Below, one piece after another: positions 1-59,754 of a stretch of DNA of 59,754 nt; position 1 is the stretch's first letter; every line of letters begins with the position of its first letter. This DNA is from Acidimicrobiaceae bacterium (GTDB lineage: Bacteria; Actinomycetota; Acidimicrobiia; Acidimicrobiales; RAAP-2). Below the pieces are notes generated by a model that was given only the letters and a program-made list of their open reading frames with translations, was not told the origin of the DNA and searched no databases. The stretch is taken from assembly GCA_003155915.1 (NCBI GenBank), contig PMFA01000021.1, forward strand, positions 174,268-234,021, given 5' to 3'. The translations under genes and the position numbers were made by a program.

Positions 1-1005
1 TACCAGCAGGACGTGGTCGTTCCCGAGCAAACTGTCAACGAAGTCCTCAATCCGCCGACCACCAACACCAGCACCTCGACGTACACCGTCGCCGGCGTGA
101 ACCCCGCCGATACGACCTCGGGACTGGTTACCAAGGCCCAGTTGGTGAAAGGTGCGTGGCTCTCATCGACTCCTTCGGTGGCGAAGTCCCAGGTGCTGGT
201 CACGACCGCCTACGCGTCGCAAAAAGGGCTGAAGGTCGGCGACACGCTCACGATCAACAAAGTCGGCTACCGGATCGTGGGATTGGTGAACCCCACGTTG
301 ACGGGTGACGTTTCTGATGTGTACTTCAGCATCTCGAACCTTCAGACGCTGTCGACGAACTCGAATCGCATCAACGAAGTCCTGGTTTCCGTCGATAACG
401 CGAACGACGTGAACGCCGTCGCCAAGGCCATCAAGAAAGCCCTCCCCGGTGCGACGGTCCTCACGTCGGCGTCCCTCGCCGATCAGGTGACGGGGAGCCT
501 CTCGAACGCTCGCAAACTGGCCAACGACCTAGGTGGAGCCCTGGCCCTCGTGGTCCTGTTGGCCGCTTTTCTCATTGCCGGTCTCTTGACGCTCTCGAGT
601 GTCTCGAAGCGCGTACGTGAGATTGGATCGCTGCGAGCAATTGGCTGGTCGCGCGGCCGCGTGGTTCGCCAGATCATGGCCGAGACGCTGGGCATCGGCG
701 TGGTCGGTGGCGTCGTCGGCATCGCCGTCGGCGCGGTGATCTGTCTCATCATCGGCGCGGTCGGTCCTGCCCTCAGCGTGTCGAGCACGGGCCTCGCCGT
801 GGGCGCCTCCAAGGTGAGTGGCCTGTTGGGTCAGACGACGTCGGCCACGGTGGCCCGGACCGTTCACCTCACGGCACCCATTCACCCCCTCACGATTGTG
901 ATCGCGTTCGCCGGAGCTCTCCTCGGTGGTCTGATCGCCGGTGCCGTAGGTGGTTGGCGTGCGGCTCGACTCGCTCCCGCCTCTGCTCTCCGAGACCTCG
1001 GCTAA
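1..1005 (+). CDS. ABC transporter permease, FtsX/MacB type (5' end outside window)
   Basis: The reading frame is open from the first base, so the N-terminus lies outside the window. The visible 334 residues are an extracytoplasmic domain followed by three hydrophobic segments. The first begins near the LVVLLAAFLIAGLLTL stretch and is followed by a conserved cytoplasmic loop (KRVREIGSLRAIGWSRGRV), which is the FtsX coupling motif. The last segment ends in a GGWRAARLAPASALRDLG tail typical of MacB/LolC-like permeases. Family knowledge: such proteins work with a LolD/MacB-type ATPase in mechanotransmission or export rather than import. The cognate ATPase follows after 28 bases, so they are one operon. 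The substrate cannot be read from the sequence. Confidence 0.9.
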   Translation, partial: YQQDVVVPEQTVNEVLNPPTTNTSTSTYTVAGVNPADTTSGLVTKAQLVKGAWLSSTPSVAKSQVLVTTAYASQKGLKVGDTLTINKVGYRIVGLVNPTLTGDVSDVYFSISNLQTLSTNSNRINEVLVSVDNANDVNAVAKAIKKALPGATVLTSASLADQVTGSLSNARKLANDLGGALALVVLLAAFLIAGLLTLSSVSKRVREIGSLRAIGWSRGRVVRQIMAETLGIGVVGGVVGIAVGAVICLIIGAVGPALSVSSTGLAVGASKVSGLLGQTTSATVARTVHLTAPIHPLTIVIAFAGALLGGLIAGAVGGWRAARLAPASALRDLG

Positions 1006-1033
1006 AGCTCACTCCCACCGAAAGGCGCACACC

Positions 1034-1768
1034 ATGACCCAAATCCTGAATGACGACAACCGAGAACGCTCGACCGGAGATCCTCTTTATGTGTTGAAGG
1101 GCGTGACCCGCACTTTCGCCAAGGGAGGTGTCACGGTCAACGCGCTGCGCGGCATTGATCTGGAGATCGCGCGCGGCGAGACGGTGTCGCTGGAGGGCCC
1201 GAGTGGCTCCGGGAAGACGACGCTCCTACAACTGCTGGGCGCTCTCGATACTCCCACCTCGGGCCAGATTCGTTTCGACGGGCGATCGCTCGAGGACGAA
1301 TCGGACAGCGTGCTCACCGACATTCGTTCTCGGGAGATCGGTTTCGTGTTCCAGCAGTTCAACCTGATACCGACGTTGAGTGCCGAAGAGAACGTGGCCA
1401 TCGCCATGGTGCCACGAGAGTCCTCTCACGAGAAGCGCATAGCTCGCGCCAACGAACTACTCGGACAGGTTGGTTTAGCCCATCGGCTCGGACACCTGCC
1501 CTCGCGACTGTCCGGGGGCGAGCAACAGCGAGTGGCCATCGCTCGAGCCTTAGCCAACTCGCCGGAAGTCATCATCGCCGACGAGCCGACCGGCAACCTC
1601 GACTCGACGAACGCGAGCGAGTTCATGGCGCTGCTGGATGACCTTCGACAGCAGTTCGGCGTGACGATCATCATCGCGACGCACGATGAGGATGTCGCCT
1701 CGCACACCGGGCGCCGCTTGCGCATCCGTGACGGGTCCATTTCCTCGGACACCACCAAGTCAGTGTGA
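1034..1768 (+). CDS. ABC transporter ATP-binding protein, LolD/MacB type
   Basis: This is a 244-residue nucleotide-binding domain with all motifs in order: Walker A GPSGSGKTT, Q-loop FVFQQFNLIP, signature LSGGEQQRV, Walker B IIADEP followed by TGNLDS, and H-loop ATHDE. I chose the ATG at 1034, preceded by GAAAGG, over an upstream in-frame start at 950 that would overlap the permease gene. It should energise the FtsX-like permease just upstream. The TGNLDS sequence and short length are typical of the MacB/LolD/FtsE group. Confidence 0.93.
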   Translation: MTQILNDDNRERSTGDPLYVLKGVTRTFAKGGVTVNALRGIDLEIARGETVSLEGPSGSGKTTLLQLLGALDTPTSGQIRFDGRSLEDESDSVLTDIRSREIGFVFQQFNLIPTLSAEENVAIAMVPRESSHEKRIARANELLGQVGLAHRLGHLPSRLSGGEQQRVAIARALANSPEVIIADEPTGNLDSTNASEFMALLDDLRQQFGVTIIIATHDEDVASHTGRRLRIRDGSISSDTTKSV

Positions 1769-1798
1769 AGGCAGCGTACTTTTCGTAGTCTGACGAGC

Positions 1799-2272
1799 GT
1801 GACGCTGCCGCTGCGAGAAGGAGTTCGAGCTGTTGTCGTGGATGACGACGACCGCGTGCTCCTCGTGCATTTTCAGTTCCCTGAGTGGACGTTATGGGCG
1901 ACGCCGGGCGGGGGAGTCGAACCGGGCGAGTCGCTGGAAGTAGCGATCAGGCGTGAGTTGAAGGAAGAGGTTGGTCTCGTCGACGTTGAGCTTGGTCCCG
2001 TCATCTGGGAGCGGACTCACGAATTCGAGTTCGCGGAGTATTCGGGTCAACACGAGAAGTTCTTCCTCGTGCACACTTCGACGGATGTCATTGCACCGAC
2101 GTTCTCGAAGCAAGAACTCCTGGCGGAGCGTCTGACGGGCTCTCGGTGGTGGACGGTGCGTGAGATCCGAGAAGCGAGCGACGAGCAATTCGCACCGCGC
2201 CGATTGGCAGCGTTGCTCGAAACGTTGTTGAAGAATGGACCGCCGGAAACGGTCATCGACACCGGCGTTTAA
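1799..2272 (+). CDS. NUDIX hydrolase
   Basis: A 157-residue protein with a complete NUDIX box from GGGVEPGE to REL-KEEVGL (about residues 38-60), the Mg2+-dependent site that cleaves nucleoside diphosphates linked to another moiety. It starts at GTG 1799, 30 bases after the ABC ATPase, and ends head-on 19 bases from the next gene on the other strand. The substrate is not predictable; the family includes 8-oxo-dGTPases, ADP-ribose and coenzyme pyrophosphatases. Confidence 0.88.
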   Translation: MTLPLREGVRAVVVDDDDRVLLVHFQFPEWTLWATPGGGVEPGESLEVAIRRELKEEVGLVDVELGPVIWERTHEFEFAEYSGQHEKFFLVHTSTDVIAPTFSKQELLAERLTGSRWWTVREIREASDEQFAPRRLAALLETLLKNGPPETVIDTGV

Positions 2273-2291
2273 GCCTGACGCGGTGGTCGGT

Positions 2292-3161
2292 TCAAACGAA
2301 GGCGTATTCGGGGCGATGACCCGATTCGATCTCCAGGCGTACGAGAAGCTGCGCGACCGGCAGGTCCTTCGCGTGGGTGATCCCGATGCAGCGCGAACGC
2401 GTCGGCAGGACTTCGAAAACGAGTGACGTGCTCTCGAGGACCTGCCCAACGAAGGTCGACAACTGCAGCTCGGAGTCGGTTTCGAAGCTGTGCTGGGAGA
2501 TTGACTTGTGCATGAGCGGGATGATCGAAGGCTGGAAGCCCCAGAGGTTCATCGAGACGGTGGCGAGCGGAGAGAGCGACACCGGCTCGAGGCCGTCGTC
2601 GGCGTCGTAACCTTCGAGCGTCGAGTGGACGTTTCGTCGCTCCACGATTTCGGTGAGTCGTCCGTCTTCGACCATGCACGTGCCTCGCGACACCGGTAGG
2701 TCGCCGACGAGCGCGCGATCGAGTTCGAAGCCGACCAGGCAGTTGTGGGGACTGGCGGCGAGTCGCTCGCCGAGCAGAAGAAAGGCCGCGCGACCGTAGA
2801 GGTCATCGGCGTTGGAGACGCCGAACGGTTTGGACAGGTCCAAATTATTCTCAGCGGCGAGCACCGCGTCTACGGTGCCGCGCAGGCGACTCTGGACCGC
2901 GAAGCTGACCTTGTGTTCCTTCGGCCAGCGCGCGGCGACGTGCTCTTCGATCTGCTTTCCGGTTTCGGAATTGACGATGATGACGATGTCTTCAAAACCC
3001 GAGGCCCACGCGTCTGAGGCCAGGAGGTCGATGACGCCCTCACCGTGCTTGCCAATCGGTGCTAATTGCTTCACCCCGCCGTACCGCCGGGCGCGACCGG
3101 CCGCGAGGATGATCAGCGAAGGTCCGCTCAACGCGACCACCGCACGACCGCCGAGGCCCAC
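2292..3161 (-). CDS. Nucleotidyltransferase (sugar-phosphate or MobA-like NTP transferase)
   Basis: The N-terminus carries the nucleotidyltransferase signature LAAGRARRYGG followed by KQL, and a VSNADDL segment matches the metal-binding Asp region. These are features of GT-A-fold enzymes that transfer NMP to a phosphosugar or similar acceptor. GTG 3161 gives 289 residues, but the gene then overlaps the FabH-like gene by 34 bases. GTG 3140 or TTG 3131, which overlaps the upstream TGA, are also possible starts. A tight operon with the ketosynthase is clear; the acceptor is unknown. Confidence 0.75.
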   Translation of the reverse strand: MGLGGRAVVALSGPSLIILAAGRARRYGGVKQLAPIGKHGEGVIDLLASDAWASGFEDIVIIVNSETGKQIEEHVAARWPKEHKVSFAVQSRLRGTVDAVLAAENNLDLSKPFGVSNADDLYGRAAFLLLGERLAASPHNCLVGFELDRALVGDLPVSRGTCMVEDGRLTEIVERRNVHSTLEGYDADDGLEPVSLSPLATVSMNLWGFQPSIIPLMHKSISQHSFETDSELQLSTFVGQVLESTSLVFEVLPTRSRCIGITHAKDLPVAQLLVRLEIESGHRPEYAFV

Positions 3162-4051
3162 GTCATACCGGCGCCGAAGCCGGTCATGAGCGCGTACTCA
3201 CCGGATTTGATTCGTCCGTTCTCACGCGCGTCGAAGAAGGCGAGCGGAATTGATGAACTCGACGTGTTGCCGTAGCGATCCAGGGTGACGACGGTTCGCT
3301 CCATGGGAATGCCGAGGCGCTGGGTCGCGGCCTTGATGATCCTCACGTTGGCCTGGTGGGGGATGACGAGATTGATGTCATCGGGACTGACGTCGGCGAT
3401 CTTCATGGCCTCTTCGGCCGAATCGACGACGACGCGCACGGCCCGTCGGAAGACCTCTTTGCCGTCCATCTGGAAGAATCCACCGTGTTCACACGTGAGG
3501 AGGTCGGCGGCCGACCCGTCGGCGCCCAACACGAAGGACAAGACGTCCGTGCCCTCGGCGTCGTACTCGAGCACGGCGGCCCCGGCGCCGTCACCGAGCA
3601 GAACCGCCATGTTGCGGTCGCTCCAGTCGACCCAGCGCGAGAGGTTCTCCGAGCCGATGACGAGAATCCTTTTGTTGCCGGTCTCGAGGAGTCCTTGGGC
3701 CACGCGAACGGCGTACATGAAGCCGCTACAGGCGGCGTTCACGTCCATCGCCGCGCAGTTCAGTCCGAGTTCGTTGGCGAGCATCGGCGCCGACGCCGGG
3801 CACAGTCGATCCGGGGTGGTGGTCGCCATCACCAGGAAGTCGATGTCACCGACGAGCAGTCCGGCGTCTTCGATGGCGTTTCGCCCGGCGATGACGCCGA
3901 GAGAGACGGCCGAGCCGCCGATTCGTCGTTCACGGATGCCGGTGCGTTCGGCGATCCACTCGTCGGAGGTGTCGAGCGTCTGGGAGAGCTCGTCGTTGGT
4001 GACGATTTGGTCCGGTAGGGCGATGCCCCAACCCCTAAAGCGAACGCCCAT
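3128..4051 (-). CDS. fabH: Beta-ketoacyl-ACP synthase III family (FabH-like)
   Basis: A 307-residue ketosynthase III with the expected triad: Cys108 in the ACSGF motif, His232 in IPHQANVRI and Asn262 in YGNTSSSS. FabH condenses acyl-CoA with malonyl-ACP to start fatty-acid synthesis. The ATG at 4051 has a strong AGGAGCTG ribosome site. The neighbours are a nucleotidyltransferase and a thioesterase, not the usual fab genes, so a role in a special acyl chain is possible. The family assignment is firm; the exact substrate is inference. Confidence 0.88.
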   Translation of the reverse strand: MGVRFRGWGIALPDQIVTNDELSQTLDTSDEWIAERTGIRERRIGGSAVSLGVIAGRNAIEDAGLLVGDIDFLVMATTTPDRLCPASAPMLANELGLNCAAMDVNAACSGFMYAVRVAQGLLETGNKRILVIGSENLSRWVDWSDRNMAVLLGDGAGAAVLEYDAEGTDVLSFVLGADGSAADLLTCEHGGFFQMDGKEVFRRAVRVVVDSAEEAMKIADVSPDDINLVIPHQANVRIIKAATQRLGIPMERTVVTLDRYGNTSSSSIPLAFFDARENGRIKSGEYALMTGFGAGMTWASAVVRWSR

Positions 4052-4093
4052 TGGTCAGCTCCTTCGCTGGATTGCCTTCGGCAAGTCTAGGTC

Positions 4094-4513
4094 TTAGGCG
4101 CTCGGCGCCGCGGGTGCCTTGAGCACCTGCAAGGTGCAGCGCGCGATGCAAATCATGCGACCCGTTTCGTCAGTGAGATCGATCGCCCAGACGTGGACGG
4201 TGCGACCCTTGCGCACCGGCGTCGCCGTCGCGGTCAACGTGCCGCTACTCATCGAGCGCAGGTGCGAGCAGTTGAGCTCGGTCCCCACGACGATTTCATC
4301 CGGTCCGACGCTCACCGCGCCGCCGATCGACGCGGCGCCCTCGGCCATGAGCGCGGACACCCCGCCGTGCAAGATGCCGTAGGGCTGATGAACCTTCGGG
4401 CCGACCTCGACCTGCAAGACGACCTTCTCCGGCGAGAGGAGCACGACTTCGATGCCGAGTTCCTTGTTGACGTCGTTGCCCTCGTTGATTCGCTTCATCC
4501 GGTCCTCGTGCAT
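4094..4513 (-). CDS. Hotdog-fold thioesterase, PaaI/YdiI family
   Basis: A 139-residue single hotdog domain with the characteristic G-I-LHGGVSALMAE helix (GxxHGG-type active site) and a C-terminal strand ending CTLQVL. Family members hydrolyse acyl- or aryl-CoA, for example phenylacetyl-CoA or 1,4-dihydroxy-2-naphthoyl-CoA. ATG 4513 is the longest start, but ATG 4498 has a better spaced GAGG and may be the real one. It lies 42 bases upstream of the FabH-like gene on the same strand and probably shares its transcript. Confidence 0.85.
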   Translation of the reverse strand: MHEDRMKRINEGNDVNKELGIEVVLLSPEKVVLQVEVGPKVHQPYGILHGGVSALMAEGAASIGGAVSVGPDEIVVGTELNCSHLRSMSSGTLTATATPVRKGRTVHVWAIDLTDETGRMICIARCTLQVLKAPAAPSA

Positions 4514-4549
4514 TTCGACAGTGTAGAAGTCGGCCGATAGCCTCTGTCC

Positions 4550-5578
4550 ATGGCTCGACGAGTGGATCTACGCAGTGACACGGTGACGCAACCGACCCAG
4601 GCGATGCGCGACGCCATGGCCGTGGCGCTCGTCGGCGACGACGGCTACAACGAGGACCCGACGGTCCGAGCGCTGGAGGATCGTTTCGCCGCGCTGGTGG
4701 GCAAGGAGGCCGCGGTCTTCGTGCCCTCGGGCGTCATGGGGAACCAGATCGCCGTTCGGATCCTCACCAGTCCCGGCGACCTCGTGATCGCCGGACGGGG
4801 CCAGCACGTCGTCAGCTTTGAAATGGGCGCGGCCGCTCGCAACTCTTCTATTCAATTCGCCACCGTGGATGACACCAACGGCGTATTGGCGTTGCGCGAC
4901 GTCCTCGACATCATCGACGCCGAAGATGACCATCAGCCGCACGTCGCCATGGTGTCACTCGAGAACACGCACATGCCGTCGGGCGGTACGCCGTTGGACG
5001 TCGCCGACATTGAGGCGCTCGCGCGAGCAGTAGATGGACGACCGGTGCACTTAGACGGTGCTCGATTGTTCAACGCCGTCGTGGCGACGGGTACGAGCGC
5101 GGCGCAGTACGCCGCGCCGGCGACCACGGTCATGACGTGTCTGTCCAAAGGTCTCTGTGCGCCGGTCGGCTCGCTCCTCGCCGGTCCGGCTGGATTGATG
5201 GAACGCGCCCGGATTGAACGAAAGCGACTCGGAGGAGCGATGCGTCAAGCTGGGTTCCTCGCGGCCGCCGGACTGGTCGCGCTCGATGAGATGGTCGATC
5301 GATTGGCCGACGATCACGCTCGCGCGCGAATCCTGGCCGGACTCTTCGCGACGACGTTTCCCGAGGCCGAGTACGACCCCTCGACGTGTCGCACGAACAT
5401 CGTGGCCTTCGACCACCCGCAAGCGCGACAGTTGGTCGAAGAACTCGCGATCCTTGGCGTCGACGGCGGCACCGTCGGTCCACGACGGGCTCGCTTCGTG
5501 ACGCACGCGGGCGTCGGCGACGATGACGTCACCTTCGTCGCTGAAGTACTGGCGCGCTTCAAACCCACGTTGCGCTGA
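4550..5578 (+). CDS. ltaE: Low-specificity L-threonine aldolase
   Basis: A 342-residue PLP enzyme of fold type I. The start RVDLRSDTVTQPT is diagnostic of threonine aldolases, HLDGARLFNA holds the PLP-binding Asp, and Lys200 in CLSKGLCAPVGS is the predicted Schiff-base lysine. It cleaves L-threonine or allo-threonine to glycine and acetaldehyde. It is transcribed divergently from the thioesterase with only 36 bases between the longest starts, so the two promoters must overlap or lie inside the genes. Confidence 0.93.
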   Translation: MARRVDLRSDTVTQPTQAMRDAMAVALVGDDGYNEDPTVRALEDRFAALVGKEAAVFVPSGVMGNQIAVRILTSPGDLVIAGRGQHVVSFEMGAAARNSSIQFATVDDTNGVLALRDVLDIIDAEDDHQPHVAMVSLENTHMPSGGTPLDVADIEALARAVDGRPVHLDGARLFNAVVATGTSAAQYAAPATTVMTCLSKGLCAPVGSLLAGPAGLMERARIERKRLGGAMRQAGFLAAAGLVALDEMVDRLADDHARARILAGLFATTFPEAEYDPSTCRTNIVAFDHPQARQLVEELAILGVDGGTVGPRRARFVTHAGVGDDDVTFVAEVLARFKPTLR

Positions 5579-5681
5579 ATCGTTTTTCGTTCGCGCACCG
5601 TTCGCCCACATGTCACCGAAGCTTTCTCGGGGGAGAGTTGGCGGGTTGGGGGTAGCCTTGAGGGACCCGTAAAGGCATCAC

Positions 5682-6941
5682 ATGACTGAAATCCTCCATC
5701 TCTCCACGTTCTTGCACCGACCGATATTCGATTCGGACGGCGACCGGATCGGTCGCGTCCAAGACCTGGTCGCACGACTCGGCGACAACTCGCATCCGCC
5801 GGTGGTGGGCGCGGTCATACGCATCGAGGGCCGGGACCTGTTCGTGCCGATTCGAAAGATCGGCGGCCTCAGCGAAGGTCGCATGACCTTCCAGGGCAAG
5901 CGCGTCGACCTACGCCGCTTCGAGCGTCGTCCCGGTGAGCTCTTACTCGCCGAAGACCTGCTGGCGCGCCACCTGATCAACCTGGTGCGAGGTCGCCTGA
6001 TCACCGCGAACGAGATCGAGATCGCCCAGATCGACAACAAGTGGGAGGTCGTCGGAGTCGACCCGGGCAAGCGACCGCTCCTGCGTCGGATCCTCGGCCA
6101 GAACGTCGGTCAGCACGTGAAGTCCGAGGCCATCGTGGACTTCGCCTCTATCGAGCCTTTCGTCGCACACGTACCCACGGCCCGATTGCGCATTCCCTAC
6201 CGCAAGCTCTCGAAGCTTCACCCGGCCCAGATCGCCGACCTCGTCGAGCAGGCCAGTCACGAAGAGGGCGAGGAGATCATCGAGGCGGTGGGCGCCGACC
6301 GTGAACTCGAGGCCGATGTCTTCGAAGAACTGGACACCACCCACCAGATCGAGTTCCTCGAGGCTCGTAGCGACGCCGACGCCGCGCGACTGCTCGCTCG
6401 CATGGAGCCCGACAACGCGGCCGACCTCATCAGCGAGATCGACCAGGACCGTCGTCTCCCGATTCTCGAACGTCTGCCCGACGTCCAGAAATTGAAGGTC
6501 CGTCAACTGCTCTCCTACAGCGCCGACAGCGCCGGCGGCCTCATGAACCCCGACTTCGTGTCCGTGCCGGCGACCGCGACGGTCGCCGACGCGCTCGAGG
6601 CCATTCGCACGTCACGGGTGCCGGCCGAAGCGTTGCACACGGTCTTCGTCGTGGACGAGAATGGACAGCCGATCGGCGCGGCGTCGATCGCGCCACTCGT
6701 GCGCGCCCCGGGTCACGAACTCGCCTTGAGCGTCTCGCGCACGCACCTGGCCCACGTCCACCCGCACTGGGACCTGCATCAGGTGTCGCGAATAATGAGT
6801 GACTTCAACTTGACGGTGTTGCCGGTGCTCGACGAGGACCATTCGACGATGATCGGTGTTGTAACAGTGGATGACCTACTCGAGGAGTTGCTGCCGCACG
6901 GTTGGCGACGCGAGTTCGGCATGACGGCGGGCGAAGAATGA
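5682..6941 (+). CDS. Orphan MgtE N-domain / CBS protein with PRC-barrel, no channel
   Basis: A 419-residue soluble protein. Residues 1-85 resemble a PRC barrel (FDSDGDRIGRVQDLV), the middle 150-275 is the MgtE intracellular N domain (superhelix with EEGEEIIEAVG and LARMEPDNAADLISEI), and 280-405 is a CBS pair ending in VVTVDDLLEEL. In MgtE these domains sense Mg2+ and gate a five-helix channel; here the channel is absent and the protein stops at GWRREFGM. The next gene, 174 bases on, is an NRAMP-family transporter with altered metal ligands. I infer that this protein senses Mg2+ and gates or regulates that transporter. Confidence 0.88.
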   Translation: MTEILHLSTFLHRPIFDSDGDRIGRVQDLVARLGDNSHPPVVGAVIRIEGRDLFVPIRKIGGLSEGRMTFQGKRVDLRRFERRPGELLLAEDLLARHLINLVRGRLITANEIEIAQIDNKWEVVGVDPGKRPLLRRILGQNVGQHVKSEAIVDFASIEPFVAHVPTARLRIPYRKLSKLHPAQIADLVEQASHEEGEEIIEAVGADRELEADVFEELDTTHQIEFLEARSDADAARLLARMEPDNAADLISEIDQDRRLPILERLPDVQKLKVRQLLSYSADSAGGLMNPDFVSVPATATVADALEAIRTSRVPAEALHTVFVVDENGQPIGAASIAPLVRAPGHELALSVSRTHLAHVHPHWDLHQVSRIMSDFNLTVLPVLDEDHSTMIGVVTVDDLLEELLPHGWRREFGMTAGEE

Positions 6942-6970
6942 CGCGCCGTATCCCGTGGGGTCACGTTCAA

Positions 6971-6992
6971 AGGGGGCTCACTGAAACCCCCT
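6971..6992. terminator. Small GC hairpin between the MgtE-N and NRAMP genes
   Basis: AGGGGG at 6971-6976 pairs with CCCCCT at 6987-6992 across a 10-nt loop. No T-run follows, so it would be a weak terminator or an RNA-stability element in the 174-base gap. No known metal riboswitch core was recognised in the rest of the gap. Confidence 0.35.
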
Positions 6993-7115
6993 AGTACAAC
7001 CTTCATTCATTGCGTCCCGGCACGATCGCACACGAACTCTTCGGTAGGCCACTAGCCCTCCTTCGAATCTCGTCGTGGGCGTGCCGCACCACTACGAGAA
7101 CAGAAAGGAGGAAGC

Positions 7116-8693
7116 GTGAGCGAAGCAACGAAGGATCAGATCAAGGGTGCTTTCGGCACCGTCAAAGAGTACGAACCGGGAATCCGCCGCGGTACCCGTG
7201 CACGCCTCCTCACGCTCCTGGCGATCATTGGACCAGGACTCATCGTCATGGTGGGCGACAACGACGCCGGCGGCGTCTCGACGTACGCCCAGGCCGGTCA
7301 GAACTTCGGCTACACGCTGCTCTGGACGCTGCCCCTGTTGATACCGGTCCTGATCGTGAACCAAGAGATGGTGGTACGTCTCGGTGCCGTGACCGGCATC
7401 GGTCACGGCCGACTCATCCGAGAGCGCGTTGGTCGTCGCTGGGGCAATGTCTCGATCGGCTCGATCCTCCTGCTCAATTTCTTGATCATCATCACCGAGT
7501 TCATCGGCATCTCGTTGTCGATGGAGTACTTCGGCGTGTCGGCCTTCGTGTCCGTGCCGATCGCCGTGGTGGCCCTCTTCGGCGTCACCGCGACGGGTTC
7601 GTTCCAGCGATGGGAACGCTTCATGATGCTCTTCGTCGCCGTGAACGTGGTGATGATTCCACTGGTCCTGCACGCCCACGTCGCCACGCACTCGCTGTTC
7701 CGTGACCTCGCCGTACCGGGCATTCGGGGCGGCACGTCCTCGGCGGGCGTGTTGCTCATCATCTCGATCATCGGCACGACCGTCGCGCCGTGGCAGCTGT
7801 ACTTCCAGCAGAGCAACATCGTCGACAAGAAGATTTCGCCACGTTGGTTGAACTACGAACGTATCGACACGATTCTCGGTTCCTTCGTCGTGGTGATCAC
7901 TGCGGCCTTGTTGATGGGTATCACCGCGGCCGGGTTGTCGCATCACGGCGGCACGAACAGCTACGTCAACGCTCTTAGTGTTGCTCACGATCTCACAAAA
8001 TTCGTGGGACACAGCACCGGCGACCTTTTCGCCATCATCTTGTTGAACGCCTCGATCATCGGCGCCGCCGCCGTCACACTGGCGAGTAGTTACGCCGTCG
8101 GCGATCTCTCTAATCGCTTCAATCAGGGGCTAAACGTTCGACTGCGCGACGCCAAGGGCTTCTACAGTGTCTTCGGAGGACTGTTGGTGGTCGCCGGGAC
8201 CGTGGTGCTGATACCTCACGCACCGCTGGGACTCATTACCTTGGCGGTACAGGCCATGTGCGGTCTGATGCTGCCCAGCACGTCGATTTTCGTCTTATTG
8301 ATGGCGAATGACCGAGAGGCACTCGGTCCGTGGGTCAACGCGCGCTGGTTGAACGCTGTCGCCGTAGTGATCATCGCGATTCTCGTGGTGCTGTCGGTGG
8401 TGATGATGGTCTCGACGCTGTTCACGTCAGTCAACGTGGTGGCGATGCTCGAATGGGTGGGCGCCGTCGTGGGACTCGGCGTACTCATCGGTCTGCCCAT
8501 TGGACTACGCCGTCAAGGACCGCGCGCTCATTACGACCTCGACCGCCTCGACTGGCGCATGCCGCGACTGGCCTTGTTGGAACGACCGAAGCGTTCGCGG
8601 GCGCGCCACTGGCTCTTGATCGCAATTGGGACCTATTTGAGCGTTGCGGGAACGTTGCTGGCCGTGCGAATCATCCAACTGGCGACCTCGTAA
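7116..8693 (+). CDS. NRAMP-family divalent metal transporter, NRMT-like (Mg2+?)
   Basis: A 525-residue membrane protein with about 11 hydrophobic segments and NRAMP landmarks. In helix 1 the usual D-P-G-N is D50-A-G-G53, and in helix 6 the usual M-P-H is A224-P-W. The Asn and Met that favour Mn2+/Fe2+ are therefore lost. Family knowledge: NRAMP-related Mg2+ transporters (NRMTs) also lack that methionine. With the orphan MgtE-N/CBS gene just upstream I infer Mg2+ uptake. The GTG start has an excellent GAAAGGAGGAAGC site. Confidence 0.88.
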   Translation: MSEATKDQIKGAFGTVKEYEPGIRRGTRARLLTLLAIIGPGLIVMVGDNDAGGVSTYAQAGQNFGYTLLWTLPLLIPVLIVNQEMVVRLGAVTGIGHGRLIRERVGRRWGNVSIGSILLLNFLIIITEFIGISLSMEYFGVSAFVSVPIAVVALFGVTATGSFQRWERFMMLFVAVNVVMIPLVLHAHVATHSLFRDLAVPGIRGGTSSAGVLLIISIIGTTVAPWQLYFQQSNIVDKKISPRWLNYERIDTILGSFVVVITAALLMGITAAGLSHHGGTNSYVNALSVAHDLTKFVGHSTGDLFAIILLNASIIGAAAVTLASSYAVGDLSNRFNQGLNVRLRDAKGFYSVFGGLLVVAGTVVLIPHAPLGLITLAVQAMCGLMLPSTSIFVLLMANDREALGPWVNARWLNAVAVVIIAILVVLSVVMMVSTLFTSVNVVAMLEWVGAVVGLGVLIGLPIGLRRQGPRAHYDLDRLDWRMPRLALLERPKRSRARHWLLIAIGTYLSVAGTLLAVRIIQLATS

Positions 8694-8702
8694 TCTCTCA
8701 GG

Positions 8703-9515
8703 ATGGCATTCGCCCCCACGCTCATGTGTGTCCACGCGCACCCCGACGACGAAGCGCTCTTTACCGCCGGCATCACGTCGCACTACGGCGATCTCGGGTA
8801 CCGCGTCGTGTTGATCACCTGCACGAATGGGCAGTTGGGCTTCGACGACCACGGCCGACCGGGATCGGATCCGCGACACGACGTCGAGGTCGCGCGCGCC
8901 ACTCGAGCCGGGGAGTTGCAGCGCGCCGCGATCGTCGCCGGGTTCTCTCGGGTGGCCACGCTGGGCTACGACGACTCGGGCATGAAGGGCTGGGCGCAGA
9001 ACGATGGACCGAACGCATTCATGAACGCCGACGTGGACGCCGTGGCGCGAACGCTGGCCGCGATCATGGATGAGGAGCGCGCGTCGGTCGTGGTCACCTA
9101 CGACGAGAATGGTTTCTACGGACATCCCGATCACATCATGGCCAACGTCGTCACGCGCGCCGCTCTTGGTTTCGCCACCAGCCCGAAGCGTCTGTATTAC
9201 CCCGTCGCTCCCAAGGGCGTTCTGGAGACGTTCGTCACGGGAGCCAAGGCCAAGGGCGTCTTTCTCCCGGCCTGGATTCTCGACGCCGGACACACCGTCT
9301 CGGACGACATCGTCTCGACGACCATGGACGTACGCTCCTTCGCCAAGCGCAAACGTCAAGCGATTGCCACGCACGCTTCACAAGTCGACAATGCCGACCT
9401 CGTCACAATGGACGAAGAACTCTTTACGCTGTTATTTGGCATCGAGTACTACCAGCGTGCCTGGAGCCGTGATGTGACATCCGGCGATGAGACTGATCTC
9501 TTTGGAGGACTGTAA
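8703..9515 (+). CDS. PIG-L family deacetylase (LmbE-like), copy 1
   Basis: A 270-residue zinc-dependent N-acetylglucosamine deacetylase-type protein with the metal motif HAHPDDEA near the N-terminus and the distal YGHPDHI motif. Family members deacetylate GlcNAc-inositol (MshB) or cleave mycothiol conjugates (Mca). It begins 9 bases after the NRAMP gene and abuts a close paralogue, so the three may be co-transcribed. Which step it performs is not decided by the sequence. Confidence 0.85.
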   Translation: MAFAPTLMCVHAHPDDEALFTAGITSHYGDLGYRVVLITCTNGQLGFDDHGRPGSDPRHDVEVARATRAGELQRAAIVAGFSRVATLGYDDSGMKGWAQNDGPNAFMNADVDAVARTLAAIMDEERASVVVTYDENGFYGHPDHIMANVVTRAALGFATSPKRLYYPVAPKGVLETFVTGAKAKGVFLPAWILDAGHTVSDDIVSTTMDVRSFAKRKRQAIATHASQVDNADLVTMDEELFTLLFGIEYYQRAWSRDVTSGDETDLFGGL

Positions 9516-10376
9516 ATGGAACAGCTGACTTTTCTCGCCGTGCACGCTCATCCGGATGACGAGGCGAGCTCCTCGGGCGGCCTCTACCGTCTGCTCGCGG
9601 ACCAAGGCGTGCGAACAGTGCTCGTCACCTGCACCAACGGCGAATGCGGCGACGCCCTCGACGGCGCCAAGCCCGACGCCGATCATCATGACGGCGACGA
9701 AGTCGCCGCGATTCGTGCGATCGAACTCGACAATGCGGTGAAGATTCTCGGTATCAGTCGCCTGGTGCGACTCGGCTACCGGGACTCGGGTATGAAGGGC
9801 TGGCCGCAGAACGACGACCCCGAGTCGTTCTGGGCGACGCCGGTCGACGTGGCGGCGGCGAAGCTGGCCGAGACGTTGATGGAAGAGCGTCCGCAGGTCA
9901 TCATGACCTACAACGAACACGGCTTCTACGGACACCCCGATCACATCCAAGCTCACCGAATCACCGTCAAGGCGCTCGAGATGATCGACTACGAACCGAC
10001 GCTCTATTTCAACGCGATTCCTGATTCTGTCTTTGTCGAGTGGCGCAAGCGCTGGGAACAAGAGGACCGTGAACGCGCCGAAGCCGACGCGGCCAAGGGT
10101 ATCGTCCGCGAGCCCGAGACACCTGACCCTGATGAAGAAGCGTTTGAGATGGGAACGCCCGACGATGCAATCTCGGCCACCATCGACATCAGCGACGTTA
10201 ACGGCGCGAAATTCGACGCCCTCGAGGCGCACGCCTCGCAGATCGCGGACTCCTTCTGGATGAAGATGGGTCGCGAGCGTTTCATCGAGACCATGCGCAC
10301 CGAGTGGTTCGTTCGCGTGACGAACCCGAAGAATCTTGAAGGCAACGTTGACGACATCTTCGCGGGCTATCGCTAG
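9516..10376 (+). CDS. PIG-L family deacetylase (MshB/Mca-like), copy 2
   Basis: A 286-residue paralogue of the preceding gene, with HAHPDDEAS, YRDSGMKGWPQND and HGFYGHPDHIQAH in the same order. Its ATG follows the upstream TAA without a gap, and a GGAGGA site lies in the end of that gene. The longer acidic C-terminal part and the overall length fit Mca or MshB of mycothiol metabolism. Two tandem copies could divide the deacetylase and amidase roles, which is inference. Confidence 0.87.
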   Translation: MEQLTFLAVHAHPDDEASSSGGLYRLLADQGVRTVLVTCTNGECGDALDGAKPDADHHDGDEVAAIRAIELDNAVKILGISRLVRLGYRDSGMKGWPQNDDPESFWATPVDVAAAKLAETLMEERPQVIMTYNEHGFYGHPDHIQAHRITVKALEMIDYEPTLYFNAIPDSVFVEWRKRWEQEDRERAEADAAKGIVREPETPDPDEEAFEMGTPDDAISATIDISDVNGAKFDALEAHASQIADSFWMKMGRERFIETMRTEWFVRVTNPKNLEGNVDDIFAGYR

Positions 10377-10396
10377 GCCGGACACTTCGCCGCGGG

Positions 10397-10789
10397 TTAC
10401 GCGAAAGACGCCATCTCTTCGTCCGTGAACGGACGCAACACGCAGAACTCGTTGCCTTCGGGATCCCCGAGGACCACCCACGTGCACTCCGGAGACTGTC
10501 CGACGTCGACCTCGGTGGCACCAAGCCCGAGGAGTCGCTGCACTTCGGCGTATTGGTCGCTCGGTCGCAGGTCGAAATGCAATCGATTCTTGGTGACGCG
10601 GTCCTCGGGTACCAACAGAAAGAGGAGGTCGGGGGAGATGCCCTCTTCCTTTGATGCGGCCGGAGGCTCGAGCACCACTTCGTGCGGTTCGTTCGACGTG
10701 ATGCGCCAACCGAGCGCTTCGGCCCAGAACGCGGCGAGCCGAGCGGGGTCGAGACAGTCGATGCTCACGTTCTGGATCCGAAGGGTCAA
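10397..10789 (-). CDS. VOC/glyoxalase-like protein
   Basis: A 130-residue protein made of two beta-alpha-beta-beta-beta repeats of the vicinal oxygen chelate fold: LDPARLAAFWAEALGW in the first half and VVLGDPEGNEFCVL at the C-terminus. This type (Glyoxalase_6-like) is common in actinobacteria and usually of unknown substrate. It converges on the deacetylase gene with a 20-base gap. Confidence 0.8.
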   Translation of the reverse strand: MTLRIQNVSIDCLDPARLAAFWAEALGWRITSNEPHEVVLEPPAASKEEGISPDLLFLLVPEDRVTKNRLHFDLRPSDQYAEVQRLLGLGATEVDVGQSPECTWVVLGDPEGNEFCVLRPFTDEEMASFA

Positions 10790-10815
10790 GTCATCACCTT
10801 ATGGTTCGACCATCG

Positions 10816-11739
10816 TCAGTCACGTCGAAGCGCCGAGGCGAGCGTCGCTTCTACCCTCGCGTGCATTCCTTCAAAGTCCACGCTCAATCGTCGACCGGCC
10901 TGTTGTTGCAAGAAGCCACCCCAGCCGGGGAGATATTTCAAGAGTCCCTCCACGTCCCACCAGCGTTCGACGGTCCTCCCCGACGTCGCTTCATAGAGAT
11001 CGAGAAACTGTTGAGCGAGTGCACTTGAATAGAGCACGCTGAGATTGAGTCGAAGGTGTGCGACGTCGATTCCTGGCGGGCCAAAGGATCCAAAGACCCA
11101 ATCGACGACACCCGTGAGCCGACCTCTTCGCCACAAGAGATTGAACTGTTGATAGTCGTGATGGATGAGACACGGCGCAGAGACCGGGGGACTCTCCTCA
11201 ACCAGTGCGAACGCCTCTCGCCAAAGATCTGGCCGCTTCGACCACTCCGGCACAATTAGATTGTGGCGACTGAGCCACGACTCGGCCACCGGGGCCTCAA
11301 TGTTGGTGTTGTGGATTCGAACCAACATTGACGTCATCTCCCCTAACCAGTCTTGGGGATCGCGGGGAGTCAGGTCGACGCGACCGTCGAGGTACGTCAT
11401 GAGCAGCGCGGGTTCGCGACACTCGTCACCATCGGCGTCGATACCGAGGAGCCGTGGCGTGGGGATGTCGGTTCGCTCGAGTCCTTCGAGAATCCGCGCT
11501 TCACGTCGTACGCGCTCCGCTCCATCGCCCGCGTGATCACTGACCCAACGCCGGAGCACGCAACGACGGTGGCGACCTTTCGTATCAACCACCGATACGG
11601 CGTACATCGCCGACGAGATGCCTCCAGTCAATCGGCGGACGGTTCTCACCGTCGCGCCCGGAGCGATCGAGCGCGCGACCCAGCGCAGCGCCCCTTCGGA
11701 GGGAGCGGCGACGTCGGGCTGGAGGTCCGTCAACGTCAC
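10816..11739 (-). CDS. Aminoglycoside phosphotransferase-like kinase
   Basis: A 307-residue protein with APH/choline-kinase fold motifs: a nucleotide-binding region TGGISSAMYAV, the catalytic Brenner-type loop CLIHHDYQQFNLLW, and the metal-binding VVDWVFGSFGPPGIDVAHL. The open frame extends upstream to 11985, but the GTG at 11739 overlaps the TGA of the zinc-ribbon gene as GTGA, which fits translational coupling, so I take that start. The substrate is unknown; nothing nearby suggests antibiotic resistance specifically. Confidence 0.8.
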   Translation of the reverse strand: MTLTDLQPDVAAPSEGALRWVARSIAPGATVRTVRRLTGGISSAMYAVSVVDTKGRHRRCVLRRWVSDHAGDGAERVRREARILEGLERTDIPTPRLLGIDADGDECREPALLMTYLDGRVDLTPRDPQDWLGEMTSMLVRIHNTNIEAPVAESWLSRHNLIVPEWSKRPDLWREAFALVEESPPVSAPCLIHHDYQQFNLLWRRGRLTGVVDWVFGSFGPPGIDVAHLRLNLSVLYSSALAQQFLDLYEATSGRTVERWWDVEGLLKYLPGWGGFLQQQAGRRLSVDFEGMHARVEATLASALRRD

Positions 11740-12062
11740 CGCGATAACAAGAAGACGATGCCGATGGCGAGAACGACGATTACGATGAGGTAGCGCCGCC
11801 GCAGCTGGTTCGACATCTGGTTGAAAAACTGACGCGTGCCCCACTTCGCGAATGGCGTGCCATTGGTGCCGAAACCCGGGAAGCGCTGTATCGACACGTC
11901 GTTGTGTTCGGCTTCGCGCCGGGACTGTTCGAGGACCGCGAGCCGCTCCTTGTGCTCCTCGTTGGTCTCCAAGGACGCGCCGCATCGCGCGCAGAGGAAG
12001 TCGTGATTTAACTGAACCTCACCGCACTTTGGGCACGTGACCTCGCTATCAAGAGCAGGCAC
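11736..12062 (-). CDS. Zinc-ribbon protein with C-terminal membrane anchor
   Basis: A 108-residue protein. Residues 11-27 form a zinc ribbon (CPKCGE then CARCG), the middle is charged, and residues 91-106 (YLIVIVVLAIGIVFLL) form a single membrane helix near the C-terminus. This is a tail-anchored layout with the ribbon in the cytosol. It is coupled by a 4-base overlap to the phosphotransferase gene. The function is unknown. Confidence 0.7.
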   Translation of the reverse strand: MPALDSEVTCPKCGEVQLNHDFLCARCGASLETNEEHKERLAVLEQSRREAEHNDVSIQRFPGFGTNGTPFAKWGTRQFFNQMSNQLRRRYLIVIVVLAIGIVFLLSR

Positions 12063-12123
12063 GACACCTCGCCATCGATGCGGAATACATCATTCCCTCA
12101 CGGTACAACTCAGAGGTGATGCG

Positions 12124-13569
12124 TTAGTAGCGATAGGTGTCCGGCTTGTAGGGGCCCTCGACCGCCACGCCGATGTAGTCGGCCTGCTGCTTCGTGAGCG
12201 TGGTGAGTCTCACGCCGAGCGCGTCCAGGTGCAGCCGCGCCACCTTCTCGTCGAGGTGCTTGGGCAAGACGTAGACCTTCTTTTCGTAGTTCACGTTGTG
12301 CACGAACAACTCGATCTGGGCCATGGTCTGGTTCGTGAAGGAGTTGCTCATCACGAAACTGGGGTGACCGGTCGCGTTGCCGAGGTTCAACAAACGTCCT
12401 TCGGAGAGCAGAATGATGGCGCGCCCGTTCGGCATGATCCACTTGTCAACCTGCGGTTTGATGTTCTCACGTCGCACGCCCGGAAGGTTCGCCAGTCCGG
12501 CGATGTCGATCTCGTTGTCGAAGTGGCCAATGTTGCCCAGGATCGCCTGGTGCTTCATCATCAACATGTGATCGACCGACACGATGTCACGGTTGCCGGT
12601 CGCGGTGATGATGATGTCGGCGTAGGGGAGGGCCTCTTCGAGCGTCGTGACCTGGAAGCCGTCCATCGCCGCTTGCAGTGCGCAGATGGGGTCGACTTCG
12701 GTGATGATGACGCGCCCCCCTTGGCCGCGTAGCGACTCGGCGCAGCCTTTGCCGACGTCGCCGTAGCCGCAGACGACGGCGACTTTGCCGCCGATCAACG
12801 TGTCCGTGGCGCGATTGATGCCGTCGATGAGCGAGTGGCGACAGCCGTACTTGTTGTCGAACTTGGACTTGGTGACCGCGTCGTTCACGTTGATCGCCGG
12901 GAACAACAACGTGCCGTCGCGCTCCATCTCATAGAGTCGGTGCACGCCCGTCGTCGTCTCTTCTGAGACGCCGATGAGTCCTTCGGCCATCGGTCCGAAG
13001 AGCTTCTCGCCACTGGACACGATGTTGTCGAGCAGCGCCAAGATGACGCGGTACTCTTCGGAATCCGCGCTCTCGGGAGCGGGCACGAAACCGGCGCGCT
13101 CGAACTCGAGGCCCTTGTGCACGAGCAGCGTGGCGTCACCGCCGTCATCCAAGATCATCGTCGCCCCGGCGTGGCCGGGCCAGCGCAGCATCTGCTCGGT
13201 GCACCACCAGTACTCTTCGAGCGACTCGCCCTTCCAGGCGAAGACCGGGACCCCCTGGGGATTCTCGGTCGTACCGTGCGGTCCGACGACGACCGCGGCG
13301 GCGGCGTGGTCCTGGGTCGAGAAGATGTTGCAACTCACCCACCGGACCTCGGCGCCGAGGGCGACGAGTGTTTCGATCAGTACCGCGGTCTGGATCGTCA
13401 TGTGGAGCGATCCCGCGATGCGAGATCCTTTGAGTGGCTTCGTGTCACCGAACTCGGCGCGCATGGCCATCAAGCCGGGCATTTCGTGTTCGGCGAGCGT
13501 TATTTCGGCGCGACCGAAATCGGCCAGTGAAAGGTCGGCAACTTTGAAGTTAAAGGTGGCAGAGGTCAT
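12124..13569 (-). CDS. ahcY: Adenosylhomocysteinase
   Basis: A 481-residue S-adenosylhomocysteine hydrolase that splits SAH into homocysteine and adenosine in the activated methyl cycle. Seen are the N-terminal substrate domain ([19 protein letters not shown]), the NAD-binding Rossmann motif [14 protein letters not shown], the helix-capping [10 protein letters not shown], and the C-terminal K-PDTYRY that reaches into the partner subunit. The length includes the roughly 40-residue insertion typical of bacterial tetramers. The ATG is preceded by TAGGAG. An 11-bp hairpin lies 20 bases upstream in its leader. Confidence 0.97.
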
Positions 13570-13589
13570 GGTTCTCCTAGGAGCTAGCG

Positions 13590-13628
13590 ATTTCCAGGCG
13601 CCGACCTCTGTCGCTCACGCCTGGAAAT
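13590..13628 (-). promoter_or_regulatory. Perfect 11-bp inverted repeat in the ahcY leader
   Basis: ATTTCCAGGCG at 13590-13600 and CGCCTGGAAAT at 13618-13628 are perfect complements with a 17-nt loop. The hairpin sits between the stop of ychF and the start of ahcY, both on the minus strand. No U-tract follows on the transcribed strand, so a plain terminator is unlikely; an attenuator, processing site or dyad operator are possible. It does not match the SAH-riboswitch core as I know it. Confidence 0.5.
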
Positions 13629-13639
13629 ATCGTATCGCG

Positions 13640-14719
13640 TCAGACGCCGACTCGGAACTCCACGACGTCGCCATCTCGCATGACGTATTCCTTGCCCTCG
13701 ATACGCGCCTTGCCCGCGGCCTTCACCTGGGCCATCGAACCGAGTGACATGAGGTCGTCGAAGGAGACGACCTCGGCCTTGATGAAGTGCTTCTGGAAGT
13801 CGGTGTGAATCTCGCCGGCGGCCTCGGGCGCCGTGGCACCCTGGTGGATCGTCCACGCCCTCGTCTCCTTGGGGCCGGCGGTGAGAAAGGTCTGAAGACC
13901 GAGGGTCGCGAAGCCGACTCGTGACAGCAGCGCGAGGCCGGACTCCTCTTGCCCGTAGGACTGGAGGAGTTCGAGCGCCTCATCCTCGTCCAGGTCGGAC
14001 AGTTCCGCTTCGACCTTGGCACAGAGGATGACTGAGGGCGACGGTGCGACCGACGCCGCGAGCGCCGCACGTCGCGCCTCATCGCCCAGGGTCTCCTCAT
14101 CGACATTGAAGACGTAGATGAATGGCTTGTCGGTCAGAAGATGCATGTCGGCCAGCACGCCGCGGTCGAGGTCCTTCACCTTGGAGATGACGAGGCCCTG
14201 ATCGAGCGCGCTTTGGGCCTTCTTGGCTTGAGCGAGGCGAGAGTGCGCATCGCCACCCCCGCGCTTGGCTTCGCGTTCGAGACGGGTGACGACCTTTTCC
14301 ACCGTTTGCAGGTCCGCGAGGATGAGTTCGGTTTCGATGGTGGCGACGTCACTCGCCGGGTCAATTCGACCGTCGACGTGGATGACGTCGTCGTCGACGA
14401 AGACGCGCACGACCTCACAGATGGCGTCGCACTCTCGGATTGCGGCGAGGAACTGGTTACCGAGCCCCTCCCCTTCGGACGCGCCCTTCACGATGCCCGC
14501 GATGTCGACGAACGTGACGGCCGCCGGCAGGATCTTCTCCGAGGCGAACATCGCGGCGAGTCGGGCGAGGCGCGCATCGGGCACCGAGACGACACCGACA
14601 TTGGGTTCGATGGTCGCGAACGGGTAGTTGGCGGCCAGCACGTTGTTGTGCGTCAGGGCGTTGAACACGGTTGATTTGCCGACGTTCGGAAGTCCGACGA
14701 TCCCAATTGAGAGTGCCAT
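13640..14719 (-). CDS. ychF: Redox-regulated ATPase YchF (Obg/YchF family)
   Basis: A 359-residue P-loop protein with Walker [10 protein letters not shown] at the N-terminus, switch region [20 protein letters not shown], and NVDE in place of the guanine-specifying NKxD, the hallmark of ATP preference in YchF. A C-terminal TGS domain (about residues 275-359) ends [19 protein letters not shown]. It binds ribosomes and affects translation and oxidative stress responses. It sits 70 bases upstream of ahcY on the same strand. Confidence 0.96.
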
Positions 14720-14784
14720 GGACGTTCAACGCTAGCCGGGTGACGCGACGCGACCTCCGCGAGGACATGGTCCTCGAGTTCGAG

Positions 14785-14930
14785 TCAGCGCTGGGTCCGT
14801 TGAACGAACTTCTCGTCGTGCGTCACGGTGACGACCGTCGTCTGTTGCGTCGAGACGAACGGGCGGAGCAACGCGACGAACTGTTAGCGGGCGCCGGCGC
14901 GGCGGTCGAGGGTCGATTGCGCTATCCGTG
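14785..14930 (-). pseudogene. Remnant of an ABC transporter ATPase C-terminus
   Basis: Read on the minus strand, this gap encodes STLDRRAGAR, a TAA at 14886-14884, and then QFVALLRPFV, STQQTTVVTV, THDEKFVQRTQR before a TGA at 14787-14785. The first part matches the D-loop region after GNLD of LolD-type ATPases and THDE is the H-loop, so this is the last third of such a protein. Walker A, signature and Walker B are missing and an in-frame stop interrupts it. It lies 65 bases upstream of ychF. I see no intact copy of this sequence nearby. Confidence 0.6.
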
Positions 14931-14985
14931 AAGTCGATCCTAAGAATCTTTTGCGCGAGTACTCTCCGTCCCCTACTGTCATGCC

Positions 14986-15888
14986 ATGGAAACGCAAAAG
15001 GTGGTTGAAGGCTTCGCACCCTTTGGTGAATGGCAGACGTGGTACCGAGTCACCGGCGACCTGAACGCCGGTCCGACGCCTTTGGTCGTGGCCCACGGCG
15101 GACCGGGCTGCACGCACGACTACGTCCTGGCTCTGGCCCAACTCGCCGAACGAGGTCGCCCCGTCGTGCACTACGACCAGCTGGGCGGCGGGCGATCGAC
15201 GCACATGCCCGAGAAGGGCGGCGACTTCTGGACGGTCGAGCTCTTCTTGGAAGAGCTCGAGAACCTGCTCGTTTACTTAGGCCTCAATGATCGCTACTTC
15301 TTGCTCGGGCAGTCGTGGGGTGGGATGCTCGGTGCCGAACACGCCATTCGTCAACCCGCGGGTTTGAAGGCCCTCGTCATCAGCAACTCACCGGCCTCGA
15401 TGGCGCTCTGGGTTAGCGAAGCGAAGATCCTGCGCGGACAACTCGATCCCGAAGTCGAGGCGGCACTCGATCGACACGAGGCCGACGGTACAACCGACGA
15501 CGCGGAGTACCTCGCCGCCCAGCAGGTGTACTACGACCTCCACGTCTGTCGAGTCGTGCCAAATCCTCCTGAAGTGCTGCGAACCACCGAGTTGCTGGAT
15601 GAGGACCCGACGGTCTACAACGTCATGAACGGTCCGAACGAGTTCTTTTGCATCGGAACACTGCGCAACTGGAGCGTCGTCGACGATGTCCACAAAATCA
15701 CAGCGCCGACGTTGCTCGCCTCGGGCCGATTCGACGAGGCGACGCCCGCCACCGTGCAGCCGTTCTTCGACAACATTCCGGACGTGCGCTGGGAGATCTT
15801 CGAAAACTCGAGCCACATGCCCTTCGTCGAAGAACCCGAACGCTACCTCGACGTCGTCGAAGGTTTCCTGGCGAACTATGACCAGTGA
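14986..15888 (+). CDS. Proline iminopeptidase-like alpha/beta hydrolase
   Basis: A 300-residue S33-family hydrolase. HGGPG near residue 36 is the oxyanion-hole motif of proline iminopeptidases, Ser110 lies in the nucleophile elbow GQSWGG, and Asp250 and His277 (SSHMPF) complete the predicted triad. No signal peptide is seen, so it acts in the cytoplasm. It lies 55 bases upstream of the solute-binding gene of a peptide importer. I infer that it trims imported peptides, perhaps releasing N-terminal proline. Some members are amino-acid amidases. Confidence 0.85.
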   Translation: METQKVVEGFAPFGEWQTWYRVTGDLNAGPTPLVVAHGGPGCTHDYVLALAQLAERGRPVVHYDQLGGGRSTHMPEKGGDFWTVELFLEELENLLVYLGLNDRYFLLGQSWGGMLGAEHAIRQPAGLKALVISNSPASMALWVSEAKILRGQLDPEVEAALDRHEADGTTDDAEYLAAQQVYYDLHVCRVVPNPPEVLRTTELLDEDPTVYNVMNGPNEFFCIGTLRNWSVVDDVHKITAPTLLASGRFDEATPATVQPFFDNIPDVRWEIFENSSHMPFVEEPERYLDVVEGFLANYDQ

Positions 15889-15943
15889 AGTTGTAGTAAA
15901 GAAGTAAGAACAATCTGAGCAGCGTCGAATAGGGGAGAATCGC

Positions 15944-17647
15944 ATGTCACGTCTCAAGTCCATGAAGCGGTGGGGGGTGATTCTGTCGTCTCTGGCCGTG
16001 TGCTCATTCGGCATCATCGCCGTCTCGGCCAGTTCGCCCGCGGGGGCGTCATCGGGTTACCAGTCCAAGCACGCCGGTGGAACGTTGCACCTCGACGCGA
16101 CGGCGGCCGGTGGCACGCTGGACCCGCAAGTCAATTACACCTTGCAGTACTGGCAGCTCTACCAGGCGACCTACGACGGCCTGGTCTCGTTCCAGAAGGT
16201 TGGCGGCGATCCCTCGTTCGACGTGGTGCCCGACCTCGCGACTGCGATGCCCAAGGTGACCAACAGTGGCAAGACCTACACGTTCACCCTACGCAAGGGC
16301 ATCAAGTTCTCCAACGGCAAGGCCGTCACTGTCGCCGACGTCCTAGGCACATTCCAGCGACTCTTCAAGGTCTCGAACCCCAACGCCGGCTCGTGGTACA
16401 ACGACATCGTCGGGGGGCCGGCGTGCGTGACGACGCCGGCGACCTGCACGCTGAAGGGTGGCGTCGTGGTGAACGCGGCGACCAACTCCGTCGTATTCAA
16501 CCTCATCGCGCCGGACGCTGAGTTCCTCGACCAGTTGGCGGTGCCCTTCGGTTCGATACTTCCGGCCAACACACCACCGAAGGACCAGGGCGACACGCCG
16601 ATTCCCGGCACCGGGGCCTACGCGTTCACGTCGTACAACCCGAACTCCGCTTTGATCATGAAGCGCAATCCGTACTTCAAGGTATGGAGTGCCGCGGCGC
16701 AACCCCAGGGCTACCCCAACGAGATTGAGATGACCTTCGGGCTCCCGGTCGAGTCCGAGGTGACCGCCGTCGAGAACGGTCAGGCCGACTGGATCTTCGA
16801 CCCGATCCCGGCCGACCGACTTTCGGAGATCTCGACCAAGTACGCGAGTCAGGTTCACGTCCACACGTTGACCGCTGACTGGTACGCACCGATGAACGTG
16901 AACATCGCGCCGTTCAACAACCTGAAGGCCCGTCAGGCCGTCAACTACGCCCTGAACAAGAACTCGCTCGTGAGTCTCTACGGCGGCAAGGAATTGGCGG
17001 TGCCGACGTGCACGATTCTGCCGCCGGCTTTCCCCGGGTACTTGCAGTACTGCGCCTACAACTCCAATAGCAGTTCGACCTATGCCGGACCGGACATCGC
17101 GAAGGCCAAGGCGCTCGTAAAGGCGTCGGGCACTTTGGGCGACAAGGTCGCGGTGGTTGCGCAAAATGACCCGGTCGATGAGTCGGTGGGCGAGTACATC
17201 GAGGGCGTGCTCAACCAAATTGGCTACAAGGCCTCGTTGAAGCCGCTCTCGCAGAACATTGAGTTCAACTACATCCAGAACACGAACAACAAGGTTCAAA
17301 TCAGCGTGACGCAGTGGTTCCAGGACTACCCGGCCGCCTCGGACTTCCTCAAGGTGCTTCTCAACTGCAGCGGTTTCCACAAGGGCAGCGACAACAGCAT
17401 CAACATTTCGGGTCTTTGTGACAAGGCCATTGACACGCAAGAGGCCACGGCCGAGACCTTGGAGTTGACGAACCCGACCGCGGCCAACAAGCTCTGGGGT
17501 CAGATCGACAAGACGATCATGACGACCGAAGCGCCGTGGGTGCCGCTGTTCAACCCGAAGCTGGTTGACTTCGTCGGCAAGCGAGTGGGCAACTACCAGT
17601 TCTCGCTGCAGTTCTACATGTACGTGGACCAGTTGTGGGTGAAATAG
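15944..17647 (+). CDS. ABC importer solute-binding protein, family 5 (peptide type)
   Basis: A 567-residue secreted binding protein. A hydrophobic N-terminus (residues 12-35) ends in an ASSPAGASS region; the only nearby Cys is inside the hydrophobic stretch, so a lipoprotein anchor is not evident. The body shows family-5 features, such as the YTFTLRKGIKFSNGKAVTVADV block. The start has a GGGGAGA site. It is the first gene of a five-gene operon with two permeases and two ATPases, which makes it a dipeptide/oligopeptide-type system; the ligand is unknown. Confidence 0.92.
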   Translation: MSRLKSMKRWGVILSSLAVCSFGIIAVSASSPAGASSGYQSKHAGGTLHLDATAAGGTLDPQVNYTLQYWQLYQATYDGLVSFQKVGGDPSFDVVPDLATAMPKVTNSGKTYTFTLRKGIKFSNGKAVTVADVLGTFQRLFKVSNPNAGSWYNDIVGGPACVTTPATCTLKGGVVVNAATNSVVFNLIAPDAEFLDQLAVPFGSILPANTPPKDQGDTPIPGTGAYAFTSYNPNSALIMKRNPYFKVWSAAAQPQGYPNEIEMTFGLPVESEVTAVENGQADWIFDPIPADRLSEISTKYASQVHVHTLTADWYAPMNVNIAPFNNLKARQAVNYALNKNSLVSLYGGKELAVPTCTILPPAFPGYLQYCAYNSNSSSTYAGPDIAKAKALVKASGTLGDKVAVVAQNDPVDESVGEYIEGVLNQIGYKASLKPLSQNIEFNYIQNTNNKVQISVTQWFQDYPAASDFLKVLLNCSGFHKGSDNSINISGLCDKAIDTQEATAETLELTNPTAANKLWGQIDKTIMTTEAPWVPLFNPKLVDFVGKRVGNYQFSLQFYMYVDQLWVK

Positions 17648-18693
17648 AAGAATCCGTCTCGGCCGTCGAGGCCGTTACTTTGAATGCGTTGGAGCGGACC
17701 GCCATGGACTCCGAAAGTCCATGGCGGTCATCACTGCAACAGTTGCGCCGTAATCGCGCGGCGATGATTGCGCTCGGTGTGCTGCTGTTCATGGTCGTGG
17801 TCACCCTGTTGGCGCCGCTGTACGCCCACGACATCGCCCACGACAACCCCTTCGCGTCGAACCTCCAGGGCCGCATCAAGATCGGCAACCACTACCGCAG
17901 CGTGATGCAGGCCAATACCCAAGGCCTCGGCTTGGGCGTGACGCCGATCGGCCCGACCTGGGATTTCTCCAAGTACTTCCTGGGGGCTGACGAACTCGGG
18001 CGCGACGTCTTCGCACGGATGCTCTACGGCGGTCGGGTCACCCTACTCATCGGGTTTTCTTCGGGACTGATCTGCATCGTCGTCGCGACCGTGCTCGGGA
18101 TGTTGGCGGGCTACTTCGGCCGCGCGACGGACTGGATTATCTCGCGACTCCTCGACATCGTGTGGGCGTTCCCGATCTACCTGCTGGCGATCTCGCTCTC
18201 CGTGATCCTGGTGACGAGTGGACTGGACCTCGGCATCATCCACATCGGCGCCGGTTCACTGCTCTTGCCGATTCTGATCATTGCGTCGGTGTACGTTCCC
18301 TACGTGGCGAGACCTGTTCGCGGGATCGTCTTCTCATTGAAGGAGCGCGAGTTCATCCAGGCGGCGATCGCGTCCGGCGCGTCGGACTGGCATATCTTGC
18401 GCAAGGAGATTCTGCCGAACGTGGCGCCGAGCGTGATTGTCTTCTTCCCGCTGATGGTGGCGCTCAACATCTTGACCGAGTCGGCCCTCTCGATCCTCGG
18501 CATCGGCGTTCAGCCGCCGCAGGCCAGTTGGGGAACGATCATCAACGACGGACTGCAGCTCCTCTACACCCGGCCGTGGGTCGCCATCGGTCCCGGCGTC
18601 TGCATCGTGATCACGTGTGTCGCCCTCAATATCCTCGGTGACGGCGTTCGCGACGCGTTCGATCCCCGAGCCAAATTGCGCGGATCGATATAG
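17635..18693 (+). CDS. ABC importer permease, DppC type
   Basis: A 352-residue permease with an N-terminal helix at about 42-62, a long periplasmic loop, and five C-terminal helices. The coupling motif EREFIQAAIASGASDWHILRKEILPN is the EAA loop of the DppC class. The GTG at 17635 overlaps the end of the binding-protein gene by 13 bases; ATG 17704 is a less likely alternative. It pairs with the following DppB-type permease. Confidence 0.92.
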   Translation: MGEIEESVSAVEAVTLNALERTAMDSESPWRSSLQQLRRNRAAMIALGVLLFMVVVTLLAPLYAHDIAHDNPFASNLQGRIKIGNHYRSVMQANTQGLGLGVTPIGPTWDFSKYFLGADELGRDVFARMLYGGRVTLLIGFSSGLICIVVATVLGMLAGYFGRATDWIISRLLDIVWAFPIYLLAISLSVILVTSGLDLGIIHIGAGSLLLPILIIASVYVPYVARPVRGIVFSLKEREFIQAAIASGASDWHILRKEILPNVAPSVIVFFPLMVALNILTESALSILGIGVQPPQASWGTIINDGLQLLYTRPWVAIGPGVCIVITCVALNILGDGVRDAFDPRAKLRGSI

Positions 18694-19665
18694 ATGCTGC
18701 GCTTCATAGCGAAACGGCTGGCGTCGGCGATCTTGGTGATGTTCACCATCAGCGTGCTCGTCTTCCTGATCTTTTTCGCGACGCCGGGCGTGAACCCCGC
18801 CTCGCGCATCGCCGGGCGCACCGCCTCGCCGGCGGTTCTGCGCCAAGTCTCCAAGGAGTTCGGTCTCAATCGGCCGCTCCCTATTCGCTACGGCTTGATG
18901 ATGTACCACCTCTTCATCAAGCAGGACCTGACGTCCTACGTCAATATCGGCGACAGGATCATCCCTCAGATCACCGCCGCGGCGCCGATCACGTTGTCAC
19001 TTATCTTCGGCGCCGTCGTGATCTGGCTCCTCGTGGGAATCTCCGGCGGGGTCATCGCCGCCAAGAACAAGGGCAAGTTCGTCGATCCGTTGGTCATGTT
19101 CTTCGGCATCGCCGCGATCTCCATTCCGGTGTACTGGCTCGGTGAGATGGTCTCGCTCGTCACCCAGGGCGGGTTGCATAATTCGATCTTTGCGTGGGTG
19201 CCCAATGGCGGCTACGTGTCGTTAACGCAGAACCCGTGGCAGTGGGCGCTGCACCTCTTCTTTCCCTGGCTCACGTTGGCGAGTCTCTACGCGGGAATCT
19301 ACGCCCGAGTGTTGCGCGGCGAATTGATCAACAATATGAACGAGGACTACATTCGCACCGCCCGAGCCAAAGGCCTCTCCGAGCGCCGGATCCTCTATCG
19401 CCACGCACTGCGATGCTCGCTGATCTCGATCGTCTCACTCTTCGGCCTCGACGTCGGCGTACTCGTGGGCGGTGCCGCGTTGTTGACCGAGGTCGTCTTC
19501 GGCCTTCAGGGAGTCGGATGGCTCACCTACCAGGGACTGCAAAACCTCGACTTGCCGCTCATCATGGGTTGTGTCATGTACGGCGCGTTCTTCGTGGTCC
19601 TCGCGAGCGCCGCCGTCGACGTGATCTACGCCTACATCGATCCAAGGATTCGCGTTGTCGCCTGA
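18694..19665 (+). CDS. ABC importer permease, DppB type
   Basis: A 323-residue permease beginning MLRFIAKRLASAILVMFTIS, the standard DppB start, with an EAA loop MNEDYIRTARAKGLSERRILYRHA. Its ATG directly follows the TAG of the previous gene, so the two are coupled. In dipeptide systems the B and C permeases form the heterodimeric pore. Gene order C before B is reversed relative to the classical dpp order. Confidence 0.92.
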   Translation: MLRFIAKRLASAILVMFTISVLVFLIFFATPGVNPASRIAGRTASPAVLRQVSKEFGLNRPLPIRYGLMMYHLFIKQDLTSYVNIGDRIIPQITAAAPITLSLIFGAVVIWLLVGISGGVIAAKNKGKFVDPLVMFFGIAAISIPVYWLGEMVSLVTQGGLHNSIFAWVPNGGYVSLTQNPWQWALHLFFPWLTLASLYAGIYARVLRGELINNMNEDYIRTARAKGLSERRILYRHALRCSLISIVSLFGLDVGVLVGGAALLTEVVFGLQGVGWLTYQGLQNLDLPLIMGCVMYGAFFVVLASAAVDVIYAYIDPRIRVVA

Positions 19666-20680
19666 AGAGACCCCCACCGACGCAGTCTTGAGCGTGCGGG
19701 ACCTGTCAGTCTCGTTCGCGACGCGCCAGGGCGTCGTGCGAGCCGTCGACGGACTCTCCTTCGACGTCGGAACGAAGGAAGTGCTCGGCATCGTCGGCGA
19801 GTCCGGATCGGGCAAGAGCGTCGCGATGTACTCGATGCTCGGGCTCGTGCGCGACGCCAACGTATCGATCTCGGGCAGCGTGCGCTTCGAGGGCCGCGAG
19901 ATCCTCGGGCTCTCCGATACCGAGATGCAATCGGTGCGCGGCGGCGAGGTCGGCATGATCTTTCAAGACCCGATGACCGCTCTGACGCCGGTCTACACCG
20001 TCGGTTGGCAGATCGTCGAGCAACTTCGCGCCCACAACGACATGACGAAGAAGGCGGCCTACGTTCGCGCGACCGAGTTGCTCGCCGAGGTCGGCATCCC
20101 TGACCCCAAGAGCCGTGTCAATCACTACCCTCACGAATTCTCTGGCGGCATGCGCCAGCGCGTCGTCATCGCCATGGCCCTCTCGTGCAATCCGAAACTG
20201 CTTATCGCTGATGAGCCGACGACGGCACTGGACGTCACGACCCAGGCCCAGATCCTGGACTTGATGGGCCGATTGCAGGCGATCCACGGATCCTCGATCG
20301 TGATCATCACGCACGACATGGGCGTGATCGCCGAGATCGCCCACCGGGTCGTCGTCATGTACGCGGGCCGCCCGGCCGAGATCGGACCGGAACTCGACGT
20401 CGTTCGATCGGCGCGCCACCCCTACACCTGGGGGCTACTCGGCGCGGTACCGCGCGCGGACGTGAAGACTCGCCGGCTCGTCACGATTCCCGGCAACGCC
20501 GTCTCGCCGCTCGAGGTGCCGACCGGTTGTGCGTTCGCGCCGCGTTGTCAGTACCGCATGGACATCTGCGCGGAACGCCCGCCGCTGCGCGGGGCCCGCG
20601 ACCACCTCGACGCCTGCTGGTTGAGCGACGAACAACGGCTCGAAATCCGATCGACCGTGACCGTGCGAGGTGAGTCGTGA
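19655..20680 (+). CDS. ABC importer ATPase, DppD type
   Basis: A 341-residue ATPase with Walker A GESGSGKS, Q-loop FQDPMTALTP, signature FSGGMRQRV, Walker B LLIADEPT and H-loop ITHDMG. The C-terminal extension includes the oligopeptide-type Cys cluster CAFAPRCQYRMDICAERPP, which in related proteins binds an Fe-S cluster. It starts at TTG 19655, overlapping the permease stop by 11 bases. With the next gene it forms the ATPase heterodimer. Confidence 0.92.
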   Translation: MSPEETPTDAVLSVRDLSVSFATRQGVVRAVDGLSFDVGTKEVLGIVGESGSGKSVAMYSMLGLVRDANVSISGSVRFEGREILGLSDTEMQSVRGGEVGMIFQDPMTALTPVYTVGWQIVEQLRAHNDMTKKAAYVRATELLAEVGIPDPKSRVNHYPHEFSGGMRQRVVIAMALSCNPKLLIADEPTTALDVTTQAQILDLMGRLQAIHGSSIVIITHDMGVIAEIAHRVVVMYAGRPAEIGPELDVVRSARHPYTWGLLGAVPRADVKTRRLVTIPGNAVSPLEVPTGCAFAPRCQYRMDICAERPPLRGARDHLDACWLSDEQRLEIRSTVTVRGES

Positions 20681-21678
20681 GCGACGACGTCCTGCTACGC
20701 GCGACTGACGTCGTCAAGAGCTTCGCGTCGAGACGGAGAGTCAAGGGGATTCGTTCGCTGAACACGGCCGTGAACGGCGTCTCACTCGAAGTGAAGCGCG
20801 GCGAGACTCTCGGTATCGTCGGGGAGTCGGGGTGCGGCAAATCCACGTTGGCTCGTTGCCTCGTTCAGTTACTGCCGGTCACCTCGGGCCACGTCGAGTT
20901 CAATGGCGTGGAACTGACGACGCTGTCGCGTCGCCAGCTCCGCCCGCATCGCCGTGAGATGCAACTCGTCTTTCAGGACCCCTACGCGTCGCTCAATCCC
21001 CGCCGAACGGTGGGCGATATCGTCGCCGATCCCATGCGGATAAACAAGATCGGCAGTGACGCCGAGATCAACGCCCGCGTGCGCGAACTGTTTCAGACGG
21101 TCGGACTCGACCCCACGGCGCTGCGGCGCTATCCGCACGAGTTTTCCGGTGGCCAGCGCCAGCGCATCGGCATCGCGCGTTCGCTCTCGCTGAATCCGTC
21201 GCTCGTCGTCGCCGACGAGCCGGTCTCGGCCCTGGACGTCTCGGTACAGGCCCAGGTGCTGAACCTCATGACGGACCTCCAGGACGAATTCAAACTCACG
21301 TATCTCTTCATCGCCCACGACCTAGGGGTGGTGCGCCACGTGTCGGACCGCGTGGGGGTGATGTACCTCGGCGAGATCGTCGAGCTGGGAGAGGCCGAGG
21401 CACTCTACGAGACACCACTACATCCCTACACCGAGGCGTTGTTGTCCGTCGTGCCCGAACTCAACGACACCGACGCGCCCCGTCGAGAGCGGATCATCAT
21501 CAGCGGCGACGTGCCCGACCCCGCGGACCGGCCGACGGGCTGCTCCTTCCATCCACGTTGCCCGGTGGCGACCGACCTGTGTACGACCGAGAAGCCAGAC
21601 TTCGTCGAGTTGCGCCCCGGTCGCTTCGTGGCCTGTCATCATCCTCGCAACCTCGAGGCCGTGGCTCCGATCACCTGA
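20677..21678 (+). CDS. ABC importer ATPase, DppF type
   Basis: A 333-residue ATPase with Walker A GESGCGKST, Q-loop FQDPYASLNP, signature FSGGQRQRIG, Walker B VVADEPVSALD and H-loop IAHDLG, and a C-terminal Cys-rich tail (CSFHPRCPVATDLCTTEKP). GTG 20677 overlaps the upstream TGA as GTGA. It closes the peptide importer operon. Confidence 0.93.
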   Translation: MSDDVLLRATDVVKSFASRRRVKGIRSLNTAVNGVSLEVKRGETLGIVGESGCGKSTLARCLVQLLPVTSGHVEFNGVELTTLSRRQLRPHRREMQLVFQDPYASLNPRRTVGDIVADPMRINKIGSDAEINARVRELFQTVGLDPTALRRYPHEFSGGQRQRIGIARSLSLNPSLVVADEPVSALDVSVQAQVLNLMTDLQDEFKLTYLFIAHDLGVVRHVSDRVGVMYLGEIVELGEAEALYETPLHPYTEALLSVVPELNDTDAPRRERIIISGDVPDPADRPTGCSFHPRCPVATDLCTTEKPDFVELRPGRFVACHHPRNLEAVAPIT

Positions 21679-21843
21679 GGAGTTAAAGAGCAAAGGCCTT
21701 CAGCGACGACGCACCATTGTGTAGGCCCGAACGGGGTTTGATCCCTGGGACCTCTTGCCATACAAAAAGTGCAATACTCTCCTACGTGCCAGCTTCCAGC
21801 TCTCTCTTTTCGCGGACCGGTCACGGACCGACCTCGGTGGCCA

Positions 21844-23757
21844 GTGAGTAACGGCGACGCCGAGAGCATCAATTTCGAGCAGTTCTTCTGGAGTTCTTCG
21901 GACCTGATGTCCATCTTGGACCTGGCCGGAGATTTCGTTCTCGTGAACGCGGCGTTTCAGAGCATTCTCGGATGGGAACGCGAGGAGTTGATCGGTCGGT
22001 CCTACCGGAGTTTCATCCATCCCGATGACCTGGAGCGGGTGTCCGCCGCATTCGATTCGGAGAATGGAATCACGCCCAGCGTCATCGAGCTGGAATTTCG
22101 CGAACGCTGTCGTGACGACAGCTACCGATGGATGAAGTGGACGGTTCGCAGGGACGGCGACCTCTATTACGCGGTCGGCCACGACATCACGTTGCGCAAG
22201 GAGACCATCGAAGCGTTGGCCGTCAGCCTCGAGAAGTCGCGCGCGATCTTCGACGCCGCCGTCGATTCGATCATCGTGATCGACAAGAACCTGAAGGTCG
22301 TTGAAGCGAGCCCCTCGAACGATTCAACCTTTGCCTTCTCGCGCGAGGAGACCGAAGGTCGCGGGGCGCTCGACTTCGTCCATCCCGATGATCAGGGCAT
22401 GATCCTCGAGGTGCTCGAACGCGGATTCGCCAACGACGAAGTCATGCAGGTGCGGTTCCGGGGACTCCATACCGACGGGCGTTGGGTAATGATCGAGTCT
22501 CGGGGCCGAGCGCTTCGTGACGCCCAGGGCAATCCGACGGGTGCCGTCATCATCTCGCGCGACATCTCGGAAACCGTCGAGGCTCAACGTGCGTTGGAGC
22601 AGGCGAAAATCGAGGCCGAAGAGGCGAACGTCGCGAAGAGCGAATTCATGTCGCGCATGAGCCACGAACTGCGCACGCCGCTCAACTCGGTCCTGGGCTT
22701 CGCTCAGATCCTCCAGATGGAGTTGACGGGAGCCGATGAACTCGAGATGATCGGCTACATCGTGAAATCGGGTGGCTTCTTGTTGGAGTTGATCAACGAA
22801 GTCCTCGACATCTCGCGCGTTGAGTCGGGCAGCATCGCGGTGTCCCTCGAGCTGGTCTCGGTCGACGAACTCGTACGTGAGAGTCTTGACGTCGTCGCGA
22901 GCGACGCCGCAGCCGCGGGCGTCGAACTCATCGATTTGTGCGCGGCGACGCGTCCGGTCCGCGCCGATCCTCTGCACCTCAAGCAGTCACTGGTCAATCT
23001 CCTGTCGAACGCCATCAAGTACAACCACGCCGGAGGGTCGGTCACCCTGACCAGCGAAGAGGTCGCGGACCGCCTACGACTGCGCGTCACCGATACCGGT
23101 CCCGGCGTGGCACCCCAGTTGCACGAACGACTCTTCGCGCCCTTCGATCGACTGGATGCCGAGTCCAAGGGGATCGAAGGTACCGGGTTGGGTTTGGCGC
23201 TCTCCAGAGGATTGATGGAGGCGATTGGTGGCTCGCTCGGCGTCGAGAGTGCTCCGGGCGTCGGTTCGACCTTCTGGCTCGAGTTGCCGCTCGCGACGAC
23301 CTCGACCAATTTCGCCACTACTGACCCGGTCGTGACAGCATCGTCGGATACGAACGTCGAGGCGTCGGCGACGGTTTTGTACATCGAAGACAACATCGGC
23401 AATGTGCGATTGATGGAACGTCTCTTCGCGCATCGGCCCCACATTCGATTGATCACCTCGCTACAGGGGAGTGTCGGGGTCGAGTTAGCGCAACAGCACC
23501 GCCCCGATTTGATTGTGCTGGACGTGCACATGCCCGATCTCTCAGGCTACGAAGTGTTCCAGCGCCTCTTGGGCGATGAACGCACGGCGTCGATTCCGGT
23601 CATCATGCTTTCGGCCGACGCCTCCCTGGAACAGATACAGCGATTCACCGACGCCGGTGCACGGGACTACTTGACGAAACCCCTCGACCTCCAGAACTTC
23701 CTCGCTCAACTCGACTTCTACCTGCAAACGAACGAAGCGTCGACCGATCCTGTTTGA
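21844..23757 (+). CDS. Soluble hybrid sensor histidine kinase with two PAS domains and a receiver
   Basis: About 637 residues without a membrane helix. Order: PAS (WSSSDLMSILDLAG onward), second PAS with PAC (to about 260), HisKA with H in FMSRMSHELRTPLN, HATPase with N-box LVNLLSNAIKYN, G1 DTGPGV and G2 GTGLGLAL, then a C-terminal receiver with Asp in VLDVHMPDLSG and Lys in YLTKPLD. The frame is open back to GTG 21769; GTG 21844 starts closer to the first PAS, and neither has a clear ribosome site. There is no partner regulator next to it. The signal is cytosolic and unknown. Confidence 0.9.
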   Translation: MSNGDAESINFEQFFWSSSDLMSILDLAGDFVLVNAAFQSILGWEREELIGRSYRSFIHPDDLERVSAAFDSENGITPSVIELEFRERCRDDSYRWMKWTVRRDGDLYYAVGHDITLRKETIEALAVSLEKSRAIFDAAVDSIIVIDKNLKVVEASPSNDSTFAFSREETEGRGALDFVHPDDQGMILEVLERGFANDEVMQVRFRGLHTDGRWVMIESRGRALRDAQGNPTGAVIISRDISETVEAQRALEQAKIEAEEANVAKSEFMSRMSHELRTPLNSVLGFAQILQMELTGADELEMIGYIVKSGGFLLELINEVLDISRVESGSIAVSLELVSVDELVRESLDVVASDAAAAGVELIDLCAATRPVRADPLHLKQSLVNLLSNAIKYNHAGGSVTLTSEEVADRLRLRVTDTGPGVAPQLHERLFAPFDRLDAESKGIEGTGLGLALSRGLMEAIGGSLGVESAPGVGSTFWLELPLATTSTNFATTDPVVTASSDTNVEASATVLYIEDNIGNVRLMERLFAHRPHIRLITSLQGSVGVELAQQHRPDLIVLDVHMPDLSGYEVFQRLLGDERTASIPVIMLSADASLEQIQRFTDAGARDYLTKPLDLQNFLAQLDFYLQTNEASTDPV

Positions 23758-23845
23758 CGGTGGATTCGTCGAGGTCTCCTAACGAACGTCGCGATTGGCG
23801 GCGCCACCGATGGGCTGTACCGTCGCCGACCACGGCGTCGTCAGT

Positions 23846-24655
23846 TCAGCCCGGCGTCGTCGAAGGAGTTCGTGCGAAGGGGAACCCGGCGGTCGCCGAG
23901 AAGTTGCCGTCGTCGTCAATGATGAGGGCTTCGAATTCATCGAGTTCCTCAACGAGAGGGAGTGCCGGAACGCCCGCCACGGCGAGCGCCGTCGCGAGGG
24001 CGTCGGCGAGGCCGAGGTCCGTGCCCGTCACCGTCGCCGACGCCGCTCGTGAGGTGGGCAGTCCCGTATGCGGGTCAATCAGGTGCCCGCCGCGTTCGTA
24101 GACGCCCGACGTGGCAACCGCGCCGGGTGTCTCTACGACGCAGGCGAGATGTTGGGTGTCGGCCGGATCGACGATGCCGATGCGAAACGCCACGTCGTGT
24201 TGAGGGCCACCGAAGCTAGCGGTATCGCCGGCCGCGTTCACCAAAGCGCCGCGGATTCCACTTCGGCGCAACACGTCGAGCGATCGCTGGGCGGCCCAAC
24301 CCTTCACGTATCCGGTAGGGTCCACGCCGCCGGGAATGGACCACGGGTCGAACCAGCCGCCGGTGATGGTTCGCGCCACTCGGCACAGTTCCAGCACTTC
24401 GCCGACAGTTTCGGGGCACTGCTCGAGGGTGAGCTCGCCTCGTCGCAGTCCGGAGATCGGGCTGTGCGCTTTGTACGTGCTGAAGACGTTGTCGGCCTGG
24501 TGAAGCACGTCAATCGCCTCGTGGAGAAGGTTCCACAACGTCGTCGACGGTGGCTCGTCGTCGTAGAGGTCGAACGTGACGATCGTCCCCATGACGTGTT
24601 CGTCGTGATGAAGGATCTTGCGGGTCCCCTGTTGCGTCGCGGACGACCTCATCAC
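23846..24655 (-). CDS. apbE: FAD:protein FMN transferase (ApbE)
   Basis: A 269-residue flavin transferase that attaches FMN to Thr through a phosphoester bond. The MGTIVTFDLY start, the GGWFDPWSI segment and the C-terminal A-TSGVYERGGHLIDPHTG and GTDLGLADALATAL motifs are typical. It overlaps the FMN-binding protein gene by ATGA, so the modifier and its likely target are translationally coupled. No signal peptide is apparent, so the site of action (cytosol, or anchored by other means) is open. Confidence 0.92.
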   Translation of the reverse strand: MMRSSATQQGTRKILHHDEHVMGTIVTFDLYDDEPPSTTLWNLLHEAIDVLHQADNVFSTYKAHSPISGLRRGELTLEQCPETVGEVLELCRVARTITGGWFDPWSIPGGVDPTGYVKGWAAQRSLDVLRRSGIRGALVNAAGDTASFGGPQHDVAFRIGIVDPADTQHLACVVETPGAVATSGVYERGGHLIDPHTGLPTSRAASATVTGTDLGLADALATALAVAGVPALPLVEELDEFEALIIDDDGNFSATAGFPFARTPSTTPG

Positions 24656-25173
24656 AGTCCCAACTTTGAGAGCGCCGACTGGAGCGACTGCTCGAACCCG
24701 GCGGTCGTGAAGCTGGCACCGGAGACGCCTTGGATATTGGCGCTCTGGGCGCTCAGGGCCTGTTGTTCGAGCTGGGGGATCGACTGTTGGTCGATGTACT
24801 CCGAGCGAGGGTTACCTCCGTCGTTGATCGACGCGATCGAGACGTTCGTGATCGTGCTACCCGAGACGGTGACCTTGACGGCGAGTATTCCGTAGCTGTA
24901 GTTGGTGGCCGTGCCCGTGGCGCTGCGCGCGACCGAGGGTGCCGCGGTCGTGGTGGTCGTGGGTACCACTCTCGTCGTGGTGGGCGGAGTCGAACCGCTC
25001 GTTCGCGGCACGCTCGTCGTGGTCGGTGCGAGCGTCGTGGTCGTGGTCGAACGCGCGGGCGCCGTCACCGCTGACAGCGAGCCGAGCGAGAGTTGCACCG
25101 CGGTCGAATTGAAGCTCAGTAGTCCGGCGAGCCCCACCACGGTTCCCGCCACGACGATATGTGCGCGTTTCAT
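24652..25173 (-). CDS. Membrane-anchored FMN-binding domain protein
   Basis: A 173-residue protein: an N-terminal hydrophobic helix (about 5-22), an extended Thr/Pro-rich linker (about 42-80) that would span the cell wall, and an FMN_bind domain. Its C-terminal SGASFTT contains the flavinylation motif S-G-A-S-x-T with Thr156 as the predicted FMN attachment site. The adjacent apbE supplies the transferase. I infer an extracytoplasmic one-electron carrier fed by the flavocytochrome gene upstream. Confidence 0.88.
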   Translation of the reverse strand: MKRAHIVVAGTVVGLAGLLSFNSTAVQLSLGSLSAVTAPARSTTTTTLAPTTTSVPRTSGSTPPTTTRVVPTTTTTAAPSVARSATGTATNYSYGILAVKVTVSGSTITNVSIASINDGGNPRSEYIDQQSIPQLEQQALSAQSANIQGVSGASFTTAGFEQSLQSALSKLGL

Positions 25174-25217
25174 GTGGGCCTTCCTGGTCGTGTCGTCATG
25201 TGCATTTCTCCAATCAC

Positions 25218-26654
25218 CTAAAAGGCGAACGCCTCTTGATGGATTCGGTCGTGTCGAACACCCAGTCGTAACAGGGATTCGGTTACTCCTTCGCTGAAGC
25301 CGGCGGGGCCACAGACGTAGACGTCGGTGTTACTCACTTTGCCCACCAACTTTCGCAGTACGTTCCCGTCGAGGCGGACCTTCTTGCGCGGCCCGACGAT
25401 CTCGTGGAGTTGACCGCCGCGTTCACTCACGAGCTGCGTCACTTCGGCGCGATGGACGAGGTCTTCAGCGCTCGAGGCCCGCAAGATCACGGTGACGTCA
25501 GTGTGCTCCGGCAGGTCTTCGAGCAGGGCTCGGATCGGCGAGATGCCCACGCCGGCGCCGATCAGGACGACGCGGCCGCCGCGACGGGCGTGTCGCGTGA
25601 AGACGCCGTAGGGTCCCTCGACCCAGACGCGCGTACCCGGCTTGAGCCGCGTCGCGGCCAGGCTCTGCATGCCGAGCCGTTTGATGGTCACTCGAATGAA
25701 CGGTGGACGGGGCAGTGCCGACAGAGAATACGGATGCGAGTGCCACCACAGGTCCCGGGCCATGAAACGCCATTGGAAGAACTGTCCACCCGACACCTCA
25801 AATCGCGACATGTTGCGACCCTTGATCACGATCGAATACACCCCGGGCGCCTCTTCTTTCACGCTCGACACGCGCAATTGGTGGCGAAGGTTTCTGGCGA
25901 GTGGTCGGAGAATTCGTATTGACAAGACGGCTCCGAGGGCGGCGGCCGAGAGCGCGATCCAGAAGTCGAGCGCGAGGGGATGTCCGATGAACATGACGCC
26001 GGTCTTTATTTCGTGAGCGAAGGCCAGCACGAGAGCGAGATAGAGATAGAGGTGCACGGCCCACCACGTCTGGTATCGCATGGTGCGTCGCACGGCCGGT
26101 ATCGACGAGACGCCGGCGACGATCAAAAGCACGAAGGCGACCGTGGCCGTGAGCATGTCGGGGTAGTGCATGATGAACGTCCAGAATTCGCTCACGACAC
26201 CGACGTGCGAGGCCTCGGCGTATCCGAGGGTGATGAACACCACGTGCAGGGCGATGAGCGCGATCGGCCAGCCCCCCACGGTGCGGTGCCAGCGAACGAG
26301 ACGGACCTGGCCCACCGTCTCTTCGAGCCACGGTAGACGCGTGACCAGGAGAACCATGATGATGAGCATGTACGTGCCGCTCAGTCCGGTCAGCCTTCCG
26401 AAGAACGTGAACCACCCTCCGGCGGAGTCGAAGGACGCGATCGACTGGCCCACGAACGCGAGACCGATGGAGAGACCGAGACCGATCCCGGCGATCAGAG
26501 CGAGGGCGTTGGCGATGCGCGGTCGCGGCGGTCGTGCGCTTCGGCGAGGCGCTCGAGAGGGACGACGCTTCGTTTCGAACGACGTATTCTCTTGCTGCGG
26601 TCGTGTGGTGACATCAGTCATGGTTGGACGATACGGGCTCATAATAAGGAGCAC
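25218..26654 (-). CDS. Ferric reductase-like transmembrane flavocytochrome (NAD(P)H oxidoreductase)
   Basis: Up to 478 residues. About six hydrophobic helices with conserved His residues (WHRTVGGWPIALIALHVVF, WWAVHLYLYLALVLAFAHE) form a ferric-reductase-like b-haem domain. It is followed by a FAD-binding barrel (HSHPYSLSALPRP) and an NAD(P)-binding domain (LIGAGVGISPIRALLE) ending FAF. Such proteins pass electrons from NAD(P)H across the membrane. The start is uncertain: GTG 26654, ATG 26642 or ATG 26621, none with a strong ribosome site. It heads the cluster with the FMN-binding protein and apbE. Confidence 0.88.
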   Translation of the reverse strand: MLLIMSPYRPTMTDVTTRPQQENTSFETKRRPSRAPRRSARPPRPRIANALALIAGIGLGLSIGLAFVGQSIASFDSAGGWFTFFGRLTGLSGTYMLIIMVLLVTRLPWLEETVGQVRLVRWHRTVGGWPIALIALHVVFITLGYAEASHVGVVSEFWTFIMHYPDMLTATVAFVLLIVAGVSSIPAVRRTMRYQTWWAVHLYLYLALVLAFAHEIKTGVMFIGHPLALDFWIALSAAALGAVLSIRILRPLARNLRHQLRVSSVKEEAPGVYSIVIKGRNMSRFEVSGGQFFQWRFMARDLWWHSHPYSLSALPRPPFIRVTIKRLGMQSLAATRLKPGTRVWVEGPYGVFTRHARRGGRVVLIGAGVGISPIRALLEDLPEHTDVTVILRASSAEDLVHRAEVTQLVSERGGQLHEIVGPRKKVRLDGNVLRKLVGKVSNTDVYVCGPAGFSEGVTESLLRLGVRHDRIHQEAFAF

Positions 26655-26737
26655 CCTAAGAAGCGGCTAGGAGTTTGCTCAGAATCCGTCGCCGCCCTTT
26701 CGGCGACGTAACGATGTAGCAGTGAACGTGACATTGG

Positions 26738-27988
26738 CTATCCCTTGCTCGACGTGGGTTTGACAACAGCGGACATCGTGATGAAGTCGCGCGCCCACCA
26801 GGTTTCGAAGTACCTCGCGGGAGTTCCCGTCATCGCCGGTAGCAGTTCTCTGCCGTTCGACGGCGCCGCGAGCCCTCCGGACGTCGAGGGATGGTAGGCG
26901 GAGAAATTGACCCAGTCGGTGTTGATGTCGAGTTCCATTGCGCGTACCGCGCCGGCGCGAACGAGGAGGTTCGCGAGGTCAGTGATGTTGAGACCCGGAC
27001 CACCCACGTAGACGAGTGCCCCGTTGGCGGTGATACCTATGCCCGAACGCCACACGTAGACCGCGTTGCCCAGGGTGAAGCCCCATTTCGTCGTGTCATT
27101 CGCCTCGAGACCGGCGACGGGCCGACCGTTATTCACGAGTAGATCAAGGTTCTGGCGAACGGACACGATTGTGTGGTTCGGCGTGACGTCGTTGCCCCAC
27201 GACACGATGTTGCTCGAACCGTTGCGGTACACCACGAACGATGCCGCGCCCCTACGCAGCGGAATCTCGGTCTTTCCCGCGGTGTAGTAGCCACCATTGG
27301 CGTTCGCCATGAGAAAGCCGGCGTTGAACGCGGCCACCAGAGTGCGCGCCGCCGAATTCTTTACGGGAGCGCTATTCGGAAACGGGCCGCCACCGGGAAT
27401 CGAACTGCCCGAGTAGAGCGTCGCGCGCAGAAGTTTCGTATCCATCCACGCGACGCCCACCACATAACTCGTGTGGATTGCGTCGGGTCGAAGCGTGGTC
27501 TCATAAATCGCCGGAACGCCGTCGACGCGGCGACCTACCGGTGACCAATCTCCTTCGCCGGGGATGGCCGGTGACGCGAAGGGGACGATGGGCTTGGGTG
27601 TGGGTAGATAGGCCGCGGAAGTCGAATTGGTTGGTTGGGACGCGGAAGGCGTGCGAATCGCACCCGGCGGCAGGGTGCCGCCCACCGGTGGGGGGTGATG
27701 GCTGTACCATTCGTTCTCCACCCAGTTCACGATGCTGGACGCGCCGTGACCTCGGGCCCACTCGGCGAATCGTGAGCCCATGGAACTGCCGAGGGCGGGG
27801 TTCAAGAGTGCGCCCCCGAGGGAGAACGCCAACCATATGAAGGCGACGGCGAAGACGGCCAGGACAACTCGCTTTAGGCGTCGGTGCCTGCCGGGCCCAC
27901 GGCGACCGGACCGCGCCGAAAAGATGTGGCGAGGTGGTTGCTGTGCGTGGCGCGGGGGTCGGTATCGATTCACAGTTGATTGTGCCAT
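26738..27988 (-). CDS. Membrane-anchored phosphodiester glycosidase (NAGPA-domain) protein
   Basis: A 416-residue protein with a very basic N-terminus, one membrane helix (about 41-62) and an extracytoplasmic domain. AFNAGFLMANANGGYYTAGK and the later RSGIGITANGALVYVGG and RAMELDINTDWVNF blocks match the NAGPA/phosphodiester glycosidase family (PF09992 type). Family members remove sugars from phosphodiester-linked glycans; the bacterial substrates are mostly unknown. The start lies 4 bases after the b-cytochrome gene stop, so the two are co-transcribed. Confidence 0.83.
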   Translation of the reverse strand: MAQSTVNRYRPPRHAQQPPRHIFSARSGRRGPGRHRRLKRVVLAVFAVAFIWLAFSLGGALLNPALGSSMGSRFAEWARGHGASSIVNWVENEWYSHHPPPVGGTLPPGAIRTPSASQPTNSTSAAYLPTPKPIVPFASPAIPGEGDWSPVGRRVDGVPAIYETTLRPDAIHTSYVVGVAWMDTKLLRATLYSGSSIPGGGPFPNSAPVKNSAARTLVAAFNAGFLMANANGGYYTAGKTEIPLRRGAASFVVYRNGSSNIVSWGNDVTPNHTIVSVRQNLDLLVNNGRPVAGLEANDTTKWGFTLGNAVYVWRSGIGITANGALVYVGGPGLNITDLANLLVRAGAVRAMELDINTDWVNFSAYHPSTSGGLAAPSNGRELLPAMTGTPARYFETWWARDFITMSAVVKPTSSKG

Positions 27989-27991
27989 TAG

Positions 27992-28642
27992 CTATCCGCG
28001 GGCGCTCAGCCAGGTACCCACGGACGGGATCGTCAAGAAACCGAGCACCACACCGCTGGCCAGGCTCGTCGTTATCACGAGTCGACGCCACCGCGAACCC
28101 GCAACTCGCACCCTCGTGCGACGCACCCAGTCCTTGGTCGAGAGTTGTGCCGTCTCCTTTATGTGACCGAGGACGTGGATCGTCATGCAGGCGAACCACA
28201 CGACGAAACTCGCCTGGTGCAAGAGGAGCATGTTGCCTCGCCACGCGTGCGGTGCCAAGAGGAGCAGGATTCCCGAAGCGAAGAGAATGACCGTCAGGAT
28301 CGCTACGAACGGTCCCAGCAATCGCAGGATCAACAGCGGTGGTCCCTTTTCTCGGTATTCGCGCGACCCCGAGTAATACTTGGCGAAGCGCCAGAACGTG
28401 CTGGCCAGCTTCACGAGCACCGGCGGCACGAGAAGCATGCCGATGAAGACGTGCAGCGTGAGGAGCGATCCGACTCGAAGAACGGTCACGCCCTCGACGG
28501 CGAGCAGCACGAGCAGCACGAGCGCGGTTGAACTCGTGAGTCGAGCGTTGGCGTCGGTACCGAGTTTGCGCGGGCTTTGGCGACGCCGTGCATTCGACGG
28601 GCTGGGACGATGCTCGAACAGTGGTTGATCGTGGATCGTCAC
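27992..28642 (-). CDS. Four-helix membrane protein, probable b-type cytochrome
   Basis: A 216-residue membrane protein. Four hydrophobic helices are seen, with His in LTLHVFIGM, in LLLHQASFVVW and in MTIHVLGH, a spacing like di-haem cytochrome b561 or DUF4405 proteins. A fifth, C-terminal hydrophobic stretch follows. It begins at GTG 28642 with no strong ribosome site. Its position beside a ferric-reductase-like gene and a flavin carrier supports an electron-transfer role, which is inference. Confidence 0.65.
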   Translation of the reverse strand: MTIHDQPLFEHRPSPSNARRRQSPRKLGTDANARLTSSTALVLLVLLAVEGVTVLRVGSLLTLHVFIGMLLVPPVLVKLASTFWRFAKYYSGSREYREKGPPLLILRLLGPFVAILTVILFASGILLLLAPHAWRGNMLLLHQASFVVWFACMTIHVLGHIKETAQLSTKDWVRRTRVRVAGSRWRRLVITTSLASGVVLGFLTIPSVGTWLSARG

Positions 28643-28743
28643 TATCGTCGACCGGTCTCAGGATTCGAGGCGGTGACCAATTCGAGCACCGCGGAGGAGC
28701 AATTGAACGCGCGGGTGCCCGGGTCAGTACTCGTCATGCATCA

Positions 28744-28778
28744 AAGGTTAAGGAGCGAACCTTACGACCGCATTAAGG
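28744..28778. promoter_or_regulatory. Candidate operator upstream of the cytochrome/NAGPA operon
   Basis: AAGGTT at 28744-28749 and AACCTT at 28758-28763 form a dyad, and TTAAGG occurs at 28748-28753 and again at 28773-28778. A similar TAAGGAGC sequence lies at 26645-26652 in front of the ferric-reductase-like gene. The nearby OmpR-type regulator could bind such sites. This is pattern recognition only. Confidence 0.3.
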
Positions 28779-28857
28779 CCATTGGACTCTTCATGAATTC
28801 TTACTTTCACCCCCGGTTGGCATCGCCTGTCGTTGTCCGCAAGGGGTTCAAAGGACG

Positions 28858-30150
28858 TCAGTGTGACTCATCGGTGTCGGAGTGATCGTCCTTGACGGTG
28901 GAGTGAGTGCCGGTCCTCGGTGCGGCTCGGCGCCACGTGACTTCAAATTTCGCGCCGCCCATTGACGCGGTGCCAATCGTGCACTGCGCCTGGGTCGCGC
29001 GAATGATGGAGTCGGCGATAGCGAGTCCGAGTCCGGTCCCGCCCGCCGGCGTCGACGTTCGATGGAAACGGTCGAAGATAAGCGCACGTTCGTGAGGGTC
29101 GATACCGGGACCGCTGTCGTCGATTTCGAGGGTCACTGTATTTCCGTGAGTGGCGACGATCACTTCGACTTGCCCCCCGTCGCCGGCGAACTTGCACGCG
29201 TTGTCAACCAAGACGCCGAGGAGGCGGTCAATGGATTCGCGCGGTGCGCGCACGAAGGCATCCTCGTCGCCGAACTTCATGAAGACGAGTCGGAGTTGTG
29301 ACGCCTCGGCGACGACCTGGAACCTCTGCGTGCACGCGAAGGCCATGGCCTCGAGGTCGACGGTCTCATCGGTGTGTTGCTTGAGCTCCCCGTCGGAACG
29401 CGCGAGCCACAAGAGGTCCTCGACGATTCGCTGGAGGCGGTGGCCTTCACCCCCGATTCGTTCGAGCGCCGATCGATACGACTGCGCGTCTCGATCTTTG
29501 CTTAGGGCGATGGACACCTCGGCTTCGATGACGCTGAGCGGCGTCCTCAGCTCGTGCGAGGCGTCCGCGGTGAACTCACGTTGGCGACGTTGTGCCCGGG
29601 CGATCGGCGAAAGGGCGCGAATGCCCACCACGTATGAGGCGCCGTACATCAAGACGAGGAGCACGGCGCCGAAGATCAGTTCGGCGTTGACCAATGAATC
29701 TCGAACCCGCTCGACGTCGGCCAGGCTCTCTCCCGCTACGAGCCACCCCGATTTGAACGACACCGCGCGCACCTCGAACGTCGAATTGCCGATTCGCATC
29801 GAATCGTCACCCGCGACCCACGTCGTCGAAGGGAGGCGCGGCGAGCCGGCGGTGATTGCGGTGACCGCGCCGCTCGAAGCGACCTTCCATACGAACACGG
29901 GCACGTCATCGTCGTCGAGATCGCCGGACTCTTTCGCGCGAGTCCCGGCGACGGATCCTTCTCGTTGGCCACCGCTCTTTACCGCCAGAACCAATCGTTG
30001 GCTCAAACGGACGTCCACCTGCGACGTCAGGTGATCGATCAGGGAAAAGTTGAAGATGAGCGCGATGAGCACATAACTGCCCATGCCAATCAACGTGGCG
30101 ACCACCGCCACCTTGCCCGCTCGAATGCGGTCAGAACGTTCGGTCTTCAC
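28858..30150 (-). CDS. Sensor histidine kinase (two-component, EnvZ/PhoR type)
   Basis: About 430 residues: helix 1 (VAVVATLIGMGSYVLIALIF), an extracytoplasmic sensor of about 110 residues, helix 2 (ELIFGAVLLVLMYGASYVV), HisKA with H in FTADASHELRTPLSVIE, and HATPase with DNACKFAGDGG, DDSGPGI and GGTGLGLAIA. The GTG at 30150 overlaps the TGA of the response regulator gene, so it is preferred to the longer frame from 30204. It pairs with the OmpR-type regulator upstream and lies next to the redox cluster it may control. Confidence 0.92.
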   Translation of the reverse strand: MKTERSDRIRAGKVAVVATLIGMGSYVLIALIFNFSLIDHLTSQVDVRLSQRLVLAVKSGGQREGSVAGTRAKESGDLDDDDVPVFVWKVASSGAVTAITAGSPRLPSTTWVAGDDSMRIGNSTFEVRAVSFKSGWLVAGESLADVERVRDSLVNAELIFGAVLLVLMYGASYVVGIRALSPIARAQRRQREFTADASHELRTPLSVIEAEVSIALSKDRDAQSYRSALERIGGEGHRLQRIVEDLLWLARSDGELKQHTDETVDLEAMAFACTQRFQVVAEASQLRLVFMKFGDEDAFVRAPRESIDRLLGVLVDNACKFAGDGGQVEVIVATHGNTVTLEIDDSGPGIDPHERALIFDRFHRTSTPAGGTGLGLAIADSIIRATQAQCTIGTASMGGAKFEVTWRRAAPRTGTHSTVKDDHSDTDESH

Positions 30151-30851
30151 GACGCAACCACTCGATAGCCGAAACCTCGTACGGTCTCGATCTTCGCATC
30201 GCACCCGGCGATTTTGGCGCGGATCCTCGCGATATGGACTTCAATCGTGTTCGATCCGACGGCGTCGGCCTGATCGCTCCACACCTGATTGGCGATCGTC
30301 CGTCGAGATACGGCGGCGGGGCTCCGGCGCAGCAGCAACTCGATGAGGAGTCGCTCGGTCGACGTGAGCTCGACGTCCTTACCCGCGACGCGTAGTTCGC
30401 GCGTCGCTGCGTCAAATTCCAGATCACCGCAGCGGATCTCCTCGTGGAACCGCAACGCCGGGCGTCGCTGTAGGGCCTGCAGTCGCGCGACGAGCTCGCC
30501 GAAGTCGAAAGGCTTTACCAAGTAATCGTCCGCACCGGCGTTGAGCCCCTCAACTCGATCGACGGGCGCGTCGCGGGCGGTCAGGATGAGAATCGGCGTC
30601 GTGACGCCGAGCTTTCGAACCAGCGCCAATGTCTCGATGCCGCTGCGCTTGGGCATGCGCCAATCCAAGATCGCGACTTCGTATTCGTTGTCCCTGAGCA
30701 TGATCGTCGCGGCTTCACCGTCCTCGACGACGTCGACGACGTAGCCCGCTTCTTGCAGACCACGCTGAAGGACTTCACGAAGCGTGCGGTCGTCCTCGGC
30801 GACGAGAATTCTCACGTCGAACGATCGCTTCTCATCGAGACTGGCGGCCAC
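30147..30851 (-). CDS. OmpR-family response regulator
   Basis: A 234-residue regulator with a receiver domain (acidic pair in VAEDDRTLRE, phospho-acceptor Asp in AILDWRMPKRSG, Lys in YLVKPFDFGEL) and a C-terminal winged helix (ELTSTERLLIELLLRR to VRGFGYRVVAS). The longest start is 30851; GTG 30815 would give the more usual V-RILVAEDD N-terminus. It is coupled to the kinase gene by a 4-base overlap. Confidence 0.93.
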   Translation of the reverse strand: MAASLDEKRSFDVRILVAEDDRTLREVLQRGLQEAGYVVDVVEDGEAATIMLRDNEYEVAILDWRMPKRSGIETLALVRKLGVTTPILILTARDAPVDRVEGLNAGADDYLVKPFDFGELVARLQALQRRPALRFHEEIRCGDLEFDAATRELRVAGKDVELTSTERLLIELLLRRSPAAVSRRTIANQVWSDQADAVGSNTIEVHIARIRAKIAGCDAKIETVRGFGYRVVAS

Positions 30852-31016
30852 GAGGTGATGGACCGATGACCGCGTCCGAACCGTCGCCGAGACGATGACG
30901 GGTTCAGGATTGAGCTGAGGCGCACGCTATGCATTCTCGTCGAGTACGAATCGGTTGCTTTCGCACTGTCCCAGGGGTCTAAGCGCTTTTGGAGAACATA
31001 TGAGCCACGGCCCTGG

Positions 31017-31793
31017 CTAGCGGTCGGCTGCATCGGTCACCATTCGCCAGAGAGGCCCGGGCAAGTGTCGCAACACGAAGAAGACGTAGCGCAGGATCGG
31101 CGGGCTCCAGATGATTGGCGTTCGATCGGCGAGCCCCTTCATGATGTCACCCGCGACCTCGTCGACACCGGTGGCGAAGGGCGGTTCCTTGGCCCCGGTC
31201 GTCATCTTGGAACGAACGTGTCCCGGCCGCACGAGTTGTAGCGAGACGCCGGTGCCCTCAAGAGAATCAGCCAGGCCGATGCAGAGACGATCGAGACCGG
31301 CTTTGGCTCCGCCGTAGAGATACTTGGCGCGTCGCACGCGCACCGCGGCAACCGAGGAGAGAACCAGGATGCGCCCGCTGCCTTGGCTCACCAGGAGGTT
31401 GCGCGCTTGGGCGAGCGCGGCGACGGGCCACGTGAAGTTCACGGTCGCCATTTCGCCAGCCATGGTCGAGTCATCCTGGAACCGCTCCTGATCGCCGAGC
31501 AGACCGACCGCGACCACCACGAGGTCGACGAGATCACCGGCCTTCGCGAACGACTCGTTCACCGCGCGCTCGGCGTCCGAAGGGTCTCGGGCGTCGAAAA
31601 GCACAGTGTCGACTCGGCTGGCGCCGCAGTCGAGCGCTTCAGAGGACGCCTCATCGAGGAGTCCTTGGTTTCGGCCGGCCAGCACGACGGTGTGGGCGCG
31701 CGCGGCGCAGAGCCTCTTGGTCAGGGCGCGCGCGATGTCGGAACTCCCGGCGAGCACGACCACGCACTGCGGTTGTCCGAACGCGTTCTCCAC
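31017..31793 (-). CDS. dprE2: Decaprenylphospho-beta-D-erythro-pentofuranosid-2-ulose 2-reductase (DprE2)
   Basis: A short-chain dehydrogenase of about 258 residues. VVVLAGSSDIARALTKRL is the NAD(P)-binding start, with Ser in VLSSVAA and YLYGGAKAGLDR giving the Y-x3-K site. With DprE1 it epimerises decaprenylphosphoryl-ribose to -arabinose, the arabinan donor. I take GTG 31793, one base after the DprE1 stop, rather than the in-frame ATG at 31832 that would overlap dprE1. The C-terminal PPILRYVFFVLRHLPGPLWR is typical of DprE2. Confidence 0.9.
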   Translation of the reverse strand: MENAFGQPQCVVVLAGSSDIARALTKRLCAARAHTVVLAGRNQGLLDEASSEALDCGASRVDTVLFDARDPSDAERAVNESFAKAGDLVDLVVVAVGLLGDQERFQDDSTMAGEMATVNFTWPVAALAQARNLLVSQGSGRILVLSSVAAVRVRRAKYLYGGAKAGLDRLCIGLADSLEGTGVSLQLVRPGHVRSKMTTGAKEPPFATGVDEVAGDIMKGLADRTPIIWSPPILRYVFFVLRHLPGPLWRMVTDAADR

Positions 31794-31794
31794 G

Positions 31795-33126
31795 TCACGC
31801 TCCCACGAGGTTGAGACGTCGTGCGAGGTCACTCGTCACAATGTGCTCGGGGTCCACTCGGTTCTTGACCTCAAGGAATGCGTCGAGCTGGGGATACATG
31901 GCCCTCATCTTCTCCGGGCTCAATCGGGCGTCCTTCGCGAGATAAATCCGCCCGCCCGCCAAGAGGACCATCTCGTCGAGGTCGTCGAGCAGTCGCGGTA
32001 GCGATGCGGGACCGATGGGCAAATCGAGCGCCAGTGTCCAACCGGGCATCGGGAACGAGAGCGGCCCCGGACTCGATGGGCCGAAGCGCTTCAGTACGGC
32101 GAGGAAACTGGCGACGCCCGAAGATGAGAGGTGTTCGATTGCTCGGCGCACGGTGTCGCTGGAACCTTCGGGCACGCAGAACTGGTACTGGACGAATCCG
32201 CGGCGACCGTACAGGCGGTTCCAGTCGCGAACCCCGTCGAGGGGATGGAAAAATGAGGAGATCGACTCGGGTTTGGCGAGCTGCAATCTCGGTGACGACC
32301 GGAACCAGGCCTCGTTAAAGGCCCTAATGGTGAGCGGATTGAGGAGGCCGTTCGGTGCGTCGAAAGGAACCTTGAGCCTCGCCGGTGCGGGTGCGAGGAG
32401 TGAAGGAGATTCGACGTCGTTTGAGCGCGCGTGTTCACCGCGGGTCAGTATCGAGCGCCCCAAGTGCGCGCCGCGCGTCATGCAGTCGACCCAGGCAACT
32501 GAATAGCGAAAGTTCTCATCACCGTGCGTCATCTCGCTCATGACCTCATCGAGATTGGGGAACCGCTGCGTGTCCACGAGTACCTGATCGGTTTCGATCC
32601 GGAGCAGTTTGAGCGTCACAGCGGTGATGACGCCGGTCAAGCCCATTCCGCCCATGGTCGCCCAGAACAGTTCCGGGTCGACACTCGGCGAGACCGTGGC
32701 GCCGCCGCCGGGTGTCACGATGCGCATCTCGATGACGTGACGCGCGAACGAGCCGTCGACGTGATGATTCTTCCCGTGTACGTCGGCGGCAATCGCACCG
32801 CCGATGGTCACCTGGCGAGTACCCGGCGTCACCGGAAGGAACCATCCCTGGGGGATGCTCTCGCTAAGTAGTTCGTCGAGTGACGCACCCGCACCAACGA
32901 GTACCACTCCTTGGTCATCGATTGGTCCTATGTCACCGATGCGACTTCGCAGTACCGTGCCGCCGCTCACCTGGGCGGCGTCACCGTAGCTGCGCCCGAG
33001 GCCCCGCGCGATGATGGCTCGCGACGAAGCCAATGCGATGGCAATCTCCGATTCGCTCGACACGTCGTCCAAAGTGGCGACGCTGGGCGACGTACGACCC
33101 CAACCGCAAAGCGTGACGCGACTCAT
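31795..33126 (-). CDS. dprE1: Decaprenylphospho-beta-D-ribofuranose 2-oxidase (DprE1)
   Basis: A 443-residue FAD-dependent oxidase of the VAO fold. ARGLGRSYGDAA and GGAIAADVHGKNHH match the flavin-binding region of the mycobacterial enzyme, and the C-terminal part carries YPQLDAFLEVKNRVDP. It oxidises DPR to the keto intermediate that DprE2 reduces. The residue corresponding to mycobacterial Cys387 (in PGWNICVDF) is Ala366 here (PGWTLALDL). ATG 33126 overlaps the UbiA stop as ATGA; the longer frame to 33345 is a shadow over that gene. Confidence 0.93.
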   Translation of the reverse strand: MSRVTLCGWGRTSPSVATLDDVSSESEIAIALASSRAIIARGLGRSYGDAAQVSGGTVLRSRIGDIGPIDDQGVVLVGAGASLDELLSESIPQGWFLPVTPGTRQVTIGGAIAADVHGKNHHVDGSFARHVIEMRIVTPGGGATVSPSVDPELFWATMGGMGLTGVITAVTLKLLRIETDQVLVDTQRFPNLDEVMSEMTHGDENFRYSVAWVDCMTRGAHLGRSILTRGEHARSNDVESPSLLAPAPARLKVPFDAPNGLLNPLTIRAFNEAWFRSSPRLQLAKPESISSFFHPLDGVRDWNRLYGRRGFVQYQFCVPEGSSDTVRRAIEHLSSSGVASFLAVLKRFGPSSPGPLSFPMPGWTLALDLPIGPASLPRLLDDLDEMVLLAGGRIYLAKDARLSPEKMRAMYPQLDAFLEVKNRVDPEHIVTSDLARRLNLVGA

Positions 33127-34040
33127 CCGTAGACTCCCCACGCCAAGAGCGCGACCCAGATGAGGGCGAGCGCCTGGACCGTGCGGTTGTGCAGGAGCAG
33201 ATCTTCCGGGGCGGCGCTGTCGCCGGCGTCCGCGGAGCGCATGATGAAGAGGACGGCGAAGACGACCGGGACGACGGTCAAACGAATCGGCACGAAGTCG
33301 TTGTAGGTCGAAGAGAGGCCGGTCGACGACGTGTCGAACGCCCACAGGCAGTAACCGGTAACGACCACGGTGGCGCTGAGTGTGAGCGCGGAGCGCAGGA
33401 ACTCCAACGTGTACTCAGCCAGTACCGGGCGAGTGGCCTTCACGCCAACCTTCTTCATCTCGCTGGTCCGTTTCCCCACCACCAGGAAAAGTGCGCCAAA
33501 GGAGATAACGACGAGGAACCACGTTGAGACAGTGATGTGCGACGTGACCGCGCCGCCGTAGGCGCGAAGGAAGAAGCCGCTGGCCACGACACCCAACTCG
33601 ATGATCGCGAGGTTCTTCAACCATAGGGAGTAACAAATCGAGATCACAAAATAAAGTCCGAGGATTAGTAGTAACCCTTGACAGCGCGACAGCACGAAGG
33701 GTAAGGCGAAGGCGACAATGACGAGCACGGCGGCGCAGGTCAAGGCCAATCGAATTGACAGTTCTCCTGAAGCGATCGCACGCAAATGTTTGGTTGGATG
33801 AAGGCGGTCCGCCTCAACGTCTCGTACATCGTTGATCAAATAGATCGCCGAAGCCATGCAGCAGAACGCGACGAATGCGGTCGCGGTGCGCCAGAGAACG
33901 TCGGCGTGAGTCAAACTGTGCGCCGCCGCCGGGGCGACGGCCAGCAGTCCATTTTTCACCCACTGGGTGGGTCGCATCGCGGAGACGAGCGCGGGCAGCG
34001 GTCGTCTCCTCTGCGTGAGAGACGTTGTCACGACTGCCAA
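33123..34040 (-). CDS. Decaprenyl-phosphate phosphoribosyltransferase (UbiA family)
   Basis: A 305-residue UbiA-type prenyltransferase with about eight to nine membrane helices. MRPTQWVKNGLL at the N-terminus and the first Asp motif NDVRDVEADRLHP are as in the mycobacterial Rv3806c enzyme, which joins PRPP and decaprenyl phosphate to make the 5-phosphoribosyl lipid. It is the first gene of a three-gene operon with dprE1 and dprE2. A dedicated phosphatase (Rv3807c-like) is not in the window. Confidence 0.9.
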   Translation of the reverse strand: MAVVTTSLTQRRRPLPALVSAMRPTQWVKNGLLAVAPAAAHSLTHADVLWRTATAFVAFCCMASAIYLINDVRDVEADRLHPTKHLRAIASGELSIRLALTCAAVLVIVAFALPFVLSRCQGLLLILGLYFVISICYSLWLKNLAIIELGVVASGFFLRAYGGAVTSHITVSTWFLVVISFGALFLVVGKRTSEMKKVGVKATRPVLAEYTLEFLRSALTLSATVVVTGYCLWAFDTSSTGLSSTYNDFVPIRLTVVPVVFAVLFIMRSADAGDSAAPEDLLLHNRTVQALALIWVALLAWGVYG

Positions 34041-34734
34041 CGCTACTCGTGTGCCTTCACTGAATGAGCGGGACGAAAGTACTTTCGCCTGCGTATCGAC
34101 ACGAAACCACTCATCGAACGCACGTTTCGCGACCTCGTCATCGATTTGACTTGAACATACAGCGACGAACCTTACGAACTGATGAACGACGCGCCGAGGT
34201 TCGAGCTTTTCATCGCCTCGAAATGCGAGGGACTTTGTGGGGCGAGCGCTACGAACTCCACCATGACGCTCGACGAGTCAGCAAGTACTCTAAATACGTC
34301 TCGCTGTCATTCGGATCCCTTTCAAAGGAATGAAATGATCCGAGAGGCAGCGAGACGTTGCGTTCGCGTCCCAGGGGATCGACCAGCAAGCCCTTCTCGA
34401 GTGCTCGCGCCGGCGCCAAAAAGTGATGATCTAATTCGCTCTGGACGAAGAGCGACGACGTCCGAGAGCGGGAAAGCGCGAAGCGACGAACCTCACGTCA
34501 ACAGCGCCGCGACGACCCGGCGAATGAGTCGAATCACGAGACGAGACGTCGTGTCGGGCGCCTAGAGAAGCATCATGGTTCGTCGGGTGGGATTGTCTGG
34601 CACTCGCTCTCTGGGGGTTGAACCTTCGGGCTGAAAAACGGCGCGAGAAGAGGAAGAATGTTGGACCGGAGCGCGCTGCGAGCACTACTGTTTGACGAAA
34701 CGAGGATCGGTCACCCAGCGCGAGGGGAGTGTTT
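34041..34734. other. 694-base intergenic stretch with no convincing gene
   Basis: This lies between the divergent DPA operon and the propeller gene. Several short open frames cross it (for example 34182-34565 plus and 34431-34859 minus), but none has a ribosome site with a domain-like protein, and the minus one runs into the propeller gene. Both flanking promoters must lie here. I recognised no RNA gene or transposon end. Confidence 0.6.
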
Positions 34735-35850
34735 ATGAGTGGCGTGCGAGTGCTGGTAGGAACAAGAAAAGGTGCCTTCGTATTACGCTCAGATGGCCTG
34801 CGCAAGAACTGGGACGTCAGTGGCCCGTTCTTCGGGGGCTGGGAGATGTACCACCTCAAGGGTTCACCCGTCGATCCGAATCGTATCTACGCTTCCCAGG
34901 GAACGGGCTGGTTCGGCCAACTCATCCAACGCTCGAACGACGGCGGCGAGACGTGGGAGCCCGTTGGCAACCAGTTCAACTACGACGGCGTGCCCGGCAC
35001 GCACCAGTGGTACGACGGCACACCTCACCCGTGGGAGTTCGCGAGGGTGTGGCACCTCGAACCGTCGCTGAGCGACCCCGACGCGGTGTTGGCCGGCGTC
35101 GAAGACGCCGCGCTCTTCCAATCGACCGACGGTGGTGAGAATTGGAGCGAACTATCGGGCTTGCGCAAACAAGACTCTGGTGCATCGTGGCAGCCCGGTG
35201 CGGGAGGGATGTGCTTGCACTCGATCATCGTGAGCCCGAAGGACCCGGAGCGCATCTTCGTGGCCATTTCGTCGGCGGGCGCCTTTCGCACCGACGACGG
35301 GGGCAAGAGTTGGCGACCGATCAATAAAGGTCTTCACTCGGAGGGGATTCCCGACGGGGACGCCGAAGTCGGGCACTGCGTTCACCACATCACGATGCAC
35401 CCTTCGAAGCCCGACACGTTGTTCATGCAGAAGCACTGGGACGTGATGCGAACGGACAATGCCGGCGATTCGTGGGTTGAGATCAGCGGCAATCTGCCGA
35501 CGGACTTTGGATTCGCGATTGACGTTCACGCCCACGAACCCGAGACGGTGTACGTGGTGCCGATCAAGAGCGACTCCGAGCACTACCCGCTTGACGGTCA
35601 GCTTCGGGTGTACCGCAGTCGAAGCGGTGGCAATGAGTGGGAGCCGCTCACGAAGGGCCTGCCGCAAAGCAACTGTTACGTCGACGTGCTGCGCGACGCG
35701 ATGAGCGTGGACTCACTCGATCGATGCGGCCTGTACTTCGGCACGACGGGCGGTCAGGTCTACGCGTCGAACGACGAAGGTGACAGCTGGGAGGCAATCG
35801 TTCGTGACCTGCCCGCGGTCTTGTCGGTCGAGGTCCAGACGCTGGCATGA
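34735..35850 (+). CDS. BNR/sortilin-like beta-propeller protein, probably cytosolic
   Basis: A 371-residue protein with repeated Asp-box/BNR units: [60 protein letters not shown] and [12 protein letters not shown]. These define a six- to seven-bladed propeller of the WD40/YVTN/BNR class. No signal peptide is present (it begins [20 protein letters not shown]), unlike secreted sialidases, so an enzyme role is doubtful. ATG 34735 follows GAGGGGAG. Its TGA overlaps the start of a MoaD/ThiS-like gene as ATGA, so the two are made together. Confidence 0.85.
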
Positions 35851-36143
35851 TTCGGGTCGTCTTACCAGCACATTTGAAGACCCTCGTCAATGCCACTCGC
35901 GAGATCGAACTCGACGTTGCTGGCGTCGCCAGCCAGCGTTCGGTCGTCGACGCCCTCGAAAATCGCTACCCGGTGTTGCTGGGAACGATTCGTGACCCGA
36001 CCACCAAGAAACGTCGCCCCTTCATCCGCTTCTTTGCCTGCGAAGAGGACATCTCTCACGACGATCCCGAGGCGCCGCTCCCCGATGCCGTGGTCTCAGG
36101 CGTCGAGCCGTTCTTCGTGATTGGGGCGATGGCGGGCGGCTGA
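35847..36143 (+). CDS. MoaD/ThiS-family ubiquitin-like protein paired with a propeller
   Basis: A 98-residue beta-grasp protein: [21 protein letters not shown] at the start and a C-terminus [10 protein letters not shown] ending in the double glycine needed for adenylation and thiocarboxylation or conjugation. It is longer than the second MoaD in this window (36705-36941) and contains an insert [20 protein letters not shown]. The strict coupling to the propeller gene suggests a joint function separate from molybdopterin synthase. I infer sulfur carrier or protein tag; neither is shown. Confidence 0.85.
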
Positions 36144-36240
36144 GGCGTTCGTATTCGCCGTGCGCTCATGGGTCCATCACGACAGGGGCATTCACGCGGA
36201 GAGACGTCACATCAAATCACAATCCCCTACGCTCGATGGA

Positions 36241-36747
36241 ATGGAACTCGCGGCCAAGGTCCTGATCGTCTCGGATTCTGCGGCGGCCGGAACTCGTGCC
36301 GATTTGGCGGGGCCACTACTGCGGGCGCGACTCGCTGAGGCCGGGTTCGATGTCGTCGAGCTGAAGATCGTGAGCGACGGCGTGGCGTCGGTCGAAGGTG
36401 CCCTTCGCGCACAGGTCGAAGGATTCGTGGGCGTCATCGTTACCTCGGGGGGAACGGGGTTCTCCCCTCGAGATCTCACTCCCGAGGCCACCTTGCGGGT
36501 ACTCGACCGTGAAGCACCCGGACTGAGTGAAGCCATGCGCCTCATCAATCCGCTCGGACGTCTTTCACGTGCGAGAGCCGGTACGTCCGCACGAAGCGTG
36601 ATCGTGAACTGTCCCGGTTCACCCAAGGGTGCGATTGAGTGTCTCGACGCAATTCTGGACGTTCTGCCGCACGCGCTCGAACTACTCCAAGGAGAGGCCT
36701 CGCCTCATCCTCCCGAAACCGGTGGCAGCACCATAATTTCGTCGTGA
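36241..36747 (+). CDS. mogA: Molybdopterin adenylyltransferase / MoaB-MogA family
   Basis: A 168-residue protein with the MogA/MoaB fold. VTSGGTGFSPRDLTPEAT is the TSGGTG pterin-binding motif and VIVNCPGSPKGAIECL is the second conserved block. It adenylates molybdopterin before Mo insertion by MoeA. I take ATG 36241 because the frame from 36121 would overlap the ubiquitin-like gene with unrelated sequence. Its 3' end overlaps the convergent moaD by 43 bases. Confidence 0.92.
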   Translation: MELAAKVLIVSDSAAAGTRADLAGPLLRARLAEAGFDVVELKIVSDGVASVEGALRAQVEGFVGVIVTSGGTGFSPRDLTPEATLRVLDREAPGLSEAMRLINPLGRLSRARAGTSARSVIVNCPGSPKGAIECLDAILDVLPHALELLQGEASPHPPETGGSTIISS

Positions 36748-36941
36748 GATTCGAGGCGGGTCGCTGGCGCGGCCGGCTCGCCGTTGAGCCAAACCTGGCT
36801 GACTTCGAGAAGAGTGCCGAAATCCGCGCCGTATCGAATGACGGCCTCCTTAAGGACATCGTCCAGCGTCACGCCATCGAAATGGTCTTCGCGCCGCCCG
36901 GCCGCGTCGTGTGCGGGACCGAGCAGAATCAGTTTTGCCAC
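36705..36941 (-). CDS. moaD: Molybdopterin synthase small subunit MoaD
   Basis: A 78-residue beta-grasp protein ending MVLPPVSGG, with the thiocarboxylate-forming GG at the C-terminus. VWLNGEPA matches the conserved centre of MoaD. It follows moaE and moeA on the minus strand, one base after the moeA stop in transcript order. The last 43 bases are shared, antisense, with the end of mogA. No MoeB/MoaZ activating enzyme is visible in the window. Confidence 0.9.
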   Translation of the reverse strand: MAKLILLGPAHDAAGRREDHFDGVTLDDVLKEAVIRYGADFGTLLEVSQVWLNGEPAAPATRLESHDEIMVLPPVSGG

Positions 36942-36942
36942 G

Positions 36943-38178
36943 TCACGAACCGTTCAATCGTTCGGTGTCGATGATCATCGCGGTTACTTCTTGTCCGGCG
37001 TCGAGGCCATCGCCGTCGGGAACCATGGCGATGGCGTTGGCCTCCGCGATGGCGTTGAGCAGGTGAGAGCCTTGTCGAGCGACGCTCTTCACGTGGAGTC
37101 GCCCGTCGCCTTCTAGTCGAGCGCTCACGTGAACGAGATTGAGTTTGCCGTCACGTCGCCGTGGGAGGGGACAGTCGAGGATCATCGGCGCGGTCGGACG
37201 GTCCAGTTCACTTCGTCCGGAGAGGAGGCGAAGAGCCGGGCGTACGAATAGTTCGAAGCCGACGAGGGTCGACACTGGATTGCCCGCGAGGCCAAAGAAG
37301 GGCGTGCCCGACGACGGGTCGACGGCGAATGCGAAGGGCTTGCCGGGTCTGATTGCCACTTGCATCGAGCTCGCACTGTCACCCACGAGATCCGCGAGCA
37401 CTGATTTGACGAAGTCGGCGTCGCCGACACTGACGCCCCCAGTGGAGACAATCGCGTCGCACGAACGCAAGCCACGTTCGAGGGCTTGGGCGATGGCGTC
37501 GGGCGTGTCGCCAGCGATGCCGAGATCAACGGGGGTGAATCCGGAGCGGGCGAGTGAGGCCAAAAGAGTGGGGCGATTGGCGTCGCGGATCTTCCCGTCT
37601 CCGAGGTCGTCCCTCGAATCGGAGAGTTCGTTCCCGGTCGAGAGCACGCCAACGCGCGGTCGCGGGTGCGCGAAGACCGTTTCGATTCCTTGACTCGCGA
37701 GCACGCCCAGTAACGCCGGCCCGATCACGCTGCCGATGCCGACGAGTTCTTGGCCCACCGTGACGTCCTCGCCGACGAGGCGCACGAACTCCCCGGGCTG
37801 GACCGTCCTTTGAATCAGGACGGTCTTGCCTTCGGGATCGACCGTGGCCTCTTCTCGCATGCAGACGCTGTCGGCGCCGTCGGGTAGTGGCGCGCCCGTC
37901 ATGATGCGAGCCGCCTCACCCGACTTCACCGTCAGGGTGGCTTGGTCACCGGCGAAGATCGTGTCCACGATCACGAGACTTCTCGCGCTGTCGGCGGTGT
38001 CCTGGGCTCGCAGAGCGAAGCCGTCCATCGCCGAATTCGCGAAACGTGGCGAAGGCTCGCGTGCGCGTACGGTGCCCGCCGTCACCAATCCGAGCGCGTC
38101 GTTGAGTTCGATTTCCTTCGCCGGGAGCGCGCGCAGATCCTGGAGAACGAATTGGCGCGCTTCTTCGTAGGAGATCAT
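36943..38178 (-). CDS. moeA: Molybdopterin molybdenumtransferase MoeA
   Basis: A 411-residue protein with the MoeA layout: SAMDGFALRA in the N-terminal domain, the MTGAPLPDGADSVCMREE block, the MoCF domain with VSTGGVSVGDADFV and the FGLAGNPVSTLVGFELFVRP motif, and a C-terminal barrel. It inserts molybdate into adenylated molybdopterin. ATG 38178 has GAGGG eight bases upstream; the frame to 38259 would overlap moaE. Confidence 0.95.
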   Translation of the reverse strand: MISYEEARQFVLQDLRALPAKEIELNDALGLVTAGTVRAREPSPRFANSAMDGFALRAQDTADSARSLVIVDTIFAGDQATLTVKSGEAARIMTGAPLPDGADSVCMREEATVDPEGKTVLIQRTVQPGEFVRLVGEDVTVGQELVGIGSVIGPALLGVLASQGIETVFAHPRPRVGVLSTGNELSDSRDDLGDGKIRDANRPTLLASLARSGFTPVDLGIAGDTPDAIAQALERGLRSCDAIVSTGGVSVGDADFVKSVLADLVGDSASSMQVAIRPGKPFAFAVDPSSGTPFFGLAGNPVSTLVGFELFVRPALRLLSGRSELDRPTAPMILDCPLPRRRDGKLNLVHVSARLEGDGRLHVKSVARQGSHLLNAIAEANAIAMVPDGDGLDAGQEVTAMIIDTERLNGS

Positions 38179-38218
38179 CGTTCGGCCCTCGTGCAGTACA
38201 AGGGGCGTGGAGGGACCT

Positions 38219-38692
38219 TCATTGATCGCGAGCGTTGCCGATTGGCGAGGTCTCGTCACTCCAGGCCGATCCGCCCTCCCAAAGTTCTCGTTTCCACATC
38301 GGTACGCTCGCCTTCAGCGCGTCGATGCAGAACTGAGCAGCCGCGAAAGCCGCGTCGCGGTGCGGTGCCGATACCGCGACCACCACCGTCGACACCGAGA
38401 GTTCGACTCGGCCAATTCGGTGGTGGATGGCGACGCGCTCGAGCGCCGGCCAGCGCGCACGCGCCTCGTCGACGACGTCGCGTAGACGCTGCTCCGCCAA
38501 TTCGGAGTTGGTTTCGTACTCGAGCGCGATCACGTTCTCTCGGGTACTTGAATGATCCCGAACGATGCCCGAGAACGTCACGACGGCCCCACAGTTGGGA
38601 CGAATCACCCAGTTGGAGAGTTCGTCAGGCGAGAGCGGGTTCTCCGTGATCGAAATCCAGTCAGAGGTTGGAGCTGACGACATTCGCCACAT
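38219..38692 (-). CDS. moaE: Molybdopterin synthase large subunit MoaE
   Basis: A 157-residue protein with GAVVTFSGIVRDHS, ALEYETNSELAEQRL, HRIGRVELSVSTVVVAVSA and the catalytic-lysine segment VPMWKRELWEGG. It receives sulfur from MoaD to convert cyclic pyranopterin monophosphate into molybdopterin. ATG 38692 is the longest start; ATG 38683 (MSSAPTSDW) has better ribosome-site spacing. It is first in the moaE-moeA-moaD transcript. Confidence 0.94.
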   Translation of the reverse strand: MWRMSSAPTSDWISITENPLSPDELSNWVIRPNCGAVVTFSGIVRDHSSTRENVIALEYETNSELAEQRLRDVVDEARARWPALERVAIHHRIGRVELSVSTVVVAVSAPHRDAAFAAAQFCIDALKASVPMWKRELWEGGSAWSDETSPIGNARDQ

Positions 38693-38885
38693 CCTATTGT
38701 CGACTCGAGATGGTTCTGAGTCGTTCTCGTTGCGAAGCGCGAGGGCGATTCAGCGATGGTCCACTCGGCGGCGCGGCGCGAGAATTCCACAGGCGCATGT
38801 ACGGTGAAACGGGCCTTGCGCAACCCTGTTTACGCCGCACGGGTCGCACTAGTACTGTAAATGCAACTTCTTAGGGGCCACGAAC

Positions 38886-39821
38886 ATGTCACTCAATTCA
38901 GCTCTTCACAGAGTCATTTTTGGTCACAAAGTCATCGAGCGACTTCTCATCACGTCATTCATTGGGGTGGGTCTCGTCGTGCCACTCGCGAGTGCGTCCT
39001 CGAGCGCCGCAAACCAAAAAAAATCGGCCGGCGCCGTCGACGTTCTCTACGCCGGATCGTTCCTCGATCTCATGGAACAACACTTGGGTCCGGCCTTCCA
39101 CGAGGCGACGGGCTACACCGTGAGCGGTTATTCGGCCGGCTCTTCGGCACTCGCGAGTGAGATTTCGGGGAAGACGTTGGCGGGCGACGTCTTCATAAGT
39201 GCCTCGCCCACTGTGAACACCTCACTCGAGGGCGCGAGCAATGGCAACTGGGTGTCGTCGTATAGCGAGTTCGGATTGTCCCCACTCGTGCTCGGCTACT
39301 ACCCGAAATCAAAATTCGCGAAGGACCTCTTAACGAAGCCGTGGTACGACGTCGTCGATCTGCCAGGTTTCTTACTGGGTCGTACCGATCCCGTGACGGA
39401 CCCCAAAGGCGTGCTCGCCGTCGATGCACTCGAAGGCGTCGCGTTGACGCACGATATTCCGGCTCTGAACGGCCTCGCCACGTCGACGTCAAACGTCTTT
39501 GAAGAGACCGCACTGGTGGGTGATCTCCAAGCGGGCCAACTCGACGCTGGATTCTTCTACGGCGTCGAAGCGTCGGCGGCCCACCTCAAATCCGTTCCGC
39601 TCACGGGGACTGACCTGGCCGCCCAGTACACGGTGGCGATCCTAAACCGGGCGCCCCACGAAGCTGCCGCGAAGGCGTTCGTAAAATTCTTGTTCAGCGC
39701 CGATGGTCGATCGATTCTGAAGAAGTACGGAGTGACGCCTCTCGTGCCGCCGGTGGTGACGAAGGCGTCGGCCGCGGCGAGTACCACGACGACAACCTTC
39801 GCGACGACGACGACGTCGTGA
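38886..39821 (+). CDS. Molybdate/tungstate ABC transporter substrate-binding protein
   Basis: A 311-residue secreted protein. A hydrophobic signal region (about 19-36) ends near ASASSSAANQ. The mature part starts VDVLYAGSFLDLMEQHLGPAF and contains SGYSAGSSALASEISGKTLAGDVFISAS, which matches WtpA/ModA-type anion-binding proteins. The C-terminus is an odd Thr-rich tail (STTTTTFATTTTS). AGGGG precedes the ATG. It overlaps the fused permease-ATPase gene by GTGA. Confidence 0.88.
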   Translation: MSLNSALHRVIFGHKVIERLLITSFIGVGLVVPLASASSSAANQKKSAGAVDVLYAGSFLDLMEQHLGPAFHEATGYTVSGYSAGSSALASEISGKTLAGDVFISASPTVNTSLEGASNGNWVSSYSEFGLSPLVLGYYPKSKFAKDLLTKPWYDVVDLPGFLLGRTDPVTDPKGVLAVDALEGVALTHDIPALNGLATSTSNVFEETALVGDLQAGQLDAGFFYGVEASAAHLKSVPLTGTDLAAQYTVAILNRAPHEAAAKAFVKFLFSADGRSILKKYGVTPLVPPVVTKASAAASTTTTTFATTTTS

Positions 39822-41695
39822 CGTTACCGAGGGCGCCGAGAAGCCCCCTCTTTTGGCTGGGCGGACTGCTCGTCGTCTACCTTGGGTATCCGCTCGCCGC
39901 CTTCGTCGTTCGACTCGTCACCTCGCCACAACGTGGCTTTCAGGTGCCCGGCCTCTTCCCGGCACTGTGGGTTTCGGTGAGTTGCGCCACAGTTTCTTTG
40001 GCGATAGTCACGGTCCTCGGCGTGCCGCTCGCGTACCTCCTCGCGCGTTCGTCGGGTCCGATCTCGACGATCGTGGGCATCATCGTGCAAATCCCCTTGG
40101 CGTTGCCCCCCCTCATGAGTGGCATCGTGTTGGTCTATCTCATTGGCCCGTACACCTTCTTGGGCCAACTCTTCGGTGAGCATCTGACAGATTCGTTGGT
40201 TGGTGTCGTCATTGCGATGTCCTTCGTGTCGTCGCCATTTTTGATCGTCGCGGCCCGTGCCGCCTTCGCCTCGCTCGATAAGGGAATGCTCGACGTCGCC
40301 GCGACGCTCGGACACGCCGACGCGTCACGCTTCTTGCGCGTCGCGGTGCCCTCGGCGGGCCACGGGATCCGCGCGGGAATGTTGCTGACGTGGCTTCGCG
40401 CTTTCGGCGAGTACGGCGCTGTCGTGATCCTGGCGTACAACCCCGCGTCGTTGCCGATCTACACGGAAAACCAATTCAGTGGTCGGGGTCTGCCTACGAC
40501 GTTGGCTCCGACGGCGCTGGCGCTCGGAGTCGCGGTCGTCGTCGTGTTGCTCAGTCGCGCTCGAATTACCAAACCGGCGACTCGACGCTCGAGTACACCC
40601 AAGCCCAGCGCGCCCGAGAGGGTGTTGCCGCGGCCCGTCCGCTTTGACGTCGATCATCATCTGGGAACTTTCCACCTCGCCCTCGCCCACGAGTCGCCAA
40701 CCGCGCACCTGGGGATTCTTGGACCCTCGGGTTCGGGGAAGACTGCATTGTTGCGCTGTCTCGCTGGACTCAATGGAGCGAGCCCGGGACCCGTCTGGTA
40801 CGGCGATGAACTGATGCAACACGTACCCGTCGAGCGCCGTGGCGTGGGCTACGTCGCCCAGGGTTTCTCGCTGTACCCGCGAATGTCGGTGTGGCGCCAC
40901 ATGACGTTCGCCGGCGCCACGCCGGAACTCAGCGCCTACTGGATCGAGCACCTCCGTCTTCAAGGACTCGAAGACCGACTCCCCGCAGATCTGTCCGGGG
41001 GCCAGCGTCAACGAGTGGGTCTGGCCCAGGTGCTCTGCTCCTCGCCCAAAGTGCTGTTGCTCGACGAGCCGTTCTCAGCCCTAGACGTACCGGTACGACT
41101 TGAACTGCGTCGAGAGCTTCGCCGTCTCCAACGAGAGACCGGTCTCGCAACCGTTCTCGTAACGCACGACCCCGAAGAGGCCGCGTTCTTGTCCGATGAA
41201 TTGATCGTTCTTGCCGAAGGCACGGTATTGCAGTCGGGCACCAGCCGATCCGTCTTCTCTCGACCGGTGTCGGCGGAGGTCGCGAAGCTGCTCGGGGTCG
41301 AGAATATGAACATCGGCACCGTGCACTCGCCGAGCGCGATTGACGTTGGCGGTGCACTGTTGCGAATTCCCCTCACCGAGATCGGAGTGGGCACGAAGGT
41401 GTGGTGGAGTATTGCGCCCGAGCGAGTGTTCGTGTCACCGATGCTCAATAACACTCCAAAGGATGGCGAAGATGCGTTACTGGGCACCGTCGTCGACGTG
41501 GCCGATATGGGTTCCGCCTACGACGTCTTCGTCACTATCGCCGACGGCGTGGAAGTGCTGGCGCGGAGTTGGGTTGCGCTCGACGTCGAGGTCGGCGCAC
41601 GGTGTCAGATTGCACTTGACCGGGCCGCGGTATCACTGTGGGAGGCGTCAAGTGACCGCACTGGACAGGCCCGTAACCACGGAGCGACGCGCTAG
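39818..41695 (+). CDS. Fused molybdate ABC permease-ATPase (ModB-ModC) with TOBE domain
   Basis: A 625-residue fusion. Residues 1-250 are a ModB-like permease with about five to six helices and an EAA-type loop (LDVAATLGHADASRFLRVAVPSA). After a linker (about 251-285) comes an ATPase with Walker A GPSGSGKTA, signature LSGGQRQRVG, Walker B LLLDEPFSALD and H-loop VTHDPEEA. The last 130 residues resemble a TOBE/Mop anion-binding domain. One polypeptide can dimerise to form the whole transporter core. It is normally two genes. GTG start, 4-base overlap with the binding-protein gene. Confidence 0.9.
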   Translation: MTLPRAPRSPLFWLGGLLVVYLGYPLAAFVVRLVTSPQRGFQVPGLFPALWVSVSCATVSLAIVTVLGVPLAYLLARSSGPISTIVGIIVQIPLALPPLMSGIVLVYLIGPYTFLGQLFGEHLTDSLVGVVIAMSFVSSPFLIVAARAAFASLDKGMLDVAATLGHADASRFLRVAVPSAGHGIRAGMLLTWLRAFGEYGAVVILAYNPASLPIYTENQFSGRGLPTTLAPTALALGVAVVVVLLSRARITKPATRRSSTPKPSAPERVLPRPVRFDVDHHLGTFHLALAHESPTAHLGILGPSGSGKTALLRCLAGLNGASPGPVWYGDELMQHVPVERRGVGYVAQGFSLYPRMSVWRHMTFAGATPELSAYWIEHLRLQGLEDRLPADLSGGQRQRVGLAQVLCSSPKVLLLDEPFSALDVPVRLELRRELRRLQRETGLATVLVTHDPEEAAFLSDELIVLAEGTVLQSGTSRSVFSRPVSAEVAKLLGVENMNIGTVHSPSAIDVGGALLRIPLTEIGVGTKVWWSIAPERVFVSPMLNNTPKDGEDALLGTVVDVADMGSAYDVFVTIADGVEVLARSWVALDVEVGARCQIALDRAAVSLWEASSDRTGQARNHGATR

Positions 41696-41731
41696 TCGAC
41701 CCAGTCTCTCGTCATCCCAAGATGATAAATC

Positions 41732-42139
41732 CTAAAACCTCTCGGGAATCTCGACACTCACACTCGTGGCCTTGATCACGGCGTCGACGACCACACCGGG
41801 GGCGAGCTCGAGTTCGTCAGCGGCTTCACGGGTGATGAGCGAGACAAATCGGTGGGGACCGGCTTGAATCTCGATCTGCGCGACAACCTTGTCCTTCACG
41901 ACCTTGGTGACGATGCCGACGAAGCGATTACGCGTTGACTGCGCCCGCGGACTCTTGGGCTTCGCGCTCGCCGACGAACTGATCGCGACCTCGGCAATGT
42001 CCTCACCGTCGAAATAGCGACGGCCGTCCTCGGCGACGGTTGAGGTCAGGCGTCCCGATTCGGCCCAGCGCCGTATCGTGTCAGTGCTCACGCCGAGCAA
42101 CTCAGCCGCTTGTGCGGTGCGGTACGTCGCCATGGTCAA
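41732..42139 (-). CDS. HTH-Mop regulator (molybdate-responsive, ModE-like in role)
   Basis: A 135-residue protein. Residues 1-50 are an excisionase/MerR-like winged helix (AAELLGVSTDTIRRWAESGRL), and residues 69-135 are a Mop/TOBE domain (RNRFVGIVTKVVKDKVVAQIEIQAG to VDAVIKATSVSVE) that binds molybdate. The HTH-plus-Mop design suggests a molybdate sensor for the surrounding genes. It is convergent with the transporter and downstream of moaA on the same strand. Confidence 0.85.
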   Translation of the reverse strand: MTMATYRTAQAAELLGVSTDTIRRWAESGRLTSTVAEDGRRYFDGEDIAEVAISSSASAKPKSPRAQSTRNRFVGIVTKVVKDKVVAQIEIQAGPHRFVSLITREAADELELAPGVVVDAVIKATSVSVEIPERF

Positions 42140-42232
42140 AGACTACCCATGCGGTAGTTCCAGATCCCAGTCGTCGCTAGGGAATGACTTCGATGTAGAG
42201 CGCACGGTACAGGCTTCGTGCAGCGCGACAAC

Positions 42233-43333
42233 TCATCCACCAATCATGGACATCGATCGAGTGGGGCTTAAGAACCCGGGCTCGTTGATCGCGTGTCCGG
42301 GGTATTTTTCCCACACGGCCCTTCGAAGAGCGAGCGCGATCACGTCGTCGTCCGCCCCATCGCGTATCAGATCTCGTAGCGAATGTTCGTCGTCAGAGAA
42401 CAAGCAGTTTCGAATCGCTCCGTCGGCCGTGAGTCGCAGTCGATTGCATGTGCCGCAGAAGGGTTGCGTGACACTCGAGATGAGCCCAATCTCTCCTTGG
42501 CCATCGACGAACGCGAATCGTTCCGCGGGCGCCGAGTTGTGGTTGCCGATAGCCTCCAGCGGCCAACGCGCCGAGATAAGTTCGAAGATCTCTCTCCCCG
42601 ACACGAGTTGGGAATTGTCCCACTTACCCTGCGCGTCGAGGGGCATGAATTCGATGAAGCGAACGACGCGACCCGTCTCGCGTGCGAACGCGGCAAAGTC
42701 CAATATCTCGTCGTCGTTTTGCCCGCGCAATATCACCACGTTTAATTTCAGCGGCGTGAGTCCCGCCGCCTCGACGGCGGCCATCGCCTCGATGACCGTC
42801 TGGAGATCGCCCCGGCGACGAATCGAATTGAATCGATCGGGTTTCAACGAGTCGCAGCTGATGTTGACTCGCTTAAGTCCGGCGTCCTTGAGCGACGTCA
42901 CCATTGGCGTGAGCAACATGGCGTTCGTGGTGAGGGCCAGATCATCGAAACCGAGCGCCGATAGTCGTTGGACGAGTGAGGGCAGATTCTTTCGAACGAG
43001 CGGTTCGCCGCCGGTAAGGCGTATGGCGGTGATGCCAAGTTCGCGCGCGACTCGCGCGACTCGGATCATTTCATCAAACGTCAGGAGTGCGTCACGGGGC
43101 TGAAACGTCATGCCCACTTCGGGCATGCAGTACACACAGCGGAGGTTGCAACGGTCGGTGACCGATATGCGAAGGTCGTTGTGGATTCGACCGTAACGGT
43201 CGACCAACGGGCCACTCTCGGGCATGGCGAGTCGTTCGGCCTTCTCATCGGATGCACCGGTCGCACTCTCGCGTACGTGTGGCCGCACCGAGACGAAGAC
43301 GGGCGTTGGAGCGTCGCCGTCGATGGTCGTCAT
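42233..43333 (-). CDS. moaA: GTP 3',8-cyclase MoaA (radical SAM)
   Basis: A 366-residue radical SAM enzyme. The first cluster is CNLRCVYC after RISVTDR, LTGGEPLVRKNL is the SAM-binding motif, and the C-terminal second cluster is seen as FCGTCNRLRLTADGAIRNCLF. It makes 3',8-cyclo-GTP, the first molybdopterin step. ATG 43333 is preceded by GGGAG at good spacing; the longer frame to 43435 has no site. It follows moaC by 140 bases. Confidence 0.93.
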   Translation of the reverse strand: MTTIDGDAPTPVFVSVRPHVRESATGASDEKAERLAMPESGPLVDRYGRIHNDLRISVTDRCNLRCVYCMPEVGMTFQPRDALLTFDEMIRVARVARELGITAIRLTGGEPLVRKNLPSLVQRLSALGFDDLALTTNAMLLTPMVTSLKDAGLKRVNISCDSLKPDRFNSIRRRGDLQTVIEAMAAVEAAGLTPLKLNVVILRGQNDDEILDFAAFARETGRVVRFIEFMPLDAQGKWDNSQLVSGREIFELISARWPLEAIGNHNSAPAERFAFVDGQGEIGLISSVTQPFCGTCNRLRLTADGAIRNCLFSDDEHSLRDLIRDGADDDVIALALRRAVWEKYPGHAINEPGFLSPTRSMSMIGG

Positions 43334-43473
43334 GCGCACTCCCGGTACGGGTGCCCAAAGGAAAGGTTCTGGATCGCGACGTGCTCCACGGATAATCACC
43401 TTAATAGTCGCTCGTTGAAACTTCCGGGGCACCACGCAGCACGTCGCATGTCGTACGACGTTCCGTTGCTGCG

Positions 43474-43971
43474 TTAGCGAGGCGGCTTCTTATTGGCGTC
43501 TTCCACGAGGCGTCCCCACTTGCCGGACTTTCCGCCCTCTTTCTTCAATACCTCGAGCCCATCGATCCGCGCAGTCGGGTCGTTTTTTCGCAGAGAGTCC
43601 ACAATACAGAGCGCCGCGAACGCGCACGCGGTCAGTGCTTCCATCTCAACGCCCGTGCGCTGGGTGGCGGTGACCGTCGCGGTCACTTCGATACCACGGT
43701 CTCGTCGGTTCAACTCGACGTCCACATCGTTCAGATTAAGAGTGTGGCACAGTGGGATGAGTTCGGCCGTTCTCTTCGCCGCTGACACGCCCGCGATGCG
43801 CGCACAAAGAACGGGGTCGATCCCGTCATCTCGAGCTTCGAGTTCGCCAATGTCCACCGACGTAACAACGAGACAGTGAGCCATTGCGGTTCGTCGCGTC
43901 ACGCGCTTGCTAGTGACGTCCACCATCCGCAATTTCCCCATGGCGCTGATGTGGGAGAACTCACGTTCCAT
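43474..43971 (-). CDS. moaC: Cyclic pyranopterin monophosphate synthase MoaC
   Basis: A protein of about 165 residues with MRMVDVTSK-like start, TAELIPLCHTLNLNDVDVE, and TGVEMEALTACAFAALCIVDSL, all hallmark blocks of MoaC. With MoaA it makes cyclic pyranopterin monophosphate. ATG 43971 has GGAGGG nine bases upstream; the frame is open to 44010. The C-terminus reads KKEGGKSGKWGR. Confidence 0.94.
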   Translation of the reverse strand: MEREFSHISAMGKLRMVDVTSKRVTRRTAMAHCLVVTSVDIGELEARDDGIDPVLCARIAGVSAAKRTAELIPLCHTLNLNDVDVELNRRDRGIEVTATVTATQRTGVEMEALTACAFAALCIVDSLRKNDPTARIDGLEVLKKEGGKSGKWGRLVEDANKKPPR

Positions 43972-44346
43972 GATGTTCATCCCTCCACTCAATTGAACGC
44001 CAACAGCCAATTCGGTCCCGCAGGGTGTTCCAGTTGCCTGGCGTTCGCGCGTTGCTCTTACGGCACTGAAGTGTACTTGGCGCCCTTCGGTCGCTGAGTG
44101 GTTGACTGGCTCCTAACTCGCAGTTAACGGAAGCCGTCGAAGTGGTGGCCGGGTCGAAGACACCGATGTCGTGGCGCGTCGATACGTCCTTCGCGAGATC
44201 AAACTTGAAAGAAATCAAGAGAGTTACCGGCGTTGTCGGCTCAGCCACAATGTCTGTAACGCAATCTCCTCGCGCAAGACGGTAATGGTGGACGGGGTCG
44301 TCCGAAGTGCCGACATCACTGCGTACGCGCAGGAAGGAACCAGCCG
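43972..44346. other. Intergenic stretch between moaC and a small secreted-protein gene
   Basis: The two flanking genes diverge, so both promoters lie in these 375 bases. I see no open frame with a domain or a good ribosome site and no clear molybdopterin riboswitch, although a Moco-type RNA would be expected about here if present. Confidence 0.5.
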
Positions 44347-44685
44347 ATGAAGAGAATATTTATCGCCCTCGTGTTGCCCGCCGCACTCGTCCTTGGGTCA
44401 TTGGGACTTGGGGTCACGCTCGCAAGTGGTCCCGCCGGGGCGGCTGAGCACGCGCACACGACCATGCAGCACTCGTGGCACGGAACGATCTCGAAGATCA
44501 ACGCCAAGATGGGTACGACGAGCTCGTTCAGCTTTGGGTCAGGATCAAAGACGTACGTCGTGCATTGGGACGCCATGACCCATTTCACAATGGGTACCGC
44601 GAAGAACATCAAGGTGGGCGCGTTGGTCACGGTCACCGGTACGTTGAAGGGGATGACGATAGCGGGAACAAAACTCGACGTATGA
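44347..44685 (+). CDS. Small secreted protein, DUF5666-like beta domain
   Basis: A 112-residue protein with a clear signal peptide (KR then IFIALVLPAALVLGSLGLG, cleavage near AGAAEHAH) and a small beta-rich domain (HGTISKINAKMGTTSSF to VGALVTVTGTLKGMTI) resembling DUF5666/OB-like secreted domains. AAGGA precedes the ATG. It lies 200 bases upstream of the molybdoenzyme gene; a role is unknown. Confidence 0.7.
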   Translation: MKRIFIALVLPAALVLGSLGLGVTLASGPAGAAEHAHTTMQHSWHGTISKINAKMGTTSSFSFGSGSKTYVVHWDAMTHFTMGTAKNIKVGALVTVTGTLKGMTIAGTKLDV

Positions 44686-44892
44686 CGTCGTGCCGTGCAG
44701 CCCGTGACGGACGCGTCGTCACGGGTCAAGCGGATTCCTTTGTTCGTGATGACTCAGGGAGGAATCGAACGGTCGGGCTAAACGTCGAGTTCGCGTTGGG
44801 TCGTTCATCTGACGGGTATTCGTTGCCTGGACGAGTAAGACTGAACGGACTTCCTCACGCGCGACGTGCGATCGATTCGTCTCGTCTGGAGA

Positions 44893-45648
44893 ATGGCAGA
44901 TCAGAATCGAGCGACGGCCATGACGATTGAGTCTCAACCCGATGCGCCACGCGAACCGCAAATCACGGTCAACGTTGGACGACGAGTGTTCCTCGGCATC
45001 GTGGCCCTTGGTGCACTGGGCGTGGCGTTTGGCAACAGCGTCCAAAATTTCCTTGGTGACGCGTTCGGTTCGGGTCTCGGGGGATTGTTGCCGGGCGGCG
45101 ATCGCTTTCGCATTTACTCGATCACCGGCAATTATCCGAAGATCACCAGGGATAAGTATCGCTTGAAGGTGAGCGGTCTCGTGGAGCACCCCACGACCTT
45201 CACCTTGGCCGACCTTCAGTCAATGCCGAAGACCTCGTTTACGAAGGCCTTTCAGTGCGTGACGGGATGGCGAGTTCCCGACGTTCACTGGGAGGGCGTC
45301 AAACTGTCCGAGATCTTGGACCGCGTAGGAGTTCAGTCGGGTGCCGTCGCGATAAGTTTCGACTCCTACGATCACGCCGACACCGAGAGCCTCAGCCTCG
45401 ATCAGGCTCATTTACCCGACGTGATCGTGGCGTATTCGATGCTCGGTGCTCCGGTCACGATCGAACACGGCGGCCCGGTGCGCCTCTACGTCGCGCCGAT
45501 GTTCGGTTACAAGTCTCTGAAGTGGCTCTCGGGAATTCGGGTAGTCGACGTCGTCGAACCAGGTTTCTGGGAGCAGAATGGCTACCCGGTGAACGGCTGG
45601 CTCGACGGTACGACCGGCCCGAACAATCCTGACCCCGGGCTGACCTGA
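44893..45648 (+). CDS. Molybdopterin-dependent oxidoreductase (sulfite-oxidase family), membrane-targeted
   Basis: A protein of about 251 residues. The N-terminus has a Tat-like GRRVFLGIVALGALGVAF segment, then the sulfite oxidase-type Mo domain (PF00174 type). FQCVTGWRVPDVHWEGV provides the Cys that ligates Mo, with VAISFDSYDHADTESL and GGPVRLYVAPMFGYKSLKWL further on. It is the only molybdoenzyme in the window and the obvious user of the cofactor genes. ATG 44893 follows GGAG; ATG 44920 is also possible. The substrate is unknown. Confidence 0.88.
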   Translation: MADQNRATAMTIESQPDAPREPQITVNVGRRVFLGIVALGALGVAFGNSVQNFLGDAFGSGLGGLLPGGDRFRIYSITGNYPKITRDKYRLKVSGLVEHPTTFTLADLQSMPKTSFTKAFQCVTGWRVPDVHWEGVKLSEILDRVGVQSGAVAISFDSYDHADTESLSLDQAHLPDVIVAYSMLGAPVTIEHGGPVRLYVAPMFGYKSLKWLSGIRVVDVVEPGFWEQNGYPVNGWLDGTTGPNNPDPGLT

Positions 45649-45649
45649 G

Positions 45650-46291
45650 ATGTCTCTCACGCAGGCCCCTGCAAAGTCACTTCGAGTGTTGCGTTTCGAC
45701 CGAGTGCAGCGCGGCGCGCACTGGGCGAACGCGCTGCTCTTCTTCTCCTTGATGTTTACCGCGATCCCGCTCTACTTTGGTTCGTTCTTCGGCGTCGTGT
45801 TCCCACGGCACTTGATTGAAATGATCCACCTATGGAGCGGTCTCGCCCTACCGTTACCGATCATCATTTCGTTGATCGGACCATGGGGCAGAGCGATGCG
45901 TCACGACGTGCGACGAATCAACTACTGGACCCGCGAGGAGATTCATTGGATGCGAACGCTCGGCAAGTCGACGCTCGAGGCCGACAAGTTCAACCCCGGC
46001 CAAAAGCTCAACGCGATCTTCGTGGGTGTGTCGATTCTCGTGATGCTCGTCACCGGGGCAATGTTGCAGTGGTTCCGGATCTTTCCCGTGCCGTGGCGAT
46101 CGGGGGCGACCTTCGTCCATGACGTTTTTGCCTGGGCAGTTTTTTTCGTGGTCATTGGTCATATCGTCATGGCCCTCACCCACCGCGACGCGTTGCGTTC
46201 GATCTTTAAGGGCTGGGTCAGTCGAAGCTGGGCCGAGCGCTACGCCGCGCGATGGATTCAAGAGGAGCCTTCGGGCGAACTGAAGCACTGA
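45650..46291 (+). CDS. Cytochrome b subunit partner of the molybdoenzyme
   Basis: A 213-residue protein with four membrane helices of the formate dehydrogenase gamma/cytochrome b561 type. Candidate haem His residues lie in RVQRGAHWANALLFF, LIEMIHLWSGL, GATFVHDVFAW and FFVVIGHIVMALTH. It starts one base after the oxidoreductase stop, so the pair forms a membrane-bound complex that would pass electrons to or from the quinone pool. Confidence 0.88.
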   Translation: MSLTQAPAKSLRVLRFDRVQRGAHWANALLFFSLMFTAIPLYFGSFFGVVFPRHLIEMIHLWSGLALPLPIIISLIGPWGRAMRHDVRRINYWTREEIHWMRTLGKSTLEADKFNPGQKLNAIFVGVSILVMLVTGAMLQWFRIFPVPWRSGATFVHDVFAWAVFFVVIGHIVMALTHRDALRSIFKGWVSRSWAERYAARWIQEEPSGELKH

Positions 46292-46521
46292 TGGCGACCC
46301 CGGTTCCATCGGGTTAGATAACGGCATTGACCGTAACCAAACTGACGAGCGACGACGCCGAGGCGACCGGGCGCGTTGCCGGCGCCGCGACATAAAAGTG
46401 TCGTAGGACCTCTGGGTCCCTAGCGGCCATCGAACATCACAACATCGCGTGACCTTTGATCGACTCCGTCCGAGTTGAAATTTTCGATCGCGAAACCAAG
46501 GTCCTAACATGTTGGGAACCT

Positions 46522-46542
46522 GGCGGCGAGGAAGTCGCCGCC
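46522..46542 (+). promoter_or_regulatory. Strong hairpin in the leader of the dehydratase gene
   Basis: GGCGGCGA at 46522-46529 pairs perfectly with TCGCCGCC at 46535-46542 over a 5-nt loop, ending 21 bases before ATG 46564. It may be an attenuator, a terminator of upstream reading, or a dyad operator. The frame also runs open through it from TTG 46456, but that start has no ribosome site. Confidence 0.4.
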
Positions 46543-46563
46543 GATGAATCCGATTTGAGCGAG

Positions 46564-48318
46564 ATGAGAAACCTAAATTCGAATAATCCCGGGCGCGACG
46601 TCCAGAGGGTCGGGACCGCTGTGTTCCTCGGCGAAGATGTCGCGAAGATTCATGACCCGGTCTGGGGCGTGCTTGGGAACCTTGGCGACAGTCAGTGCTA
46701 CTTGGGCGTCCAACAGAAAGTCGCGGCAGTTCACACCGCTTTGTCCCAGCGCATCTCTAAAGACAAGCTTCCCGTGCGACTGATCGCTCCCGCCTTCACC
46801 TTGGGCGTATCGGACGGCCAGCTCAACGGCACGCCGGAAATGCGATATTCGTTGATTGGTCGAGAACTCGTAAACGACGTGTCCGCCACGCACCTCGCCG
46901 CCAATGGTGTTGCTGGCCTTATTGCAGTCGTGGCGTGTGACAAACCTCCGGTGGGCACCGTGGCAGCGCTGCTCGAACACAATGTACCGTCAGTGATTCT
47001 TTCCGATGGTTCAATTAGGCCGGGAAGCGACCCCGACTCTGGAGAGCGGATCGATCTCGTCACAGCCTTTCAGGCGGCTTCGGATCCGGACGCCGAGGTC
47101 CGTATGAAGGTTGCTCTCAACGCCTGTCCCGGCCAGGGGAGTTGCGGCGGGATGTTTACGTACAACACGATGCAGACCTTCATCGCCGTGCTGGGGCTTG
47201 AGCCACTACATATGGTGTCACCGGCCTCGGACGATCCGCGCCGAATCTCCGAATTCCCAAGTCAACTCGCTGACTGCCTCGTTACGATGACAGCGTCGAA
47301 TATTCGTCCTCGAGACATTGTCACTCCGGCGTCCCTTCGCAACGCCCTGACGGTCACTGCCGCAATGGGGGGCTCGACCAACGTGATGCTGCACAGCGTC
47401 GAGATTGCGCGCGCTGCGGGAATCGATCTTTGGAGTGAGGTACTCAGCCAGGCCGAATTCAACGATCTTTCGCGTCGGCTTCCGGTTCTGGTCAACATGA
47501 GGCCCTTTGGCTTCTACTCAATGCCAGACATTGAGGCAAAGGGTGGAATTCCGGTAATTGTCAAAGACCTTCTCGATGCCGGATTCCTCGACGGCACTCC
47601 AATGACGTGCACCGGCGAGACGCTCGCAGACCAGATCGAACGACTCGCGCCGCCGTTACCGGATCACGACGTCATCTACTCCGTTGCTCGACCCTTCAAG
47701 GAAACTGGTGGACTTCGTCTTCTCGCGGGCAATCTGGCGCCCGATGGCGGAGCGATCTTGAAACTCGCTGGCGTCGAAGGTGGAATCTCCGATGATGTCT
47801 TTATCGGCCGCGCGAGAGTGTTCAATAGCGAACGCTCATTGACGCAGGCTCTGGATCAGCGACCGGAAGAATTTCAGGACGGCGACATGGTGGTGATTCG
47901 ATACGAAGGTCCCCGCGGCGCTCCGGGGATGCCCGAAATGCTTGAACCCACGTCGAAGATCACCACTCTCTGTCGCCAAAAGGGCATCACCATTGGCCTA
48001 ATGACCGATGCTCGGTTCTCGGGCGGCTCCGTTGGAATCGTCGTAGGCCATGTTGCTCCAGAGGCATTTCTGGGGGGCCCAATCGCACTGGTCGAAGATG
48101 GAGACACGATCACGGTCAACATTGAGACTGATCGCATCGACTGTTTGCAACTCAGTGACGACGCGACATTCGAGAAGCGCGCTGAGAAATGGCAGATGAC
48201 GGCGGAGGCGAACGGTGGGGTGCACCCTGACGCCCGCTCAATATCACATCGAGTCCTGAGGAGGATGCGCGCGACGGCGCTTCCCGCGCTGCGCGGCGGT
48301 GGGATGACCGATAGCTAA
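46564..48318 (+). CDS. IlvD/Edd-family dehydratase, divergent member
   Basis: A protein of about 584 residues of the dihydroxyacid/phosphogluconate dehydratase family. The presumed Fe-S cysteines are in LGDSQCYLG, VVACDKPPVGT and PGQGSCGGMFTYNTMQ; MGGSTNVMLHSVE and the C-terminal DARFSGGSVGIVVGHVAPEA are family blocks. CDKPPVGT differs from the usual CDK-x-x-PGM, so the substrate may be a sugar acid rather than dihydroxyisovalerate. Codon usage looks less GC-rich than in the neighbours. ATG 46564 fits the family start better than TTG 46456. Confidence 0.85.
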   Translation: MRNLNSNNPGRDVQRVGTAVFLGEDVAKIHDPVWGVLGNLGDSQCYLGVQQKVAAVHTALSQRISKDKLPVRLIAPAFTLGVSDGQLNGTPEMRYSLIGRELVNDVSATHLAANGVAGLIAVVACDKPPVGTVAALLEHNVPSVILSDGSIRPGSDPDSGERIDLVTAFQAASDPDAEVRMKVALNACPGQGSCGGMFTYNTMQTFIAVLGLEPLHMVSPASDDPRRISEFPSQLADCLVTMTASNIRPRDIVTPASLRNALTVTAAMGGSTNVMLHSVEIARAAGIDLWSEVLSQAEFNDLSRRLPVLVNMRPFGFYSMPDIEAKGGIPVIVKDLLDAGFLDGTPMTCTGETLADQIERLAPPLPDHDVIYSVARPFKETGGLRLLAGNLAPDGGAILKLAGVEGGISDDVFIGRARVFNSERSLTQALDQRPEEFQDGDMVVIRYEGPRGAPGMPEMLEPTSKITTLCRQKGITIGLMTDARFSGGSVGIVVGHVAPEAFLGGPIALVEDGDTITVNIETDRIDCLQLSDDATFEKRAEKWQMTAEANGGVHPDARSISHRVLRRMRATALPALRGGGMTDS

Positions 48319-48393
48319 CGTCCTGAAATCAGCCTGTGCCGATTGTGGTCTGCACTACCTCATACTCGCGCCGGTATCTACCGATCGACGTTC

Positions 48394-50322
48394 TCAACTG
48401 TCGTGTTTCAGCGTCTTAATTTTGGCGTCGAGCGCCAAACGCACGTTTTCCAGCAGCATCTTCTGATCGAAGGGCTTCTCAACGAATTGGAATTCGGTGC
48501 CCAGGACGGCTTCGGCTTCAAGCACCGGTTGGGCGTGTCCCGACATGAAGAGGACCCGTAGACCCGGAATGATTTTTTTCAATTCATTGGCGACCGACGG
48601 GCCCTGCATGTTCGGCATGACGACATCGGTCAGCAGCAAGTCGATTGGTCCTTCATGTGACGCCGCCAACTCCAGCGCTTCGGCGCCGCTGGACGCAGTT
48701 ATCACCGAGTATCCGCCGCGGGTAAGAATGCGCCGCGTCACTTCGCGCAGTCCCGCTTCATCGTCGACAACGAGCACGGTCTCGGTCCCTATCGGTGGCG
48801 TCACTTTGCCGGCCGATTGTTCGTGTTCGCTCGGTTTTACGTGGTTCGGATCGATTGGGAGTAGGACCGTAATTGTCGTTCCCACCCCTTCGTCGGAGTA
48901 AATCCTGGTGAATCCTCCGGTCTGCAGGACGATGCCGTAGACAGTGGCGAGTCCGAGTCCCGAGCCCTCGCCTCGAGGCTTGGTCGTAAAAAATGGCTCG
49001 AAGGCGCGGTCGATCACTTCTTCTGACATACCGGTGCCATTGTCACTGATACGAACGCAGACGTACGAACCGGCCGGTGCGCCGAAAATCGACCACTCCA
49101 AATCATCGATCTCTCGCGATGACGTGTCGATCGTCAGGGTGCCCCCCGTTGGCATCGCGTCGCGGGCGTTGATCGCCAGATTGAGGATTATCTGTTCGAT
49201 GTGCCCCGGGTCGGCGACCACCATCGCCAGGTCGGGCTCTAGATGGATGATCAATTCGATCTGTTCACCGATGGTGCGGCGAAGTATCTCTTCGATGCTG
49301 CGCACGGCGCCATTGAAACTGAGCGGACGGGCCTGAATCACTTCGCGACGGGCAAACGCCAGTAGTTGGTGAGTCAGCACGCTTGCGCGTTCGGCGGCGA
49401 GTTGGATCTGCTTCACGTCGTTAAGTGATCCCTCCCACTTCGTACCGTCGGTGTCCACTACGGCGCTTGACAACTCTTCATTCACGAAGGAGGCGTAGTT
49501 CAAGATGACGGCTAACAGATTGTTGAAGTCATGTGCCACGCCGCCCGCGAGTTGACCGAGGCTCTCCATGCGCTGTGACTGATGGAGCTGACTTTCGAGT
49601 CGCTCGAGCACGACCTCGGCCGCCAAGCGGACTCGTTCGGCTTCGGTTTTCTCGCCTTCGGCCTTTACGAGCTGGACCTCGGCCTCGAGACGCACCCGCT
49701 CGGCAACGGCTTTCTCGCTCTCGGCCTTTACCCGTTGAACCTCAGCCTCGAGACGCACCCGTTCGGCGACCGCTTTTTCCCCTTCGGCCTTGACTAATTG
49801 GACCTCGGCCTCGAGTCGCACCCGCTCGGCGACCGCCTTCTCGCCTTCGGCTTTGACCCGTTGAACTTCCGCCTCGAGTCGCACGTGTTCGGCGACGGCC
49901 TTCTCATCCTCAGCGGTCACGAGGGCGGCAGCGGCCTCCAGTCGCACTCGTTCTGCTTCGGACTTAACTCGCATCCGCTCGGCTTCGACTTCACTTCTAA
50001 CCGATACGTCACGAACGGTTGCCGTAACGATTGGACTGGAGTGGTTCGTGATTTTCGAGAAAGAAATTTCGGCAAGGAAATCCGTTCCGTCACGCCGGAA
50101 GCTCGTGACCAGGATTTCGGAAGCGCCATTTTCAATGGCCTTCAACTCAATAGGGACGAGGGGAACTATTGACTGTCCAATCAGATCCTCGCGCCGATAG
50201 CCAAAGAGCACTTCAGCTCTCATGTTGGCCATTACGACGAGGCCGTCGCTATCGAACGAGAGCATCGCGTCGGGCGCGGCATCGAGAAGTTCGATCAATA
50301 CTCTGTCGGTAAGAAGAGTCAC
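48394..50322 (-). CDS. Hybrid histidine kinase with PAS, 21-residue coiled-coil repeats and receiver
   Basis: A 642-residue soluble protein: PAS domain (residues 5-110), six 21-residue repeats (about 125-251), a kinase core with His264 in GGVAHDFNNLLAVILNY, HATPase with NLAINARDAM, SDNGTGM and GSGLGLATVYG, then a receiver with Asp in LLLTDVVMPNMQG and Lys in VEKPFD. The AHDFNN phospho-acceptor type is that of the HPK4-like group. It diverges from a paralogue at 50477 with 154 bases between, so they may share a control region. Confidence 0.92.
   Translation of the reverse strand: MTLLTDRVLIELLDAAPDAMLSFDSDGLVVMANMRAEVLFGYRREDLIGQSIVPLVPIELKAIENGASEILVTSFRRDGTDFLAEISFSKITNHSSPIVTATVRDVSVRSEVEAERMRVKSEAERVRLEAAAALVTAEDEKAVAEHVRLEAEVQRVKAEGEKAVAERVRLEAEVQLVKAEGEKAVAERVRLEAEVQRVKAESEKAVAERVRLEAEVQLVKAEGEKTEAERVRLAAEVVLERLESQLHQSQRMESLGQLAGGVAHDFNNLLAVILNYASFVNEELSSAVVDTDGTKWEGSLNDVKQIQLAAERASVLTHQLLAFARREVIQARPLSFNGAVRSIEEILRRTIGEQIELIIHLEPDLAMVVADPGHIEQIILNLAINARDAMPTGGTLTIDTSSREIDDLEWSIFGAPAGSYVCVRISDNGTGMSEEVIDRAFEPFFTTKPRGEGSGLGLATVYGIVLQTGGFTRIYSDEGVGTTITVLLPIDPNHVKPSEHEQSAGKVTPPIGTETVLVVDDEAGLREVTRRILTRGGYSVITASSGAEALELAASHEGPIDLLLTDVVMPNMQGPSVANELKKIIPGLRVLFMSGHAQPVLEAEAVLGTEFQFVEKPFDQKMLLENVRLALDAKIKTLKHDS
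49572..49947 (-). repeat. 63-bp tandem repeats coding for a heptad coiled coil
   Basis: Six consecutive units of 63 bp encode V-R-L-E/A-A-x-V repeats, with V126, V147, V168, V189, V210 and V231 as unit starts. The middle four are nearly identical (V-RLEAEVQ[RL]VKAEGEKAVAE), the outer two diverged. Twenty-one residues are three heptads, so copy-number change keeps the coiled-coil phase. They lie in the kinase gene between PAS and phospho-acceptor domains. Confidence 0.85.
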
Positions 50323-50476
50323 ACGACCGTCCTTAAGAGGTTGAATACCTCCATGGAAAGCGAAGCGTAAGATAAGCGTAGTGGTGACCGAAATTAACTA
50401 ATCGCTCACAATTCCTTGCGAGGCGCAATTGATGCTGGAATTTTTGACGAATTGCGCGTAAGCGGTTTCATTCCTT

Positions 50477-52675
50477 GTGTTTGACGCGCTCGCACTGCGT
50501 CACAACAATGTAGATTGGCAAAAGGGCGACGAAGGGGTGGTTGATGATTCATCCCACGTTGGCATGGTAGACCCCGCGCGCAAACGGTTCGCCGGCGGTG
50601 TGAGGTCCAAGTCGATGCTAAGTGTGGCGCTTCCTTTGCTGGTGCTCGTGCTGGTTGTCTCGTCGAGTCTTCTTCTCCAGTCTCGTGAACGAAGCCAGAG
50701 AGGCAGCAACCTCGTGACAGCGCAGATTAACGCCACCAGCGCCACCGTTCTCCTGGACGCCTTGAACGCGGAAACCGGCATCAGAGGCTTCGCCCTCACG
50801 CGCGAGGCAACGTTTCTCCAGCCCTATTACGCGGCGGCGAGGCGCCGCGTCAAGGACGAGCAGTCGTTGCGTCGTGAGGTGCTCGGTTCAACTTCGCAGA
50901 AGCGAGTCCGTAGTATTTTGGCTCTCGTGAATTCGCGGTTCGCAGCATTCAATCGCGTGCGCTTACTGGTAGTCGCCGGTGCAACGGATGAACAGTTGAC
51001 CGTTCCATTGAGGGAGGGCAAGGCCGTCATGGACAGGCTGCGCGTGCAGATCGCAAGCCTGGAAACCTATGAATCTGCGAAAGAACTCGTCGCGAAAAAC
51101 CGGATCGCCACCCTCGAGGATGAAGTTACGGCGGGCGAGCTGGCGGGATTGCTCCTAAGCATTATCGGCGGCGTCTTGGGCGTCGTCTACTTCTCACGTT
51201 CGATCACACGCCGTCTGAGGATCGCCGTGCGTAACGCCCTTCGACTCGGCCAGGGCGAGCCTCTTGAGTTCGAATCGCCTTCGGGGGACGAATTCGACGA
51301 GATGGATACCGCTCTGAGAAATGCCGAATTGCAACTACTCGTGAGTTCCCAAGAGGCGACGAACTCGCTCGATGCAGTCAGAACCTCCCTCGAGCACAGC
51401 CGCCACGCGGAAGAGGTGATGATACTCGCCGAGGGCCGAAGGGCCATAGCGGAGGAAGGGCGACTCAAAGCGGAAAGCGAACGTGAGTCCGCGGAGTCCC
51501 AGTTACATCAATCGCAGCGACTGGAGAGTCTGGGGCAACTGGCGGGCGGCGTGGCGCACGATTTCAACAACCTTCTTTCGGTCATATTGAACTACGCGAC
51601 ATTTGTCGGAGAAGAACTGACGTCCGCCGGCGCGACGACCGAGGACAATCAATGGGCACTCGCATTGAGCGATGTCCAGCAGATTCATTTAGCCGCGGAA
51701 CGAGCGAGTGAGCTCACGCATCAGTTGCTGGCCTTCGCCCGCCGAGAAGTGGTGCAGCCGCGCGAGCTAAGTCTCAACGACGCCATCACTGGATTGGAAC
51801 TGATCCTGCGTCGAACGATCGGTGAGCAGATCGATCTGGTGATCGATCTGTCCGACAACGATGCGATGGTGTTGGCCGATCCGGGTCAGATTGATCAGGT
51901 CGTTCTCAACCTGGCAATCAATGCTCGACACGCGATGTCGCCCGGCGGTGCACTTTCGATTTCGACAGCGATGCGAACTATTACGAGCGATGAGGAGGCT
52001 CTTTCTGGCTTCCCGGTCGGATCGTACGTGTGCCTTCGGGTGAGTGACAACGGCACGGGAATGTCGCCCGAAGTGCGTGATCGTGCGTTCGAACCCTTCT
52101 TCACCACCAAGCCAAGCGGCGAAGGTTCCGGTTTGGGGCTCGCGACCGTCTACGGCATCATCGTGCAATCGGGTGGTCACATCAAGATCTACTCCGATGA
52201 GGGCGTTGGGACGTCGATAACCATTCTTCTGCCCGTAGTCGTGCACGATTCGTCGGGCGCGACGTTGGTAGAGGATCGACGTACTCGTGACGAACTGAAC
52301 GGTACCGAGACGATCCTGGTCGTCGACGACGAAGAGGCTCTCGGCGAGGTGACGAGAAGGTTGCTCATCAGGAGCGGATATCAGGTGTTGAGCGCCTCGA
52401 ACGGAATGCAGGCGGTCGAGATCGCCTCGACCTTCGACGGCACGATTGATCTTCTCCTCACCGACGTCGTAATGCCGAAGATGCAGGGGCCGACCGTTGC
52501 GAGAGAGATTCGTAAACTTCGACCCGACGTGCGGGTGCTGTTCATGTCGGGACACGCATATTCAGTCCTTGAAGCCGAGTTGATGCTCGGGACGGAATTC
52601 CTGCTACTTGAGAAACCGTTCGATCAGGCGACCTTGCTGCAGTGTGTGCGCAAGGTACTTGATGAAGTTGGATAA
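50477..52675 (+). CDS. Transmembrane hybrid histidine kinase with CHASE3-like sensor, HAMP and receiver
   Basis: Up to 732 residues. Helix 1 (MLSVALPLLVLVLVVSSSLLL), an all-helical extracytoplasmic CHASE3-type sensor (LDALNAETGIRGFALTRE is diagnostic), helix 2 (GLLLSIIGGVLGVVYF), HAMP, kinase with GGVAHDFNNLLSVILNY, HATPase with NLAINARHAM and GSGLGLATVYG, and a receiver with TDVVMPKMQG and LLEKPFD. The kinase and receiver closely match the divergent gene at 48394. The start is uncertain: GTG 50477, GTG 50537 or ATG 50564. A response-regulator stub follows. Confidence 0.9.
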   Translation: MFDALALRHNNVDWQKGDEGVVDDSSHVGMVDPARKRFAGGVRSKSMLSVALPLLVLVLVVSSSLLLQSRERSQRGSNLVTAQINATSATVLLDALNAETGIRGFALTREATFLQPYYAAARRRVKDEQSLRREVLGSTSQKRVRSILALVNSRFAAFNRVRLLVVAGATDEQLTVPLREGKAVMDRLRVQIASLETYESAKELVAKNRIATLEDEVTAGELAGLLLSIIGGVLGVVYFSRSITRRLRIAVRNALRLGQGEPLEFESPSGDEFDEMDTALRNAELQLLVSSQEATNSLDAVRTSLEHSRHAEEVMILAEGRRAIAEEGRLKAESERESAESQLHQSQRLESLGQLAGGVAHDFNNLLSVILNYATFVGEELTSAGATTEDNQWALALSDVQQIHLAAERASELTHQLLAFARREVVQPRELSLNDAITGLELILRRTIGEQIDLVIDLSDNDAMVLADPGQIDQVVLNLAINARHAMSPGGALSISTAMRTITSDEEALSGFPVGSYVCLRVSDNGTGMSPEVRDRAFEPFFTTKPSGEGSGLGLATVYGIIVQSGGHIKIYSDEGVGTSITILLPVVVHDSSGATLVEDRRTRDELNGTETILVVDDEEALGEVTRRLLIRSGYQVLSASNGMQAVEIASTFDGTIDLLLTDVVMPKMQGPTVAREIRKLRPDVRVLFMSGHAYSVLEAELMLGTEFLLLEKPFDQATLLQCVRKVLDEVG

Positions 52676-52691
52676 GTCGTACAAGATCTAG

Positions 52692-52763
52692 GTCGTGGTG
52701 ATCGACGAGCACGAGATGATTCTCGAGGGCTTCGTTGGACTGCTTTGCGCGGATGGACGTTGA
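52692..52763 (+). pseudogene. N-terminal stub of a NarL-type response regulator
   Basis: Starting 16 bases after the kinase stop, the sequence reads VVVIDEHEMILEGFVGLL then CADGR and TGA (52761-52763). This is the first strand and helix of a receiver domain as in LuxR/NarL regulators, where V-DDHEMVLEGL is usual, with D replaced by E in the second acidic position. No continuation is found in any frame downstream. I read it as the remains of the partner regulator of the CHASE3 kinase. Confidence 0.6.
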
Positions 52764-53170
52764 ATTGAATAACATTCACAAGAGGGTCGACTCCCCGACT
52801 GACCAGGTATTGCCTGACTCCCAACATTGCGAGCGTTGCGCTCGTCGAAGCAATGTCGTTGCGTTGAACAAGGTCGACGCTGCATGGAGTCGCGATGAGT
52901 TTCTGCGCAACGACCGACCTCGGGTGTTACAATTTGAGTTAGGACGTCAAGACCCCGCTTCCCTCTCACCTGACACTTGGTCAGGGACAATACGAGGAGG
53001 TGTGATGTGGGTCTCCCCGGAATGGTGCTCGGCGCCACCGCAACTGCCGCAGGGAAGGACGCTTCGCGTCACAAGTAGTTATTGACCTCTGCACGCGTCC
53101 ATTCCCTTGGAATTGGCGAACTCGCGGCGGTCGGCAGTATGAAAATTTGGCCATTACTACTGGAGGCATT
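52764..53170. other. Intergenic stretch with a possible 26-residue ORF
   Basis: No domain-coding frame is seen in these roughly 400 bases. The one signal is an excellent GAGGAGGTG ribosome-like site before ATG 53005, which opens 26 codons ending at 53085. The peptide has no recognised features. The promoter of the small membrane protein at 53171 should also lie here. Confidence 0.4.
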
Positions 53171-53326
53171 GTGATTATTTTCGGTTTGATTCTTCTCCTC
53201 ATTGGGTTCGTCACGGGTATTGCGATCGTGTGGACAATCGGCGTGATTGTGCTCGTCGTCGGACTTGTACTGTGGCTCCTCGGATCGTTGGGCCACGCAG
53301 TTGGCGGTCGAAACCACTACTACTAG
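53171..53326 (+). CDS. 51-residue hydrophobic membrane protein (DUF6131-like)
   Basis: GTG 53171 follows TGGAGG at good spacing and opens 51 codons: two hydrophobic helices (IIFGLILLLIGFVTGIAIVW and TIGVIVLVVGLVLWLLGSLG) and a basic-aromatic tail HAVGGRNHYY. This size, the two-helix layout and the G-G-R-x-H-Y-Y end match a family of tiny actinobacterial membrane proteins (DUF6131 as I recall it). The function is unknown. Confidence 0.8.
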   Translation: MIIFGLILLLIGFVTGIAIVWTIGVIVLVVGLVLWLLGSLGHAVGGRNHYY

Positions 53327-53626
53327 ATCAACATTTGCCATTTCCCTCGAATGGCGTACGGCGACATCTTTCGGTCCTCTGCCTCGCCAGATTCGACCGA
53401 GTGTATGCAGCCAGCGTGGCTTCATCAGTGATTCACCATCATCTTGGCCAACGTCAAGGTGACCTGGATGGCGTTCAATTTGACGCAGCGAGAAAGTGTT
53501 GCGGAGTATTCGAAAGACCACGTGGAGCGTCGTCGCGCTGCGCTCATTCAACGGTTCGTAGGGAATGTAGATTCCAGGTGGCTCCGTTTGGCGATGGCTG
53601 TTTAAGTACCGATAGGGTCGATCGCT
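53327..53626. other. 300-base intergenic stretch
   Basis: I see no gene here. The plus-strand frame from 53230 and the minus-strand frame from 53794 crossing it lack ribosome sites and domain features. The promoter of the DUF3054-like gene is expected at its right end. Confidence 0.5.
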
Positions 53627-53980
53627 ATGACTCGAAGTTGGATAGTTATTGACCTTCTCGTCGTCCTGCTCTTCGTTGGCATCGGTCGTGCCAACCACCA
53701 CCACGGGGACAGCCTTTCTGGCATGGTGTCGACGACATGGCCCTTTGCTGTCGGTCTCGCAATCGGCTGGCTCATCGTGCTCATTCGTCGCCAAAACGGC
53801 GCCTCACTCGGCGCAGGCGTGGAGGTGTGGCTGGCGACGGTTGCGTTGGGGATGATTCTGCGAGTGATTGCTGGTCAAGGCACCGCGTTCGCCTTCATCG
53901 TCGTCGCCCTGGTTTTCTTAGGTGTGCTGATGCTTGGACTACGCCTCGTGCGCTCGAGACTCTTTAGGCCCTCCAAGTAA
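53627..53980 (+). CDS. DUF3054-like membrane protein
   Basis: A 117-residue protein with four hydrophobic helices: WIVIDLLVVLLFVGIG, the TWPFAVGLAIGWLIVLI segment, VWLATVALGMILRVI and FAFIVVALVFLGVLMLG. The pattern D-L..F..IGRxxH near the first helix and the TxWPF motif fit DUF3054. It has no clear operon partner; the element attachment site lies 380 bases downstream. Confidence 0.78.
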   Translation: MTRSWIVIDLLVVLLFVGIGRANHHHGDSLSGMVSTTWPFAVGLAIGWLIVLIRRQNGASLGAGVEVWLATVALGMILRVIAGQGTAFAFIVVALVFLGVLMLGLRLVRSRLFRPSK

Positions 53981-54363
53981 CTTGTGCGCGTTGGAGGAGA
54001 TAGACGTCCGTGAAGTGTCTCGTCGAAGGGTACTTCGCGATGCAAATGGGGAGGAATCCCTCGGTCCCGGCCACGGGTCGTGAACGATAGAGAGATGCCT
54101 CGAAGCACAACAGTTTGTGCAAAGCAGGCAAGTACTCACTCGCTACCGGAGACATGACTTGATCTGGCCGGCGTCTGGAATTGAGTTGGTCTTGCTGGAG
54201 TAATTAAGGACGAACTAGAGCCCCCCTCGTAGCGTAGACCTGGACTCTCCATGATTGAATGGTGGTGTGGAGTAGGTAATTGTGGTGTGGCTTTCTGTCG
54301 TTGTGGTGCTGAAGTGGTGCTGGGAAGAGCACTAACTCGTCAACAGTGACAAAAGGCCAGGAA
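53981..54363. other. Non-coding stretch left of the attachment site
   Basis: No gene is visible. It should contain the original promoter of the tRNA-Arg gene whose 5' half remains at 54364. GTGGTGTGG-like words recur between about 54260 and 54330 (GGTGGTGTGG, TTGTGGTGTGG, TTGTGGTGCT, AGTGGTGCT) without a strict period. Confidence 0.5.
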
Positions 54364-54401
54364 TGCTCCCGTAGCTCAGGGGATAGAGCATCGGTTTCCT
54401 A
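54364..54401 (+). repeat. Left attachment site (attL): 5' half of tRNA-Arg
   Basis: These 38 bases are identical to 59707-59744 and reach from the first acceptor base to the last anticodon-loop base of the tRNA. The next bases (TCCGAAGAATCGTG) do not continue the tRNA, so this copy is a truncated gene without 3' half. Chromosomal sequence lies to the left. Confidence 0.85.
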
Positions 54402-54711
54402 ATCCGAAGAATCGTGTGGTGGCAACTCGCAAACGTTGGCATTGCTGGGTTTCTAATTGATGCGCGGGTCGGAACACGCATCGAACTTGAAAGGAAATGG
54501 AGCAAAATTGGAGCAAGATTGGGGAAAGCGCGAGGTTGAAATTACTTCGCGACTTTGCTAACCAGGTTGCTTGGGCACTCCAAAGGCAATTCGTCGTCGC
54601 CGACCGAACTTGTGCCCTGGTAGTCCCCTTTACCCTCGCTCGATTGAGAAAGAGCTAGCGCATGAGATCGGATTTTGACGTACGATCGGGAAGATAATTG
54701 GGGGTGGGTGC
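54402..54711. other. Left non-coding end of the element
   Basis: Apart from the 11-bp repeats at 54495-54527 I see no gene in these 310 bases. The promoter of the secreted-protein gene at 54712 must lie here. Confidence 0.5.
54495..54527 (+). repeat. Three 11-bp direct repeats near attL
   Basis: AAATGGAGCAA (54495-54505), AATTGGAGCAA (54506-54516) and GATTGGGGAAA (54517-54527) are tandem units with an 11-bp period, about one helical turn. The same word occurs twice beside the right border. They sit about 95 bases inside the element and look like integrase arm sites or excisionase sites. Confidence 0.7.
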
Positions 54712-55827
54712 GTGATATATCGATTCAAGGCGTCGCGCATTGTGATGGCATTCATTGTCGTCATGGTGCTCGTAACTACGACCGTGGAAGTCGGAGTTGA
54801 TAATGCGTCTGCTCAAGCGAAAAGTTGTCCCGAAGGCGTGAGCGCCTACACCCTCCCGTCAACCAGCATTAGCGTGTGTGGATTCACGGAGATCCCTCGA
54901 AGTGCGGTCACGTCGCTTCCGGATGGGGGCAGTGGCTACACCTATGACCTGGCAAATGGAGCAAGCGCCACGATTGTAGTTCCTCCCCCCGGGTTTGATC
55001 CCGCCAACGCTTCGAGTTCAGAGTTAGCCACGTACGGGATACCAAGTCAACCAAGCTCGGCGCCGGCGTTAGCAGATTGGCTTACCAAATACAGCAACAT
55101 TAACTACCCAACACCACCGGCGGACCTAATCGAGACGCCGGTCGAAGCCTCCACCGTGCCACGCACTTATGCAGGCTGGATAAGTGATACATCGTCGAAT
55201 ACGGCAACTCTTGCGTACTTCACCCAACCGAGTGCCTCGCTTTCTATGTGCACCGGCGGAGGTGGCTATTCTTTAGGAGGCATTTGGACCGGTCTGGGAG
55301 GCACGAATACTCAGTACCTCGCGCAAGATGGAACTTTCTTTGGATCTAATTATCCCGGCGTTTCCAATGGCCAGTTCTTCTTTGAATTTGCCCCCAACCC
55401 TCCCGATGAAAATTCGGCGGGAACTGTTAATTTGAACACTTCGGCGGCCGTCGGCGACAGCGTTGAAACTCAAATTGCTTACGATGGTGGGCTTCTCTAC
55501 AACGTGAACATTAACGACTGGACGAGTGGCAAAGCTTACGATGTCTTGATGACAGCGCCGAGCGGATTCCGACCTGATGGATCATCTGCTGAGGTAATCG
55601 TGGAGTCTCCCGTGGTTGATTTGCAGGGTGACAATTCAGATTTGCCGTACTTCACTCGGATTGCAATCAACAGTTCGGAAGTTAAAACGGGAGGGAATTA
55701 CGTGTCAATGGACAACTCCAGCGCCTTTTACGTCAACATGAAGGACGCGGCTGGCCTGTTTCAGGCAACACCCACTCAAATTCAAAGCAGTGGCAATTTT
55801 TTTGTAAATTACCAAACGTGCAAGTAG
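54712..55827 (+). CDS. Secreted protein resembling G1/A4 (eqolisin) glutamic peptidases
   Basis: A 371-residue protein starting at GTG 54712 behind GGGGGTGGG. It has a signal peptide (about residues 1-35, cleavage near ASAQA). A pro-region-like part (about 36-150) is followed by a beta-rich domain: GGIWTGLGGTNTQYLAQDGTF, FFFEFAPNPP, VGDSVETQIAYDGG, SSAEVIVESPVVDL and LPYFTRIAIN. In eqolisins the order is W-x-GxxG...LQTG, YEWYP, AGD, AEWIVE and FG. Gln205 (LAQDGT) and Glu294/Glu298 (AEVIVE) would be the catalytic dyad. Family membership is inferred by motif order only. GC is lower than in the host genes, consistent with cargo. Confidence 0.6.
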   Translation: MIYRFKASRIVMAFIVVMVLVTTTVEVGVDNASAQAKSCPEGVSAYTLPSTSISVCGFTEIPRSAVTSLPDGGSGYTYDLANGASATIVVPPPGFDPANASSSELATYGIPSQPSSAPALADWLTKYSNINYPTPPADLIETPVEASTVPRTYAGWISDTSSNTATLAYFTQPSASLSMCTGGGGYSLGGIWTGLGGTNTQYLAQDGTFFGSNYPGVSNGQFFFEFAPNPPDENSAGTVNLNTSAAVGDSVETQIAYDGGLLYNVNINDWTSGKAYDVLMTAPSGFRPDGSSAEVIVESPVVDLQGDNSDLPYFTRIAINSSEVKTGGNYVSMDNSSAFYVNMKDAAGLFQATPTQIQSSGNFFVNYQTCK

Positions 55828-56011
55828 CTCAACGTCATTGGTGCTCGGCTTTTTCAGATTTCCATTGAAGAACCAATCTGCATTCTGTCGCACAACCGTG
55901 CGGAGGACGGGGAATGGAAACTCATTGTGTTCCGAAATTTCGGGCATGTCCGATTCCGAAGGCATTCCACGCCCAGTCTCTGAGGTTCGTGCGAGTTAGA
56001 ATCAAGCGCAG

Positions 56012-56533
56012 ATGACGAATTCCGAACCGAATGAATCGTCGCTTAGCGCGCGATCAAATGCTGGCCGTTGGTTGACGAAGATGCTCGCCTTGGCTGTTGC
56101 AGTGTTGATAGTAAGTGTCTCACTCTTTCTTCTGCACCGTTCAGAAAATAACGGTGCAAGCGGAAAGACGTCGCCGCTGGTCTTGAAACTCGTAGGTGAT
56201 GGGTGCAATTGGTCGTCCTCGGACGGAGTAAAAATCAGTCCCAAGGACGGTTGGTATTGCGGAGCAAATTTGACAATCACTAATAAGTCGCGTCGTGTTG
56301 TTGAGTTAAACGCTCGGCACCAAGAAGCCATTTCGGCAAACTCCGATGTGTATTACGCAGACTTCTTCCTTAAAGAATTGCAACACGAGAGATTGGTCAG
56401 AATTGATTCAAAGTCGACCGTTAATATGTCGGTTTACTTTACACTTCCACGCCACACCCGTCCCCGATTTCTTTTGATGCGGACGAATAATCCGGCGTCA
56501 CAATTTGTTATTCCGCTGAAGTACGCCAAATAG
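56012..56533 (+). CDS. Membrane-anchored small extracytoplasmic protein
   Basis: A 173-residue protein: a polar N-terminus, one membrane helix (about 23-41, MLALAVAVLIVSVSLFLL), then an outside domain with two Cys (GDGCNWSS and GWYCGANLTITNKS) that could form a disulfide. The LTITNKS-R-VVEL segment and later FTLPRHTRPRFLLMRT resemble the beta-sandwich of DUF4352-like domains. The function is unknown. It lies between the peptidase-like gene and rep, so is probably cargo. Confidence 0.7.
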   Translation: MTNSEPNESSLSARSNAGRWLTKMLALAVAVLIVSVSLFLLHRSENNGASGKTSPLVLKLVGDGCNWSSSDGVKISPKDGWYCGANLTITNKSRRVVELNARHQEAISANSDVYYADFFLKELQHERLVRIDSKSTVNMSVYFTLPRHTRPRFLLMRTNNPASQFVIPLKYAK

Positions 56534-56620
56534 CATCGCTCATCTTCTTGAAAGACGTAAAGGCAAGTTACGCATAAGCACGCTGTACAAGTTCTGATCA
56601 CCCAACGACCTCGCCTCCTT

Positions 56621-56652
56621 TGGGCCGTTGGCGCGCAGCGCCAAGAGGCCCA
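56621..56652. repeat. Strong hairpin, candidate rolling-circle origin
   Basis: TGGGCC (56621-56626) pairs with GGCCCA (56647-56652), and inside it TTGGCGC (56628-56634) pairs with GCGCCAA (56638-56644) over a GCA loop, giving 13 pairs with a small internal bulge. An alternative stem CCAACG (56602-56607) with CGTTGG (56626-56631) competes. Rolling-circle origins often present a nick site in such hairpins; a terminator is the other reading. Confidence 0.5.
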
Positions 56653-56900
56653 ACCTGAAGACCGTCAATAATCACCCATTTCGACTCGTCGTCAGTGGTG
56701 CGACATTCGTGGGAAAATTTGCACCGATCAGCACACTCGGAGAATCGTCATATGGGACTGCAATCGGTGTCCAAGACTCTCGTAATCGACGACATCATTG
56801 GCGTCCAATCGAGCAAATTCACGAACGTTGTGGGGATGCTCACACGGCGAAAAAGTTACGCGCGGATGGTAGGCGGGATCGCTTCGGCACCACACAAATG

Positions 56901-56930
56901 TGTCCGCGGCTGTCCGCCGGTGTCCACGGT
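56901..56930 (+). repeat. Three 10-bp tandem repeats upstream of rep
   Basis: TGTCCGCGGC, TGTCCGCCGG and TGTCCACGGT lie head to tail with a strict 10-bp period, 104 bases before the rep start, and a GT begins a fourth unit. The helical period suggests binding of a protein on one face, either an operator for rep control or iterons. Confidence 0.55.
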
Positions 56931-57033
56931 GTACCGAATTCGAAGTTGTAACAAAGAATCTGTTCCATTTCGCCTTTTAGGAGTGGCTTAGTAAGTAGAG
57001 GAGCAATTTATTTCCTCTCCGAAAGGAGCCACC

Positions 57034-58296
57034 ATGATCCACCGAAAGTCGACTCATGAACTAGTGAAGGACATCAATGAAGCCGGAGGGTGCTCGCACC
57101 CGATCCGACTGCGCGGGGAATTCGTCAACGTCGCCACTGGCGAGGTCAACGAGCGTCCGCTACTCGTCGCCTGCAAGGACCGCCGTGCGGTGCTCTGTCC
57201 TTCGTGCTCCTACCTCTACAAGGCGGACGCTTGGATCGTGGTCTCGACCGGTCTTATCGGTGGCAAAGGCGTGCCGGCGTCAATCAGTGATCACCCACGA
57301 CTCTTCCTCACCCTCACGGCCCCCTCGTTCGGCACGGTCCACGCCCGCAAAAGCGACGGCTCTTGTCAACCCGGTCGGCTCCGCTTCTGCAAACACGGCC
57401 GCGTCCAGTCCTGTTCGCGACACCACGACGACGCCGACTCGGAGATCGGCAGTCCGCTCTGTGACTTCTGTTACTGCTTCGCGGACGCGGTGCTCTGGAA
57501 CGCGGAGTCCTCACGTCTCTGGAACAGGACTTTTGAGCAGATTCGACGTCGCCTGGCCATCGCTCTCGGCGTCCCTTTTGAAGAGCTCTCACAGCACGCC
57601 CGACTGAACTACCTCAAGGTCGCCGAATTCCAGCGTCGTGGACTCGCGCACTTCCACGTTGTTCTTCGCCTCGACGGAACGGGCGAACCCTTCAGCCCTC
57701 CGCCTCCAGAACTCACCACGGAACTCCTCGCCAGCATCATTCACAGCGTGGCGAAGGAGTTCTCCGTGACGGGTCCTCGCGGGACCATCTCGTGGGGCCG
57801 GCAGATGCAGGTGTCCGACGCGTCAACGCTCGATCGTGACGACTTGCGCATCGCGGCCTACGTGGCCAAATACGCCACGAAGTCAGCTGACGGTTCGCTC
57901 GACTTCGCTCGGCGATTCAACGCTCGAAGCGAGATACTGAAACTCAACGCTCCCTCGCACCTTCAACAGTTAGCGCTGACCGCCTGGGACCTCGCCCAAG
58001 ATCCCTCCCTCGAGTCGTTGAACACTCGTGGTCACGCGCACGCCTTCGGATTTCGCGGGCAACTGATCACCAAGTCTCGCCACTACTCCACGCGCTTTCA
58101 GGACCTCCGTGACGCTCGTGCGGAGCACATGAAATCGCCTCACTCCGACGACCCGGTCGAAGGCTCCTTCAGCTACGACGGTCGAGGCTACGACGATCCG
58201 CGCGCCACCGCGATCGCCGAATTCTTGCACCAGCTGTCCGTCGAATCACGCAAGTCGACATCCATCGGCATCACAGGTGCCACCGATGGGGAGTGA
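57034..58296 (+). CDS. RepSA-type replication initiator (rolling circle, HUH-like)
   Basis: A 420-residue protein with a zinc-like start (CPSCSYLY and further CDFCYC), motif 1 FLTLTAPSFG (Phe91 on), the HUH-type motif GLAHFHVVLRLDG with His206-Phe-His208, and the catalytic segment YVAKYATKS with Tyr276 and Tyr280. These are the marks of the RepSA family that nicks the origin and drives rolling-circle replication of excised actinobacterial elements. The ATG follows GAAAGGAG. GC content is as in host genes. It overlaps the excisionase-like gene. Confidence 0.92.
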   Translation: MIHRKSTHELVKDINEAGGCSHPIRLRGEFVNVATGEVNERPLLVACKDRRAVLCPSCSYLYKADAWIVVSTGLIGGKGVPASISDHPRLFLTLTAPSFGTVHARKSDGSCQPGRLRFCKHGRVQSCSRHHDDADSEIGSPLCDFCYCFADAVLWNAESSRLWNRTFEQIRRRLAIALGVPFEELSQHARLNYLKVAEFQRRGLAHFHVVLRLDGTGEPFSPPPPELTTELLASIIHSVAKEFSVTGPRGTISWGRQMQVSDASTLDRDDLRIAAYVAKYATKSADGSLDFARRFNARSEILKLNAPSHLQQLALTAWDLAQDPSLESLNTRGHAHAFGFRGQLITKSRHYSTRFQDLRDARAEHMKSPHSDDPVEGSFSYDGRGYDDPRATAIAEFLHQLSVESRKSTSIGITGATDGE

Positions 58297-58495
58297 CGTG
58301 TCGCTACGGGTAGGAGACATGCCCTTGCCACAATTAATGTCGCCCGACGATGCAGCCGAGTATCTCGGAGTCAGTGCTTACACGGTGCGACAAAGGCTCA
58401 AGAGCGGAGAGATTCCCGGGAGGAAGCACGGAGCCCGATGGCTAATTCGCGTCGTTGACTTGATTCACTATGTGGAACCCAACAACCGCGCTTGA
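58286..58495 (+). CDS. Excisionase-like helix-turn-helix protein
   Basis: About 69 residues with a winged HTH of the excisionase/MerR type: SPDDAAEYLGVSAYTVRQRL then GEIPGRKHGARWLIRVVDL. Such proteins bend DNA at attL/attR to direct excision. Starts at GTG 58277, ATG 58286, GTG 58298 and ATG 58319 are possible; the first two overlap rep. It ends 7 bases from the convergent integrase gene. Confidence 0.85.
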   Translation: MGSDVSLRVGDMPLPQLMSPDDAAEYLGVSAYTVRQRLKSGEIPGRKHGARWLIRVVDLIHYVEPNNRA

Positions 58496-58502
58496 TCCAT
58501 CG

Positions 58503-59657
58503 TCACTGTGGACCCTTGATGACACTGGCGAGAATCCCCGCGGCTGCCTTTTGCCTCTCTGTTGAGGCGTGCGCGTAGACCCGTAAGGTCAGCGACGGAT
58601 CTGCGTGGCCCAACATTTCGGCTGCGTCATGGGGTGAGACACCTCCAGCCAGAAGCTCTGTTGCGGCGAAATGGCGAAGCGAATGAAGGTGGACCGACTT
58701 CATCCCCAGTTGATCGGCAACCTTTCGCACCTTGCGCGATACGGCGTCGAGGTTGACGAACCTCGAACCGTCAGGTTGAGACGACAATACGAAAGATTCG
58801 GGAGTTAGATGAACGCCCCATTCGGTTGCGCGCTCCACGCATTGACCATGCCAGTACTGAAACCACTCCTGCACTGATTGATCTAAATGGACCACTCGAT
58901 CTCTTCCAGTCTTTGTCGACTTGATGCCGGTGACGCCCTTGACTGCGTACGCACTTTGACCAATGATCAAGACATCACCCCGGAACGAGTTCCATCGAAG
59001 CGCGGCAATCTCTCCTCGACGACATCCCGTAACGGCGGCCAGGAAAACGAAGGCCCCTAAGAGATCATCCATGGCTTGACAAGTTGAGATCAAAAGTCTC
59101 GCTTGCTCGGGTGAGGGTGACTCAATCCTCAGAGGATTAGCTTCGGGGAGCGTTGCCCGCAGCGCTGGATTTTTGTCTATCCATCCCCAGCGAACACCCT
59201 GATTCAGTGCGGCTGAGATGACATTGTGAATGTTTCTGATCGTTCGCGGGCTTTTGCCGGCGCTCGAACTCTTGCCGTAGAGGGTGTCAAGTTGATGCGG
59301 CGTGAGATCACTGATCTTCACGTTTCCTAACGTGCCCTTGATGTGATGGTCGATAAGACTCTGATATCCGTTCAGCGTGGTCGGAGATCGTCCGCGACCG
59401 GTTTGAAACTTCATCCATTCCGTCAGCAGCTGATTGAGCGTCGCCGAAGTTCCAGTACCTACTTGATCCACTTCGGACAGAATCTTTCGCGCCTTGGCTT
59501 GAGCGGCAGACTTGTTCTTCGCTGTAATCGTGACGCTTCGACGTCGGACCTTATTCGTAACGGGATCAATGCCGAGGACGAATCGAAACATCCACTTGCC
59601 ACTGCCAGGAGGACGTTCAACGAGTGAGCCTGTACCATAGGAGCGTCTCGTTGCCAT
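58503..59657 (-). CDS. Tyrosine integrase
   Basis: A 384-residue phage-type integrase. The N-terminal part (VERPPGSGKWMFRFVLGIDP) is the arm-binding AP2-like domain, then a SAM-like core-binding domain (about 70-150), then the catalytic domain with Arg in VTGCRRGEIAALRW, HSLRHFAATEL, and the nucleophile Tyr in GHADPSLTLRVYAHAS. It catalyses integration at the tRNA site. Its start lies 49 bases from the tRNA, and its promoter region holds two 11-bp repeats. Confidence 0.95.
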   Translation of the reverse strand: MATRRSYGTGSLVERPPGSGKWMFRFVLGIDPVTNKVRRRSVTITAKNKSAAQAKARKILSEVDQVGTGTSATLNQLLTEWMKFQTGRGRSPTTLNGYQSLIDHHIKGTLGNVKISDLTPHQLDTLYGKSSSAGKSPRTIRNIHNVISAALNQGVRWGWIDKNPALRATLPEANPLRIESPSPEQARLLISTCQAMDDLLGAFVFLAAVTGCRRGEIAALRWNSFRGDVLIIGQSAYAVKGVTGIKSTKTGRDRVVHLDQSVQEWFQYWHGQCVERATEWGVHLTPESFVLSSQPDGSRFVNLDAVSRKVRKVADQLGMKSVHLHSLRHFAATELLAGGVSPHDAAEMLGHADPSLTLRVYAHASTERQKAAAGILASVIKGPQ

Positions 59658-59675
59658 TTCTGCACCCTATCGAAA

Positions 59676-59697
59676 GATTGGAGCATGATTGGAGCAA
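59676..59697 (+). repeat. Two 11-bp direct repeats near attR
   Basis: GATTGGAGCAT (59676-59686) and GATTGGAGCAA (59687-59697) are tandem, in the same orientation as the set at 54495-54527. They lie between the integrase start and the tRNA, thus in the only DNA that can hold both promoters. Confidence 0.7.
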
Positions 59698-59706
59698 AGG
59701 GTCGAA

Positions 59707-59744
59707 GCTCCCGTAGCTCAGGGGATAGAGCATCGGTTTCCTAA
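59707..59744 (+). repeat. Right attachment site (attR) within the tRNA
   Basis: These 38 bases are identical to 54364-54401. Identity ends exactly at the last base of the anticodon loop (59744 A, then A against T). To the left the flanks differ at once (GAA against AAT), so the shared segment is the tRNA 5' half only. Confidence 0.85.
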
Positions 59745-59754
59745 ACCGTGTGCG
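59707..59754 (+). tRNA. tRNA-Arg (anticodon CCT), 3' end outside window
   Basis: GCTCCCG acceptor strand, TA, D-arm GCTC-AGGGGATA-GAGC, and anticodon arm TCGGT-TTCCTAA-ACCG are seen, with anticodon CCT at 59740-59742. The window stops within the variable region, so the T-arm and acceptor 3' strand are not visible. Its first 38 bases are shared with attL. Confidence 0.85.

Follow-up and report, generated by a model that had tools for sequence, protein, structure and literature searches.

A small element bordered by tRNA-Arg(CCT) 5' halves in an Acidimicrobiaceae bacterium, probably integrated with an element-supplied 5' half

Structure and gene content of the element

A unit of 5,342 bp bordered by two 5' halves of a tRNA-Arg(CCT) gene is located at the right end of the window (the whole stretch of 59,754 nt that was analysed; Table 1). 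The two halves form an exact direct repeat of 38 nt, which covers the tRNA from base 1 to the end of the anticodon loop. When the repeat is extended to 54406 and 59748, the copies agree at 41 of 42 nt; position 39 is T in the left copy (AATCCG) and A in the right copy. Two matches to the repeat were obtained in none of 100 shuffles. The original prediction of a 38-bp border repeat of this extent in the tRNA is thus borne out, except that its left start (54364) lies one base early: that base is T and its counterpart at 59706 is A, so that the identical stretch starts precisely at tRNA base 1. The left copy, which had been described as a dead stub, indeed continues with AATCCGAAG, and no tRNA 3' half is found directly to its right. 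The right copy reads AAACCGTGTGCG, as do the intact genes of relatives, and the contig stops 10 nt beyond it.

Complete tRNA-Arg(CCT) genes that extend the same 5' half were identified in relatives by ARAGORN, which reported no tRNA gene in the whole window. A search of the assembly detected neither a second place with a matching tRNA-Arg(CCT) 3' half nor a further copy of the CCT anticodon region; the two nearest matches, with 2 mismatches, are to a 3' half of the tRNA-Arg(CCG) type. As a tRNA-Arg(TCT) gene exists as well, the CCT gene may be dispensable.

Table 1. Features of the element and its borders (window coordinates)
Feature	Position	Strand	Evidence
Left flank of the target tRNA gene, probably native	54225..54364	+	Resembles the sequence upstream of intact tRNA-Arg(CCT) in G012 (L112), G036 (L133) and G072 (L254)
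attL core: displaced tRNA-Arg(CCT) 5' half (stub)	54365..54402	+	Exact 38-nt repeat; no 3' half after it
Left-end conserved sequence, type A, starting TCCGAAG	54403..54489	+	Alignment with 16 further left ends
Two arm-like direct repeats, ATTGGAGCAA	54496-54505, 54507-54516	+	Motif count against shuffles; putative arm role
Cargo, 371 aa, signal-peptide-like N-terminus (by eye), no family assigned	54712..55827	+	Profile and genome searches
Cargo, 173 aa, hydrophobic N-terminal stretch (by eye)	56012..56533	+	Weak DUF4352, E 0.0028, below the Pfam cut-off
RepSA-type replication initiator	57034..58296	+	PF20199, E 9e-112, 374.8 bits (cut-off 34)
Excisionase-like helix-turn-helix protein	58277..58495	+	PF12728, E 4e-14; TIGR01764 (excise), 38.1 bits (cut-off 28.8)
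Tyrosine integrase, reading away from the tRNA; its start codon lies 49 bp from tRNA base 1	58503..59657	-	PF00589, E 1e-20; PF14659
TGTACCAT, possible -10 box for a rebuilt tRNA, within the 5' coding end of the integrase	59631..59638	+	Candidate by inference only
Two arm-like direct repeats, right end	59677-59686, 59688-59697	+	Motif count; right-end alignment; putative arm role
attR core: tRNA 5' half, predicted to be supplied by the element	59707..59744	+	Exact 38-nt repeat
Expected crossover interval (tRNA positions 29-38)	59735..59744	+	Allele junctions in relatives' L184 and L130
First 10 nt past the repeat (ACCGTGTGCG), to the contig end	59745..59754	+	Complete genes of relatives continue alike

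The unit contains five main open reading frames, among which are those of the tyrosine integrase, the excisionase-like protein and the RepSA initiator. The integrase matches XerA and other integrases in the PDB, and the residues R..K..HxxR..H..Y, the motif of tyrosine recombinases, were recognised in its translation by eye. Against the NCBIfam integron integrase it scores 27.7 bits (cut-off 265) and is not an IntI; the integron reading was dropped on this score and on the mixed gene direction in the units of relatives, such as L184, in which Fic is forward and AbiE reverse. The initiator scores 271 bits against the NCBIfam RepSA equivalog, under the cut-off of 700, and has plasmid relatives at 37-40% among the ten matches listed. 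None of the five frames encodes an FtsK/SpoIIIE-type Tra protein; in one relative (G069) an FtsK/SpoIIIE gene is found beside RepSA. The 371-aa cargo protein has no match in Pfam, NCBIfam or PADLOC and has matches in 5 other genomes (99 searched).

Type-A left ends were found 26 times in 17 genomes (E up to 1e-5), 2 of them without an adjoining core. The left-end model was built on 17 of the 26 matched ends, with one match at E 0.0037 excluded, and the right-end model on 16 of the 19 counted ends, the L211 right end (E 1.3e-5) falling just past the cut. The arm-like motif (at most 1 mismatch) occurs 7 times in the window against 1.82 expected, a number reached in 0 of 100 shuffles; four copies are at the element ends, one is in the cargo (54955) and two are elsewhere. 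These repeats may be the arm sites of the integrase. The right end probably carries a promoter for a rebuilt tRNA: a similar TGTAnnAT is present at equal distance in several integrase-less right ends, and consensus scans at both element ends detected no sigma-70 promoter.

Target site and crossover in relatives

Empty sites had been proposed as a check in related genomes. In G012 and G036, sequence resembling the left flank of the window element directly adjoins an intact tRNA-Arg(CCT) gene (blastn, 36 nt at 86%, E 2e-4; 84 nt at 73%, E 8e-4), and G072 aligns with it likewise. These intact genes serve as empty sites, the matches being weak but positioned and from other species. The earlier statement that the element must supply the 5' half agrees with this arrangement, as the element end carries that half and the left flank is at intact genes in relatives.

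The junctions of tRNA alleles are informative in G108 (L184), where the first stub reads CATCGG..AATCCG, the middle copy CAATGG..AATCCG and the intact tRNA CAATGG..AAACCG. Judged from these alleles, crossover in relatives is within tRNA positions 29-38, in or beside the anticodon loop, in line with the predicted exchange at the loop end with identity extending 5'. The D-loop of the intact G108 gene (AGTATGGA) is that of type-1 element copies from other genomes, and ARAGORN still calls the gene tRNA-Arg(CCT).

Integrase group and side of the tRNA

Integrases of the window type (at least 46% identity; next best 40%) were identified in 6 of the 99 genomes of the genus, its own included. Each of the six has its start 49-69 bp upstream of base 1 of a tRNA and is directed away from that tRNA, which is tRNA-Arg(CCT) in five cases and tRNA-Ser(GCT) in one; for three, whose contigs end within the tRNA gene, the location was taken from the core match. 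The six form one group (100/100) in a tree built on 45 integrases (30 plus 15 loci, for most genomes only the best of what were many more matches). Among the other 39, 30 have a tRNA within 400 bp, always on the same strand with the integrase at its 3' side, and 9 have none. Of 12 such 3'-side loci checked, mostly over short spans, one (G038) has a duplicated 3' half (45 nt, 5.0 kb apart), and the assignment of the remaining ones to the 3' side rests on geometry. For the tRNA-Ser(GCT) member no duplicated half was found in the 9 kb examined, and the second att half is likewise absent from the spans examined of the other integrase-bearing loci (L241-L244).

The core seems to have been flipped once relative to the integrase, in one integrase group. 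A second, weakly similar integrase family outside the tree is also located at the 5' side of tRNA-Arg(CCT), so a flip would not be unique to the window-type group. What appears to be new, within the literature searched, is one integrase group whose members are all divergent at the tRNA 5' side, as against the 3'-side position of 30 of the other 39 integrases.

Integrase-less units at the same site

Units without an integrase are present at the tRNA-Arg(CCT) site in relatives and carry HipA, Fic, AbiE, SulP and SBF genes. Five of them have the type-A left and type-1 right ends of the window element and no integrase match, and a Pfam scan of their main open reading frames detected no transfer gene. 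As in CIMEs, attL and attR are kept and integrase and transfer genes are absent. Stub arrays are found in L184, L107 and L124. Integrase codon remnants were sought in 17 integrase-less right ends; they are clear in three (L107, L223 and L220; 0/100 shuffles), weak in five (L102, L125, L196, L106 and L184_3037; 1-6/100 shuffles) and indistinguishable from shuffles in nine; four integrase-bearing ends used as positive control gave 0/100 shuffles.

One-sided homology between genomes was found in 23 pairs (14 stub-stub, 3 stub-intact, 5 intact-intact and 1 at an N gap); the count leaves out within-genome pairs, matches that do not touch the core and those with less than 300 nt on the other side. 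All 14 qualifying stub-stub pairs, which represent about 7 independent locus sets, have their edge in the core (-26 to +44 of core). Three left-only intact-intact pairs stop at the tRNA 3' end (+73 to +77), outside the core; intact genes too thus have one-sided homology, and synteny round the gene is generally low. Two partial cases, G009-G109 (-150 to +1028) and G005-G079 (-555 to +153), belong to neither class. The locus looks like a hot spot at which relatives exchange small gene packages, and the units may have moved there. The integrase-less units with both ends of the window element and the core-edged one-sided homology between species also appear to be new within the literature searched.

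An upstream sequence with CGCGGA repeats and a TAGGCT box ('type 2') was considered as a cassette right end and dropped. A native flank is the better reading, since stubs (G005, G023) share 370-490 bp of it (67-72% identity) with the intact genes of G026 and G029; but the Fic unit L124 of G030 has it at the right end. A pattern search of IMG/VR returned no matches.

Proposed mechanism and alternative explanations

The locus is best explained, with a probability of roughly 85%, by a small integrative element whose tyrosine integrase placed it in the anticodon-loop region of tRNA-Arg(CCT), with the 5' half supplied by the element and the core flipped. The attP would carry the tRNA 5' half, probably together with a promoter. 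On the left side, insertion would turn the host's own 5' half into a stub, and the gene would be rebuilt on the right side from the element 5' half and the host 3' half. The flipped core would be the near-palindromic anticodon stem-loop, turned relative to the integrase and the arm sites, and such a turn would reverse the usual 3'-side arrangement in one integrase group. Presence and expression of the rebuilt tRNA in this genome, excision as a circle and the flip as an event are predictions from sequence.

A direct repeat alone may also arise when half a gene is duplicated by homologous or illegitimate recombination in which the integrase takes no part. This origin is highly improbable here, given that the integrase starts 49-69 bp from a tRNA 5' end in 6/6 group members, and given the same left-end sequence in 17 genomes, and plain duplication was dropped on the one-sided stub-stub homology. 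A different possibility is that both copies are stubs of an array and that the true intact tRNA-Arg(CCT) gene is missing or elsewhere. Such arrays are known in the relatives named above, the contig stops inside the gene, and one L204 copy (at 2501) reads AAACCGTGAGCG like an intact gene yet has no 3' half, so that the bases just past the repeat are no proof of an intact gene. Still, the right copy continues as intact genes do, whereas nearly all other stubs diverge after CCTAA or CCG, and the search of the assembly found no further CCT anticodon region; this arrangement is improbable.

The two 5' halves could also mark an old insertion of an element that has since decayed and is no longer mobile, which is unlikely, though less far-fetched. 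The five main frames include no transfer gene, many same-site relatives have no integrase, and in three right ends nothing but its first codons can still be recognised. Against this reading, the integrase and RepSA frames are open across their entire matches and the 38-nt halves are identical. That the contig breaks at the core would fit mixed states in the population, but is no proof of them.

Comparison with known systems

Insertion with an element-supplied 5' half is known but rare. Among the 3,919 islands reported from Islander, 3,760 have a 3' fragment and 159 a 5' fragment, in agreement with the original prediction that tRNA-targeting integrases mostly use the 3' half, and 2,083 have anticodon-centred sites (PMC4383910). 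The Islander 5' tDNA islands resemble the proposed window element in that the 5' half comes from the element; the window has the 5' tDNA fragment in the orientation of this type, and the intact tRNA, which here would lie past the contig end, is seen in relatives such as L102 and L184. The portion of the Islander paper drawn on here gives no account of a flipped integrase group or a multi-family hot spot (PMC4383910). In archaeal pTN3-like integrases attB is a tRNA 5' half and the rebuilt gene is expressed from the integrase promoter, and a comparable situation is, in the review sections used, described as seldom met in bacteria (PMC8371274, PMC5495485). These enzymes are archaeal plasmid integrases, and the likeness concerns the target half. 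A literature search that combined tRNA 5' half, integrase and genomic island found no paper.

Islands arrayed at a single tRNA-like gene, some of which have no integration genes but retain att sites, are described for CIMEs and tandem accretion (PMC5704250) and for the Dehalococcoides ssrA islands (PMC3146451). The latter use a serine recombinase and the tmRNA 3' end, whereas two families of tyrosine integrase and the 5' half of a tRNA are involved at the present site. Actinobacteriophages likewise have tyrosine integrases at tRNA genes with strand exchange near the anticodon loop; as far as the cited portion goes, the 3' half is typically part of their core, or else the core is too short for the gene to be rebuilt and a whole tRNA is carried by the phage, in contrast to the 5' half here (PMC10865867).

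If the core was reversed while the integrase start codon still faces it, the element would provide a worked case of an integrase that switched from the tRNA 3' side to the 5' side, and the way in which integration sites change, a long-standing question, would become testable. In one relative, half of the intact tRNA gene is an element-type variant. Anti-phage and toxin-antitoxin genes also seem to pass between species at this site, the breakpoints lying at a tRNA half.

In gene set the window element resembles the pSAM2-type elements of actinomycetes, which are also small and tRNA-borne and carry int, xis-like and RepSA genes (PMC3218068). Compared with these AICEs, it has no FtsK-type Tra among its five main frames and is located at the 5' instead of the 3' side. 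A survey from 2011 placed AICE-type elements in Actinomycetales only, as far as its cited part extends (PMC3218068), whereas 6 of the 13 relative records here are labelled Acidimicrobiaceae.

The target gene and its duplicated 5' half

At its right end the window breaks off within a tRNA-like sequence. The first 38 bases of that sequence, spanning tRNA base 1 through the final base of the anticodon loop, recur 5,342 bp farther left; none of 100 shuffles gave two such matches. Identity extends to 54406/59748 (41/42) and begins exactly at the first base of the tRNA gene, because the preceding bases differ (T at 54364, A at 59706). The extent of the repeat is therefore as originally predicted, whereas the left border, placed at 54364, shifts to 54365. 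The left copy, described beforehand as a dead stub, continues as TCCGAAGAATCG, and the right copy continues as ACCGTGTGCG up to the contig end. In relatives, an identical 5' half runs on as ACCGTGTGCG or ACCGTGAGCG to make up a complete tRNA-Arg(CCT) gene. An intact gene at the right copy can only be inferred, because the contig stops there and no matching 3' half was found elsewhere in the 2.52-Mb assembly; as a caution, one copy in another genome (locus L204, 2501) continues as ACCGTGAGCG yet lacks the remainder of the tRNA. Three loci contain Ns within or at this 38-nt core (L200, 10664; L209, 8132; L219, 8473), as if scaffolds had been joined across the repeat, and several other contigs stop at the core.

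The counterparts of the empty site expected in related genomes come from congeneric species rather than from strains. In genomes G012 (36 nt, 86%, E 2e-4) and G036 (84 nt, 73%, E 8e-4), intact tRNA-Arg(CCT) is immediately preceded by sequence resembling the left flank in the window, and the flank in G072 aligns likewise. These matches are weak but lie at the expected place. A second flank form, common to intact genes (G026, G029) and element-bearing stubs (G005, G023) at 67-72% over 370-490 bp, presents the same contrast between filled and empty sites. The original prediction of a small integrative element supplying the 5' half of the tRNA is right in substance.

Genes and ends of the element

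Features of the window element and of integrase-less units at the same site
Feature	Position or length	Strand	Genome	Match
Left border repeat	54365-54402		window	
Right border repeat	59707-59744		window	
Left pair of ATTGGAGCAA repeats	54496/54507		window	
Right pair of ATTGGAGCAA repeats	59677/59688		window	
Inverted repeat about CCT	59734-59748		window	
Integrase	58503-59657	minus	window	PF00589
Excisionase-like HTH protein	58277-58495		window	
RepSA initiator	57034-58296		window	PF20199, E 9e-112
Protein without family assignment	371 aa		window	
Protein	173 aa		window	DUF4352 (weak)
HipA unit	2,078 bp		G005	
SBF transporter unit	2,811 bp		G008	
SulP unit	2,973 bp		G035	
Fic unit	1,766 bp		G108	
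AbiEi/AbiEii unit	2,165 bp		G108	

The integrase matches PDB entries including XerA (5hxy) and 1z1g, which we take to be lambda Int. Plasmid relatives of RepSA are mainly from Streptomyces (16 of 21 records); in the ten listed rows, identity is 37-40%. The int-xis-RepSA set described for pSAM2-type elements (PMC3218068) is also present here. Assignment to the AICE class was rejected because the element fails the Tra test, no FtsK-like gene being found among its five main genes in a scan confined to the larger open reading frames. With one mismatch allowed, ATTGGAGCAA has 7 matches in the window against 1.82 expected; one of the 7 falls within the cargo (54955), and two more lie beyond the element. 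The pairs close to both ends are probably integrase arm sites. A second RepSA gene in the same genome (G000:C16:71048-72214, outside the window) lies 1.5 kb from a tRNA (C16:69458-69528) and perhaps belongs to another integrative element.

Crossover position

Genome G108 contains two units in tandem (locus L184). The first stub reads CATCGG then AATCCG, the middle copy CAATGG then AATCCG, and the intact gene CAATGG then AAACCG. If insertions leave resident sequence on the left in the stub and on the right in the intact gene, crossover falls between tRNA positions 28 and 39, consistent with the anticodon-loop crossover that had been proposed; L130 (G035) is compatible with this interval. The intact G108 gene has the D-loop variant AGTATGGA, and since this is found elsewhere in element-type copies (G035, G109, G079, G061), an element half apparently took the place of the host's. 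ARAGORN still calls this gene tRNA-Arg(CCT).

An apparently flipped integrase group

Insertion in the 5' half had been regarded as exceptional, and the Islander survey reports it for 159 of 3,919 islands (PMC4383910). Archaeal pTN3-like integrases insert at the 5' half, which is seldom met in bacteria according to the review consulted (PMC8371274). Among the 99 genomes of the genus searched, five others (G063, G069, G006, G085, G104) encode window-like integrases with 46-75% identity, the next best match being 40%. Each of the six, the window's included, has its start codon 49-69 bp before tRNA base 1 and is directed away from the tRNA, which is tRNA-Arg(CCT) in five and tRNA-Ser(GCT) in one; three were placed by core match, since their contigs end within the tRNA gene. 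These six cluster as one group with 100/100 support in a tree built from 45 integrases, 30 of the loci coming from one search and 15 from a second. A tRNA was found within 400 bp of 30 of the 39 others and was absent within that distance for 9; all 30 lie on the 3' side and the same strand, including three at tRNA-Arg(CCT) itself from other families of the order (L045, L049, L051). Of 12 such 3'-side loci checked, most with short spans, one (G038) shows a duplicated 3' half (45 nt, 5.0 kb apart).

On the simplest reading, the core would have been reversed once relative to the integrase and its arms. The sequence CGGTTT-CCT-AAACCG is a perfect inverted repeat and would ease such a reversal.

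A second, weakly similar integrase family (429-496 aa, absent from the tree) adjoins tRNA-Arg(CCT), upstream of it, in each of four genomes (G008, G009, G023, G073). At L119 (G023, 6253-9720), an intact tRNA-Arg(CCT) is flanked 3' and 5' by related integrases (429 and 478 aa), so a single gene may be a target from both ends. The window's own genome also contains, outside the window, identical 28-nt tRNA-Arg(CCG)-type 3' halves 8.7 kb apart on the same strand (G000:C28:120642-120669 and 129364-129391), the second within an intact gene; this looks like a conventional 3'-side island.

Integrase-less units at a probable hot spot

The loci compared, together with the window, come from 42 genomes and contain 85 copies of the core, of which 35 were classed as intact genes. 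Left ends like that of the window element (type A) number 26 in 17 genomes (E up to 1e-5; the model was built from 17 of these matches), and only three of these genomes, G000 (the window's own), G006 and G063, have the window-type integrase. Window-like (type-1) right ends number 19, two with an integrase at the core and 17 without, two of the latter having less than 1 kb of upstream sequence. The first integrase codons are clear at three of these 17 ends, weak at five and unrecognisable at nine; judging from these remnants, at least some units are deletion derivatives. The five units that keep both ends, all of them lacking an integrase, carry HipA, an SBF transporter, SulP, Fic and AbiEi/AbiEii. 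PADLOC assigned the Fic protein to SoFic, the nucleotidyltransferase to AbiEii, and an AAA/DUF4143 protein adjoining a type-A end in G035 to PDC-S01. The integrase-less tandem units resemble CIMEs (PMC5704250) and the Dehalococcoides ssrA islands (PMC3146451) as these sources describe them.

A Fic unit in L124 (G030, 6209-7903) has a type-A left end, whereas its right end consists of type-2 sequence that looks native; its Fic is 78.1% identical to that of G108, where the end is type-1, and the homology breaks off about 160 bp short of the core. HipA of G005 and G094 changes similarly across the last 150 bp. In G006, the cargo of the relative that has the integrase may include a long gene of RHS type split across two contigs, with RHS repeats in L104 and DUF6531 in L105.

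Possible exchange between species

Homology of at least 300 nt touching the core, with the opposite side also sequenced, joined 23 pairs of sites from different genomes; every pair was one-sided (8 left, 15 right) and none two-sided. In the 14 stub-stub pairs (about 7 independent sets), the homology edge fell inside the core (-26 to +44). Between G035 and G109, identity is 98.5% along the 4 kb that end at the core, with no homology in the 2.3 kb available past it. G079 and G075 (97.5%) and G009 and G077 (94.8% over 6 kb) match only rightward from the core, with a different, type-B left end. Five control pairs of intact genes were likewise one-sided, so synteny near this tRNA gene is generally low. 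The site is a possible platform for exchange between species, which specialists could follow together with the apparently flipped integrase group. The 13 records with a type-A site are titled Acidimicrobiaceae (6), Actinomycetes (2) and Acidobacteria or Acidobacteriota (5); since all share these sites, the Acidobacteria titles look doubtful.
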